From assembly GCA_021323915.1 (NCBI GenBank), contig JAJPKB010000463.1, positions 1 through 42,793 of the forward strand: 42,793 nucleotides of DNA. The letters run 5' to 3'. Below the pieces are notes generated by a model that was not told the DNA's origin, ran no database searches, and worked only from the letters and a program-made list of their open reading frames with translations. Made by a program: the position numbers and the translations under genes. Each line of letters opens with the position of its first letter. Within the stretch, counting starts at the first letter, position 1. Origin of the DNA: Chloroflexota bacterium. Lineage in GTDB: Bacteria; Chloroflexota; UBA6077; FW602-bin22; CADDYW01. Shown in pieces: positions 1-42,793 of this stretch.

Positions 1-296
1 CCACTCCCCATGGGCTTGTCCCCCGCTCGTCCCGTTGCCCAGAGCGGGGGACAAGCCCCCGCGCTACCGGTTGGCCAAATGTCTACTCTTGGGAGCCAGG
101 AACTTCTCTCTCCCAATCCACGGTGGACCTCGATCGCGGCGCCGATCACCGCCTCCGAGATCCAGTTGGGCGCTGCTGGCGCCAGTCCGCTCACTCATGA
201 GTTAGGCTCGCGCCCTCTCTGGAACAACTATTCTCCGCTCCTGCCCTTCGTGTCTTCTCTGTGCCTCCGGTGGTGAACGTTCCCCCGTTCCGGTCT
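1..296. other. Intergenic sequence with inverted repeat and repeat debris
   Basis: No gene is supported in this stretch, which lies downstream of the minus-strand RDD gene. It holds one strong inverted repeat at 12-58 (listed separately). At about 225-270 there is sequence of the 'gaagacacgaagggc' kind, read on the minus strand, which resembles debris near 32840-32870 and 42550-42580. Short reading frames here lack ribosome-binding sites and protein-like composition. Confidence 0.6.
12..58. repeat. 17-bp inverted repeat (palindromic intergenic element)
   Basis: Arms 12-28 and 42-58 are perfect reverse complements, with a 13-nt loop. No T-run follows on either strand, so a simple intrinsic terminator is unlikely. 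It resembles the short GC-rich palindromes scattered through intergenic DNA of many high-GC bacteria. Its position about 240 bp past the RDD gene gives no clear role. Confidence 0.75.
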
Positions 297-1829
297 CTAC
301 GGCGCCTTCTGGCGCGATACGACCAGGGTCTTGCCGACCCGATCGCCCCAGGTCTGGCGCGCGGGCTCGCCCAGAATCCGCTGGCCCGAGCCGAGCCACA
401 TGACGTACAGCGCGACCAATCCGACGATGACCCGGATGGCCTCGTCGGCCGGCGTCCCACCCGGGATGAAGACCAGGATGTTGTCGTCGATCCAGATGCC
501 AATCACGAAGACGATCACGCCGAGCCCGACCACCAGCAGATAACCGATCGCGCGACCCAGCGCGTGGAAGAAACCGCAACGCCCCTGATCCGCTTCCCGA
601 ACGACCTGGATCCGGCAGATCATCATTCCGTACGTCTCACCGGCGGTCCAGCCGAAGACGAAGTAGAGGCCGAAGAACAACAGCCACAGCGCGGAGAAGA
701 CCTGCCGGGGATCGTCAGCCGGTCCCAGCACTCCCACCACCATGAAGACGGTCGTCAGGCCCAGGCTGCCGAAGCTGGCCAGCGCGAAGCCGATCACCAG
801 GTCGACCACCAGTGACAGGCCACGTCGCATCAACCCGGCGAGCGGACGCTTTGGCGGCTCTTCGGTGACGGCAGTCATCGCCGGGGGCATCTCCTGCGCC
901 GCCAGGATCGTTCCCGTGGCCGGGCGCTCGTCGGGCGCCTGGGAAGCGGTCTCGGGCCGCTCGGTCGCTGCTGAGCTGGCCCTGACCGGCTCGGGGGTCG
1001 GCTCGATGGTCGGCGGCGGAGCCGACAGCGTCACCGAGGGCGCAACGTCCGCCGGCGCTTCGGCGACCGGCTCGCTCGGCCGGTTCGGCGGGAGGGACTC
1101 GACGGCCGGGGGGCTCGCGGTGGTCGGCGGGTGCGCCGTTTCGCCAAGCGGGCTCGCTCCGGGCGCGCTCTCGCAGTGCAGGCAGGGCGACCCGGCCGGC
1201 CGCAGCGCGTGGCAGTTGGCGCAGATCAGTGGCTTTCCCAGCCCGTCGACCCCGGCCCGCATGAGCTGGTCGAGCCGGCGCAGGGCAACCTTCCAGACCC
1301 AGGTCGACTCGATCGGCGACGGACGCCGTTCGCGCCAGAACCCGATCGCCGCTTCGAGCATCTCGAGATAAAAGGTGCGGTACGGCTCGCGAAGCGCCGT
1401 CAACAGCTCCGCCGGGAGCGCGCCGGCGGCCATCCCACCCGCCGCGTCGGAAAGAACGCCAATCGTTTTTTCCTCCACGGTCGCGTGGAAGCCGCCGTTG
1501 GCCAGCAGCTCGATCCGGTACGTCGCGGCCACCCGCCCGGCCGGCGGCGGCTCGGCGACCAGGCGCCCCTCGCGCGATGCTCGCCGGGCCGCCTCCATCT
1601 CGTCCACCGCCGCGAGCCGCGCCGGATCGTTGATCATTCGCATCTGCCGCTCCGCGAAAAGGAGCGATCCGATGACGATGGGAACCTCGCGGGCGACTTT
1701 CTCCGCGGACGAACGCACCTGGGTGAGCGTCCGGTGATTCGCGCCGCTGGCATCCAGCGAGAGGGTGAGATCGAGGGTTCCCACGCTCGTCGTTTGAACG
1801 CGCTTCGTCGTTTCTGCTCTTGAATCCAC
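297..1829 (-). CDS. RDD-family membrane protein with internal zinc ribbon
   Basis: A 510-residue protein. The N-terminal half is soluble. A CxxC...CxxC zinc-ribbon-like motif (ICANCHALRPAGSPCLHCES) lies near residues 200-220, followed by a Pro/Ala/Glu-rich low-complexity linker. The C-terminal third is an RDD domain with about three hydrophobic segments (starting RPLAGLMRRGLSLVVDLVIG), a fold common in poorly characterised membrane proteins. The GTG start at 1829 was chosen because AGAGG sits 6 nt upstream. A longer in-frame extension to 2060 would run through the divergent promoter region. The gene diverges from the histidine kinase at 1931. Its role is unknown; membrane transport or sensing is only a guess. 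Confidence 0.8.
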   Translation of the reverse strand: MDSRAETTKRVQTTSVGTLDLTLSLDASGANHRTLTQVRSSAEKVAREVPIVIGSLLFAERQMRMINDPARLAAVDEMEAARRASREGRLVAEPPPAGRVAATYRIELLANGGFHATVEEKTIGVLSDAAGGMAAGALPAELLTALREPYRTFYLEMLEAAIGFWRERRPSPIESTWVWKVALRRLDQLMRAGVDGLGKPLICANCHALRPAGSPCLHCESAPGASPLGETAHPPTTASPPAVESLPPNRPSEPVAEAPADVAPSVTLSAPPPTIEPTPEPVRASSAATERPETASQAPDERPATGTILAAQEMPPAMTAVTEEPPKRPLAGLMRRGLSLVVDLVIGFALASFGSLGLTTVFMVVGVLGPADDPRQVFSALWLLFFGLYFVFGWTAGETYGMMICRIQVVREADQGRCGFFHALGRAIGYLLVVGLGVIVFVIGIWIDDNILVFIPGGTPADEAIRVIVGLVALYVMWLGSGQRILGEPARQTWGDRVGKTLVVSRQKAP

Positions 1830-1875
1830 CGAATGCCTCTTTCTGCTCCGACCATCAAGAAGGGCTTCTTTGTGG

Positions 1876-1881
1876 ATTGTA
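1876..1881 (-). promoter_or_regulatory. Candidate -10 (TACAAT) for the RDD gene
   Basis: On the minus strand TACAAT lies about 47 nt before the GTG start at 1829. I see no good -35 at the right distance, so this is a partial match. It faces the plus-strand -10 at 1905-1910 only 23 bp away. Confidence 0.4.
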
Positions 1882-1901
1882 CCACCGGACCCGATCGACG
1901 T

Positions 1902-1910
1902 TGCTATAAT
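1902..1910 (+). promoter_or_regulatory. Extended -10 promoter (TGCTATAAT) of the kinase/regulator pair
   Basis: TG-C-TATAAT is a consensus extended -10. No consensus -35 is found 16-18 bp upstream, as is usual for extended -10 promoters. The predicted transcript start is near 1917, only about 14 nt from the ATG at 1931, so the leader would be very short and the GGTGGAG ribosome site (1915-1921) would lie at its 5' end. Confidence 0.6.
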
Positions 1911-1930
1911 GTCCGGTGGAGTAACGAACG

Positions 1931-3028
1931 ATGCAAGCCGTACAGTCAGCCCAGGTCGTGCCGCGCGGCTCAGAGGCGGGCCAACCGATCGGACGGTGGC
2001 CGAGCCATCTCGTCCGTCGCGTCCTCGGCGTTCCGATCTTTTACAAGGTGTTGCTGGCAAACTCGCTGATCGTCGTGCTCGGAGCCGTGCTCGGCACCTG
2101 GCTCACCGTCCAGTACCGCAATTCGACCCCTGATGGATCGAGCGAGCAGCTGATCGTCGTCTTCACGATCGTCGGCATCGCCATGACCGTCCTGGTGAAC
2201 GTGGTCGTGCTCAAAGCCGCGTTCTTGCCGCTCGTCTCGGTCGAGCGCGCCGTCGAGGCGGTGCGACGTGGCGACCTGCGAGCGCGGGCCAGCCACGTCA
2301 CCTTCAGCGACCCCCAGATCGACCAGCTCATCGATACGATGAACTTGATGCTCGACGGTCTCGAAACCTACCGCGAGCGAGTACACTCGCTCTCGCGGCA
2401 GGTTCTGGTCGCCCAGGAAGAAGAGCGCCAGCGCATCGCCCGCGAGCTCCACGACGAGACGGCGCAGTCGTTGACCTCGCTCCTGATCGGCCTCCGCATG
2501 GTCGAGAAGAGCGCGTCTCCGGAGGAGCTGTCGGCGCGTATCGCCGAGCTTCGTGGTCAGACCGGGCGGACCCTCGAGGAGGTGCGCAAGCTCGCGCTCG
2601 ACCTTCGGCCCAGCGCCCTGGACGACCTCGGATTGATCGCCGCGCTTCAGTGGTACACCGACGACCTCGCGCGCCGAACCCAAATCGAGGTCGACTTCCG
2701 CTCGCAGGGCCTCGACACCCGCCTGCCGGACGACGTCGAGGTGGTCGTCTACCGAATCATCCAGGAAGCGCTGACGAACGTGGTCAAGCACTCCGGCGCG
2801 TCCCGTGTCGAGGTCACGATCGCGCGCGATAAGGCGGTGGTGTCGGCCAGCGTCGTCGACAACGGCCACGGCTTCAATCTCGAGCACGTCCGCCATTCCC
2901 GCGAGCGCGGCCTGGGCCTGTTCGGCATGCAAGAGCGAGTCGGGCTCGTCGGCGGAACGTTCCAGATCGCATCGCGCCCCGATTGGGGCACCCGAGTCGC
3001 AATCACCATCCCCCTGGAAAGCAGTTGA
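1931..3028 (+). CDS. NarL/DegS-type sensor histidine kinase
   Basis: A 365-residue HisKA_3-family kinase. Two membrane segments (about residues 38-60 and 74-97) enclose a very short extracytoplasmic loop. They are followed by a HAMP-like region (to about 150), the dimerisation helix with phospho-acceptor His174 in ARELHDETAQS, and a C-terminal HATPase domain (N-box QEALTNVVKHS, glycine boxes NGHGF and RGLGLFGMQER). The tiny sensor loop suggests it senses something in or at the membrane; the signal is unknown. The next gene, a LuxR-type response regulator, starts 2 nt after the stop and is its obvious partner. The start is supported by GGTGGAG 9 nt upstream. Confidence 0.92.
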   Translation: MQAVQSAQVVPRGSEAGQPIGRWPSHLVRRVLGVPIFYKVLLANSLIVVLGAVLGTWLTVQYRNSTPDGSSEQLIVVFTIVGIAMTVLVNVVVLKAAFLPLVSVERAVEAVRRGDLRARASHVTFSDPQIDQLIDTMNLMLDGLETYRERVHSLSRQVLVAQEEERQRIARELHDETAQSLTSLLIGLRMVEKSASPEELSARIAELRGQTGRTLEEVRKLALDLRPSALDDLGLIAALQWYTDDLARRTQIEVDFRSQGLDTRLPDDVEVVVYRIIQEALTNVVKHSGASRVEVTIARDKAVVSASVVDNGHGFNLEHVRHSRERGLGLFGMQERVGLVGGTFQIASRPDWGTRVAITIPLESS

Positions 3029-3030
3029 CC

Positions 3031-3687
3031 ATGGAAAAGACGAAGGTTCTCCTCGCGGACGATCACGCGGTTTTGCGCGCCGGGCTGCGCGCTTTGCTGG
3101 CGGGCGAGCCGGATATGGAGGTCGTCGGCGAGGCCGAGGACGGCGAAGACGCGGTCGTTCAGGCTCGCAAGCTACGGCCGGACGTCGTGGTGATGGACAT
3201 CGCTATGCCTCGGCTGAACGGTTTGGAGGCGATCCGGCGGATCCGCGATCTCGGTCTTCCGTGCAAGGTTCTGGTTCTGACGATGCACGCCGAGGAGCAG
3301 TATCTCCTTCAGGTGCTGCGGGCCGGGGGCGCCGGTTACGTCCTCAAAGCATCCGCCGATACCGAGCTGATGGAAGCGATCCGCACCGTCCACCGGGGCG
3401 AGCCGTTCCTCTACCCCTCGGCCACCGCCCTGCTGTTGGAAGACTACCGCGATCGAATCGCCGGCGACGACCGCGACCGGCTTGACGACCTCTCGGATCG
3501 CGAGCGCGAGGTGCTCGCCCTCACCGCCGCGGGGTACACGAACCAGGAAATCGCCGACAAGCTCATCATCAGCGCCAAGACGGTGGACACCTACCGTTCG
3601 CGGATCATGGAGAAGTTGAACCTCCACCACCGATCCGAGCTCGTCAAGTTCGCCCTCCGCCACGGGATGCTCACCGCTCAGGCCTGA
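3031..3687 (+). CDS. NarL/FixJ-family response regulator
   Basis: A 218-residue two-domain regulator. The receiver domain has acidic pair Asp10/Asp11 and phospho-acceptor Asp56 (VVVMDIAMP), with the conserved Thr and Lys later (LVLTMHA, YVLKASA). The C-terminal LuxR-type helix-turn-helix (about residues 150-212) begins LSDREREVLALTAAGYTNQEI. It is co-transcribed with the kinase directly upstream, which should phosphorylate it. The ATG at 3031 follows GGAAAG by 9 nt. The gene ends 5 nt from the convergent M20 gene, leaving no room for a separate terminator. Its target genes cannot be named from this window. Confidence 0.93.
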   Translation: MEKTKVLLADDHAVLRAGLRALLAGEPDMEVVGEAEDGEDAVVQARKLRPDVVVMDIAMPRLNGLEAIRRIRDLGLPCKVLVLTMHAEEQYLLQVLRAGGAGYVLKASADTELMEAIRTVHRGEPFLYPSATALLLEDYRDRIAGDDRDRLDDLSDREREVLALTAAGYTNQEIADKLIISAKTVDTYRSRIMEKLNLHHRSELVKFALRHGMLTAQA

Positions 3688-3692
3688 GCGCG

Positions 3693-4886
3693 TCAGGAAC
3701 GGTCGCTCGCCAGGAACCTGATCGCCGTCGCGGCGAGGGCCGCCACCCCGACCGGCAGGGCCTCCTCGTCCAGGTCGAACGTGGCGGTGTGAACCGGGCG
3801 CGGCGTCTCCCAGTCGGGAGCACGCACCCCGAGGTGCATGAAAGCCCCGGGCACACGCTGGAGCACGAACGCGAAATCCTCGGCACCCATCACCGGCTCG
3901 CGGGGCAGCACCGCTTCCGTTCCCAGCAGGTCGCCGAGGGCGGCGCGCACCAGCTCGACCATCTCGGCGTCGTTCTCCAGGGACGGGCACCCGACTCGGT
4001 AGTCGACCTCCGCGGTCGCCCGCATCGCGCCGGCGATTCCCCGCGCCACCTCGGTCAGCCGTTCCTCGACGTGGCGGCGCACTTTGTCGCGGTACGAGCG
4101 CACTGTGCCCTGAATCGTCGCCGTATCCGGAATCACGTTGTAGGTCGTCCCCGCTACCAGACTTCCGACTGTCACCACGGCAGGCTGATTGGGCGAAACT
4201 TCGCGGCTCACGATCGTTTGCAGCGCCGTCACGATGTGTGCGCCAATGACGATCGGATCCACCGTGCGGTGGGGCGAAGCGGCATGCCCGCCCTTCCCGC
4301 GAACGGTGATCGTGAACCGGTCCGACGACGCCATCGCCGGCCCGGGCCGAAGCGCGACCTGTCCGACGTACCGCTCGGTGTCGACGTGCAGGCCGAAGGC
4401 CGCGTCGACCGCGGGGTCGTCGAGAACGCCGTCCTCGATCATCCGAAGCGCGCCGGCTCCTCCCTCCTCGGCGGGTTGGAACATGAACTTGACGGTGCCG
4501 GCAATGCCGGCGCGATGGTCGGCCAGCACTCGCGCCACCCCGAGCAGAATGGCCGTGTGAGCGTCGTGGCCGCAGGCATGCATCACCCCGAGGTGTCGCG
4601 ACGTGTACGGCGTCTGGTTCTCCTCCTGAATCGGCAGCGCGTCCATGTCGGCGCGGAGGAGGACCGTCTTTCCGGGTCGGCGCCCACGCAGCAAGCCGAC
4701 GACTCCGGTGCCGCCCACGCCGGTGCGCACGTCCAGACCAAGCTCGCTCAAGCGCGCCGCGACCAGCGTGCTGGTTCGCTTCTCCTCGTAGGCGAGCTCC
4801 GGGTGCTGGTGAATGTCGCGGCGATCGGCCACGACGCCCGGCGCGATCTCGTTGGCGGTCTCCCGTAGATCGTTCGGCAATCGCAT
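3693..4886 (-). CDS. M20-family amidohydrolase (N-acyl-amino-acid/hippurate hydrolase type)
   Basis: A 397-residue metal-dependent peptidase/amidase, typical length for the family. It shows DIHQHPEL near residue 25, the metal site HACGHDAHT (Cys105, His107), the catalytic FQPAEEGG near 137-143, and the dimerisation-domain GKGGHAASPH. The C-terminal metal-ligand His lies in RPVHTATFDLDE. These enzymes remove acyl groups from amino acids or related amides in the cytoplasm; the exact substrate cannot be read. AGGAG lies 7 nt before the ATG. The gene is monocistronic, convergent with the response regulator and divergent from the NtrC-type gene. Confidence 0.93.
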   Translation of the reverse strand: MRLPNDLRETANEIAPGVVADRRDIHQHPELAYEEKRTSTLVAARLSELGLDVRTGVGGTGVVGLLRGRRPGKTVLLRADMDALPIQEENQTPYTSRHLGVMHACGHDAHTAILLGVARVLADHRAGIAGTVKFMFQPAEEGGAGALRMIEDGVLDDPAVDAAFGLHVDTERYVGQVALRPGPAMASSDRFTITVRGKGGHAASPHRTVDPIVIGAHIVTALQTIVSREVSPNQPAVVTVGSLVAGTTYNVIPDTATIQGTVRSYRDKVRRHVEERLTEVARGIAGAMRATAEVDYRVGCPSLENDAEMVELVRAALGDLLGTEAVLPREPVMGAEDFAFVLQRVPGAFMHLGVRAPDWETPRPVHTATFDLDEEALPVGVAALAATAIRFLASDRS

Positions 4887-4912
4887 AACTTATCTCCTAT
4901 TGTCATTCTTTG

Positions 4913-4918
4913 ATTATA
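4913..4918 (-). promoter_or_regulatory. -10 element (TATAAT) of the amidohydrolase gene
   Basis: A consensus TATAAT on the minus strand 26 nt before the ATG at 4886. The -35 region is not convincing. It is arranged back-to-back with the divergent promoter at 4927-4955. Confidence 0.55.
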
Positions 4919-4926
4919 TACGGCGG

Positions 4927-4955
4927 TTGCGTCTGCTAGCGGCCGACCGTATAAT
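4927..4955 (+). promoter_or_regulatory. Sigma-70-type promoter of the NtrC-type activator gene
   Basis: TTGCGT (4927-4932), a 17-bp spacer and TATAAT (4950-4955). The predicted start near 4962 leaves a leader of about 43 nt before the ATG at 5005. The activator is thus likely made by housekeeping polymerase, unlike its apparent sigma-54 targets. Confidence 0.75.
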
Positions 4956-5004
4956 TGGAGGCAAGTCCAATGACGGACTGACGGTCTTCCGACGAGGGGT
5001 TTCG

Positions 5005-6411
5005 ATGGCCAAGCGACACATCCTCATCGCGGACGACGATCCCTCGATCCGAACCCTTCTCCGAACATTCCTCGAAGGCGAGGGATATTCCATCAGCGAG
5101 GCCCGAACCGGGGGCGAGGTCATCGGGCTTCTCTCCGACAACCGAGGGATCGATCTCCTCATCGTCGATCTGCGCATGCCCGAATTGAGCGGCATGGATA
5201 TCCTTCAACGAATCGACGACCAGGATCTCGGCGTGCCCGTCGTCATGATGACCGCCTTCGGCACGTCGAACGTGGCGATCAAGGCGATCCAGCTCGGCGC
5301 GTACGACTACCTCACCAAGCCGTTCGAGCTCGAAGACGTGCTCGTCGCGATCCGACGCTTTTTCGAATACCAGGATCTAACCGCCGAGGTGAAAGCGCTG
5401 CGCGTCCAGGTGGGCGCACGGGATCCGGCCGAACGGATCGTCGGACGCAACACCCGTATGCTCGAGATCTACAAGACCATCGGCAAGGTGGCCCGGACCG
5501 ACGCGACAGTGCTCGTCACCGGCGAAACCGGGACCGGCAAGGAGCTGGTCGCGGAAACCCTCCACGTGAACTCGCAGCGCCGCAGCGCGCCGCTGATCAA
5601 GGTCGCCTGCGCCTCGCTCCCCGAGACGCTCCTCGAAAGCGAGCTGTTCGGCCACGAGAAAGGCTCCTTCACCAGCGCATACACCCAGCGGAAAGGGCGC
5701 TTCGAGCTTGCCCACAAGGGATCGATCTTCCTGGACGAGATCGGAGAGATGTCGCTGGGCACCCAGAAGAAGCTCCTGCGGGTGCTCCAGGAGCGCGAGT
5801 TCGAGCGGGTCGGCGGCAGCACGCCGATCAAGATCGACACCCGCGTCATCGCGGCGACGAACAAGGACCTGCTGGCCGAAGTCGACGCCGGCCGATTCCG
5901 CGCCGATCTCTACTACCGCCTGAATGTGATCACGATCCACATGCCTCCGCTGCGTGAGCGTAAAGACGACATTCCGTTCCTGGTCGAGCACTTCCTCGAC
6001 AAGCACCGCTTCGCGCCGGGCGCTCCCCCGGCGAAGATCACCGATCTGGCGATCGAGCAGCTCGATCGCCACGATTGGCCGGGCAACGTCCGCGAGCTCG
6101 AGAATACGATCGAGCGCGCGGTTGTCCTCGCCCAGGGCGACGTCATCACTCCTCAGCACCTCTTGCTGTCCCCGACGTCGACGAACCGGATCGTCGACCT
6201 GGCGGAGCGGATCCGGTCCGGCACCTCGCTCAAGGAAACTCTGGCCGACGTCGAGCGGCGCATGATCGTCGAGGCGCTCCGGCAGGCCGGAGGAGACCGC
6301 GACGCCGCGGCCGAGTCGCTCGGCCTGCAGCGACGGGCGCTCGTCGCGAAGATGAAGGAGCACGGGGTCCTGGACACCTCGGACGAGCCAATCAGCGTAT
6401 CCGGCGAATAA
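5005..6411 (+). CDS. NtrC-family sigma-54-dependent response regulator
   Basis: A 468-residue three-domain activator. The receiver (1-120) has Asp10-12, phospho-site Asp55, Thr83 and Lys105. The AAA+ domain (about 140-385) has Walker A GETGTGKE and Walker [10 protein letters not shown]. The sigma-54-contacting loop reads GSFTSA instead of canonical GAFTGA, but keeps the key Phe-Thr. The C-terminus is a Fis-type helix-turn-helix ([21 protein letters not shown]). No classical histidine kinase is adjacent. The nearest candidate partner is the degenerate kinase at 8014, in an operon with rpoN. It probably drives the -24/-12 promoters at 7152 and 7943 (inference). The ATG is preceded by GAGGGG. 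A longer frame back to 4813 runs through the promoter and was rejected. Confidence 0.93.
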
Positions 6412-6458
6412 TCGGTAGTCCCGGAGCCGCCTCCCGGGCCAAAATTTGCCATCGGATC

Positions 6459-6499
6459 TTGACAACGCCGCGTCCCCGGCTATCATGATCATAGATCAT
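6459..6499 (+). promoter_or_regulatory. Strong sigma-70 promoter overlapped by ATCAT repeats
   Basis: TTGACA (6459-6464), a 16-bp spacer and TATCAT (6481-6486). The -10 runs into three ATCAT copies (6482-6486, 6488-6492, 6495-6499) and a perfect palindrome ATGATCAT (6485-6492). The repeats cover the predicted transcript start, where a repressor would act. The downstream start is GTG 6538. Confidence 0.75.
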
Positions 6500-6537
6500 T
6501 TGTTCGCTTTTCAAGTCGTCGGAACGAGGATAAAGTC

Positions 6538-7143
6538 GTGGTAAAGCGAGAGTTCATTGTCGAGCGCCAGGGGCGGTCATTCGTCCTGTACGCCGGGCTC
6601 CTGGACCTGGCGCACAGCCAGGGTCTACGGGCGATCCGAACGCGGCTGATTCAGGTCCCCAGCGAGGACAACGCCCAGACGGCGATCGTCCACGCCGAGG
6701 TCGATACCGACCGCGGAACCTTTTCGGGGATCGGCGATGCCAGTCCGGCGAACGTCGCGCGCGCGATGCTCACCTGCACGATTCGGCTGGCGGAGACGCG
6801 CGCCAAGGCCCGCGCGCTCCGCGACGCCGTCAACGTCGGCGTCACCGCCTTCGAGGAGCTGGGCGAGGCCGACGAGGCATCCGCGCTGCCTCCGCTCGAC
6901 GGACGTGGTCCTCTCGCCGGGGATGAGCTTCCGGCGGGACCGCGCCAGCCGACGCCGTCTTCGTCGTCGGGCCTCGCGACCCCGGCGCAGGTTCGGGCCA
7001 TCTACTCGATCGGACGCGACCAGCACAATTTGACCGAGACCGAGGTCGACGAGCGGTCGAGCACGCTGTTCGGCGCTGCTCCTCACGAGCTGAGCCGAAA
7101 GCAAGCATCGGAGTTCATCACCGGACTCAAGGGCGGGCGCTGA
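6538..7143 (+). CDS. Hypothetical protein resembling single-strand annealing proteins
   Basis: A 201-residue soluble protein. The N-terminal domain (about 1-115) has strands around FVLYAGLLDLAHSQGLRAI, then a glycine-rich turn (TFSGIGDAS) and a basic helix (AETRAKARALRDAVNVG). This layout recalls the Rad52/Red-beta type of annealing proteins, but I cannot prove kinship. A Pro/Ser-rich linker (120-150) leads to a small C-terminal helical domain (PAQVRAIYSIGRDQHN ... ELSRKQASEFI) like those ending some recombination-associated proteins. GTG 6538 follows GAGGA by 7 nt. It has its own sigma-70 promoter and sits between the NtrC gene and the sigma-54-promoted BON gene. Role unknown. Confidence 0.7.
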   Translation: MVKREFIVERQGRSFVLYAGLLDLAHSQGLRAIRTRLIQVPSEDNAQTAIVHAEVDTDRGTFSGIGDASPANVARAMLTCTIRLAETRAKARALRDAVNVGVTAFEELGEADEASALPPLDGRGPLAGDELPAGPRQPTPSSSSGLATPAQVRAIYSIGRDQHNLTETEVDERSSTLFGAAPHELSRKQASEFITGLKGGR

Positions 7144-7151
7144 ACGGGCGC

Positions 7152-7166
7152 GGGCACCGTTCTTGC
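7152..7166 (+). promoter_or_regulatory. Sigma-54 (-24/-12) promoter of the BON-domain gene
   Basis: GGGCAC-N5-TTGC has the invariant GG (7153-7154) and GC (7165-7166) at the required spacing and matches the TGGCAC-N5-TTGC consensus at all but the first base. The predicted start is near 7178, 22 nt before the GTG at 7200. An NtrC-type activator and rpoN in the same cluster make a chance match less likely. Confidence 0.65.
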
Positions 7167-7199
7167 CTCTCCCGGTCTTTCTTGCGATGGGAGGAACAC

Positions 7200-7925
7200 G
7201 TGCCCCAAAAAGAGCAGGAGGTTCGAGACGTCGGCGAGCTGGTCCAGATCGCGCTTTCGCCCGTCCAGACCTACGGCTTGACCGTCTCCTTCAACCGGAA
7301 AGGAGACGTCACCCTCGACGGCGCCGTTCGGACCCACCAGGCGCGCGAGGACGCCGAGCGTCTGGCGTCGCGCGTTCCCGGCGTCCGTCGAGTGGTGAAT
7401 CGCCTTAACCTCGATCCCCTCGTCGGTTCGATGCCGGTGCGTCGAACCGTCATTAGTCCCGAGCTCGCCGCCGAGATCGAGCTCACCCAGGGCCACTACG
7501 CCAGCGGGACCGAAGACCGCTTCAACGAATCGATCGGCACGACCGACACCGCCATCGCGGCCGACGAGGCCGTTCCGTACTTCGCGCCGACCGATCCGCC
7601 GGTGCGGCGGGCTCCGCGTGCCGAGGAAGGCTACGCGGTCGTCGGTGGATTCTCCCAAACGGCGCTCGACGCGCCGATCGATCTCGAGCAGCTTCCCAGC
7701 GCCTTGACGGCGGGCGACGACGAGATCGCCCGCCGGGTTCGCCTCGCCCTGAAAGAGGACGCCGGGACCGCGGATCTGCCGGTCCACGTCGTGGTTCGCG
7801 AGGGAATCGTCCATCTCCGCGGCGTGGTGCCTTCGCTCGCCGATGCCGAGCTCGCCGAGGAGGTCGCGTCTCGTGCGCCGGGCGTCCTCGACGTCGAGGA
7901 AGAGCTCGCGGTCGAGGGAATCTAG
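7200..7925 (+). CDS. Protein with two BON domains
   Basis: A 241-residue protein. BON domains lie near residues 10-70 (VSFNRKGDVTLDGAVRT ... VPGVRRVVNRL) and 170-240 (VHVVVREGIVHLRGVVPS ... APGVLDVEEELAV), joined by an acidic, proline-containing linker. BON domains bind phospholipid or envelope components and often appear in stress proteins. No signal peptide or membrane helix is seen, so it may act at the inner face of the membrane. GTG 7200 was chosen because GGGAGG ends 5 nt before it; a TTG 18 nt upstream overlaps that site. It appears to be transcribed from the -24/-12 element at 7152, so is a likely sigma-54 target. Confidence 0.82.
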   Translation: MPQKEQEVRDVGELVQIALSPVQTYGLTVSFNRKGDVTLDGAVRTHQAREDAERLASRVPGVRRVVNRLNLDPLVGSMPVRRTVISPELAAEIELTQGHYASGTEDRFNESIGTTDTAIAADEAVPYFAPTDPPVRRAPRAEEGYAVVGGFSQTALDAPIDLEQLPSALTAGDDEIARRVRLALKEDAGTADLPVHVVVREGIVHLRGVVPSLADAELAEEVASRAPGVLDVEEELAVEGI

Positions 7926-7942
7926 CGGCTCGGGCGCGAAAC

Positions 7943-7957
7943 TGGCACAGAAATTGC
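7943..7957 (+). promoter_or_regulatory. Perfect sigma-54 (-24/-12) promoter before the kinase-like/rpoN unit
   Basis: TGGCAC (7943-7948), five bases, TTGC (7954-7957), followed by A, is an exact consensus match. It lies 18 nt after the BON stop codon, in the only non-coding gap available. The predicted start near 7969 leaves about 45 nt before the ATG at 8014. Because rpoN is the second gene of this unit, it predicts positive autoregulation of sigma-54. Confidence 0.82.
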
Positions 7958-8013
7958 ACCGCTCGCTGCGGCCGCTATCTCGCGCTCAACGCGCTTTAAA
8001 GAAGCGACGCGGC

Positions 8014-8754
8014 ATGACAGAGCCTCCCGCGGACGTCAAACGTCAGGTCGCCGAGCTGATCGCGATGATCGCCCACGACCTGCGAGGCCAGGTCACCACC
8101 ATCAAAGGGTTCAGCCAGCTCGCGCTCCGACAGGCGGATCCGTCGTCGCCGTCTCGCGCGTATCTGTCGGTCGCGGTCGAGGAGGCGAACCGGATGGCCT
8201 CCCTGATCGACGATCTGGTGCTCTTCAGTCAGCTCGACGTGCATCCGACGGTTCGGATTGAGCCAACCGAGATTTTGGAGGTGCTCCGGATAGCGATCGA
8301 GCGGACGAGGCGTCTGGGCGTACCTTCTGGTCTGACTGTCCGGGCCGAGGCGACGGATCTCATCGCCTGGTGCGATCCGTTCCTGACCGTCCGCGCGCTC
8401 GCTCAGCTTCTCTGCACCGCTCGACGGTACCAGGCGAAGGATCTGCCGATCGTGGTTACCGTCCGCCAGGTAGAGGGCGACGTGGTCGTCGAGGTTCTAT
8501 CGGCCAGCGAGATGGACGGCGACAAGCTTCGGGCGCTCCAGCGGGTAGCCGGTGCGATGGAGACGAACCCGAACGACGATTTCAGTCCGAGCGGCCTCGG
8601 TCTCCACATCTGCTACCGGCTCATCGCCCTTCAACGGGGCCGGGTCTGGATCGACCAGCCGCCGAACCGGGGCACCCGATTCTCGATCGCGCTCCCCGGA
8701 AACGCGACCGACCACGAGACATCGCCGAGAGGAGATCTCTACCAGTGGAGCTGA
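8014..8754 (+). CDS. Degenerate histidine kinase-like protein (possible pseudokinase)
   Basis: A 246-residue soluble protein with the two-domain layout of a histidine kinase core and no sensor domain. The HisKA helix is intact (IAHDLRGQVTTIKGFSQ, His21). In the ATPase domain the N-box, about residues 128-139 (ALAQLLCTARRY), lacks both asparagines. The place of the DxGxG box (about 160-169, EVLSASEMDG) lacks the ATP-contacting Asp and glycines. Only the last glycine box (SGLGLHI, 193-199) is canonical. ATP binding is therefore doubtful. It may be a phosphotransfer or regulatory partner of the NtrC-type protein. It overlaps rpoN by 10 nt, so the two are coupled. The ribosome site before ATG 8014 is weak. 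Confidence 0.8.
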   Translation: MTEPPADVKRQVAELIAMIAHDLRGQVTTIKGFSQLALRQADPSSPSRAYLSVAVEEANRMASLIDDLVLFSQLDVHPTVRIEPTEILEVLRIAIERTRRLGVPSGLTVRAEATDLIAWCDPFLTVRALAQLLCTARRYQAKDLPIVVTVRQVEGDVVVEVLSASEMDGDKLRALQRVAGAMETNPNDDFSPSGLGLHICYRLIALQRGRVWIDQPPNRGTRFSIALPGNATDHETSPRGDLYQWS

Positions 8755-10157
8755 CTCAAGACGCCTCGGCCCAGATGGGGATGAAGGTATCCCCGCGCCT
8801 CGTCGCCGCCAGTTACATCCTCGAGCTGTCTTCACAGGAGCTGCAGCAGGCAATCGCCCAGGAGATCTCCGAGAACCCGGCGATGGAGCTTGTCGAGAAA
8901 GAGACCTGCCCGGCCTGCGGTGGCCCGATGCAGGGGAGCATTTGCCCGGCCTGCCTCAGCCAGCAGAAGTCTACCCCGACCGGACCGGAGAACGACTACG
9001 ATAGCTCCGACGACTACATCAATGACCTGAACCTGTCCGCCCCGGCCGCCGAGGACGACTTCGACCCGTTTACCCAGGTCGCCGCGCAGATGAGCCTTGC
9101 CGAGCGTCTGCTGAACGACCTGCAGACGATGCTCCCCGGCTCCGACATGCCCATCGCGACTTACCTCGTCGGCAATTTGAACGATAACGGCTACCTCCAG
9201 TGCAGCGTCGAGGAGGTCGCCCATCAGCTCGACGTCGCGGTCGAGGCGGTCGAGCGAGTCCTGGCCGCGCTCCAGTCGCTCGAGCCAATCGGCATCGGCG
9301 CGCGCAATCTCCGCGAATGCCTGCTGATCCAGATCGCCTACCTGGAAAGCGAGCACATCGTCTGCCCGGTCGCATCCCAGATCGTCGAGTCCCACCTCCA
9401 GGAGCTCGCCGAGCACAAGTTCAACAAGATCGCCAGCGAGCTCGGGGTTACGCCGGAGGCGGTCTCCGAGGCCAGCGAGTTCATCCGCCATCGCTTGAAT
9501 CCGTATCCCGCCCAGGGCTACAGCGCCCCGGACCCGAGCATCGCCGAGACGCGCTCGACGATCATTCTTCCCGACGTCATCATCAGCGAGGCCGAGAAGG
9601 ATACCTTCGACGTCGAAGTTATCGAGTCCAAGCGCTTCTTCCTTCGGATCACCCCGCTCTACCAGCAGCTCGCCGCGAACCTCGAGCGGGAGCCCGAGCG
9701 CTTCACCGAGGAGGAGAAGCGCCACATCAAGCAGTACGTCTCGCGCGCCAAGCTCTTCATCGCGAACATCAATCAGCGGCGCCAGACCCTCCAGAAAATC
9801 ACCGAGTACATCGTCGAGGCTCAGAAGGATTTTCTGATCAACGGCATCCGCCATCTCAAGCCGCTCACCCGGGCCGCGGTCGCCTACCACCTGGGCATGC
9901 ACGAATCGACGGTCAGCCGGGCGACGGCTTCGAAATACGTCATGCTGCCAAGTCGGAAGGTCATCCCGTTCAGCGACTTTTTCACCGCGTCGCTGAGCGT
10001 GATGGACGTCATCAAGGAGCTCATCGCTAGCGAGACCTCGCCGCTCACCGATCAGGAGATCGCGGACGAGCTTGCCCGACGCGGCATCGTCATCGCCCGA
10101 CGCACCGTCGCGAAGTACCGCGAGCAGCTGGGCATCCTCCCGTCGTCGCTCCGCTGA
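8745..10157 (+). CDS. rpoN: RNA polymerase sigma-54 factor with zinc-ribbon insertion
   Basis: A 470-residue sigma-54. The N-terminal Gln/Leu-rich Region I (residues 5-50, ILELSSQELQQAIAQEI) contacts the activator. Next comes an unusual CPAC-N8-CPAC motif (Cys55, 58, 67, 70), an acidic Region II (PENDYDSSDDYIND), the core-binding domain (about 100-290), and the DNA-binding part with a helix-turn-helix (VAYHLGMHESTVSRATASKYV). The diagnostic RpoN box ARRTVAKYRE is at 451-460. GTG 8745 has GAGAGGAG upstream and overlaps the previous gene. The frame is open further upstream but there lies in another frame of the kinase-like gene. The four cysteines are not part of textbook sigma-54. Likely self-activated from 7943. 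Confidence 0.95.
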   Translation: MELTQDASAQMGMKVSPRLVAASYILELSSQELQQAIAQEISENPAMELVEKETCPACGGPMQGSICPACLSQQKSTPTGPENDYDSSDDYINDLNLSAPAAEDDFDPFTQVAAQMSLAERLLNDLQTMLPGSDMPIATYLVGNLNDNGYLQCSVEEVAHQLDVAVEAVERVLAALQSLEPIGIGARNLRECLLIQIAYLESEHIVCPVASQIVESHLQELAEHKFNKIASELGVTPEAVSEASEFIRHRLNPYPAQGYSAPDPSIAETRSTIILPDVIISEAEKDTFDVEVIESKRFFLRITPLYQQLAANLEREPERFTEEEKRHIKQYVSRAKLFIANINQRRQTLQKITEYIVEAQKDFLINGIRHLKPLTRAAVAYHLGMHESTVSRATASKYVMLPSRKVIPFSDFFTASLSVMDVIKELIASETSPLTDQEIADELARRGIVIARRTVAKYREQLGILPSSLR

Positions 10158-10231
10158 GCAGCGGACTCAGCGCAAACGTTGACCGTCAGGCCACCGGGAG
10201 ATGGTCGCTCGACGAATCCGCGTCAGATTGT

Positions 10232-10260
10232 TTGACATCCAACAGTGGCTCCGCTAGGAT
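10232..10260 (+). promoter_or_regulatory. Sigma-70 promoter of argH
   Basis: TTGACA (10232-10237), a 17-bp spacer and TAGGAT (10255-10260). The predicted start near 10267 gives a leader of about 27 nt before ATG 10294, with GAGGA at 10281-10285. A 7-bp hairpin (10152-10172) overlaps the rpoN stop but has no T-run. Confidence 0.8.
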
Positions 10261-10293
10261 CCTCAGCATCTTTCCCTTTCGAGGACGATCCCG

Positions 10294-11727
10294 ATGAGAC
10301 TCTGGGGAGGACGATTCGACGCCGAGCCCAACCGACTCGTTCAGGAGTTCACCCAGTCGATCGACTTCGATCGGCGGCTCTTCCGCCAGGACATCCTGGG
10401 TAGCATCGTCCACTGCCGCATGCTCGCGCGCCAGGGCATCATCGACGCCGACGAAGCGACGACGATCGAGGGTGGCCTTCGCCAGGTCGCCGAGGATATC
10501 GCCGAGGGACGTGTCGTTTTCGATCACGCGCTCGAAGACATCCACACCCACGTCGAGTCGCGTCTGCGCGAGCTGATCGGACCGGCCGCCGGCAAGCTCC
10601 ACACCGCCCGCAGCCGCAACGATCAGGTCGCCCTCGACCTGCGGCTATTCCTGCGGGAGGTCGTGCTGGACACGGTGGACGGGCTGGCAAGCTTGCAAGA
10701 GACGCTGCAGGAGCGGGCCGCGACCTGGCACGACGTGGTGGCTCCGGGCTACACCCACCTTCAGCGCGCCCAGCCGGTGCTCCTGGCACACCACCTGCTC
10801 GCCTACCAGGAGATGTTCGGGCGCGACGCCGACCGCTTTCGCGACGCCTACGCTCGACTGAACGTCCTTCCCCTGGGAGCCGGCGCGCTCGCCGGACTCC
10901 CCTATCCGATCGACCGCACCTTCCTCGCCGAGCAGCTTGGCTTCGACGGGATCAGTCGCAACAGCATGGACGCGGTTGGCGACCGCGACTTCGTCGTGGA
11001 GTATCTTGCCGCCGCCTCGCTGACCATGGCGCACCTCTCGCGGCTGGCCGAGGAGATCGTGCTCTGGACCACCAGCGAGTTTGGCTACCTGTCGCTCGCC
11101 GATTCGTACACGACCGGTAGCAGCATCATGCCGCAGAAGAAGAATCCGGACGTGGCCGAGCTGGTGCGTGGCAAAGTCGGGCGGGTCTACGGGCACCTGA
11201 TGCACCTCCTCGTCACCCTCAAGGGTCTGCCCCTCGCCTACAACCGCGATCTGCAGGAAGACAAGGAAGCGCTCTTCGACGCCGTCGACACCCTATTGCC
11301 GTCGCTGGCCCTCACCGCCGGTATGCTGCGCTCGGCCGAGGTCGACGCCGAGCGGCTAGCCGCCGCCGCCGTGTCCGGATTCAGCCTCGCGACCGACGTC
11401 GCGGATTATCTCGTTGCGCGTGGCGTCCCGTTTCGCGAGGCGCACGCCATCGTCGGCCGGGTGGTTCAGCGCTGTCTGGCCACCGGCCACACCCTGGCGG
11501 ATCTTCCCCTCGACGAATACCGCGCCGTATCGCCGGTCTTCGACGAGACGGTGCACCAGATCGACGTCTGGACGTCGATCAACGCGCGCGACGTTCCCGG
11601 CGGTACCGCGCCCGGCCGGGTACGCGGCGAGCTCGCGGCGGCGTGCCTGGCAACCGCCGACCTTCGCTCCTGGGTCTCAGACCGCCGACGGAAGCTCCCT
11701 TCCCAGGACTTTTTGGCGACCCGATAA
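10294..11727 (+). CDS. argH: Argininosuccinate lyase
   Basis: A 477-residue enzyme of the fumarase/aspartase superfamily that splits argininosuccinate into arginine and fumarate, the last step of arginine synthesis. It begins with the typical MRLWGGRF and has EDIHTHVESRL, TARSRNDQVA, GYTHLQRAQPV (catalytic His) and the family signature GSSIMPQKKNPD with the catalytic serine loop. The length is normal. The start has GAGGA 8 nt upstream and its own sigma-70 promoter. No argG or other arginine gene is nearby, so it stands alone between rpoN and the cell-wall hydrolase. Confidence 0.97.
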   Translation: MRLWGGRFDAEPNRLVQEFTQSIDFDRRLFRQDILGSIVHCRMLARQGIIDADEATTIEGGLRQVAEDIAEGRVVFDHALEDIHTHVESRLRELIGPAAGKLHTARSRNDQVALDLRLFLREVVLDTVDGLASLQETLQERAATWHDVVAPGYTHLQRAQPVLLAHHLLAYQEMFGRDADRFRDAYARLNVLPLGAGALAGLPYPIDRTFLAEQLGFDGISRNSMDAVGDRDFVVEYLAAASLTMAHLSRLAEEIVLWTTSEFGYLSLADSYTTGSSIMPQKKNPDVAELVRGKVGRVYGHLMHLLVTLKGLPLAYNRDLQEDKEALFDAVDTLLPSLALTAGMLRSAEVDAERLAAAAVSGFSLATDVADYLVARGVPFREAHAIVGRVVQRCLATGHTLADLPLDEYRAVSPVFDETVHQIDVWTSINARDVPGGTAPGRVRGELAAACLATADLRSWVSDRRRKLPSQDFLATR

Positions 11728-11751
11728 GATCGCACCGGACCCCTCAGAGGC

Positions 11752-11781
11752 TTGACGAGCTAGATTGCCCCCGCCTATAAT
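11752..11781 (+). promoter_or_regulatory. Sigma-70 promoter of the LysM/NlpC gene, with palindrome downstream
   Basis: TTGACG (11752-11757), an 18-bp spacer and TATAAT (11776-11781). The start near 11788 leaves a leader of about 167 nt if translation begins at 11955. The leader contains a perfect 12-bp palindrome, GCGCACGTGCGC, at 11809-11820. I compared the leader with the c-di-AMP riboswitch pattern because such genes often carry it and found no match. Confidence 0.75.
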
Positions 11782-11954
11782 GCCGACGCTTACAAGTTGC
11801 GCTTGAGTGCGCACGTGCGCTCGGGCACCCCGACGTGGCTGGAGTCGACCCGTCAGCGCAGATGGCGTTGGCTGCTGTCGCGATCCTACGGGAGTCTCAG
11901 GTTCTTGCTCCAAGGGAGGATGCAGAGTGGGACTCAGACGCTCGGTGGAGAGTC

Positions 11955-13934
11955 GTGAATTCAATCACCCCTTCCCCGCACCGGGCTCGACGGCGCTCCG
12001 AGGGGTCGTCGGCTGTCCTGGTATCAAACCTCACGTCCGCGGTTCCCTCACGGGTTCTGGGCCACGCGGTGGTCGTCGCGCTCTGCCTGGCGGTGGCCTA
12101 CGTCGGTCGGGCCGGTAACCTGGCGGGTTCCACCGGTGGCTGGTCGGTTCAACAGGCGATGTTCCAACCGTCGGCCTTTGCCTTTCCCGAGGCGTCCAGT
12201 CCGGACACTCTCGTTCGTCCACCAATGACTAACACCTCGGAGGCGTCTTCGCAACGCCTGCAGATCATGCACTACGACGTTCAAACCGGCGACACCATCA
12301 GCTCGCTGGCGAACAAGTTCGACATCAGCGAGAACACGATCATCTGGGCGAACGATCTCACGCCGGACCAGGCGTTGACGCCCGGGCAGCAGGTCACGAT
12401 CCTGCCGGTGTCCGGTGTCATCTATACCGCACGCAGCGGAGATACCCTCGACGCCATCGCCCAGCGCTTCCAATCGGACGCGGCCTCGATCGCCGAGTTC
12501 AACCAGATCTCGGTCTCCGCGCCGGTGACCGCCGGCGCCCAGTTGGTCATCCCCGGAGGTCGGATCGAGGATAGCACGCGACCGGATCTCAGCTCCCGGT
12601 CGTTCACCCGACCGGATCGAACGGGCATGGGGAATCGGGCCACCGACAACCCGGCACCCGCGCTCGCGTCGCCTAGTCAGCTGGTCGCGCTCGGGAGCGA
12701 CGCGGGAGCGATCAGCGCGGCCGATCACGTCCCGTACCGGGACCGCAAGCGGGTCGCTCCTCCGAAACCACTGGCTCCGGTGGTCTATTACGTCGTCGAC
12801 GGAGATACCCTGTCGTCGATCGCCCAGCACTTCGGCGTATCCGAGGACAGCATCGCCGCCGCCAGCGGCCTGCAGGGCAACGAAGACTCGCTTTCGATCA
12901 ATCAGAAGCTGCTGATTCCACCGGTTCCGGGCGTACTTCACGTCGTTCAGAACGGCGACACCCTTCAGGGCCTTGCCGATCGCTACTCCGCCGATCCGAA
13001 CGCGATCGCCAAGGCCAACGGCTTGAAGGATCCGTTCACCCTCCAGATCGGACAAACCCTGGTCATTCCGGGCGGCAAAATACCCGAGATCGCTCCGCAG
13101 GCGCCCGCGGCGCAGACGAGCTACACGGTGACCGAAGGCGACAGCGTTTCCAGTATCGCCAACGCGTTCGGCGTCGACATGCAGTCGATCATCCAGGCGA
13201 ACGGACTGACCGATCCGTACCTGCTGCAGCCGGGTCAAACAATCGTGATACCGGGGGTCAGTCAGGCTCCCAGCAACCCGGCGCCATCGCCGCTTGGGCC
13301 GCACACGACCTACACCGTCCAGCAGGGCGATAGTCTGTCCCAGATCGCGGACTCGTTCGGGGTGAGCCTCGACAAGCTCATCGGGGCGAACAGCTTGCGG
13401 GATCCGGCGAGCTTGCAGCCGGGCCAGCAACTCGTCATCCCCGGCGTTGGCCACGTCGCCGCGGCGACTCGCCCGGCTCCCGCGCCGGTCGTCCAGGCCT
13501 CGGCCCCGGCCCCACGGCCGCGGCCAGTGGTGGCTCAGGCGGCTCCGGCCCGCTCCTCCGGCGGAGCCGGGTGGAGCATCGTCGCGGTCGCCTCGCGATA
13601 CCTGGGCACGCCGTACGTCTGGGGTGGGACCTCGCCCGGCGGATTCGATTGCTCCGGGTTCGTCTGGTACGCCTACCAGCGCGCCGGCATCCCGATCCCC
13701 CGCGATATGTGGGGCCAGCTCCAAAGTGGCACCCGGGTATCCCGGCGCAACTTGCTCCCCGGCGACATCGTCTTCTTCGGTGGCACCTACGAAGCGGGGC
13801 TCTCCCACGACGGGATCTACATCGGCGGAGGGCGCTTCGTCAACGCCGTGGACTACGGCATCGGAGTTGCCGTCAGCAACCTGAACGACGCGTACTGGTC
13901 GAGCCACTACTACGGCGCCACGCGTCCCTGGTAG
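11955..13934 (+). CDS. Secreted cell-wall hydrolase: six LysM repeats plus NlpC/P60
   Basis: A 659-residue protein with one N-terminal membrane segment (VVVALCLAVAYVG, about residues 36-50) acting as signal or anchor. Six LysM repeats follow, each with a GDT/GDS core (for example VQTGDTISSLANKF, VQQGDSLSQIADSFGV) and ending in a (I)IPG-like strand. A Pro/Ala linker leads to a C-terminal NlpC/P60 domain with Cys566 (FDCSGF) and His618 (LSHDGIYIG). LysM binds peptidoglycan and NlpC/P60 cuts peptide stems, so this is a D,L-endopeptidase-type autolysin. The start is uncertain: GTG 11955 has GGAG close upstream; GTG 11835 and ATG 11862 are in frame but lack ribosome sites. Monocistronic or linked to the next two genes. 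Confidence 0.92.
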   Translation: MNSITPSPHRARRRSEGSSAVLVSNLTSAVPSRVLGHAVVVALCLAVAYVGRAGNLAGSTGGWSVQQAMFQPSAFAFPEASSPDTLVRPPMTNTSEASSQRLQIMHYDVQTGDTISSLANKFDISENTIIWANDLTPDQALTPGQQVTILPVSGVIYTARSGDTLDAIAQRFQSDAASIAEFNQISVSAPVTAGAQLVIPGGRIEDSTRPDLSSRSFTRPDRTGMGNRATDNPAPALASPSQLVALGSDAGAISAADHVPYRDRKRVAPPKPLAPVVYYVVDGDTLSSIAQHFGVSEDSIAAASGLQGNEDSLSINQKLLIPPVPGVLHVVQNGDTLQGLADRYSADPNAIAKANGLKDPFTLQIGQTLVIPGGKIPEIAPQAPAAQTSYTVTEGDSVSSIANAFGVDMQSIIQANGLTDPYLLQPGQTIVIPGVSQAPSNPAPSPLGPHTTYTVQQGDSLSQIADSFGVSLDKLIGANSLRDPASLQPGQQLVIPGVGHVAAATRPAPAPVVQASAPAPRPRPVVAQAAPARSSGGAGWSIVAVASRYLGTPYVWGGTSPGGFDCSGFVWYAYQRAGIPIPRDMWGQLQSGTRVSRRNLLPGDIVFFGGTYEAGLSHDGIYIGGGRFVNAVDYGIGVAVSNLNDAYWSSHYYGATRPW

Positions 13935-13940
13935 CCGACG

Positions 13941-14345
13941 TTGCGCACCTTCACCGTCGCCGAGGCGAACGCTCTGATCCCCCGGATCGAAGAGCTGTTC
14001 GCCCGGCTGCGGCGGATTCGCGAGGAAAGTCGCCCGTCGCAGGAGGAGCTCACCCGGATCGACCAGGGGAAGCGGTCCAATGGCGTCGACCACACCGAGG
14101 AAGTTCGTGCGCTACGCGGCCGTCTCGACGCCGTGATCGAGGAGATGAACTCCATTCTTCGACAAATCGCCGACCTCGGCTGTGAGATCAAGGACGTGGA
14201 GCAAGGGCTCGTCGACTTTCCGTGCCAGCGGGGCGAGCGCATCGTCTATCTGTGCTGGAAGTCGGGAGAGGACCGAATCGGTTTCTGGCACGAGATCTCG
14301 GCCGGTTTCGCCGGTCGCCAGCCACTGACCGGCGACGAGCCATGA
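13941..14345 (+). CDS. DUF2203-family protein
   Basis: A 134-residue soluble protein with the family pattern: opening [19 protein letters not shown], a long charged helical region likely to form a coiled coil, and the closing [21 protein letters not shown]. The function of DUF2203 is unknown; it is common in Chloroflexi and Deinococcus-type bacteria. The TTG start, 6 nt after the previous stop, fits the family's N-terminus but has no clear ribosome site, so translation may be coupled to the LysM/NlpC gene. Confidence 0.85.
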
Positions 14346-14361
14346 CCGCATCACCCTGAAG

Positions 14362-15048
14362 GTGGATACCTCTCCGGAGGAGCGCCATCGGTACCCAGCC
14401 ACTGCCGCCCGGTCGCTCGTTCTCGCGTCCACGTCGCCACGCCGCCGCGCCTTGATCGCCCGCCTCGGCCTCCCGTACACGGTTGTTCCGGTCGACGTCG
14501 ACGAAGCGCCACGTCCCGGCGAGCCCCCGGCGAGGACCGCGGAGCGCCTCGCCCTGGCCAAGGCGAGCGCTGCCCGGGCCAAACTGTCGCCGGCCGCCGA
14601 GGCAGTGATCGTCGGCGCCGACACCATCGTGGTCGATCGCGGCCACCAGCTGGGAAAGCCGGCGACGCCTGACGAGGCCATCGCCATGCTGCGCCGCCTG
14701 CGCCGGAAGACCCATCGAGTCATCAGCGGCCTGGCCGTCCTCGACGCGCGGACCGGACAAACCGCGGTCACCACGCGATCGACTCGCGTCCACCTCCGGC
14801 CGATGACCGACCGGGAGATCGCCGCCTACGTCGCCTCCGGCGATCCCCTGGACAAGGCCGGGGCGTACGCGATCCAAAATCGGGAGTTCCATCCGGTGGA
14901 ATGGATCGAGGGGTGCTACAGCAACGTGGTGGGATTACCCGTCTGCGCGCTGGCCGAGGAGTTGAGCGCGTGGGGCCTGGACGTGGACGCGGCGTGGCGA
15001 CCCCGAGGCCGGCGGTGCCAGTGCGACACGCTCGAGCCCAGGTTGTGA
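14362..15048 (+). CDS. maf: Maf-family nucleotide pyrophosphatase
   Basis: A 228-residue Maf/HAM1-like enzyme that hydrolyses non-canonical or excess nucleoside triphosphates to monophosphates. Motifs: LASTSPRRRALIARLG, GADTIVV (catalytic Asp), GKPATPDEAIAMLRRL, HRVISGLAV, GDPLDKAGAYAIQ and VEWIEGCYSNVVGLP. The core ends near residue 205; the last 20 residues (WRPRGRRCQCDTLEP) are an extra tail. GTG 14362 is the first start after an in-frame stop; its ribosome site is poor. It lies 16 nt after the DUF2203 gene and is probably co-transcribed. Confidence 0.93.
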   Translation: MDTSPEERHRYPATAARSLVLASTSPRRRALIARLGLPYTVVPVDVDEAPRPGEPPARTAERLALAKASAARAKLSPAAEAVIVGADTIVVDRGHQLGKPATPDEAIAMLRRLRRKTHRVISGLAVLDARTGQTAVTTRSTRVHLRPMTDREIAAYVASGDPLDKAGAYAIQNREFHPVEWIEGCYSNVVGLPVCALAEELSAWGLDVDAAWRPRGRRCQCDTLEPRL

Positions 15049-15096
15049 GCCGCCCTCGGAACGGATGCCGACCGGCAACTACCGGTTGGTGGGAAT

Positions 15097-15261
15097 TCAG
15101 TATTTGTTGAATTCGATGAGCCAGCGCATGAGCGAGTCACGCCAGTTCATCGGCTGGCGCGCTTCGCGCTCGACTCGCGCTTCGACGTCGGCGTCGACCG
15201 CCGACCACGGGCGAACCGGGCAGGTCGCCGTGATCGGATCGCTCGCCGTCAGGACCGCCAT
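15097..15261 (-). CDS. Small hypothetical protein (54 aa) downstream of rhodanese
   Basis: ATG at 15261 is preceded by GGGAGGA with a 7-nt gap, one of the best ribosome sites in the window. The 54-residue product starts MAVLTASDPITATCPVRP, has an acidic/basic middle (DADVEARVEREARQP) and ends in an amphipathic, Trp-rich helix (MNWRDSLMRWLIEFNKY). One cysteine (Cys14) is present. It lies 50 nt after the rhodanese stop on the same strand, so is likely the second gene of that transcript and could partner the rhodanese or bind the membrane by its tail. I do not recognise a family. Confidence 0.65.
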   Translation of the reverse strand: MAVLTASDPITATCPVRPWSAVDADVEARVEREARQPMNWRDSLMRWLIEFNKY

Positions 15262-15311
15262 CTCGGATTCCTCCCGGTGGAGTCAAGAAAAGCCGCGCCG
15301 CGGCTGTCGCT

Positions 15312-15656
15312 CTACTTCTCGATCGGCAGACCGGCCTTGGCCCAACCGATGGTGCCGCCTTCCAGATTGTACACGTGCTCGATGCCAACCGCCGCCGCCA
15401 TCTCACAGGCCACGGCGCTGCGCTGTCCCATCGCGCAGACGAACAGCACGTGGTCGTCCGGCAGGTACTCGCGCGGTCGAGCCAGGAACGTATTCAGCGG
15501 CACCAGCGTCACGCCGGGGATGTGCCCCTCGGCGTACTCGTTCTGCTCGCGGACGTCGATCACCTGGACCTCGCCGTCGGCGATCAATTTCCGCGCGGTG
15601 TGAACGTCCACTCGAGCGAATGGCTCGTCCACTTCGACATTGGACTGCGTGCTCAC
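15312..15656 (-). CDS. Rhodanese-like sulfurtransferase domain protein
   Basis: A 114-residue single-domain rhodanese. It shows VQVIDVREQNEYAEGHIPG, the active-site loop CAMGQRS with the catalytic cysteine that carries persulfide, and the closing LEGGTIGWAKAGLP. Likely a cytoplasmic sulfur carrier or thiosulfate sulfurtransferase; the partner is unknown. GTG 15656 was chosen because GAGGAG lies 6 nt upstream; a TTG nine codons earlier overlaps that site. It heads a two-gene unit with the 54-residue protein and diverges from the LmbE-like gene. Confidence 0.9.
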   Translation of the reverse strand: MSTQSNVEVDEPFARVDVHTARKLIADGEVQVIDVREQNEYAEGHIPGVTLVPLNTFLARPREYLPDDHVLFVCAMGQRSAVACEMAAAVGIEHVYNLEGGTIGWAKAGLPIEK

Positions 15657-15684
15657 AAGGGTCTCCTCACCATGAATCAGCAAA

Positions 15685-15714
15685 AGTCTAGCGTCGCCTG
15701 GCCGCGCGTGTCAA
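15685..15714 (-). promoter_or_regulatory. Sigma-70 promoter of the rhodanese gene
   Basis: On the minus strand TTGACA (15709-15714), an 18-bp spacer and TAGACT (15685-15690). The start near 15678 leaves about 22 nt before GTG 15656. Confidence 0.7.
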
Positions 15715-15737
15715 GCAACACCGCGGAAGGAACAAGG

Positions 15738-15743
15738 TATAAT
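15738..15743 (+). promoter_or_regulatory. -10 element (TATAAT) of the LmbE-like gene
   Basis: A consensus -10 lies 35 nt before ATG 15779. The -35 region is poor. It is divergent from the rhodanese promoter; the two -10 elements are about 48 bp apart. Confidence 0.5.
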
Positions 15744-15778
15744 GTGAGCGAACGCCATTGGGAGTTGAAGTAGGATAC

Positions 15779-16498
15779 ATGGAGCAGCAAGTTCAGGCGG
15801 AAGAGCCGATTCGCGTCCTGGTCGTCGCGGCGCATCCGGACGATCCCGAGTTTGGCTGTGGGGGCACGACCGCGCGCTGGGCGGCGGAAGGCAAGGAGAT
15901 CTATTACCTTGTCTGCACACGGGGCAACAAGGGGAGCAGCGACGTCGAGATGACGCCGGATCGACTGATCCGGATCCGCGAGGAGGAGCAGCGCGCCGCC
16001 GCGAAGGTGATCGGAGCGCGGGGGGTGACCTTCCTCGACTTTCCGGACGGCGAGCTCTCGCCGACGTTCGAGTTCCGCGAAGCGATCGTTCGCGAGATTC
16101 GGCGCGTCCGGCCCCGTATCGTCGTAACGCACGATCCGACCGTCATGTACACGGCGGGTCACATCAATCACCCGGATCACCGGGCCGTGGGAACGGCAAC
16201 CCTCGATTCGGTTTACCCGACGGCCCGTGACCGCCTGAACTACCCCGAGCACGAGAAGGCCGGGCTGCAGCCCCACAAGGTTAAGGAAGTCTACCTCTGG
16301 GGAGCGACCGCACCCAACACCTGGGTCGACATCAGCCCGAGCGTCGACCGCAAGATCGAGGCGCTGCGCTGCCACGTCAGCCAGGTCGGGACGGGTGAGC
16401 AGATGGCCGAGCGCATCCGCGAGCGCGCGAAATCGGTCGGCGAGCCCCAGGGCATTCCCCTGGCCGAGGCGTTCTTCCGCGTCGAGATGGCGCGGTAG
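15779..16498 (+). CDS. LmbE/PIG-L-family N-deacetylase
   Basis: A 239-residue zinc-dependent deacetylase. It has the metal/catalytic motif AAHPDDPEFGCGGT near residue 19 and the second motif HINHPDHRAVG. Family members remove acetyl from N-acetylglucosamine conjugates, as in mycothiol, bacillithiol or GPI synthesis, or in antibiotic pathways; the substrate here is not evident. There is no companion glycosyltransferase or thiol-ligase gene, so a thiol pathway is unproven. ATG 15779 has AGGA close upstream; TTG 15758 is an alternative. Confidence 0.88.
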   Translation: MEQQVQAEEPIRVLVVAAHPDDPEFGCGGTTARWAAEGKEIYYLVCTRGNKGSSDVEMTPDRLIRIREEEQRAAAKVIGARGVTFLDFPDGELSPTFEFREAIVREIRRVRPRIVVTHDPTVMYTAGHINHPDHRAVGTATLDSVYPTARDRLNYPEHEKAGLQPHKVKEVYLWGATAPNTWVDISPSVDRKIEALRCHVSQVGTGEQMAERIRERAKSVGEPQGIPLAEAFFRVEMAR

Positions 16499-16501
16499 CT
16501 A

Positions 16502-16608
16502 GTGCCCCACCAGGGCGGGGAAGGTTCCCCCTGGAAAAGGGGGTTAGAGGGTAGACATTGGGGGTGTCCCCCAAAAATCCCTTTATCAGTGGCGGGGTGG
16601 TGGGGCAC
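16502..16608. repeat. 107-bp MITE-like element with 11-bp perfect terminal inverted repeats
   Basis: The ends 16502-16512 (GTGCCCCACCA) and 16598-16608 are exact reverse complements. Inside are a GGGGGTGTCCCCC-type palindrome and a 36-nt core (16519-16554) that recurs at 27965-28000 with three mismatches. There is no coding capacity. It fills most of the gap between the deacetylase gene and mrp and ends 55 bp before the mrp start. Confidence 0.7.
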
Positions 16609-16662
16609 CAAGGCCGAATAGGTGCCCTGTTGTTGCATTAGGAATCCAAAAGGTGGGCAAAC

Positions 16663-17763
16663 ATGGCAGGACAGACCGTGACCGAAGCGGACGTGATGCG
16701 CGCCCTGAGCACCGTCCGAGATCCAGACCTGGGGCGTGACCTCGTTTCGCTGGGAATGATCGAGAACGTCGCCATCCAGGGCGACGCCGTGAGCTTCACC
16801 GTCGTGCTGACAACGCCGGCTTGCCCACTCAAAGGACAGATCGAGAGCGATTGTCGACGGGCGGTGTCCGCGATTCCGGGCGTCCGCGACGTCGCCATCA
16901 AGATGGACTCGCGAGTCGTCGCGGGGCGCGGCCCGAAGGGGAAGCAAAGCCTGCCGAACGTGCGCAACGTGATCGCTGTCGGTTCGGGTAAGGGTGGCGT
17001 GGGCAAAACCACCGTCGCGGTGAACCTGGCGCTCGCGCTGGCCGAAGCCGGCGCGCACGTCGGCATCATGGACGCCGACGTGACCGGGCCCAACGTTCCC
17101 CTGATGCTGGGCGCGGGCGGAGAGCCGAGATCCCGCGACAACAAGATCGTCCCCCTGGTGTCGTACGGGGTCAAGGTGATCTCGATCGCCTTCTTCGTGC
17201 CGGAGGGAACGCCGGTCATCTGGCGGGGACCGATGGTCGGCGGGGCGATTCAGCAGTTCTACAACGACGTCGAATGGGGCGACCTCGACTACCTGATCGT
17301 GGATCTGCCGCCCGGCACCGGCGACGCGTCGCTCTCGCTCGCCCAGCTGATTTCGCTGAGCGGGGTGGTCATCGTGTCGACGCCACAGGACGTCGCGCTG
17401 ATGGACGCGACGAAATCGCTCAAGATGTTCGAGAAGCTCGAAGCGCCGATCCTGGGCATCGTCGAGAACATGAGCTATTTCATCTGTCCGCACTGCAACG
17501 AGCACGTCGACATCTTCGGCCACGGCGGAGCAGAAAAGGCCGCCGATCGGCTGAACGTGCCTTTCCTCGGGCGGGTTCCGTTGAATCCGGAGATCCGCCA
17601 AGGGGGCGACGAGGGTGTGCCAATCATGCGCGGCAACCCGCAGTCTCCCGAGGCGGAGGCGTTCCGGCAGATCGCGGCGCAGGTGGCATCGCGGATCAGC
17701 GTTATCACTCTCGGCCCGACCGGCAAGCGCCCAACCTGGGTGCCACTGCCGATGATGAAGTAG
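16663..17763 (+). CDS. mrp: Mrp/ApbC-type iron-sulfur carrier P-loop ATPase
   Basis: A 366-residue protein. The N-terminal MIP18/DUF59 domain (1-85) contains VRDPDLGRDLVSLGMI and a TTPACPLK cysteine. The deviant Walker A GKGGVGKTT lies near residue 110, with MDADVTGPN and DLPPGTGDASL, and the cluster-binding CPHC is near 273-276. These proteins bind and deliver 4Fe-4S clusters to target enzymes in the cytoplasm. ATG 16663 follows AGGTGGG. The C-terminal tail TGKRPTWVPLPMMK is normal. The convergent RNA unit ends just past its stop. Confidence 0.95.
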   Translation: MAGQTVTEADVMRALSTVRDPDLGRDLVSLGMIENVAIQGDAVSFTVVLTTPACPLKGQIESDCRRAVSAIPGVRDVAIKMDSRVVAGRGPKGKQSLPNVRNVIAVGSGKGGVGKTTVAVNLALALAEAGAHVGIMDADVTGPNVPLMLGAGGEPRSRDNKIVPLVSYGVKVISIAFFVPEGTPVIWRGPMVGGAIQQFYNDVEWGDLDYLIVDLPPGTGDASLSLAQLISLSGVVIVSTPQDVALMDATKSLKMFEKLEAPILGIVENMSYFICPHCNEHVDIFGHGGAEKAADRLNVPFLGRVPLNPEIRQGGDEGVPIMRGNPQSPEAEAFRQIAAQVASRISVITLGPTGKRPTWVPLPMMK

Positions 17764-17773
17764 CGAGCGGGGC

Positions 17774-17810
17774 AAAAAAAGGCGCGCTCGGGATGATTAT
17801 CCCGAGCGCG
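17774..17810 (-). terminator. Strong intrinsic terminator of the minus-strand RNA
   Basis: Perfect 12-bp stem (17783-17794 with 17799-17810) and 4-nt loop. On the minus strand it is followed by seven T residues (17774-17780). On the plus strand no T-run follows, so it is oriented for the transcript coming from 18376-18404, though the hairpin may also help stop mrp transcripts. Confidence 0.92.
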
Positions 17811-18148
17811 TGAAGTGAACTGCCTGCCGGCGCCCTGTAGCTTGGTAGCCCTACCTCGCCGACTTTGTTGCCCTTACCCGCGCCGTCTCGCGCGCCCCCA
17901 CGCTGAAGCGGCCGAGGGCCACCGGCTTACCGGACACCCGGCGGTCAAGCCGGGGGCCGGCCCCATCACCAGCGGGAGACCTGCTCGTGGCCTGTGGGGA
18001 GGAACTAAACCACCTCACGAGCTTTCACGTCCTTGCTCTCACGCCCACTCTGAGCGGCATGGTTCTGGATGGGCGCCGAGGGCGGCTGGCCACTTTGACG
18101 CTGGTAATCGCTGTAAATCAGCTTCGTCGCTAGCCAGCCTCGGGGGAG
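17811..18148 (-). ncRNA. Candidate structured noncoding RNA downstream of the c-di-AMP riboswitch
   Basis: About 340 nt between two intrinsic terminators on the minus strand, with no start codon plus ribosome site leading a plausible protein. Stems I can see: 18138-18143/18076-18081 continued by 18133-18137/18086-18090 (enclosing a multibranch); 18070-18075/18042-18047; 18016-18022/17983-17989 with inner 18010-18013/17994-17997; 17949-17954/17937-17942; 17930-17933/17922-17925. Comparison from memory with RNase P RNA, tmRNA, SRP and 6S RNA gave no match. It would be the downstream part of a transcript starting near 18369. An alternative is an overlong decayed leader whose gene was lost, but the intact terminator argues for a kept transcript. 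Confidence 0.55.
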
Positions 18149-18182
18149 AAACAAAACCCAGAGGGCCATCGCGCCTTCCGGG
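18149..18182 (-). terminator. Riboswitch-associated intrinsic terminator
   Basis: On the minus strand a 10-bp stem (18173-18182 with 18157-18166, one mismatch and one G-T pair) and 6-nt loop are followed by TTTTGTTT (18149-18156). It lies 26 nt after the aptamer, where ligand-controlled termination would act in this riboswitch class. Confidence 0.8.
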
Positions 18183-18208
18183 CTGCAATGACGTTACCCT
18201 CTTCACCA

Positions 18209-18349
18209 CGCCGACGGAGTTAGCTGCAGGGTTCGGCTTTGAAGAGTAGCCTACCGAGCGACGGCCCAGCCTTCACGGAGCCGTTCACTCGGATTCACCC
18301 CAGTCACTTGGGTCCCCCGTTCTCGCCTGATCGGCGAGATTAGGCGGCT
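18209..18349 (-). promoter_or_regulatory. ydaO/yuaA-type c-di-AMP riboswitch
   Basis: Read on the minus strand, it carries the class's conserved blocks in order: CGCCTAATCT, then GAACGGGGGACCCAAG, GGGGTGAATCC, GGTAGGCTACTC, GCCGAACCC and CAGCTAACTCC, closing with GTCGGC that pairs with the 5' GCC(G). These line up closely with the Bacillus ydaO leader as I remember it. The variable hairpin (around AACGGCTCCGTG...) sits in the expected place. Such riboswitches bind two c-di-AMP molecules and usually turn off potassium-transport or cell-wall hydrolase genes. Here the nearest downstream feature is a terminator and then the gene-less segment 17811-18148. Confidence 0.95.
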
Positions 18350-18375
18350 AACGATCTATTCAATTGTCTGGTGGA

Positions 18376-18404
18376 ACTATAGCCGCTTCCAATCGCCGTG
18401 TCAA
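18376..18404 (-). promoter_or_regulatory. Sigma-70 promoter of the riboswitch RNA
   Basis: On the minus strand TTGACA (18399-18404), a 17-bp spacer and TATAGT (18376-18381), a near-consensus promoter. The transcript start near 18369 is about 20 nt before the aptamer. The promoter sits in the 3' gap after the sugar permease gene, so the RNA is an independent unit. Confidence 0.85.
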
Positions 18405-18516
18405 TAGGGAGTTTCGTAAGCCAGCTCTCCTGCTTAGGCCCGGTTGCGATCGTCCGGACCGCATCGACAGCAAGCGCCGGAACGCCAGTGGCTCGGGCGG
18501 TTGTTTTGCCTGCGCT

Positions 18517-19380
18517 CTACCCCTTGATCGCCCCCGCGACCGCCTCGATGAAGTGGCGCTGGAGCAGGAAGAAGACGAGCATGATCGGCAGGATCGACAT
18601 CACCGCGCCGGCGCACACGTAGGTCCAGCCGGTCGAGTTCTCGCCCACGAACGCGTACATCCCCACGGCGAGCGTCCGTAGCGACGCGTTGCCCAGGGTA
18701 AAGACGAGCGGAATCCAGAAGCTGTTCCAGTTCGCCATGAACTGGAACAGCGCGACGGTCGCCACCATCGGCCGGGCCATCGGAAGCATGATCCGCGCGT
18801 ACATCGTCGGGAAGCTCGCCCCGTCGACCCGGGCGGCTTCCTCGATCTCCCGGCCGATCGTCAGGAAGTAGCCCACGAACAGCAACGCGTTGAAGATCAG
18901 CGCGCCCGCGGTCTGGACGAGGATCACCGACCAGAGGGTGTTCAGCAGCCCCAGCCCCTGGACGAGGTCGAACGTCGGGATGATCGTGTAGCCCCCGGGA
19001 AGGAACATCAGCGCGACCATGCCCCCCATGATCAGCTTCTTTCCCGGCACGCTCGTCCGCGCGAGCACGTAACCGGCCATCGAGCTAACCAGGATGACCA
19101 GCGCGGTCACGCTGACCGCGACCACGACAGTGTTCAGAAAATAGGCGCTGAAGTGCCCATTCTCCCAGGCGTAGACGTAGTTTTCCCAGCGGAGCAGCGC
19201 CGGGCGCAAGCTGAGTCCGGACTCGAAGAACTCGCCGGGGCTCTTGAACGAGCTCGCCAGCACCCAGAGGAACGGATACATGTAGGCGAAGCCCAGGCCG
19301 ATCAGCACGAGGTGGGTCAGCCAGGGCCCGACCCGTCGGGCCGACTCGACCGGCCGCCGCCAGGCAATCGTCACCGCCAT
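18517..19380 (-). CDS. Sugar ABC transporter permease (MalG type)
   Basis: A 287-residue inner-membrane protein with about six membrane helices and the cytoplasmic EAA loop that docks the ATPase (EEAARVDGASFPTMYARIMLP). It belongs to the carbohydrate uptake CUT1 family. GGGGAGGA precedes ATG 19380. It is the last gene of a three-gene operon with the MalF-type permease 19 nt upstream and the binding protein. No ATPase gene is present, so a shared MsiK-like ATPase elsewhere must energise it. Confidence 0.94.
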   Translation of the reverse strand: MAVTIAWRRPVESARRVGPWLTHLVLIGLGFAYMYPFLWVLASSFKSPGEFFESGLSLRPALLRWENYVYAWENGHFSAYFLNTVVVAVSVTALVILVSSMAGYVLARTSVPGKKLIMGGMVALMFLPGGYTIIPTFDLVQGLGLLNTLWSVILVQTAGALIFNALLFVGYFLTIGREIEEAARVDGASFPTMYARIMLPMARPMVATVALFQFMANWNSFWIPLVFTLGNASLRTLAVGMYAFVGENSTGWTYVCAGAVMSILPIMLVFFLLQRHFIEAVAGAIKG

Positions 19381-19399
19381 CGCGAGATCCTCCCCGGGG

Positions 19400-20383
19400 T
19401 CATGATGAGAGCTCGGCGCGGCGTCGGCGCATTGTCGCCACCGCCAGAAGCTGCAGGCCAGTCAATCCCATGACCAGCACTCCCATGAAGAACGCCGCGG
19501 CGGACGCGTAGCCGACGTTCGCCTGCGCCTGCACCGCCGCCGGGGTGAAGGCGAAGTGGTAGATGTAGGTCGAGACGACCTCGCTCGCGTAGTAGGGCCC
19601 GCCGCCGGTCATCACGAGAACCAGATCGAAGACCTGGAGGCTACCGAGAATCGCGAGGAAGAGAATGACCGCCCCGACTTCCCGCAGCATCGGCACCGTC
19701 ACGTCCCAGAAGCGGTGCCAGGCGTCCGCGCCATCCACCGCGGCGGCTTCGTAGAGGTCCCGCGGGATCGACTGCAGGCCAGCCAGAAAGTACACCAGGT
19801 TGTAACCCAGGGTGTGCCAGATGCCAACGACGATGATCGTCGGCAGGGCGAAAGTTGGACTTCCCAGCCAGTCGATCGGCTGGTGGACAAGGCCGATCCG
19901 GATCAGCTCGGCGTTGAACGGCTGGCCCAGGCTGGTGAGAAGAAGACTGACGACGATGCCCACCAGGGCCGCCGAAGTGACGACCGGCGAGAAGTAGACC
20001 GCTCGATAAACCGTCGCGCCACGCAGGCTCGGGTTGTTCAGCACGAGCGCCAGGATCAACGCCAGGGTCAGCTGGATCGGGACGAGGACGCCGGCGTACT
20101 CGAACGTGTGCTTGAACGCGTTCCAGAACATCGGGTCGTGGGCCACCCGAACGAAGTTGTCCAATCCGACGTACCGGGTCGGACGACCAATCCCATCCCA
20201 GTTGTACAGCGTGATCTCGATCGAGGCGACCAACGGATAGACGACGAAAGGGAGAACCAGCGCGAGCATGGGCGCGAGAAACAGGTACGACCAGCCGTGC
20301 CGGCGCGCGAATCGCCGGAGCCGCGATTCCCGAGGAAGATTTACCGTTCGGTTACGCTCGGTCCAGAGAGCGGTTTCGGCCAT
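19400..20383 (-). CDS. Sugar ABC transporter permease (MalF type)
   Basis: A 327-residue CUT1 permease. After a charged N-terminus, hydrophobic segments begin at YLFLAPMLALVLPFVVYPLV. The EAA loop reads YEAAAVDGADAWHRFWDVTVP. The ATG at 20383 was chosen because the frame upstream runs into the inverted-repeat element at 20410-20542; the ribosome site is weak, which suggests coupling or low expression relative to the binding protein. It pairs with the MalG-type permease to form the channel. Confidence 0.94.
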   Translation of the reverse strand: MAETALWTERNRTVNLPRESRLRRFARRHGWSYLFLAPMLALVLPFVVYPLVASIEITLYNWDGIGRPTRYVGLDNFVRVAHDPMFWNAFKHTFEYAGVLVPIQLTLALILALVLNNPSLRGATVYRAVYFSPVVTSAALVGIVVSLLLTSLGQPFNAELIRIGLVHQPIDWLGSPTFALPTIIVVGIWHTLGYNLVYFLAGLQSIPRDLYEAAAVDGADAWHRFWDVTVPMLREVGAVILFLAILGSLQVFDLVLVMTGGGPYYASEVVSTYIYHFAFTPAAVQAQANVGYASAAAFFMGVLVMGLTGLQLLAVATMRRRRAELSS

Positions 20384-20409
20384 AGCTTCGTCGATCGTAA
20401 GCAGTCGTG

Positions 20410-20542
20410 AGGGCGTGGCCTCACCCCTACCCCTCTCCATTGTCAATGGAGAGGGGACCAACGGTGGCGCTCGACACCGCGCTTCCGTGCTCCCGTTCGC
20501 CAGCTTCGGTGGAGAGGGGGCCAGGGGGTGAGGCCACGCCCT
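20410..20542. repeat. 133-bp palindromic element inside the sugar transporter operon
   Basis: The ends 20410-20427 and 20525-20542 are 18-bp perfect inverted repeats. Inside, 20430-20442 and 20444-20456 form a second perfect 13-bp palindrome around T20443. It starts 3 nt past the binding-protein stop codon and ends 26 nt before the permease start, filling the gap. In RNA it would fold into a large hairpin able to protect the upstream message or reduce downstream transcription. Confidence 0.85.
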
Positions 20543-20545
20543 TCG

Positions 20546-22048
20546 CTACTTCGCCCCTTTCTGGACGTAGTTCTCGGTCAGATTCCAGTCGGGAACCCGC
20601 CACCAGGCCGGATCCACGTTGATCCCCCGGGACTGAGCGTCCTTGATCGCCGCCGCCTGCGCGGCGTCGTCGCGATTTTGTAGGTCGAGCAGCGCGCCCT
20701 TCCAGTCTTTGATCTGGCCGGTGTAGATGCCTTCCAGGATGCCCTGGATGTCCGGCAGCGTCTGCTGCGGCTTGACCTGGTCCATCGTGGGGTGGAGCAG
20801 ACCGGGCGACGGCGCCATGCGAACTCCGTCCAACGCGACCTGCATGTACTGCCGGTACGGCTCGGTCTTGGCGAATTCGAGCTTGTTTGCGTCCGGGAAG
20901 ATGCGGAGGCCCTGCCCGGCCTGAACCCAGCGGGTCGCGGCCTCCTTCGAGTTGAGCCAGCTGAACCAGAGCCAGGCCGCATCGGGTATTTTGGTCTGGT
21001 TCGACACGCCAAATCCAACCCCACCCGGCGAGGTATAGAAGTAGCTATCCGGCTTCTCCCCGAGGTGAGGCAGGCTGACCACGCTGTAGTCGGTGAAGTC
21101 GGGGTTCGTCTTGGCCCAACCGCTCTGATTCCAGACGCCGCCGATCAGCATCGCGAACTTACCGGTGGCGAAGTACACCCGGGCCGTCTCGTCGTCGATC
21201 GACAACGCCTCGGGAACGATCGAGCCCTCGCCCTTCATGCCCATGAAGAAGTTAATCCAGTCGAGGAAAACCGGGTTCGACGACCAGGTGTAGCTCCCCT
21301 TTCGCAGGTCGAAGCCTCCCTGGGCATCGGGAGCGCCACTCGTCTGACACAACATCAGCTGCCACGGCAGGACCGTCTTCTGCTTGTCGCCGAATCCCCA
21401 GCCGAAGACGTTCCCGCCCCCGGCCTTGGTGATCGCCTGGGCGGCGACCCGTACTTCCGACCAGGTCCGCGGCGCCTCGACTTTTCCGCTGGCGTCGACC
21501 AGCCCCGCTGCCTTGAAGAGCTTGTCGTTGACGTAGAGCTGAAGCCAGGGCGCGGGCCCGTCGAAGGGGGCGGTGTAGATCTTCCCCTGGAAGACGTTCG
21601 AGCCCTCGGCAAACGATTCGGCGGGGAAGGTTGCCTGCCACTTGTCGGTCGCCCACTGATTCAGCGGCTTCAGCCAGCCCTCGTCGACCTGCTCGACGAG
21701 CTGGGGCGTGCTCGGAATCAGGAAGAGGTCCGGCGCGGTTCCGGCCTTCATCGCGAGCTGCAGGAGATTCGGATACTGATCGACGACCTGAGTAGTCTTC
21801 TGAACCGTGACGTTCGGATACTTTTCGTGGAAGAGCTTGATCTCATTGTCGATCGTCGGTCCTTGGGTTACCCACCAGTCCCAGTGGGCGATCGTCACCG
21901 GCTGGCTGCTCGTGCCGCTGGGCGTGCTGGCGACCGGAGCCGCCGGCGTCTGGTTTTGCGGCGCGGTCGACGCGCACGCCGTGACCGCCGCTGCCGCTGC
22001 CGTCAGCAGTCCGGCTCGAAGCATCGCGCGACGAGAAAATTTGGACAC
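20546..22048 (-). CDS. Sugar ABC transporter substrate-binding lipoprotein
   Basis: A 500-residue extracellular solute-binding protein, family 1. The N-terminus has twin arginines and a hydrophobic stretch ending in a lipobox (SRRAMLRAGLL, AAVTAC with Cys25), so it is exported, probably by Tat, and lipid-anchored. The body shows NVTVQKTTQVVDQYPNLLQLAMKAGTAPDLF and the late SWLNSKEAATRWV typical of the family. The sugar cannot be read. GTG 22048 follows GAGGTG by 8 nt. First gene of the operon, with a strong promoter and a possible operator just upstream. Confidence 0.94.
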   Translation of the reverse strand: MSKFSRRAMLRAGLLTAAAAAVTACASTAPQNQTPAAPVASTPSGTSSQPVTIAHWDWWVTQGPTIDNEIKLFHEKYPNVTVQKTTQVVDQYPNLLQLAMKAGTAPDLFLIPSTPQLVEQVDEGWLKPLNQWATDKWQATFPAESFAEGSNVFQGKIYTAPFDGPAPWLQLYVNDKLFKAAGLVDASGKVEAPRTWSEVRVAAQAITKAGGGNVFGWGFGDKQKTVLPWQLMLCQTSGAPDAQGGFDLRKGSYTWSSNPVFLDWINFFMGMKGEGSIVPEALSIDDETARVYFATGKFAMLIGGVWNQSGWAKTNPDFTDYSVVSLPHLGEKPDSYFYTSPGGVGFGVSNQTKIPDAAWLWFSWLNSKEAATRWVQAGQGLRIFPDANKLEFAKTEPYRQYMQVALDGVRMAPSPGLLHPTMDQVKPQQTLPDIQGILEGIYTGQIKDWKGALLDLQNRDDAAQAAAIKDAQSRGINVDPAWWRVPDWNLTENYVQKGAK

Positions 22049-22077
22049 GGAGAAAACACCTCGACGACAGGTTGCGT

Positions 22078-22095
22078 GCTGATCATGACATCAGC
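22078..22095. promoter_or_regulatory. Possible operator GCTGAT-N6-ATCAGC
   Basis: A perfect 6-bp inverted repeat lies just downstream of the predicted transcript start (near 22099) of the sugar operon, a classic place for a repressor of the LacI or similar type. No regulator gene adjoins the operon. Confidence 0.45.
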
Positions 22096-22105
22096 CCGGC
22101 CAGCC

Positions 22106-22134
22106 ATCATAGAGTGCGCCGATAGTTATGTCAA
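22106..22134 (-). promoter_or_regulatory. Sigma-70 promoter of the sugar ABC operon
   Basis: On the minus strand TTGACA (22129-22134), a 17-bp spacer and TATGAT (22106-22111). The start near 22099 gives a leader of about 50 nt. Confidence 0.85.
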
Positions 22135-22251
22135 CATACGAACGGGCGGCCGATCTGGAAGTGAAGCAAAGCTAGAGAACGGGTAGGGGATGAGGGCAAT
22201 TCCCGGCGCCGCACGAAAAGGTGGCTATCCCCGGCGGCCACCATCCCCCAC

Positions 22252-22797
22252 CTATGGCCTGAGGTCCCCGGCCTCGCGTATTACGTCGGCACTCCGGTCC
22301 AGCGGGAAGCCGAAAGTGTTCTCGACGACGCCCGGTAGCAGACGGTAGATCGAGGTTCCAGCGGCTTCGTCGAACTCGCGCCGCAGACCGAGAAAAGCCC
22401 GCCACTTCGCCAGAGTGAACGCATTCACCCCGTACCGGAGGGCAACCTCGATCAATCGCTTCTCGATCAAGCAGAAGCCGGTGGGCTGCGCGAGCGCGTC
22501 ACAGAGCTGGATCAGGCGATCGTAGGCCGAGTAGGTGATCCCATGCAGGTACGCCTGGACGAATTCACGCTCTTCGGGCAGGCAATCCCATGGGCTCGCG
22601 AACGCTGCGACGTCTTTGATCGGCGCCGGAAAGGAGTGAGTGAGACAGATCCGAGCGCAGGCCTCGAAGCCCTCGTCGCGCATGAACGCGAATCCATCCA
22701 AGAGGTGGCGGACGTCCGGCACGCCCGGACCACCCGTTCGGCGGCCAACGTCGTGGAGCAGCCCCAGCTCGTTTGCTTCTCGAACGGCAGTACCGCC
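22252..22797 (-). pseudogene. N-terminally truncated HD-domain protein remnant
   Basis: The frame encodes the C-terminal part of an HD-superfamily phosphohydrolase: LLHDVGRRTGGPGVPDVRH, then ICLTHSFPAP, YDRLIQLCDALA, LIEKRLIEVALRYGVNAFTL and LLPGVVENTFGFP. About 50 N-terminal residues including the first conserved His are missing. The frame opens directly after the stop codon of the inositol-monophosphatase-type gene, in the same frame, and the only start codon (GTG 22722) lies after the HD motif. It is therefore most likely a dead fragment. The remaining sequence is still well conserved, so the loss looks recent. Confidence 0.7.
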
Positions 22798-23601
22798 TCA
22801 GGGCGCGGGGCTCGGGGCCAGATTCCGCGTCAGCTCGAGGATCTTCGGGTGGAGCGTGGCGCTGGCCGCGAGCAGGCTGCCGCGAAAGCGCCAGGGCCCG
22901 CCGTCCAGGCCGGTCACGACGCCGCCGGCCTCGGCGATCAACAGATTGCCGCCGACGATGTCGTAGGCGCCGCTCGTCACCTTCACGTGACCGTCGAGCC
23001 GGCCCGCCGCGACGTAGGCCTGGGCGAGGGCGGAGGAGCCGATGTTCCGCGCGTGCGGCGCCACCGCGGTGATCCGACGGGTGAGCTCCATGCTGGCCGC
23101 CCAGATCTTCTGCTGGTTGGAGAAGTGGAGGTGGACCAGCGCGCCGGCCAGATCGTCACCCCGCGCGACGCGGATCGAACGCCCATCCAGAAAAGCGCCT
23201 CCCCCACTCACCGCGTAGAACATCTCGTGCCGAATCGGGTCGTAGGTCACGTTCAGGAACGCGACCGTCGGATCGCCCGCGTCGACGAGGGTAAGGACGA
23301 CGGCGAAGATCGGCAGACCGCCGGCGAAGTCCGCCGTCCCGTCGAGGGGGTCGATCAGCCAGAGTCGACCCGACGAGCCGGGTCGGCGTCCCTCTTCTTC
23401 GCCGTCGAGCCCGTCGCTGGGAAAGCGCTGCTGGAGCGCGGCCCGGATCAACGCCTCCGACTCTTTGTCGGCAACGGTCACCGGATCTGCCCATCCCTTC
23501 ATCTGCACCGCGACTCCGGTTCCGAAATAGCGCGTTACGACGTCGCCGGCGCGCACCGCCAGATCGCGGGCGAAAGCAAGCTCGTCGGCATAGGTGCCCA
23601 T
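22798..23601 (-). CDS. Inositol-monophosphatase-family phosphatase
   Basis: A 267-residue Mg-dependent sugar phosphatase. Motifs: DPVTVADKESEALIR, GEEEGRR (metal-binding Glu), the hallmark LIDPLDGTADFAGG and the late SGAYDIVGGNLLIAEAGG. Such enzymes hydrolyse inositol-1-phosphate, histidinol-phosphate or related compounds; the substrate cannot be assigned. ATG 23601 follows GAGGAGA. A longer N-terminus to 23655 is low-complexity and rejected. The HD remnant follows its stop in the same frame. Confidence 0.93.
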   Translation of the reverse strand: MGTYADELAFARDLAVRAGDVVTRYFGTGVAVQMKGWADPVTVADKESEALIRAALQQRFPSDGLDGEEEGRRPGSSGRLWLIDPLDGTADFAGGLPIFAVVLTLVDAGDPTVAFLNVTYDPIRHEMFYAVSGGGAFLDGRSIRVARGDDLAGALVHLHFSNQQKIWAASMELTRRITAVAPHARNIGSSALAQAYVAAGRLDGHVKVTSGAYDIVGGNLLIAEAGGVVTGLDGGPWRFRGSLLAASATLHPKILELTRNLAPSPAP

Positions 23602-23681
23602 GGGCTCTCCTCGAAGGCGTGTCCGGCGCGGTGGTCGTCCCGGCCATGGTCCCAACCCTTGGAACGCACGCGCCGCGACGG

Positions 23682-23690
23682 ATTATACCA
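23682..23690 (-). promoter_or_regulatory. Extended -10 promoter of the phosphatase gene
   Basis: TGGTATAAT on the minus strand (TATAAT at 23682-23687) with TG one base upstream. It lies about 80 nt before ATG 23601. No consensus -35. Confidence 0.5.
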
Positions 23691-23734
23691 TTCGGGCTGG
23701 TCCGGTCGTCGGCAGGCCCTGGCCGTCGCTTAGC

Positions 23735-23740
23735 GTATAC
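23735..23740 (+). promoter_or_regulatory. Candidate -10 (TATACT) of the cytochrome c maturation operon
   Basis: TATACT lies 68 nt before the chosen TTG start. The -35 is unclear. A GG-N10-GC pair at 23721-23734 resembles a sigma-54 element but matches the consensus poorly. Confidence 0.4.
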
Positions 23741-23802
23741 TCAATTTGACAAATGGCATGGGCTCGCCTAAGATCAGAGACCGGGGATTCTGGAAGGTCG
23801 AA

Positions 23803-24369
23803 TTGGCCGACGTAGGCGTCACGCAAGATCAGCCTAGAACCCGTGCCCGGCTGAGCGTGGTGCCGCTAGTGGCGTGGCTAGCGGTTGCTGCCCTCCTGGC
23901 GCTGTTCTTCTACGGCCTCACCACGCAGCGATTACAGGCGGGGATCGCCCCCAAGCCGAATACCGTCGCACCCGATTTCCAGCTGACGACCTACGACGGT
24001 CAGCCGATGCGCCTGGACAGCGAGCGCGGAAAAGTCGTCGTCGTCAACTTCTGGGCGTCCTGGTGCGTGCCCTGCCGCGACGAGCAGCCAACGCTCGAGG
24101 CACTCTGGAAAAGCTACCAGAAGCGGGGGGTCGTGTTCTACGGGATTGACATCCAGGACAACCAGCACGATGGGCTCGCTTTCATTCGGCAGTTCGGGGC
24201 CACCTACCCGATCGGTCCCGACCCAACCGGCGCGGTCTCGATCAATTATGGAGTGGTGGGCGTACCTGAAACGTACATCGTGAGCCGCCAGGGAACGATC
24301 GCGAAGAAGATCGTCGGACCGGTGGACGCGAGTCAGTTGGCCGCGCCGCTCGAGGAGCTTCTGCGGTGA
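23803..24369 (+). CDS. ccmG: Membrane-anchored thioredoxin (CcmG/ResA/TlpA type)
   Basis: A 188-residue protein with one N-terminal membrane anchor (about 17-39) and an extracytoplasmic thioredoxin fold with the redox motif WASWCVPC (Cys88, Cys91) and the cis-proline loop VGVPETYIV. In cytochrome c maturation such proteins reduce the apocytochrome CxxCH cysteines, with or for CcmH. It heads the ccm operon and its 3' end overlaps ccmE. The start is uncertain: TTG 23803 has GGAAGG 5 nt upstream, while ATG 23758 lies closer to the promoter but has no ribosome site. Confidence 0.88.
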   Translation: MADVGVTQDQPRTRARLSVVPLVAWLAVAALLALFFYGLTTQRLQAGIAPKPNTVAPDFQLTTYDGQPMRLDSERGKVVVVNFWASWCVPCRDEQPTLEALWKSYQKRGVVFYGIDIQDNQHDGLAFIRQFGATYPIGPDPTGAVSINYGVVGVPETYIVSRQGTIAKKIVGPVDASQLAAPLEELLR

Positions 24370-24947
24370 GCGAACAGACGTTGACCGAGCTTCGGGAACC
24401 GGGAGTCGGGACGGCTCTTCCGGAAGGCAGCCGTGCCGAGGGCGATTCGAGCGCCTTCGCCCACGTCCAGTCTTCCGGGGTGCGAACGCCGGTCGCCGAT
24501 GCTCAGAACGCCCCGCGCCGGTTGACTCCGGCCCCGGCGAGTCGCGCCCGATCGGCGCGGGTGATCGTCGCAGTTCTGGTCGTGGTGGCGGCGATCGGGT
24601 ATTTGATCTACACCGGCTTTCAAAGCACCACGGTCTACTATCTGACGGTCAGCGAGCTGAAGGCCAAGGGACCGGCGGCGGGCGCGGTCCGCGTGGCCGG
24701 CATCGTTCAGGAAGGCACCGTCCAGCGGTCGGCGAACGACGCGACGGTGCGTTTCACAATTGCCGATCAGGGCGGCTCGCTGCCGGTCGTCTACAAGGGC
24801 ATGACCCCGGACATCTTCGGTCCGGGTATCCAGGTCGTCGTCGAGGGACACTACACCGCGGACGGAATCTTCCAGGCGAACACGCTGCTCGCCAAGTGCC
24901 CATCCAAATTCACCGCCGCGGTTCCGACGCCGGTCACGGTCCACTGA
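24366..24947 (+). CDS. ccmE: CcmE heme chaperone, cysteine-type variant
   Basis: A 193-residue protein: an unusually long charged N-terminus (1-63), one membrane anchor (about 66-84), then the OB-fold domain (VRVAGIVQEGTV, VRFTIADQGGSLPVVYKGM, GIQVVVEGHY). The heme-binding motif, normally His-x3-Tyr, reads Cys178-Pro-Ser-Lys-Phe182 (LLAKCPSKF). Cysteine at this place is known from CcmE of Desulfovibrio and archaea, where the motif is Cys-x3-Tyr; here the tyrosine is also replaced. It should bind heme covalently outside the membrane and pass it to CcmF. GTG 24366 has GAGGAG 8 nt upstream. Confidence 0.93.
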   Translation: MSEQTLTELREPGVGTALPEGSRAEGDSSAFAHVQSSGVRTPVADAQNAPRRLTPAPASRARSARVIVAVLVVVAAIGYLIYTGFQSTTVYYLTVSELKAKGPAAGAVRVAGIVQEGTVQRSANDATVRFTIADQGGSLPVVYKGMTPDIFGPGIQVVVEGHYTADGIFQANTLLAKCPSKFTAAVPTPVTVH

Positions 24948-24948
24948 C

Positions 24949-26940
24949 ATGGCAGACCTGGGAACTGTCGCGCTCCTGGTCGCGGCCGCGGCGGCGCTTT
25001 ACGGCATTCTCACCAGCGTGCTCGGGGCTGCCCGTCAGAACCCGGTTCTGATCCGGAGCGGCCGGCACGCCGCGCTGAGCGTGACCGCGCTCATGGTCGT
25101 CGCGGCGGCGGTGCTGATCTACTCCTTCGTCACCCACGACTATTCGGTGCAGTACGTCGCCGAGCACTCGAGCCGCGAGATGAGCCTGCCGCTGACGATC
25201 GCTTCGTTCTACAGCGGTCAGGAAGGATCACTGCTCTACTGGGCGACCATGCTGTCGATCTACACCGGCGTAGTCGTCTGGCAGAACTGGCGCAAGAACC
25301 TCGCGCTGATGCCGTACGTCACGGCGATTCTGCTCAGCATCGAGACGTTCTTCCTCTTGATGCTGAACTTCGTCAGCAACCCGTTCGTTCGGCTGCCGTT
25401 TACCGCGCCGGACGGCCTCGGGCTGAACCCGCTCCTCGAAGATCCCGGCATGCTGATGCATCCACCGGTCCTGCTCGGCGGCTACATGAGCTGGTCGGTG
25501 CCGTTTGCCTTCGCGATGGCGGCTCTGATCACCGGTCAGCTCGGAACGGAGTGGATCCGCTCGACTCGCAAATACGCCCTCTTCGCCTGGGCGGTGCTGG
25601 GAATGGGCAACCTGCTGGGGATGTGGTGGGCATACCACGTTCTCGGCTGGGGCGGCTACTGGGGATGGGATCCGGTCGAGAACGCCGCGCTGATGCCCTG
25701 GCTTGTTGGAACCGCCTACGTCCACTCGGTGATGATTCAGGAGCGCCGGGGCATGCTCAAAGTGTGGAACCTGGCCCTGATCATCATCACGTTCAATCTC
25801 TCGATCTTCGGCACCTTTATCGTTCGCAGCGGCGTTCTGTCGTCGGTTCACTCGTTCGCCGAGTCGTCGCTCGGGCCGTACTTTTTCTCGTTCCTGGCGC
25901 TGTCGCTGGTCTTTTCGCTGGGCTGGCTGTTCTATCGCATGCCCGAGCTGCGCGGCGAGCACGAGTTCGAGTCGGCGCTCTCGCGCGAAGCCAGTTTTCT
26001 GTTGAACAACTTGATCTTGCTGGGCATTGTCTTCGCGACGTTCTGGGGCTCGATCTTCCCGCTGGTGACCGAGGCGCTGAAAGGCGTCAAGCTCACCGTC
26101 GGCCCGCCGTTTTTCGACCGAGTCGACGGCCCGCTGTTCCTGGTCCTGATCGCCCTGATGGGAATCGGTCCGCTGATGCCCTGGCGCCGAGCCTCGACCA
26201 GCACCCTTCAGCGCAACTTCGGGATTCCGGTCGCGGTGGCGATCTTCGCGACGGCGGGGCTCTTGATCGTCGGGGTACGGCTGGCGCCCGCGCTGCTCGC
26301 GCTGTTTCTCTGCACCTTTGTGCTGGCGACGACGGTTCAGGAGTTCGTCTGGGGAACCCGAGTGCGGATTCGGGCCGGCCAGAACCCGGTCGTGGCGTTC
26401 GTCAACCTCGTTCGCTCCAACCGCCGGCGTTACGGCGGCTACGTCGTCCACATCGGCATCATTCTGATCGCGATCGCGGTCACCGGCTCGCAGTTCTATC
26501 AGCTCGAAAACAACACCGCGCTCAAGCCCGGCCAGACGATGACGATCGGCCGCTACGACCTGACGATGGGCCAGCTTCACGAAGCGGCCTTCCCCGGCTA
26601 TCGGCAAGTGTGGGTCGATCTGAGCGTTCGGCGCGACGGACAACTCGCCGGAACGATTCTGCCGGCCAAGCAGTTCCACACGAACTTCGAGAGCGAGCCG
26701 AACTCCAAGGTCGCCCTGATGACGACGCCGCTCGACGACCTGTACGTGGTACTCGCCGGCTGGCAGGCCGACGGCACCGCGAACCTGTTCGTTTTCGTGA
26801 ACCCACTGGTGGTGTGGCTCTGGGTCGGCGGTCTGGTCTTGCTCGTCGGCGCGCTGATCACGATGTGGCCGGAGGCCGAGGTCGTCCGGGTTCCGGTCTC
26901 GCGCCAGGTCCGCGAGGGGGCTCGCGTTGAAGTGGGATGA
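24949..26940 (+). CDS. ccmF: Cytochrome c heme lyase subunit CcmF
   Basis: A 663-residue polytopic membrane protein with many helices. The tryptophan-rich heme-handling signature WGGYWGWDPVENAALMPW lies near residues 233-250, after MLMHPPVLLGGY with its conserved His. The late extracytoplasmic domain starts around NNTALKPGQTMTIGRY. CcmF takes heme from CcmE and attaches it to apocytochrome c. ATG 24949 comes one base after the ccmE stop. Normal family length. Confidence 0.96.
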   Translation: MADLGTVALLVAAAAALYGILTSVLGAARQNPVLIRSGRHAALSVTALMVVAAAVLIYSFVTHDYSVQYVAEHSSREMSLPLTIASFYSGQEGSLLYWATMLSIYTGVVVWQNWRKNLALMPYVTAILLSIETFFLLMLNFVSNPFVRLPFTAPDGLGLNPLLEDPGMLMHPPVLLGGYMSWSVPFAFAMAALITGQLGTEWIRSTRKYALFAWAVLGMGNLLGMWWAYHVLGWGGYWGWDPVENAALMPWLVGTAYVHSVMIQERRGMLKVWNLALIIITFNLSIFGTFIVRSGVLSSVHSFAESSLGPYFFSFLALSLVFSLGWLFYRMPELRGEHEFESALSREASFLLNNLILLGIVFATFWGSIFPLVTEALKGVKLTVGPPFFDRVDGPLFLVLIALMGIGPLMPWRRASTSTLQRNFGIPVAVAIFATAGLLIVGVRLAPALLALFLCTFVLATTVQEFVWGTRVRIRAGQNPVVAFVNLVRSNRRRYGGYVVHIGIILIAIAVTGSQFYQLENNTALKPGQTMTIGRYDLTMGQLHEAAFPGYRQVWVDLSVRRDGQLAGTILPAKQFHTNFESEPNSKVALMTTPLDDLYVVLAGWQADGTANLFVFVNPLVVWLWVGGLVLLVGALITMWPEAEVVRVPVSRQVREGARVEVG

Positions 26941-27451
26941 CCAGGGGCTGGGGGTGAAGCCCGCGTCCGCCTTTACCCTTTTGCTGCTTCTCCTGGTCGG
27001 CCTGGTCGCCGTTCTAGCGCTGCCCCGGCCGGCCTATGCCGACGACCCGCTCGCGACGAAAGAGCTTCAAGTCGAGCAGCAGCTTGGCTGCCCGATCTGC
27101 ACCAACCTGCCGCTCAACGTGTGTGACAACCAGCTTTGCCAGGAGATGCGCGGGGTGATTCACCAGAAGCTGAGCGAGGGTGAAACGCCGGATCAGGTCG
27201 TCGCCTACTTCGTCAGTCGCTACGGCGACGCGGTGTTGCTGTCGCCTCCTCAGCGCGGATTCAGCCTTGCCGCCTGGTACCTGCCGTTCCTGGCACTCGC
27301 GGCCGGCGCGGTCGTCTTTCTCGCCTTTCTCAAGCGAAGCCTTCGGCGCCAGAAGGTCGTCGAGCGGCGCTTCGCGTTCGGGGATCCCGCTCTCGACCAG
27401 TATCGGCAGCAGGTGCGCCGTGACCTCGAGAAACTGGAGGATTCACGGTGA
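26927..27451 (+). CDS. ccmH: CcmH-type apocytochrome thiol-disulfide protein
   Basis: A 174-residue protein: signal/anchor (about 16-36), a CcmH domain with LGCPIC (Cys55, Cys58; usually LRCxxC), then two extra cysteines (Cys66, Cys71) in PLNVCDNQLCQEM, followed by SEGETPDQVVAYFVSRYGDAVLLSPP and a second membrane helix (about 107-128). It should hold or reduce apocytochrome cysteines for the CcmF complex. TTG 26927 overlaps ccmF and has GAGGGGG 6 nt upstream. Two extra cysteines could form a second redox pair or a metal site. Confidence 0.92.
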   Translation: MKWDDQGLGVKPASAFTLLLLLLVGLVAVLALPRPAYADDPLATKELQVEQQLGCPICTNLPLNVCDNQLCQEMRGVIHQKLSEGETPDQVVAYFVSRYGDAVLLSPPQRGFSLAAWYLPFLALAAGAVVFLAFLKRSLRRQKVVERRFAFGDPALDQYRQQVRRDLEKLEDSR

Positions 27452-27867
27452 TCCTGCTTGCGACCGGCGCGGCGATCCTGGTCGTCGCGGTGGTCGTCTT
27501 CGTCGCCTACCCGCTCGTTCGGCCGGCGCGCTCTATCCTGACGCCCGGATCGGGCCAATTCGAAGAGCTCTTCCGGCGGCGCGATCGCGTCTACGTCGAG
27601 CTGCGCGAGCTCGACTTCGACTACCACGTCGGGAAGATCATCGACGACGATTATCTCGTGGCGCGGGAGCAGCTGGAGATCGAGGCCGCGCGCATTCTCC
27701 AGGCGATCGACGTTCAGATGAAGGCGATCGACGAGGAGATCGAGCGCGAGGTCAAGCGCCTCCGCGAGACGCGGAAGGTCTGCTCGAGCTGCGGCGCTCC
27801 GCTCGCATTGAACACCCGCTTCTGCCCCGCGTGCGGCGAACCGGTCAAGGCGGTGGCGCGCCGATGA
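27448..27867 (+). CDS. CcmI-like membrane protein with C-terminal zinc ribbon
   Basis: A 139-residue protein: one N-terminal membrane helix (2-22), a charged helical segment (about 40-108: FEELFRRRDRVYVELRELDFDYHVGKI) resembling the CcmI N-terminal region, then a cytoplasmic-side zinc ribbon CSSC-N10-CPAC (Cys112, 115, 126, 129). Its place right after ccmH, where many ccm operons carry ccmI, supports a role as assembly partner. GTG 27448 overlaps the ccmH stop (GTGA) and has GGAGG 7 nt upstream. Zinc ribbons are not part of classical CcmI. Confidence 0.75.
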   Translation: MILLATGAAILVVAVVVFVAYPLVRPARSILTPGSGQFEELFRRRDRVYVELRELDFDYHVGKIIDDDYLVAREQLEIEAARILQAIDVQMKAIDEEIEREVKRLRETRKVCSSCGAPLALNTRFCPACGEPVKAVARR

Positions 27868-29300
27868 GCCAAGCAACTCCCGAAGGCCCCATTGGACCAA
27901 TGGGACAGTGGGCAGTGGCATGGAGCCGACGGGTGCGTGGCCGGTTCCCTCTCCCAGAGGGAGAGGAAGGTTCCCCCTGGAGAACGGGGTCAGAGGGTAG
28001 AAAGGGTGAGGGTCTGGGGCCGCCGCCCAGGACTGACTCGCCCGGCCCCTCACCCCAACCCTCTCCCAGGGGGAGAGGGGGGTCGGCGTCCGTTCGTCCC
28101 GTTCTCGGGCTCTTCACGCTATCCGTGGCGCTGCTCCTCGGCCTCGCGCTCGTTCCCGCCCCGGTCGCGGCGGCCGGCACCGAGGCGATCGACGGCACCG
28201 TCGTCGACGGGACGGCCGGTGCGACCATGCCCCGAGGGCTCGTCGTCACGCTCCGGGGCGTCGGACAGGGCCACCAGTTTACCGTCGACCAGTCCACGCC
28301 GGTCGCGTCGGACGGCCATTTCAGCTTCCCGAGCGTGCCGGCCGACCCCTCGGTGACGTACGTGGTCTCCACCGAGTACGCTGGCGTGCCGTACCTCACC
28401 GCTATCCCCAAGGCGAGCGGGCAGCCGACGGTTCCGGTGAAGATCACGGTCTACGAGCCGACCACGAGCGACGCGGCCATCCACGTCCAGAGCCAGAGCT
28501 GGCTGCTCGGCTCACTCGACGTCGCCAAACAACAGGCGTCGGTGCTGGCCCTGCTGGTCATTTCGAACGATGGCGATCGAGTCTACGTCGGCGATCATCG
28601 CGGCGATCCGGGGTCGGCGGTGCCGGGCGTCCTGCCGCGAACCATTCGATTCATTCTGCCGGACGGCGCGAGCGACTTTCAGCCGCAGATGGGCCTGGAT
28701 CCCTCGAAGCTACTTCCGGTCGCGAACGGCTTCGTCGACACCGCGCCGGTCCTGCCCGGCCAGCACGACATCGCCTACACCTTCCGGATCGGCTACGCCG
28801 AGACGGTCGCCGAGCTCCACACGACGATCCCCTATCCTACCGCCAAGCTTCGCTTTCTGGCCCCGGACGCCGGCCTGGAGTTTCGGACCGACATCCTTGC
28901 CGACGACGGCACGACCCAGATCGAGGGCCACCCGTACCGCGTGCTCGGCGCCGACAACGTCAAGGCGGACTCGACGGTCACCGTCGACGTGATCGGGCTG
29001 CCGTCGGTCCCGGCGAGCCGCCTGAGCCCGGAGGATATGCGCACCGGCGGGATCGCCCTGATCATTCTGGCGGTTCTGGTCGCGATTGTCCTCGGGGTCC
29101 GCGCGCGGTTGGCGCGCCCGGCCGACCCGCTCGCCGAGCGACGCGCGCTGCTGGCTTCGATCGCTCAGCTCGATGAGCGTTACGCCGCTGGCCAGTTGGG
29201 CGCCGAGCGTTACCAGGCCGAGAGGGACCGACAAAAGCGCCAACTGATCGACCTGATCGTTGGGGGACGCGCATCGGTGAGCGGGCCGGGAGTAGCCTGA
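27864..29300 (+). CDS. Unknown membrane-anchored protein of the ccm operon, N-terminus altered by a repeat
   Basis: A 478-residue protein. Residues about 25-75 (for example PLPEGEEGSPWRTGSEG, PQPSPRGRGGSAS) are encoded by an intergenic-type repeat. After this comes a signal-like segment (VLGLFTLSVALLLGLALVPAPVAAA), an extracytoplasmic beta-rich domain starting like a carboxypeptidase-regulatory fold (IDGTVVDGTAGATMPRGLVVTL), a second membrane helix (GGIALIILAVLVAIVLGV) and a short helical tail (LDERYAAGQLGAERYQAERD). ATG 27864 overlaps the previous stop (ATGA), and its end overlaps ccmA by one base, so it is firmly in the operon. Likely a helper of cytochrome c assembly; function unknown. Confidence 0.75.
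   Translation: MSQATPEGPIGPMGQWAVAWSRRVRGRFPLPEGEEGSPWRTGSEGRKGEGLGPPPRTDSPGPSPQPSPRGRGGSASVRPVLGLFTLSVALLLGLALVPAPVAAAGTEAIDGTVVDGTAGATMPRGLVVTLRGVGQGHQFTVDQSTPVASDGHFSFPSVPADPSVTYVVSTEYAGVPYLTAIPKASGQPTVPVKITVYEPTTSDAAIHVQSQSWLLGSLDVAKQQASVLALLVISNDGDRVYVGDHRGDPGSAVPGVLPRTIRFILPDGASDFQPQMGLDPSKLLPVANGFVDTAPVLPGQHDIAYTFRIGYAETVAELHTTIPYPTAKLRFLAPDAGLEFRTDILADDGTTQIEGHPYRVLGADNVKADSTVTVDVIGLPSVPASRLSPEDMRTGGIALIILAVLVAIVLGVRARLARPADPLAERRALLASIAQLDERYAAGQLGAERYQAERDRQKRQLIDLIVGGRASVSGPGVA
27941..28081. repeat. Repeat element translated inside a ccm-operon gene
   Basis: Contains two hairpins of the CCCTCTCCCAGAGGGAGAGG kind (27947-27966 and about 28059-28079) and an inner GGGTGAGG.../CCCCTCACCC pair. 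The stretch 27965-28000 matches 16519-16554 with three mismatches. It is a dispersed palindromic element that here lies between the start codon and the signal segment of the gene at 27864 and keeps the frame open. Confidence 0.75.
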
Positions 29301-30046
29301 TGGCCGTGACGACCCAACCCTCCGCTCCGACCGCGACCGAATGGGCCGTCGAGCTAATTGGCCTTACCCACCGTTATGGCTCCAGCCGCGCCCTTGACCG
29401 GCTGGACCTGGCGATTCCCTGGGACGAGCGCGTCGCGGTCCTCGGTCCGAACGGCGCCGGCAAGACCACGTTGCTCCGCGTTCTAGCCACCCGGGTGCGC
29501 CCGGCGGCCGGGCAGGTAAGTATCGGCGGCTTGACCCTTCCCGCCCAGGCGGCCGCGGTGCGTCGCCACCTCGGAGTGGTCGGCCACCAGACCTTCCTGT
29601 ACGACGAGCTGACCGCCCGCGAGAACCTGATCTTCTTCGGACGGCTGTACGGCGTCTCGGATCCCGCGCGACGGGCTGATCGCCTGCTGGATCTCGTCGG
29701 GCTCGGCGACCGCCGCGAGGCACGGGTTCGGACCTTCTCACGGGGCCTGCAACAGCGCCTCACCCTGGCGCGGGCAATCGTCCACGATCCGCCGATCCTC
29801 CTGCTCGACGAACCCGATACTGGACTGGACGTCGAAGGCCGCGACCTGCTCGAGCGCCTGACGATCGACGACACGGGACGACGCCGGACCGTTCTCTTCA
29901 CGACCCACAATCTCGCCTGGGCGCTGGAGCTCGCCGACCGCCTGATCGTCCTGGTCCGCGGAACCCTGGCGTTGGATCTGCCGAGGTCGGCCGTCACCCC
30001 ATCCGATCTCAGCGCGGCCATCCGCGGCGATCGGGGGGAACCGTGA
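29300..30046 (+). CDS. ccmA: Heme exporter ABC ATPase CcmA
   Basis: A 248-residue ABC ATPase: Walker A GPNGAGKTT (residues 49-57), Q-loop region GVVGHQTFLYDELTA, signature FSRGLQQRL and Walker B ILLLDEPDTGLD, then H-loop FTTHNL. With CcmB and CcmC it forms the complex that releases heme-loaded CcmE by ATP hydrolysis. It starts on the last base of the previous stop and overlaps ccmB, so translation is coupled. The signature differs from plain LSGGQ, as is usual in CcmA. Confidence 0.94.
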   Translation: MAVTTQPSAPTATEWAVELIGLTHRYGSSRALDRLDLAIPWDERVAVLGPNGAGKTTLLRVLATRVRPAAGQVSIGGLTLPAQAAAVRRHLGVVGHQTFLYDELTARENLIFFGRLYGVSDPARRADRLLDLVGLGDRREARVRTFSRGLQQRLTLARAIVHDPPILLLDEPDTGLDVEGRDLLERLTIDDTGRRRTVLFTTHNLAWALELADRLIVLVRGTLALDLPRSAVTPSDLSAAIRGDRGEP

Positions 30047-30717
30047 GCGTCTTCGCTCGTCAGGTCGGCGCCCTGGTGTGGAAGGACCTCGTCGTCGAGC
30101 TGCGAACTCGTGAGATTTTCGGCGGGATGATCGTCTTCGCCCTCCTGGTGCTGCTTGTGTTCAACTTCGCGTTCGACCTGCGGGTCGATAACGTGGCCGG
30201 GGTCGCGCCGGGCGTGCTCTGGGTCGCCTTCACTTTCGCGGGCATCCTGGGCCTGGGACGGTCGTTCATCCTGGAGAAAGATCGCGGCTCGCTGGATGGC
30301 CTGCTCGTCGCGCCGATCGATCGAGGAGCGATCTACCTCGCCAAGCTGCTTGGGAACCTGATCTTTATGATCGTCGTCGAGATCATCGCGCTGCCGGTCT
30401 TCATCTCCTTCTTCAACTTCGGCTTCGTCACCCCGGGGCTCATTCTGATTGTCTTCCTGGGCTCGGCGGGCTTCGCGTCGGTTGGCACGCTCTTCTCGGC
30501 GATGGCGGCGAACACTCGGGCGCGCGAAGTGATGCTGCCGATTATGTTGTTTCCGATCTCGGTGCCGATCGTTATCGCCTCGGTGGAGGCGACGTCGCTG
30601 GCCCTGGGGGGAGGCTCGCCGACCGATCGACTGGGCTGGACCGAGCTTCTCGTCGCGTTCGACCTGATTTTTGGTATTCTTTGTTTCGTCGTGTTCGAAT
30701 ACGTCGTGGAGGAGTGA
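30043..30717 (+). CDS. ccmB: Heme exporter membrane protein CcmB
   Basis: A 224-residue membrane protein with six hydrophobic segments. The family's N-terminal VWKDLVVELRTREIFGGMIVF and RSFILEKDRGSLDGLLVAP are clear. It is the membrane partner of CcmA. GTG 30043 overlaps the ccmA stop. Normal length. Confidence 0.95.
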   Translation: MSVFARQVGALVWKDLVVELRTREIFGGMIVFALLVLLVFNFAFDLRVDNVAGVAPGVLWVAFTFAGILGLGRSFILEKDRGSLDGLLVAPIDRGAIYLAKLLGNLIFMIVVEIIALPVFISFFNFGFVTPGLILIVFLGSAGFASVGTLFSAMAANTRAREVMLPIMLFPISVPIVIASVEATSLALGGGSPTDRLGWTELLVAFDLIFGILCFVVFEYVVEE

Positions 30718-30720
30718 CGG

Positions 30721-31449
30721 ATGGGTGTCGCATCTCTTCCGCAGTCCGGTCGGCGGGCCGAAGTTCAGTCGCGCGTCCTCGAATGGTACGACTGGCTTCT
30801 CGCCGCGGTCATGTTCGTGAGCTTCCTGGCCGCGATGTATTGCGCGTTCGTCTACGCCCCGACCGACGCGGTGCAGGGAGACGTCCAGCGGATCTTTTAC
30901 TTTCACGTTTCGATCGCCTGGCTGATGTACCTGGCGTTTTTCGTGGTCTTCGTGTCGAGCATTCTCTACCTCTGGAGACGCGAGGACCGTTGGGACGTCT
31001 TCGCCCGCTGCTCGGCGGAGATCGGGGTGGTGCTCACAACCCTGGTGTTGATCACCGGCATGCTCTGGGGACGTCCGATCTGGGGTACTTTCTGGTCGTG
31101 GGACGCGCGCTTGACCTCCACGCTCATCCTCTGGGCGATCTACGTCGTCTACTTGATGCTTCGCGCCTATAGCGACGACCAGCTTCGCGGCGCGCGTTAC
31201 GGTGCCGTGCTGGGAATCATCGGCTTCGCCGACGTTCCGATCGTCCAGATGTCGGTGACCTGGTGGCGAACGCTCCATCCGGGTCCGGTCGTCTCGCTCG
31301 AGGGCCAGGAGAACCTGCCACCCGAGATGCTCGTCGGGCTGATGGTCAGCCTGGTGGCGTTCACCCTGTTCTACGTGTTTATCATGCGGCAGCGCACACG
31401 GATCGAGTGGCTCAAGGAAGAGATCGCGCGCCTGCAGGACGGCGATTAG
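30721..31449 (+). CDS. ccmC: Heme handling protein CcmC
   Basis: A 242-residue membrane protein with six helices. The tryptophan-rich motif WGRPIWGTFWSWDARLTS binds heme at the outer face, with conserved histidines before it (IFYFHVSIAW) and after it (WWRTLHPG). CcmC loads heme onto CcmE. It starts 3 nt after ccmB with GGAGG-type sequence at the end of ccmB. Confidence 0.96.
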   Translation: MGVASLPQSGRRAEVQSRVLEWYDWLLAAVMFVSFLAAMYCAFVYAPTDAVQGDVQRIFYFHVSIAWLMYLAFFVVFVSSILYLWRREDRWDVFARCSAEIGVVLTTLVLITGMLWGRPIWGTFWSWDARLTSTLILWAIYVVYLMLRAYSDDQLRGARYGAVLGIIGFADVPIVQMSVTWWRTLHPGPVVSLEGQENLPPEMLVGLMVSLVAFTLFYVFIMRQRTRIEWLKEEIARLQDGD

Positions 31450-31460
31450 AAAGGAATCCG

Positions 31461-31640
31461 ATGCCAGCGCAGAATCTAATTTACCTGTTCGCGGCCTACA
31501 CGATCATCTGGATCGTGCTGTTTGGCTACATGTTCTTCCTTTCGCAGCAAATCGGCGACCTGCGAAATCAGCTCGCGGCGCTGCGGCGCCAGCGCGAGCC
31601 CGCGGCGCCGGCGAAGCCCGGGCGCAACGCGACCGGGTAG
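31461..31640 (+). CDS. ccmD: CcmD-like small membrane protein
   Basis: A 59-residue protein with a single membrane helix (about 6-28, YLFAAYTIIWIVLFGYMFF) and a basic C-terminal helix (IGDLRNQLAALRRQRE), the size and layout of CcmD, which bridges CcmC/CcmE and CcmAB. ATG 31461 follows AAGGA by 5 nt and comes 11 nt after ccmC. Last gene of the operon. Confidence 0.88.
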   Translation: MPAQNLIYLFAAYTIIWIVLFGYMFFLSQQIGDLRNQLAALRRQREPAAPAKPGRNATG

Positions 31641-31749
31641 AGTTTGGAGACACGGAGTAGAATACCGGAGACCGAATCCAGGAGATGGTTTCTAGAAGAC
31701 GAATCGGCTAGTAGCCTCCGACCATCGGTGGCCAGGCGACTCGGACCCC

Positions 31750-31791
31750 GGACACCGGAGGGGCGAGGTATGCCTCGCCCCTCCGGTGTCC
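31750..31791. repeat. Perfect 19-bp-arm hairpin element
   Basis: Arms 31750-31768 and 31773-31791 are exact reverse complements around the loop TATG. The inner part (GGGGCGAGG/CCTCGCCCC) is of a type widely repeated in high-GC genomes. No T-run follows on either strand. It could end or shield the ccm transcript, about 110 nt past ccmD. Confidence 0.85.
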
Positions 31792-31851
31792 ACGAACACT
31801 GATCGTGCGATCCTCGGAGCGGTCCTGATCGCCTCTTCAAAGGAGAAGAAG

Positions 31852-31866
31852 TGGAACGGTTCCTGC
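31852..31866 (+). promoter_or_regulatory. Weak sigma-54-like element before the SIS isomerase gene
   Basis: TGGAAC-N5-CTGC keeps GG and GC at the right spacing, with two consensus mismatches. The predicted start near 31878 is 66 nt before ATG 31944. Noted because sigma-54 and an activator are encoded in this window; it could be chance. Confidence 0.3.
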
Positions 31867-31943
31867 TTCAACGTCTCGATTCCAATCTGAGACTGAGGGC
31901 AGGGGCCTTCCCTGCTCTGCCGATCTAGACAAGGACTACCTGA

Positions 31944-32585
31944 ATGGACACAACGTCGGCCAACCCAGAAGTGTTCGCCCGAAACTACGTTCGCTCTCTC
32001 ACCTCGGCTCTGGATGCCCTCGACTTCGCCACCCTTTCCCGGGTGGCCGATGCGCTCTGGAATGCCTACCAGCACGACCGGCAGATCTTGGTCTTCGGGA
32101 ACGGCGGCAGCGCCGCCACCGCCTCCCACCTCATCACAGATCTCACCAAGGGCACCCTCGGCCATCGCGGCGACCTCCCAGCGCGTCCCATCCGCGCACT
32201 CTCCCTTACCGACAATCTCGCCCTCCTCTCGGCCTGGGCCAACGATGTCGGCTACGACAGCGTCTTCCTCGGGCAGCTTCGCCCCTACCTGCGCCCCGAC
32301 GACGTGGTCCTCGCCATCTCGGCAAGCGGCAACTCGGAGAACGTGCTGCGTGCGGTGCGCTACGCCCGTGAGGTCGGAGCAATCACCGTCGCGCTGACCG
32401 GCTTCGGCGGTGGCGCGCTCGCTTCCCTGGCCGACATCAGTCTGGTCGTCGACAGCAACCACTACGGCGTCGTCGAAGACGTCCACATGCAGGTCGGCCA
32501 CATCCTCGCCTACTACTTCCGCCAGCGGATCCAGGAGAGCCTGGAATCGGCGGCGAAGCCGGCGAGGGCCGACGACCGACCTTGA
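31944..32585 (+). CDS. SIS-domain phosphosugar isomerase (GmhA-like)
   Basis: A 213-residue SIS-domain protein: ILVFGNGGSAATASHLITDL, SLTDNLALLSAWANDVGYDSVF, LAISASGNSENVLRAVRYA and the late EDVHMQVGHIL. This matches the sedoheptulose-7-phosphate isomerase GmhA/DiaA group, which makes heptose precursors for surface glycans. No other heptose genes adjoin, so a DiaA-like or other sugar role is possible. Weak AGGACTA-type ribosome site before ATG 31944. Confidence 0.88.
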   Translation: MDTTSANPEVFARNYVRSLTSALDALDFATLSRVADALWNAYQHDRQILVFGNGGSAATASHLITDLTKGTLGHRGDLPARPIRALSLTDNLALLSAWANDVGYDSVFLGQLRPYLRPDDVVLAISASGNSENVLRAVRYAREVGAITVALTGFGGGALASLADISLVVDSNHYGVVEDVHMQVGHILAYYFRQRIQESLESAAKPARADDRP

Positions 32586-32610
32586 CACCCATCCGGCGAA
32601 CCGCGATACT
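32582..32610 (+). promoter_or_regulatory. Sigma-70 promoter ahead of the ABC-2 exporter genes
   Basis: TTGACA (32582-32587), a 17-bp spacer and GATACT (32605-32610). It overlaps the isomerase stop codon. The transcript would have a leader of about 370 nt before ATG 32987. Confidence 0.65.
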
Positions 32611-32616
32611 CTAATC

Positions 32617-32986
32617 CGGCTGACCGGATACAAAACAATAGGATTCGCGGGACCGCTGAATCAGCCCTCGAACGCGCCCGCGATGGGGTTCGCCGCGTTG
32701 CCGGTCGGCGGCGCGGTGGATTTCGTCGCGCGGCGCTTTTTCTTTGGCCGGTCGGAGATCGTGGGATCATCGTGTCGGGAGGATCGTGTTGACCCGGATG
32801 ACAAGAGTGAACCAGTCTCGCGTCCGCCTTCACGCCGCGCCCTTCGCGTCTTCGCGGTGGCGGTCTCTCCGTGCCCGGGACTCGGGATAGCGCGTGAATA
32901 CGGATCGTGCCCGGTCCACGCGTCCGGCTTCTGGCTCCTGGATTCTGACTTCGCTCGGTCCGGGGCGTAAGTATTGGAAGACGGCG
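32617..32986. other. Long gene-less leader before the ABC-2 exporter
   Basis: About 370 bp between a good promoter and the exporter start. I see no convincing gene. It contains repeat debris (GCCCTTCGCGTCTTCGCGGTGG at about 32840-32862, written here as a general type) and a 'ctcctggattctgac' piece similar to about 31672. I recognised no riboswitch class. Confidence 0.5.
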
Positions 32987-33742
32987 ATGATGGCGGCGAC
33001 GGCCTACGTCGGCGATAGCCCGTGGTTTCCGCTGGATTACCTGCTGCGACTCGTTCGAGTGGTCGTGATGCTCTCGATCTGGCAGCTGATCCTGGCGAAC
33101 CGAGGAGCGGTCTCCGGGATGACGCTGGCGAGCGTGCTGACCTACACGCTGATCTCGGAGGCGTTCGCCGAGATCCTGGATTTACGCACCGAGCTGCCCC
33201 ACGCCCTCTGGGACGGCTCGATCGGCAGCTTCTTCCTCCAGCCGATGTCGCTGGTTGGTCAGGCCACGGCGCGCACCGTCGGTCGCTGGGCCTTCGGCTT
33301 CTGCTTCTTCTCGGTGCCCCTGCTGCTGGCCGCGCCGCTCCTTCGAGTCAATCCCTGGCCGGCAACCCCGGCCGCCGCTGGCTGGTTTGTCGTCAGCCTG
33401 ACCGTGGCGGTATCGCTGGGAATGGCGATCGAGTTCATCTTCCTGGCGTTGACCGCCGCGCTGGATCAGACTCCCTGGGGAATCGAGTCGCTGCGCGGGG
33501 CGTTGACCTCCATGCTCTCCGGCGCCCTGGTCCCGCTGGCGCTGATGCCCTGGGGCATCGGCGACGTCTTCGCCTGGCTGCCTTACGCGTCGATGGCCTC
33601 GGCGCCCCTGCGCATCTACACCGGAACCGGGGATCCGCTCGCGTTGATCGCGCGCCAGGTGATCTGGTCGGTCGTCCTCTGGGCCATGGCCGGCTGGCTC
33701 TGGCGATCCAGTCGGGAGAAGCTGGCGAGCTATGGAGGGTGA
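32987..33742 (+). CDS. ABC-2-type exporter membrane protein (DUF990-like), first subunit
   Basis: A 251-residue membrane protein with about six helices (YLLRLVRVVVMLSIWQLIL; WAFGFCFFSVPLLLAAPLL; TPAAAGWFVVSLTVAV and others). Its size, its pairing with a second such protein and its NatA-like ATPase fit the DUF990 exporter group. ATG 32987 follows GGAAG by 7 nt; a longer frame from 32894 was rejected because it lacks a ribosome site. It overlaps the next gene by 11 nt. Substrate unknown. Confidence 0.82.
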   Translation: MMAATAYVGDSPWFPLDYLLRLVRVVVMLSIWQLILANRGAVSGMTLASVLTYTLISEAFAEILDLRTELPHALWDGSIGSFFLQPMSLVGQATARTVGRWAFGFCFFSVPLLLAAPLLRVNPWPATPAAAGWFVVSLTVAVSLGMAIEFIFLALTAALDQTPWGIESLRGALTSMLSGALVPLALMPWGIGDVFAWLPYASMASAPLRIYTGTGDPLALIARQVIWSVVLWAMAGWLWRSSREKLASYGG

Positions 33743-34589
33743 GAGTGACCTGCGCTGGCTCACGGCGGTCTGGCGTCAGTGGCGCCTCTTTGCCTGGATG
33801 GACCTGACCTGGCTGACGCGCAACCTGAGCTTCTTTCTGACCGACTTCGTCTCGGGTCTGGTCATGAGCGCGGCGACGGTGACGGCAACCTTTCTCCTGG
33901 CGGCGCGCTTCGACGGCATCGGTCCCTGGACGACCCCGCAGATCATCTTCATGCTTGGCTATTCGACGCTGGTCCAGGGGCTCGTCGGTATGTTCTTCGG
34001 CTACAACGTGGCTTTCGTCAGCCGGCGCATCGGACGCGGCCAGCTGGACCACACCTTGGTCCAGCCCCGTCCGATCTGGGTGACCCTGTTGACCGAGGGC
34101 TTCACGCCGTTCACGGCATCCACGACCGTGGCGGCCGGCCTGGCGATCATCGACTGGTCTGGCGCGCGCCTCACCCTGGGGGTCACGGCCGGCTGGCTGG
34201 CGCTCGCCATCGTCAATCTCGTCGCGTCGTGCGCGATCGTGCTCGCGTTCGCGTTCATCTGGGGATGCCTGGCGTTCTGGGCGCCGCGCGCTGCCGAGGA
34301 GATCAGCACTACCGCGCTGAGGATGATGCGGCTGCTCACCCCGTTTCCCCTGGACGGCCTCGGGCCGTTCTGGCTGGGCGGCATGCTCACCGCGCTTCCG
34401 GCGGGCTTCGTCGCGTGGTATCCCTGCCGGGCGCTGCTCGGCCTCGACCGCGCGCCCTACGCGCTCGGGCTGACGCCGCTGGCGGCGGCCGTCGCCACCG
34501 CGCTGACCGTCGCCATCTTTCGAAAAGGGATGACACGCTATGGCCGAGTCGGGTCTCAGCGATACCTCTCGTTCGGACACCGTCGTTGA
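33732..34589 (+). CDS. ABC-2-type exporter membrane protein (DUF990-like), second subunit
   Basis: A 285-residue membrane protein with six or so helices (NLSFFLTDFVSGLVMSAATV; ASCAIVLAFAFIWGCLAFW). It contains RIGRGQLDHTLVQPRP, resembling the cytoplasmic loop of this group (GELDxxLxxP). It overlaps both neighbours (11 nt and 50 nt), so all three exporter genes are coupled. It probably forms a heterodimer with the upstream protein. Confidence 0.84.
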   Translation: MEGESDLRWLTAVWRQWRLFAWMDLTWLTRNLSFFLTDFVSGLVMSAATVTATFLLAARFDGIGPWTTPQIIFMLGYSTLVQGLVGMFFGYNVAFVSRRIGRGQLDHTLVQPRPIWVTLLTEGFTPFTASTTVAAGLAIIDWSGARLTLGVTAGWLALAIVNLVASCAIVLAFAFIWGCLAFWAPRAAEEISTTALRMMRLLTPFPLDGLGPFWLGGMLTALPAGFVAWYPCRALLGLDRAPYALGLTPLAAAVATALTVAIFRKGMTRYGRVGSQRYLSFGHRR

Positions 34590-35568
34590 GCTGACCGGCG
34601 TCTGGAAGATCTACCGTCAGACGCAGCGCTCGGAGCGGTTACGCGACGTCTTTCGGAACCTGATCCGACCGCGGATCCGCACCGTCGAGGCGCTCCGGGG
34701 AATTGACCTGCGGGTCGGTCGGGGCGAGGTGGTGGCCTACGCCGGCCCGAACGGCGCCGGGAAGAGCACGACGATCAAGCTGCTGTCCGGCCTCCTGGCG
34801 CCCGACGCGGGGACGGTGCGGGCGCTGGGCATGGATCCGGTCCGCGACCGGGTTCGCTACGTCCGTCGAATCGGCGTCGTCTTCGGTCAACGCACCGAGC
34901 TCTGGTGGGATCATCCGGTCGCGGCGAGCTTCGAGTGGAAACGAGTCGTCTGGGATATTCCGGACGATCGCTACGGGCGAACGCTCAGCTTCGTGCGCGA
35001 GGTGCTCGGGCTGGACGAATTTTTCAAGAGCCTGGCCCGGGAGCTGAGTCTCGGGCAGAAGATGCGTGCCGAGCTCGGGCTCGCCCTCCTCCACGAGCCG
35101 GACCTCCTCTTCCTTGACGAGCCGACGATCGGGTTGGACGTCCTGGCGAAGCGCAACATCCTTCGGTTCATCAAGGATCTCAACCGTGAGCGACGGGTCA
35201 CCGTGATGGTTACCAGTCACGACATGGCGGATCTCGAGGAGCTGGCGGGCCGAATCGTGATGCTGCACCGGGGAAACGTCGCGTTCGACGGGGACTTCGA
35301 CCAGCTGCGTCGAACCTTCGCCGACCGACGGCGGCTCCTGCTCGTAACGCCGAACGGAAGCGCTCCTACACTGGAGGGAGCAGCTTTGATCCAGAGCGAG
35401 GATGGTCGCCACGAGTATACGTTCGACGCGTCGCGGGTCAAGATCTCGGCGCTGCTGGACCAGGCCGCGGCTCAGACGGAAATCCTGGACGTGGAGACGC
35501 ACCGCCTCGCGATCGACGAGGTCGTCGCCGACTTGTACGAGGCATGGCAGAAGCGGGCGTCGGGATGA
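34540..35568 (+). CDS. ABC exporter ATPase (NatA-like)
   Basis: A 342-residue ATPase: Walker A GPNGAGKST, Q-loop GVVFGQRTELWW, signature LSLGQKMRAELG, Walker B LLFLDEPTIGLD, H-loop VTSHDM. The C-terminal 80-residue domain (after about 250) is a short alpha/beta regulatory part typical of this group. The FGQRTELWWDHP element is characteristic of ATPases paired with DUF990 membrane proteins. ATG 34540 lies inside the end of the previous gene. Confidence 0.93.
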   Translation: MAESGLSDTSRSDTVVELTGVWKIYRQTQRSERLRDVFRNLIRPRIRTVEALRGIDLRVGRGEVVAYAGPNGAGKSTTIKLLSGLLAPDAGTVRALGMDPVRDRVRYVRRIGVVFGQRTELWWDHPVAASFEWKRVVWDIPDDRYGRTLSFVREVLGLDEFFKSLARELSLGQKMRAELGLALLHEPDLLFLDEPTIGLDVLAKRNILRFIKDLNRERRVTVMVTSHDMADLEELAGRIVMLHRGNVAFDGDFDQLRRTFADRRRLLLVTPNGSAPTLEGAALIQSEDGRHEYTFDASRVKISALLDQAAAQTEILDVETHRLAIDEVVADLYEAWQKRASG

Positions 35569-35608
35569 GTCTCCGGGCGCGACAGTGGCGGTTCGTCGAC
35601 GGCCCGTC

Positions 35609-35614
35609 TATACT
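35609..35614 (+). promoter_or_regulatory. Candidate -10 (TATACT) of the methyltransferase-Nudix gene
   Basis: TATACT lies 27 nt before GTG 35641. The -35 is poor. The ribosome site is GGGAGA at about 35628-35633. Confidence 0.45.
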
Positions 35615-35640
35615 CGTCTCGTCAGCCGGGAGACCAGGAC

Positions 35641-36744
35641 GTGACCGATAACCTGACCATCGCGACCTACAACCGAATCGCCCGGCGGTGGACCGAGCGG
35701 AACATCGATCGGGCGCCTCAGGACGAACGCTACGCCGCGTTCGCCTCGGCCGTCGCCGGGCACGCTCCGACCGGGCGATTCCGGATCTTGGACGCCGGCT
35801 GCGGGCCCGGACTCGACAGCCGGTGGTTCCACGAGCGCGGGTTCCGGGTCGTCGGCGCCGACCTCTCGGCCGGTATGCTGGCCGAGGCTCGCCGCCGGGC
35901 GCCGGGCGTCGACTTCGTCCAGGGCGACCTGCGCCGGCTCGGCTTCTCGGCGGCCTCCTTCGACGGCATCTGGTGCAACGCCTCGCTCCTTCACCTGCCG
36001 CGAGTCGACGTCCCCGGGGTGTTGGCCTCGTTTCGGCGGTTCGTCGACCACGGCTTCCTCTACTTGAGCGTCAAGCTCGGCGAAGGCGACGAAGTGGAGG
36101 AAGCCGCCTACGGCGCGGGCAACCCGCGGTTCTTCACTTACTTCAGTCGACCGGAGATCGAGCTTTACCTTGAACGGGCCGGCTTCGAAGTGCAGCGGAC
36201 CTGGGACGCGACGGTCACTCCGGAGCGGACCCACCCGTTCGTGGCCTTCCTGGCCCAGACCCAACTGGAAACGCCCCTCCTCGGGGCGAACGCGGTTATC
36301 TTCGATTCGACCGGTCGGGTGCTCCTGAGCGAGCGCGCCGACGGCCGGGGCTGGAACCTGCCGGCCGGCTTCGTGAGCGCCAACGAGGCCCCCGAGGAGG
36401 CCATCATACGGGAGCTGCGCGAGGAGACCGGTCTGGAGGTTCAGGTCGATCGCCTTCTTGGCGTCTACTCCCGGAATCGCCGCTATCGGGGACACGAACG
36501 GGGCCTGGTCACGACCACCTTCTTGTGCCGGGTGATCGGAGGAACTCTCACGCCAACCAAGGAAGCCCTCCGCCACGGCTGGTTCGATCCGGTCGTCCTG
36601 CCAGTCCCGATGGCCAGCGCCCACCACGTCGCCATCCTCCGGGACGCCATCGCCGTCCGAGCGGGCGCGCTCGCACCTCCCGTCCTTCGCCGGTTGACTG
36701 AATCCGACCGTCCGGACACCTCGACTGGCCGGGGAAACCGATGA
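35641..36744 (+). CDS. Fusion of SAM-dependent methyltransferase and Nudix hydrolase
   Basis: A 367-residue protein. Residues about 1-200 are a class I methyltransferase: ILDAGCGPGLDS (SAM-binding motif I), VVGADLSAGML and FDGIWCNASLLHLPR. Residues about 215-345 are a Nudix domain with a complete Nudix box GFVSAN-E-APEEAII-RELREETGL (about 243-265). The first half could methylate a small molecule, the second cleave a nucleoside-diphosphate-linked compound; no substrate can be assigned. The junction (LLGANAVIFDSTGRVLL) is continuous, without a stop or low-complexity seam. Starts at GTG 35641. Confidence 0.87.
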   Translation: MTDNLTIATYNRIARRWTERNIDRAPQDERYAAFASAVAGHAPTGRFRILDAGCGPGLDSRWFHERGFRVVGADLSAGMLAEARRRAPGVDFVQGDLRRLGFSAASFDGIWCNASLLHLPRVDVPGVLASFRRFVDHGFLYLSVKLGEGDEVEEAAYGAGNPRFFTYFSRPEIELYLERAGFEVQRTWDATVTPERTHPFVAFLAQTQLETPLLGANAVIFDSTGRVLLSERADGRGWNLPAGFVSANEAPEEAIIRELREETGLEVQVDRLLGVYSRNRRYRGHERGLVTTTFLCRVIGGTLTPTKEALRHGWFDPVVLPVPMASAHHVAILRDAIAVRAGALAPPVLRRLTESDRPDTSTGRGNR

Positions 36745-36797
36745 CCCGCCCCACGAGATGCCATTCGCCCGGCGTGCTTCTTGCCCTGACCGTGACG

Positions 36798-36818
36798 GCA
36801 AGCGGACTATTCGCTTGC
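36798..36818. repeat. 7-bp hairpin upstream of the secreted protein gene
   Basis: GCAAGCG (36798-36804) and CGCTTGC (36812-36818) pair around a 7-nt loop. No T-run follows. It lies 36 nt before ATG 36855 and could be a leader structure or operator. Confidence 0.4.
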
Positions 36819-36854
36819 CCGATCATCAGCCGGATGGCTTATTGAGGTAAGCAC

Positions 36855-37700
36855 ATGCAACGTGTCGGGACTCTTCTGGTCGCCGTCGTGGCGCTGTTCG
36901 CGGCCCTTGCCGTTTCCGACGCGACCGCTCCGCCGGCCCAGGCGGCCAACTGTGAGTTCACTTTCGGCTTCGCGACCCTGCACAACCTGATTCCTAACGT
37001 CGTCGGCAACTGCGTCACCAACGTCCAGTACGCGGTGAACGGCGACGGCCTGCAGCAAACCACCAACGGGTTGCTCGTCTGGCGGAAGGCCGATAACCAC
37101 ACCGCGTTCACTAACGGCTCGCAAACCTGGGTCCTCGGTCCGTTCGGCCTGCAAACCCGCCCGAACAACCAGCGGTTCCTCTGGGAGAAGAACGCGGCCA
37201 AGGTCAGCAGCACCCAGGTCATCAACTTCGTGCCTCCGGCGACTACCAGCCAGACTGCCTCGGGAAGCTGCTTCGTGCCGTCGATCGCCTCCAACCGGTC
37301 GGATGCCTTCCGGTGCTCGACCGGCAACTCGATCCTCGACCCCTGCTTCACCGTCCCGGGCAAGTCGTCGGCCGTCGTCTGCACGCCTGATCCCACGGAT
37401 CCCAGCACCTTCTTCACCCTGAATCTCACCCAGCCGTTGCCGCCGGCCCAGGCGACCCCCACGACCAGGCAAGCGTGGTTTCTCCAGCTTGCCGACGATA
37501 CCGTCTGTAACTTCCTCACCGGCGGAACCGGGGCCGTCAACGGCGAGCGGATCAACTATGCCTGCTCGGATGGCTGGGTCATCGTCGGCAATCCCCAAAC
37601 TGGCACCGTCTGGACCGTTCACGAGGTCCTGCTTCCGCCCATGCAGCTCTCGCCGGTGCAGCAATCAATCAACATCGACGTCAAGACGGTCTGGCAGTAG
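36855..37700 (+). CDS. Secreted two-domain protein of unknown function
   Basis: A 281-residue protein with a signal peptide (VGTLLVAVVALFAALAVS, cleavage near PAQAA). The first mature domain (about 33-115) has FATLHNLIPNVVGNC, NGLLVWRKADNHTAFTNG and TWVLGPFGLQTR, a pattern I associate with exported proteins of Chloroflexi. The second domain (about 130-270) has cysteines in SCFVPS, FRCSTGNSILDPCF, VVCTPD, TVCNF and NYACSD, suggesting disulfides, and ends in TGTVWTVHEVLL. GAGG lies 7 nt before ATG 36855. No enzyme motif is recognised; an exported binding or structural protein is possible. Confidence 0.75.
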   Translation: MQRVGTLLVAVVALFAALAVSDATAPPAQAANCEFTFGFATLHNLIPNVVGNCVTNVQYAVNGDGLQQTTNGLLVWRKADNHTAFTNGSQTWVLGPFGLQTRPNNQRFLWEKNAAKVSSTQVINFVPPATTSQTASGSCFVPSIASNRSDAFRCSTGNSILDPCFTVPGKSSAVVCTPDPTDPSTFFTLNLTQPLPPAQATPTTRQAWFLQLADDTVCNFLTGGTGAVNGERINYACSDGWVIVGNPQTGTVWTVHEVLLPPMQLSPVQQSINIDVKTVWQ

Positions 37701-37802
37701 GACCGCTGGCCAAATTGGACTATCGACCGCCCGAGAGTTCGTAGGGGCGGTTCGTGAACCCCGCGTCCGCGCTCGTGAGAATTGCTGCTCGAAGGGTGAG
37801 CC

Positions 37803-38081
37803 ATGGGACACGATCATCGACCGATCATGCTGATTACCGGTGCCAGCAGCGGAATCGGCTGGTCGACGGCGAAGGCCCTGACGAGGGGGGAAGGTTACCG
37901 CGTGGCGCTCATCGCCCGCCGCGAGGATCGTCTGACCTCGCTGAGCGACCAGATTGGCGTCGCCGCGAGCCTGGCGCCCGCGCTCGGGCCGATCCTCGAT
38001 CGATTCGGCCGCCTCATCGCGGAGCGACGGCTGAGGCCCGTGGCGGACACGCTGAAAAAGCGTTCCCCCGGGACATCGTGA
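37803..38081 (+). pseudogene. Truncated short-chain dehydrogenase (first Rossmann segment only)
   Basis: Encodes HDHRPIMLITGASSGIGWSTAKAL and GYRVALIARREDRL, the cofactor-binding start of an SDR enzyme, then 40 residues unlike the family, and stops at 92 residues where SDRs have about 250. The catalytic Ser/Tyr/Lys region is absent. A ribosome site (AAGGGTGAGCC) precedes ATG 37803. Probably an internal deletion joined it to sequence before the DUF2071 gene; it may still be translated but cannot be a complete dehydrogenase. Confidence 0.7.
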
Positions 38082-38084
38082 CCG

Positions 38085-38894
38085 ATGTCGTCGGAGAAGC
38101 CGGGCCCGGCCGCGATCATCTCGTCCCGCTGCGCCACTCGGGAGCGTGGCTGGTACACCGTCGAGACTACTCTCGACCACTTCGCGACGATCACCTACGC
38201 CGTTCCTCCGGAGCGGGTCCGACCGCTGATCCACCCCGATTTCGAGCTGCACACCGTCTCGATCGACGACGACGAGCGCGCCTTGCTTTCGGTCGTCGCG
38301 TTCGTCGATCGAGACTTTCGCTTCCGGCGGCTTCCCTGGGCTCGCTGGTCTTTCGGACAGACGAACTATCGGATCTACGTGCGCTACCAGGGCCAGGAGT
38401 GCGCCTGGTTTCTCGGCACGACCCTCGCCTCCCGATTCGTCGTCGTTCCACGCTACCTCTGGCGCCTGCCGTGGCACGCGGCCCGAACGACCATCGACGC
38501 CCGCTACGACGCCGCGGCGGCTCGGTACGAGCATTACTCGCTGACCACCAGGAGCGCGTGGGCCGCGGCCGAGCTAACCCTCGACGACACCGGCCAGTCC
38601 GCCGATCTGCTCCCCGGATTCCCGGATCTGGACACCCAGCGGCTCGTCCTGACCCACCCGGTGGCCGGCTACTACTGGCGCACCGACGGGCGCCTCGGCT
38701 CGTACCGAATCTGGCACGATCGAATCCACCAGACCGTCGGGCAGGCGCGGCACGCCCGATTCGGCCTGCTCGAACGGCTGGGCATCGTCGGCGCGGACGA
38801 AGCGTCGCGACCGCATTCGGTGCTGATCCAGCGCGAGGTGCCGTTCGAGATCTACCTTCCACCCAGGATTGTGTACAATCGCCTCCACCCTTGA
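38085..38894 (+). CDS. DUF2071 (YqjF-like) protein
   Basis: A 269-residue soluble protein with the family pattern: ITYAVPPERVRPLIHPDFEL, then ALLSVVAFVDRDFRF, NYRIYVRYQGQECAWFLGTTL and LPWHAAR. Function unknown; the fold is related to acetoacetate decarboxylase-like proteins (family knowledge, not tested here). It starts 3 nt after the truncated SDR with no visible ribosome site, so translation may be coupled to that remnant. The first 25 residues are atypical and the true start could be internal. Confidence 0.78.
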   Translation: MSSEKPGPAAIISSRCATRERGWYTVETTLDHFATITYAVPPERVRPLIHPDFELHTVSIDDDERALLSVVAFVDRDFRFRRLPWARWSFGQTNYRIYVRYQGQECAWFLGTTLASRFVVVPRYLWRLPWHAARTTIDARYDAAAARYEHYSLTTRSAWAAAELTLDDTGQSADLLPGFPDLDTQRLVLTHPVAGYYWRTDGRLGSYRIWHDRIHQTVGQARHARFGLLERLGIVGADEASRPHSVLIQREVPFEIYLPPRIVYNRLHP

Positions 38895-38920
38895 CGCGGA
38901 TTAGCGCACGCTCTATATTC
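38892..38920 (+). promoter_or_regulatory. Sigma-70 promoter of the peptide ABC operon
   Basis: TTGACG (38892-38897), a 17-bp spacer and TATATT (38915-38920). The start near 38927 leaves about 34 nt before ATG 38961, with GGGAGGA at about 38948-38954. The -35 overlaps the stop of the DUF2071 gene. Confidence 0.8.
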
Positions 38921-38960
38921 CGCCCATGATTTGTCGACAGATGGATTGGGAGGAACGGCC

Positions 38961-40565
38961 ATGTCTGACCAGAACGCGGTCGAGCGCGGCGAAAGCGGGC
39001 TCGCGTGGGATCGCCTGGGTCCGACGACCCGGCGGCGTTTCATTGTCGGTTCGATCCGTCTCGGACTTGGCGCGGTCGCGGCGCCGGTGTTGGCCGAGGC
39101 GCTGATCGGCTGCGGGCAGTTGCGAGGATCGGGGAAAACGCTGACCTGGTCGCGGGGCGATGATTTGCGCACCCAGGACCCCCAGCTCATCTCCGGCCTG
39201 ATGGAAGGAACGATCGCCCGGGTGCTCTACGATCCGCTGATGGATACCGATGCCAAGGGCAACCAGGTCAAAGTCCTCGCCACCGACTGGTCGATGGCGG
39301 AAGACGGCACGTCCTACACCTTCAAGCTGCAGCCCGGCGTCAAGTTCCACGACGGCTCGGATTTCGACGCCGATTCGGTCGTCTTCACCTACCAGCGGCT
39401 CCTGGACAACCCGACGTTTCAGCACGCCTCGTCGTTCAAGGGCGTGTTGAGCAAGGTCACCGCGGTCGATCCGATGACGGTGCGCTTCGATCTCGCCAAG
39501 CCGAACCCCGGCCTGATCACCTCCTTCACCGAGCCGATCCTCTGTCCGGCGGCCTTCAAGCAGTACGGCGCGGATTTCTTCAAGAAGGGCATCGGCACCG
39601 GACCGTTCAAGTACAATTCGTGGACGCCCAACGAGCGGTGGATCGGCGACGCCAACCGAAACTACTGGGTCAAGGGGATGGTCAAGCTGGACCAGATCAT
39701 CTTCCGCTCGATCCGCGAGGATGCGACCCGGATCGCCGCGCTGCAGAGCGGCGAGGTCGACATCATTGACAGCCTCTCGGGCGACCAGGCTGAGCAGCTC
39801 GGCAAGGACTCGAACGTCAGCATCGTCCGCTCCCCGGCCACCAACGAGCTCGCGATCACCTTCAACGTTCGTCGCGATCCGTTCAAGAACAAAGACGCGC
39901 GCTGGGCGGTCGCCTACGCGATCGACACCAACAACATCGTCACGAACATCGTCAAAGCCGGTCACGCGGTGGGCGCGTCGATCCCGCCGGGCACGATCGG
40001 CTACGACGACGCGCTGTTCAAGAAAGTCATTCCCTACGACATGGCGAAGGCGAAGGCCTCGTTCGCCCAGGCGGGCATCAAGCCGGGCACGAAGATCTCG
40101 TTCAAGCTCAACCCGGCCTGGTTCGCCAAGATCAAAGAGGCGTGCGAATACGTCGGAAACCAGCTCCAGCAGCTCGGCTTCCAGGTGGATATGCAGTTCC
40201 TCGAGCCGGGCGCCTACACCCAGGCGCGGAAGACCGGCGACTTCGACATGTGCATCCAGGAGATCGGCCGGGCCAACAACCCGGATCCGAACTTCACGAT
40301 TCTCTACGTCGATTCGGCGTTTGGCAATTTCTACAAAGAGATCAACCCGAACATCGTGACCATGATCGAGCAGGCGCGCAGTGAGCTCGACCAGACCAAG
40401 CGGGATAACGACTACAAGCAGATCCAGCAGGTGCTCTACGACGACCTGCCCGAGCTGATTCTCTACCAGGAAGAGTTCATCTGGGGCGTTCGCAAGCGGG
40501 TGACCGGCTTCGAAGGCCGAACCGGCGGCGATACCCGGGTGTACGCCTGCGACGTCACCTCCTGA
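38961..40565 (+). CDS. Oligopeptide/dipeptide ABC substrate-binding lipoprotein
   Basis: A 534-residue family 5 solute-binding protein. The N-terminus has RRRF with a hydrophobic stretch and lipobox LIGC (Cys51), so Tat-type export and lipid anchoring are likely. The body shows the family's ATDWSMAEDGTSYTFKLQPG-like segment (PGVKFHDGSDFDADSVVFTYQR), GTGPFKYNSW and the closing IQQVLYDDLPELILYQEE. It binds peptides or similar ligands outside the cell and feeds the two permeases that follow. ATG 38961 has a strong ribosome site; an earlier in-frame ATG at 38931 lies at the transcript start. Confidence 0.95.
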   Translation: MSDQNAVERGESGLAWDRLGPTTRRRFIVGSIRLGLGAVAAPVLAEALIGCGQLRGSGKTLTWSRGDDLRTQDPQLISGLMEGTIARVLYDPLMDTDAKGNQVKVLATDWSMAEDGTSYTFKLQPGVKFHDGSDFDADSVVFTYQRLLDNPTFQHASSFKGVLSKVTAVDPMTVRFDLAKPNPGLITSFTEPILCPAAFKQYGADFFKKGIGTGPFKYNSWTPNERWIGDANRNYWVKGMVKLDQIIFRSIREDATRIAALQSGEVDIIDSLSGDQAEQLGKDSNVSIVRSPATNELAITFNVRRDPFKNKDARWAVAYAIDTNNIVTNIVKAGHAVGASIPPGTIGYDDALFKKVIPYDMAKAKASFAQAGIKPGTKISFKLNPAWFAKIKEACEYVGNQLQQLGFQVDMQFLEPGAYTQARKTGDFDMCIQEIGRANNPDPNFTILYVDSAFGNFYKEINPNIVTMIEQARSELDQTKRDNDYKQIQQVLYDDLPELILYQEEFIWGVRKRVTGFEGRTGGDTRVYACDVTS

Positions 40566-40587
40566 AAGCTTTGATCAGGAAGATTTC

Positions 40588-41508
40588 TTGATCACCTACG
40601 CCGTTCGCCGAACCCTCCAGGCGCTGGTCGTTCTCTGGGGGGTTTCGGTCATCGTCTTCGCGCTGCTGCGGCTCGCTCCGAGCGACCCGGTCACGATCAT
40701 GCTGGCCGAGACGGCCAGTCCGGAGCAGATCGCCGAAGCGCGCCACCAGATGGGATTCGATCAGCCGATTTACGTCCAGTACGTCATCTTCGTCGACCAC
40801 GCCCTTCAGGGCGACCTCGGCGACTCGATCTTCTACAAAGAGCCGGCGCTTCAGGTCATCGTCAACGCGTTGCCCAACACGCTGCTGCTCAGCGCGGTCG
40901 CTTTCCTGATCTCGGTCGGCGTCGCGCTGCCGGTCGGGATCCTCTCGGCGCTTCACCGAGATACCTTCTGGGATTACTTCGGCGTCGGCCTCGCCCTGAT
41001 CGGCCAGGCGACGCCGCCCTACTGGCTGGGGATCATGCTGATCATCGTCTTCAGCGTCGACCTGCACCTTCTGCCTACCTCGGGCGATTTCGGGCCGCGA
41101 TACATCATCATGCCGGCGGTGACCCTCGGCGCGGTGCTCATGCCCATCGTCACCCGGCTGGCGCGGTCGGGCATGCTCGACGTCCTGAACGACGACTACG
41201 TCCGCACCGCGCGCGCCAAGGGCCTCCGCGAGCGGACCGTGGTGTGGAAGCACGCCCTACGCAACATGCTGATCCCGCTGGTCACCGTGCTGGGCCTGCA
41301 GCTGAGCGCCCTCCTCGGCGGCGCGGTGATCATCGAGCAGGTCTTCGGCTGGCCGGGCGTCGGCCAGATCGCGGTGAACGCGATCTACTCGCGCGATTAC
41401 CCGGTGGTGCAGGCCGACGTGCTGATCGTCTCGGCGGCGTTCGTGTTCATGAATCTCGCGGTCGACCTGCTCTACGCGCGGCTCGACCCGCGGATCCGCT
41501 ACCAGTGA
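40588..41508 (+). CDS. Peptide ABC transporter permease (DppB/OppB type)
   Basis: A 306-residue permease, six helices, starting ITYAVRRTLQALVVLWGVSV. It shows the family motifs PSDPVTIML, LPNTLLLSAV, ARSGMLDVLNDDYVRTARAKG (EAA loop) and EQVFGWPGVGQIAVNAI. TTG 40588 follows AGGA by 9 nt and lies 22 nt after the binding-protein gene. Confidence 0.95.
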   Translation: MITYAVRRTLQALVVLWGVSVIVFALLRLAPSDPVTIMLAETASPEQIAEARHQMGFDQPIYVQYVIFVDHALQGDLGDSIFYKEPALQVIVNALPNTLLLSAVAFLISVGVALPVGILSALHRDTFWDYFGVGLALIGQATPPYWLGIMLIIVFSVDLHLLPTSGDFGPRYIIMPAVTLGAVLMPIVTRLARSGMLDVLNDDYVRTARAKGLRERTVVWKHALRNMLIPLVTVLGLQLSALLGGAVIIEQVFGWPGVGQIAVNAIYSRDYPVVQADVLIVSAAFVFMNLAVDLLYARLDPRIRYQ

Positions 41509-41588
41509 GGGCCAAATGAGCGTCCGTCACGAACCGCGCGATAGCAGCCTGGCGAGCGAATCATGAAACATCCTGAGGGCAGGGTTTG

Positions 41589-42527
41589 ATGGTGAGACGG
41601 GCCCTCCGCACCGGATCGTCGTTCTCGCAGCCCGGCGACCGCTCCGACGACGGTCTGGACCTCGAGATCTCGTCGCCCCGAACGTCGTTCTTCCGGCGGG
41701 CGCTGCGCAGCCGACGGCTGGTCGTCGGCGCGGCGCTGATCGGCCTGGTGGTCCTGATGGCCCTCCTGGCGCCGCTCCTGGCGCCGTTCCCGCCGCTGCA
41801 GCAAGCCGCCCAGTTCAACAACCAGCCGCCGTTCTTCCACGAGCCAAGCGGCGCGCTCCATCTGCTGGGCACCGACCCGCTCGGCCGCGACGTCCTGAGT
41901 CGAATTATCTACGGCGCGCGCGTCTCGCTGCTGATCGGCGCCACCGCCGTCCTGCTGGCCGGGAGCGTCGGCGTGCTGATGGGGCTGCTGTCCGGCTACT
42001 TCGGCGGGCTGACCGAGACGCTGATCATGCGCCTGGTCGATACCGAGATGGCGATTCCCTTCATCCTCCTGGCGATCGTGCTGGTCGCGCTGTTCGGTCA
42101 AAGCCTGGTCGGACTGATCATCATTCTCGGCCTCACCGGCTGGCTCGGCTACGCCCGGATCGTGCGAGGCGTCGTCCTCTCCCTCAAGCAGATGCCTTAC
42201 GTCGAGGCGGCCCACGCCCTTGGCGCCTCGCACCCGCGCACCCTCTTCAAGCACGTGCTGCCCGGCGTCTGGACGCCGGTGATCGTCGTGGCGACCCAGC
42301 AAGTCGGATCGATGATGATCGCCGAGTCGTCGCTGACCTTCCTGGGCATCGGCGTGCCCCCGACCATCCCCACCTGGGGCGCCATGATCGCCGACGGCCG
42401 CAGCTACGTCCAGATCGCCTGGTGGGTCTCGACCCTCCCCGGCCTCGCCCTCACGATCACCGTGCTGGCGGTCTACTTCTTCGGCGACGGGCTAAGAGAC
42501 GTGCTGGATCCGCGACTGCGGGTGTGA
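41589..42527 (+). CDS. Peptide ABC transporter permease (DppC/OppC type)
   Basis: A 312-residue permease with the DppC N-terminal cytoplasmic segment, LLGTDPLGRDVLSRIIYGARVSL, the EAA loop YVEAAHALGASHPRTLFKHVLP, and the ending LPGLALTITVLAVYFFGDGLRD. It pairs with the DppB-type permease. ATG 41589 follows GAGGGCAGGG. ATPase genes (dppD/dppF type) are not within the window; 266 bp to the right edge hold none. Confidence 0.95.
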   Translation: MVRRALRTGSSFSQPGDRSDDGLDLEISSPRTSFFRRALRSRRLVVGAALIGLVVLMALLAPLLAPFPPLQQAAQFNNQPPFFHEPSGALHLLGTDPLGRDVLSRIIYGARVSLLIGATAVLLAGSVGVLMGLLSGYFGGLTETLIMRLVDTEMAIPFILLAIVLVALFGQSLVGLIIILGLTGWLGYARIVRGVVLSLKQMPYVEAAHALGASHPRTLFKHVLPGVWTPVIVVATQQVGSMMIAESSLTFLGIGVPPTIPTWGAMIADGRSYVQIAWWVSTLPGLALTITVLAVYFFGDGLRDVLDPRLRV

Positions 42528-42793
42528 AGGGAAGTCTGGACCACGGGACGTTTGGACCACGAAGGGCGCGAAAAGAACGCGAAAAGGGGGACGAATCGTC
42601 GGGGAGGCAGACGACGACCTTCCCGACGTCGCTATCGGGGAGCCGTCCAGAGCGACAGCCGGATCTCGGTTTAACATCACGCGGCGCACAGCCGAGAGGC
42701 AACCCACTGTCGATGTATCCGACGTTCGATACTCGGGGAATCCGGCCGCCACTGGTCACGGATCGCCGCCCGTGAGGTGTTCGCGCTCTTTTC
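42528..42793. other. Intergenic right edge with repeat debris
   Basis: No gene supported. At about 42541-42580 is sequence of the 'ggaccacgaagggcgcgaaaag' kind, which on the opposite strand resembles pieces near 240-265 and 32840-32862. Nothing else is recognisable. Confidence 0.5.

Follow-up and report, generated by a model that had tools for sequence, protein, structure and literature searches.

A c-di-AMP riboswitch that very likely controls a structured noncoding RNA with a duplicated domain in an order of Chloroflexota

A few riboswitches are known to control an RNA rather than a protein gene. EutX of Enterococcus faecalis and Rli55 of Listeria monocytogenes are small RNAs under B12 riboswitches and carry ANTAR elements that sequester EutV (PMC7602753). 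A trans-acting riboswitch controlling PrfA has been described (Loh et al. 2009, cited in PMC7266159), and in that system the terminated SAM riboswitch itself reportedly acts. Tandem riboswitches are also on record, tandem c-di-AMP aptamers among them, and termination at high c-di-AMP has been described for the c-di-AMP class (both PMC9481103). A c-di-AMP riboswitch controlling an RNA instead of a protein gene was not found in the literature searched; since most subscription journals were outside that search, the missing paper is weak evidence.

The window is a stretch of 42,793 nucleotides from a Chloroflexota bacterium (G000), a member of a bacterial group with little known regulation. It was compared with its relatives G001, G002 and G003, which with G000 are the four genera of family f1, with G004 and G005 of family f2, and with G006 of another family. 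An earlier note on the minus strand of the window had listed a near-consensus promoter (18376-18404), a ydaO-type aptamer (18209-18349), an intrinsic terminator (18149-18182), 338 nt without a credible reading frame (17811-18148) and a 12-bp terminator hairpin with seven T residues (17774-17810), the whole converging on mrp without a gene of its own. All of these claims held, the aptamer being slightly wider than listed and no frame being conserved among relatives; what the note had missed is that the 338 nt hold two copies of one conserved domain, named D1 and D2 here.

The promoter, of the sigma-70 type (TTGACA-17-TATAGT, 18376-18404), agrees with the consensus at 11 of 12 positions and is the only such promoter found in a scan of the minus strand. 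Shuffled sequences average 0.1 equally good matches per region, and the interval from terminator 1 to D1 held nothing promoter-like in the scan. In each of the six other genera the equivalent position upstream of the aptamer has TTGAC and a -10-like hexamer. Searched with RF00379, the check that the earlier note had named, the aptamer spans 18194-18356 with 83.2 bits (E 4.9e-18), above the gathering score of 38 that defines membership, and is one of three RF00379 aptamers in the window genome. Terminator 1 (18149-18182), the expression platform, consists of a GC hairpin (18182-18157) and the T tract TTTTGTTT. The final intrinsic terminator (17774-17810) has a 12-bp stem (hairpin 17810-17783) followed by CCTTTTTTT with its seven T residues, and a hairpin occupies the equivalent site in the other three f1 genera. 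It ends before the stop codon (17763) of mrp, which is the next gene and convergent to the RNA unit. These elements are present in the DNA itself, and the locus is very likely a dedicated unit in which a c-di-AMP riboswitch controls a structured noncoding RNA, the ligand response and the long transcript being inferred. Elsewhere in the window, about 4 kb away and without an aptamer of its own, lies a gene for a LysM-repeat protein (11835-13934, plus strand) whose C-terminal part resembles, by eye, an NlpC/P60 cell-wall hydrolase. Genes for NlpC/P60-type cell-wall hydrolases are frequent targets of c-di-AMP riboswitches.

The 338 nt between the terminators contain two copies of one structured domain, D1 (17981-18084, minus strand) and D2 (17824-17920, minus strand). 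D1 is recognised by the covariance models R1 and R2 and is supported by covariation; in f1 it is enclosed by a 10-bp helix (18108-18099 paired with 17974-17965). R1 was trained on first copies only and nevertheless matches 17814-17938 (E 1.4e-8), from which it follows that the RNA carries both copies; R2 finds D2 with E 9.6e-14. Two R1 matches each were also obtained behind the aptamers of G004 and of G005, and G002 likewise has two. No family of Rfam 15 reaches its gathering score on D1 or D2, and a search extended to E 10 returned only snoRNA models far below their cut-offs. Among the four f1 genera identity is 84-94% in D1, 67-75% in the aptamer and 23-61% in the linkers.

In the structure alignment A5, which holds 13 copies of the domain, 99.0% of the cells in helices P1 (5 bp), P3 (7 bp) and P4 (4 bp) are compatible with pairing, the corresponding value for shuffles being 86.9%, and compensatory changes on both sides occur in 11 of the 16 pairs, against 4.7 in shuffles. 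None of 500 shuffles reaches any of the five covariation measures, and when the partners are slid along the alignment pairing falls to 34-50%. Kinship among sequences inflates such scores. Against this, the changes observed here come from three families as well as from two paralogous copies, and pairing in the slid controls is far lower. By single-sequence folding most copies also form a hairpin, P2, in a roughly equivalent position. Some unpaired letters are conserved too, both in the paralogues and at the seven loci with an aptamer: CGG behind P1, AA ahead of the 3' arm of P1, ARAG ahead of P3, AG and AG flanking P4, and CA behind P3. The P4 loops vary between copies in length and letters. 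What the domain conserves above all is its compact, base-paired fold. Covariation, and the absence of a conserved small protein in related genomes, had been named beforehand as tests of the 338 nt, and both predictions were met.

A DNA search of 13 genomes of the order found the 338-nt stretch directly behind a c-di-AMP aptamer in G001, G002 and G003, and a fragment of it in G006. In the alignment promoter, aptamer, terminator 1, core and final terminator follow one another in constant order. The model R1, built on the core, added matches behind aptamers in G004 and G005. Aptamer and D1 together are thus found in seven genera of three families within one Chloroflexota order, in three gene neighbourhoods, and the architecture of the proposed unit recurs in all seven. 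D2 is recognisable in five genera (G000, G001, G002, G004 and G005); its position in G003 is occupied by strongly diverged sequence, and a second copy was not found in G006. In all four genera of f1 the unit converges on mrp; in G004 and G005 it follows alr (alanine racemase), and in G006 it lies between a fumarase-like gene and a roadblock-domain gene, the latter downstream and in the same direction. The RNA unit moves as a whole, and no neighbouring gene is common to all loci. A clear T-tract terminator after D2 is missing in G004 and G005. All seven genomes encode a diadenylate cyclase domain.

In a sample of 400 Chloroflexota genomes the domain was confined to this order apart from one match in G157, which was taken for chance and lies in sequence read by eye as coding and glmS-like. 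A strict pattern search of 84,980 species gave 18 stretches, of which those scoring well by model all came from the six known relatives; no copy of the domain was found in viral contigs. Two side observations concern other loci. G007 has nine c-di-AMP aptamers in all, two of which are divergent and about 280 bases apart (G007:C67:26560-26694 and 26971-27104; L004, L026). Behind the RNA in G004 and G005 a small proline-rich ORF appears, by eye, to be conserved (L052:3748-3953 and L054:2886-3078); in G005 a TTGACA promoter lies so near its ATG that, again by eye, the mRNA would be nearly leaderless.

The 3' strand of the aptamer pseudoknot, AGAGGG (18197-18202), is a possible antiterminator strand, being complementary to CCCTCT (18165-18160) in the 3' arm of terminator 1. 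The same complementarity is found in G001, G002 and G003, so that the window and f1 have an expression platform that could use the 3' strand of the aptamer for alternative pairing. For G006 the search for complements gives a later site, yet the 3' arm of the terminator there also reads CCCTCT by eye. Switching is not clear in f2, where the antiterminator match of G004 is merely short and a clear terminator 1 is lacking in G005. The complementarity suggests an OFF-switch layout, in which ligand stabilises the pseudoknot and thereby the terminator; that c-di-AMP turns the RNA off is inferred and not shown, as there are no ligand or expression data. In the proposed mechanism transcription would start near 18369. 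With c-di-AMP bound, the pseudoknot would hold AGAGGG, terminator 1 would form and a leader of about 220 nt would result. At low c-di-AMP, AGAGGG would pair with the CCCTCT of the terminator and RNA polymerase would read through and stop only at the 12-bp terminator, giving a predicted RNA of about 595 nt with both D1 and D2. The long RNA would most likely act in trans, much as EutX/Rli55 do, through domains that bind a protein or perhaps a small ligand. The suggestion of the earlier note, a structured regulatory RNA whose level c-di-AMP may set by way of read-through, is supported by the covariation, by the lack of a conserved small protein and by the recurrence in seven genera; ligand response, long transcript and regulatory effect remain inferences.

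G004 also has the domain at two stand-alone sites, each with a single copy and no c-di-AMP aptamer; these may be leaders or paralogous small RNAs. One (G004:C19:287077-287182; L070:1501-1606) lies upstream of an ORF without a Pfam match; behind the other (G004:C29:50845-50936; L085:1501-1592) stand an intrinsic terminator and a gene whose xylose isomerase-like match is weak. The model search found no stand-alone copies in other genomes. Weak matches in G001, G002, G003, G006, G008 and G012 were treated as chance; the two whose surroundings were inspected (G003 L106, G002 L108) overlap long ORFs. If the G004 copies are leaders, the switched RNA could serve as a decoy for whichever factor recognises them, just as EutX/Rli55 do for EutV. 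As a bolder reading it is possible that D1/D2 is a new protein- or ligand-binding RNA domain and the switched RNA a two-site decoy, which would connect a regulon with the c-di-AMP level; leaders of that regulon may contain the element too, a possibility to which the pair of stand-alone copies in G004 would point. The decoy idea is a lead only, because stand-alone copies were seen in G004 alone.

The most serious of the rival explanations, itself unlikely, is a base-pairing RNA whose exposed D1 P4 loop GUUCCUCCCC, resembling an anti-Shine-Dalgarno sequence, would pair with target mRNAs at their ribosome-binding sites. Although unpaired, this loop is preserved in f1 and G006, but it is not preserved in G004 and G005, and what the domain mainly conserves is its compact paired structure. 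Moreover, the 28 sites with GGGGAGGAA before an ATG in the four f1 genomes include no convincing shared target, the only similar pair being a doubtfully coding 47-codon frame found in G001 (L123) and in G002 (L112). This frame starts behind GGGGAGGAA, is 85% identical between the two and may be noncoding DNA conserved for another reason. Less likely still, D1-D2 could be a cis-acting leader or tandem riboswitch for a gene that lies downstream in some genomes, without a function in trans. In its size and degree of conservation the domain resembles a riboswitch aptamer; the unit of G006 has a gene downstream, and of the stand-alone copies in G004 one precedes a terminator and a gene. Against this, the next gene in four genera is the convergent mrp beyond a strong terminator, so that the gene in the same direction which a leader requires is absent there, and no downstream gene is common to the families.

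The remaining three explanations can be all but set aside. That the locus is an orphan riboswitch whose gene was lost, with the 338 nt as decaying intergenic DNA, agrees with the lack of a gene downstream; it is contradicted by a D1 more conserved than the aptamer and by covariation across three families, and was rejected on these grounds. A small protein encoded in 17811-18148 could be sought in the ORFs of 54 to 56 codons that are present, but the relatives have one-base indels in the conserved core and no frame stays open in more than one of the four f1 genera; a protein is therefore not the reason for the conservation. An antisense regulator of mrp would fit the convergent arrangement in all four f1 genera. 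However, the final terminator precedes the mrp stop codon and mrp is not a neighbour in the other two families, and because the neighbourhood changes this was rejected as the conserved role.

The reading preferred here, a long structured RNA switched by c-di-AMP with a role of some kind in trans, is considered likely (probability about 0.72) in the absence of transcript, ligand or partner data. Its narrower form, that the domains bind a protein or ligand and so act in trans, is inferred without partner or binding data and could equally well prove wrong. Points against the main reading are the diverged D2 of G003 and the one not found in G006, the unclear switching in f2, the lack of a clear T-tract terminator in G004 and G005, and the roadblock-domain gene in the same direction in G006. 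If correct, a new domain more conserved than its own aptamer would extend c-di-AMP signalling beyond direct gene control to control through a regulatory RNA.

Compared with the known systems, the unit shares with the c-di-AMP (ydaO/yuaA) riboswitches of RF00379 the aptamer and a terminator-type expression platform, and differs in standing before a noncoding RNA where these normally precede a protein gene. With tandem riboswitches (PMC9481103) it has in common repeated structured domains in one leader, but D1 and D2 match no known aptamer and no gene downstream is shared. The riboswitch controlling PrfA is likewise a riboswitch-derived RNA acting elsewhere, whereas the proposal for the window is a long read-through RNA with conserved domains of its own. 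In EutX/Rli55 a riboswitch and terminator control a trans-acting small RNA with protein-binding elements, and the ligand ends transcription early (PMC7602753). The layout in the window corresponds to this, with riboswitch and terminator followed by a noncoding RNA that has a terminator of its own; for the element in leaders of target genes, the only candidates are the two stand-alone copies of G004. The ligand is B12 there and c-di-AMP here, and in place of ANTAR elements there is a two-copy domain that looks unrelated, although no comparison with an ANTAR model was made, and that has no known partner. The RNA family is absent from Rfam, and the riboswitch-controlled small RNA as a kind is already known. 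EutX/Rli55 are the nearest precedent for the window unit, and its ligand, its RNA and its duplicated domain are new for that kind as far as the searches reach.
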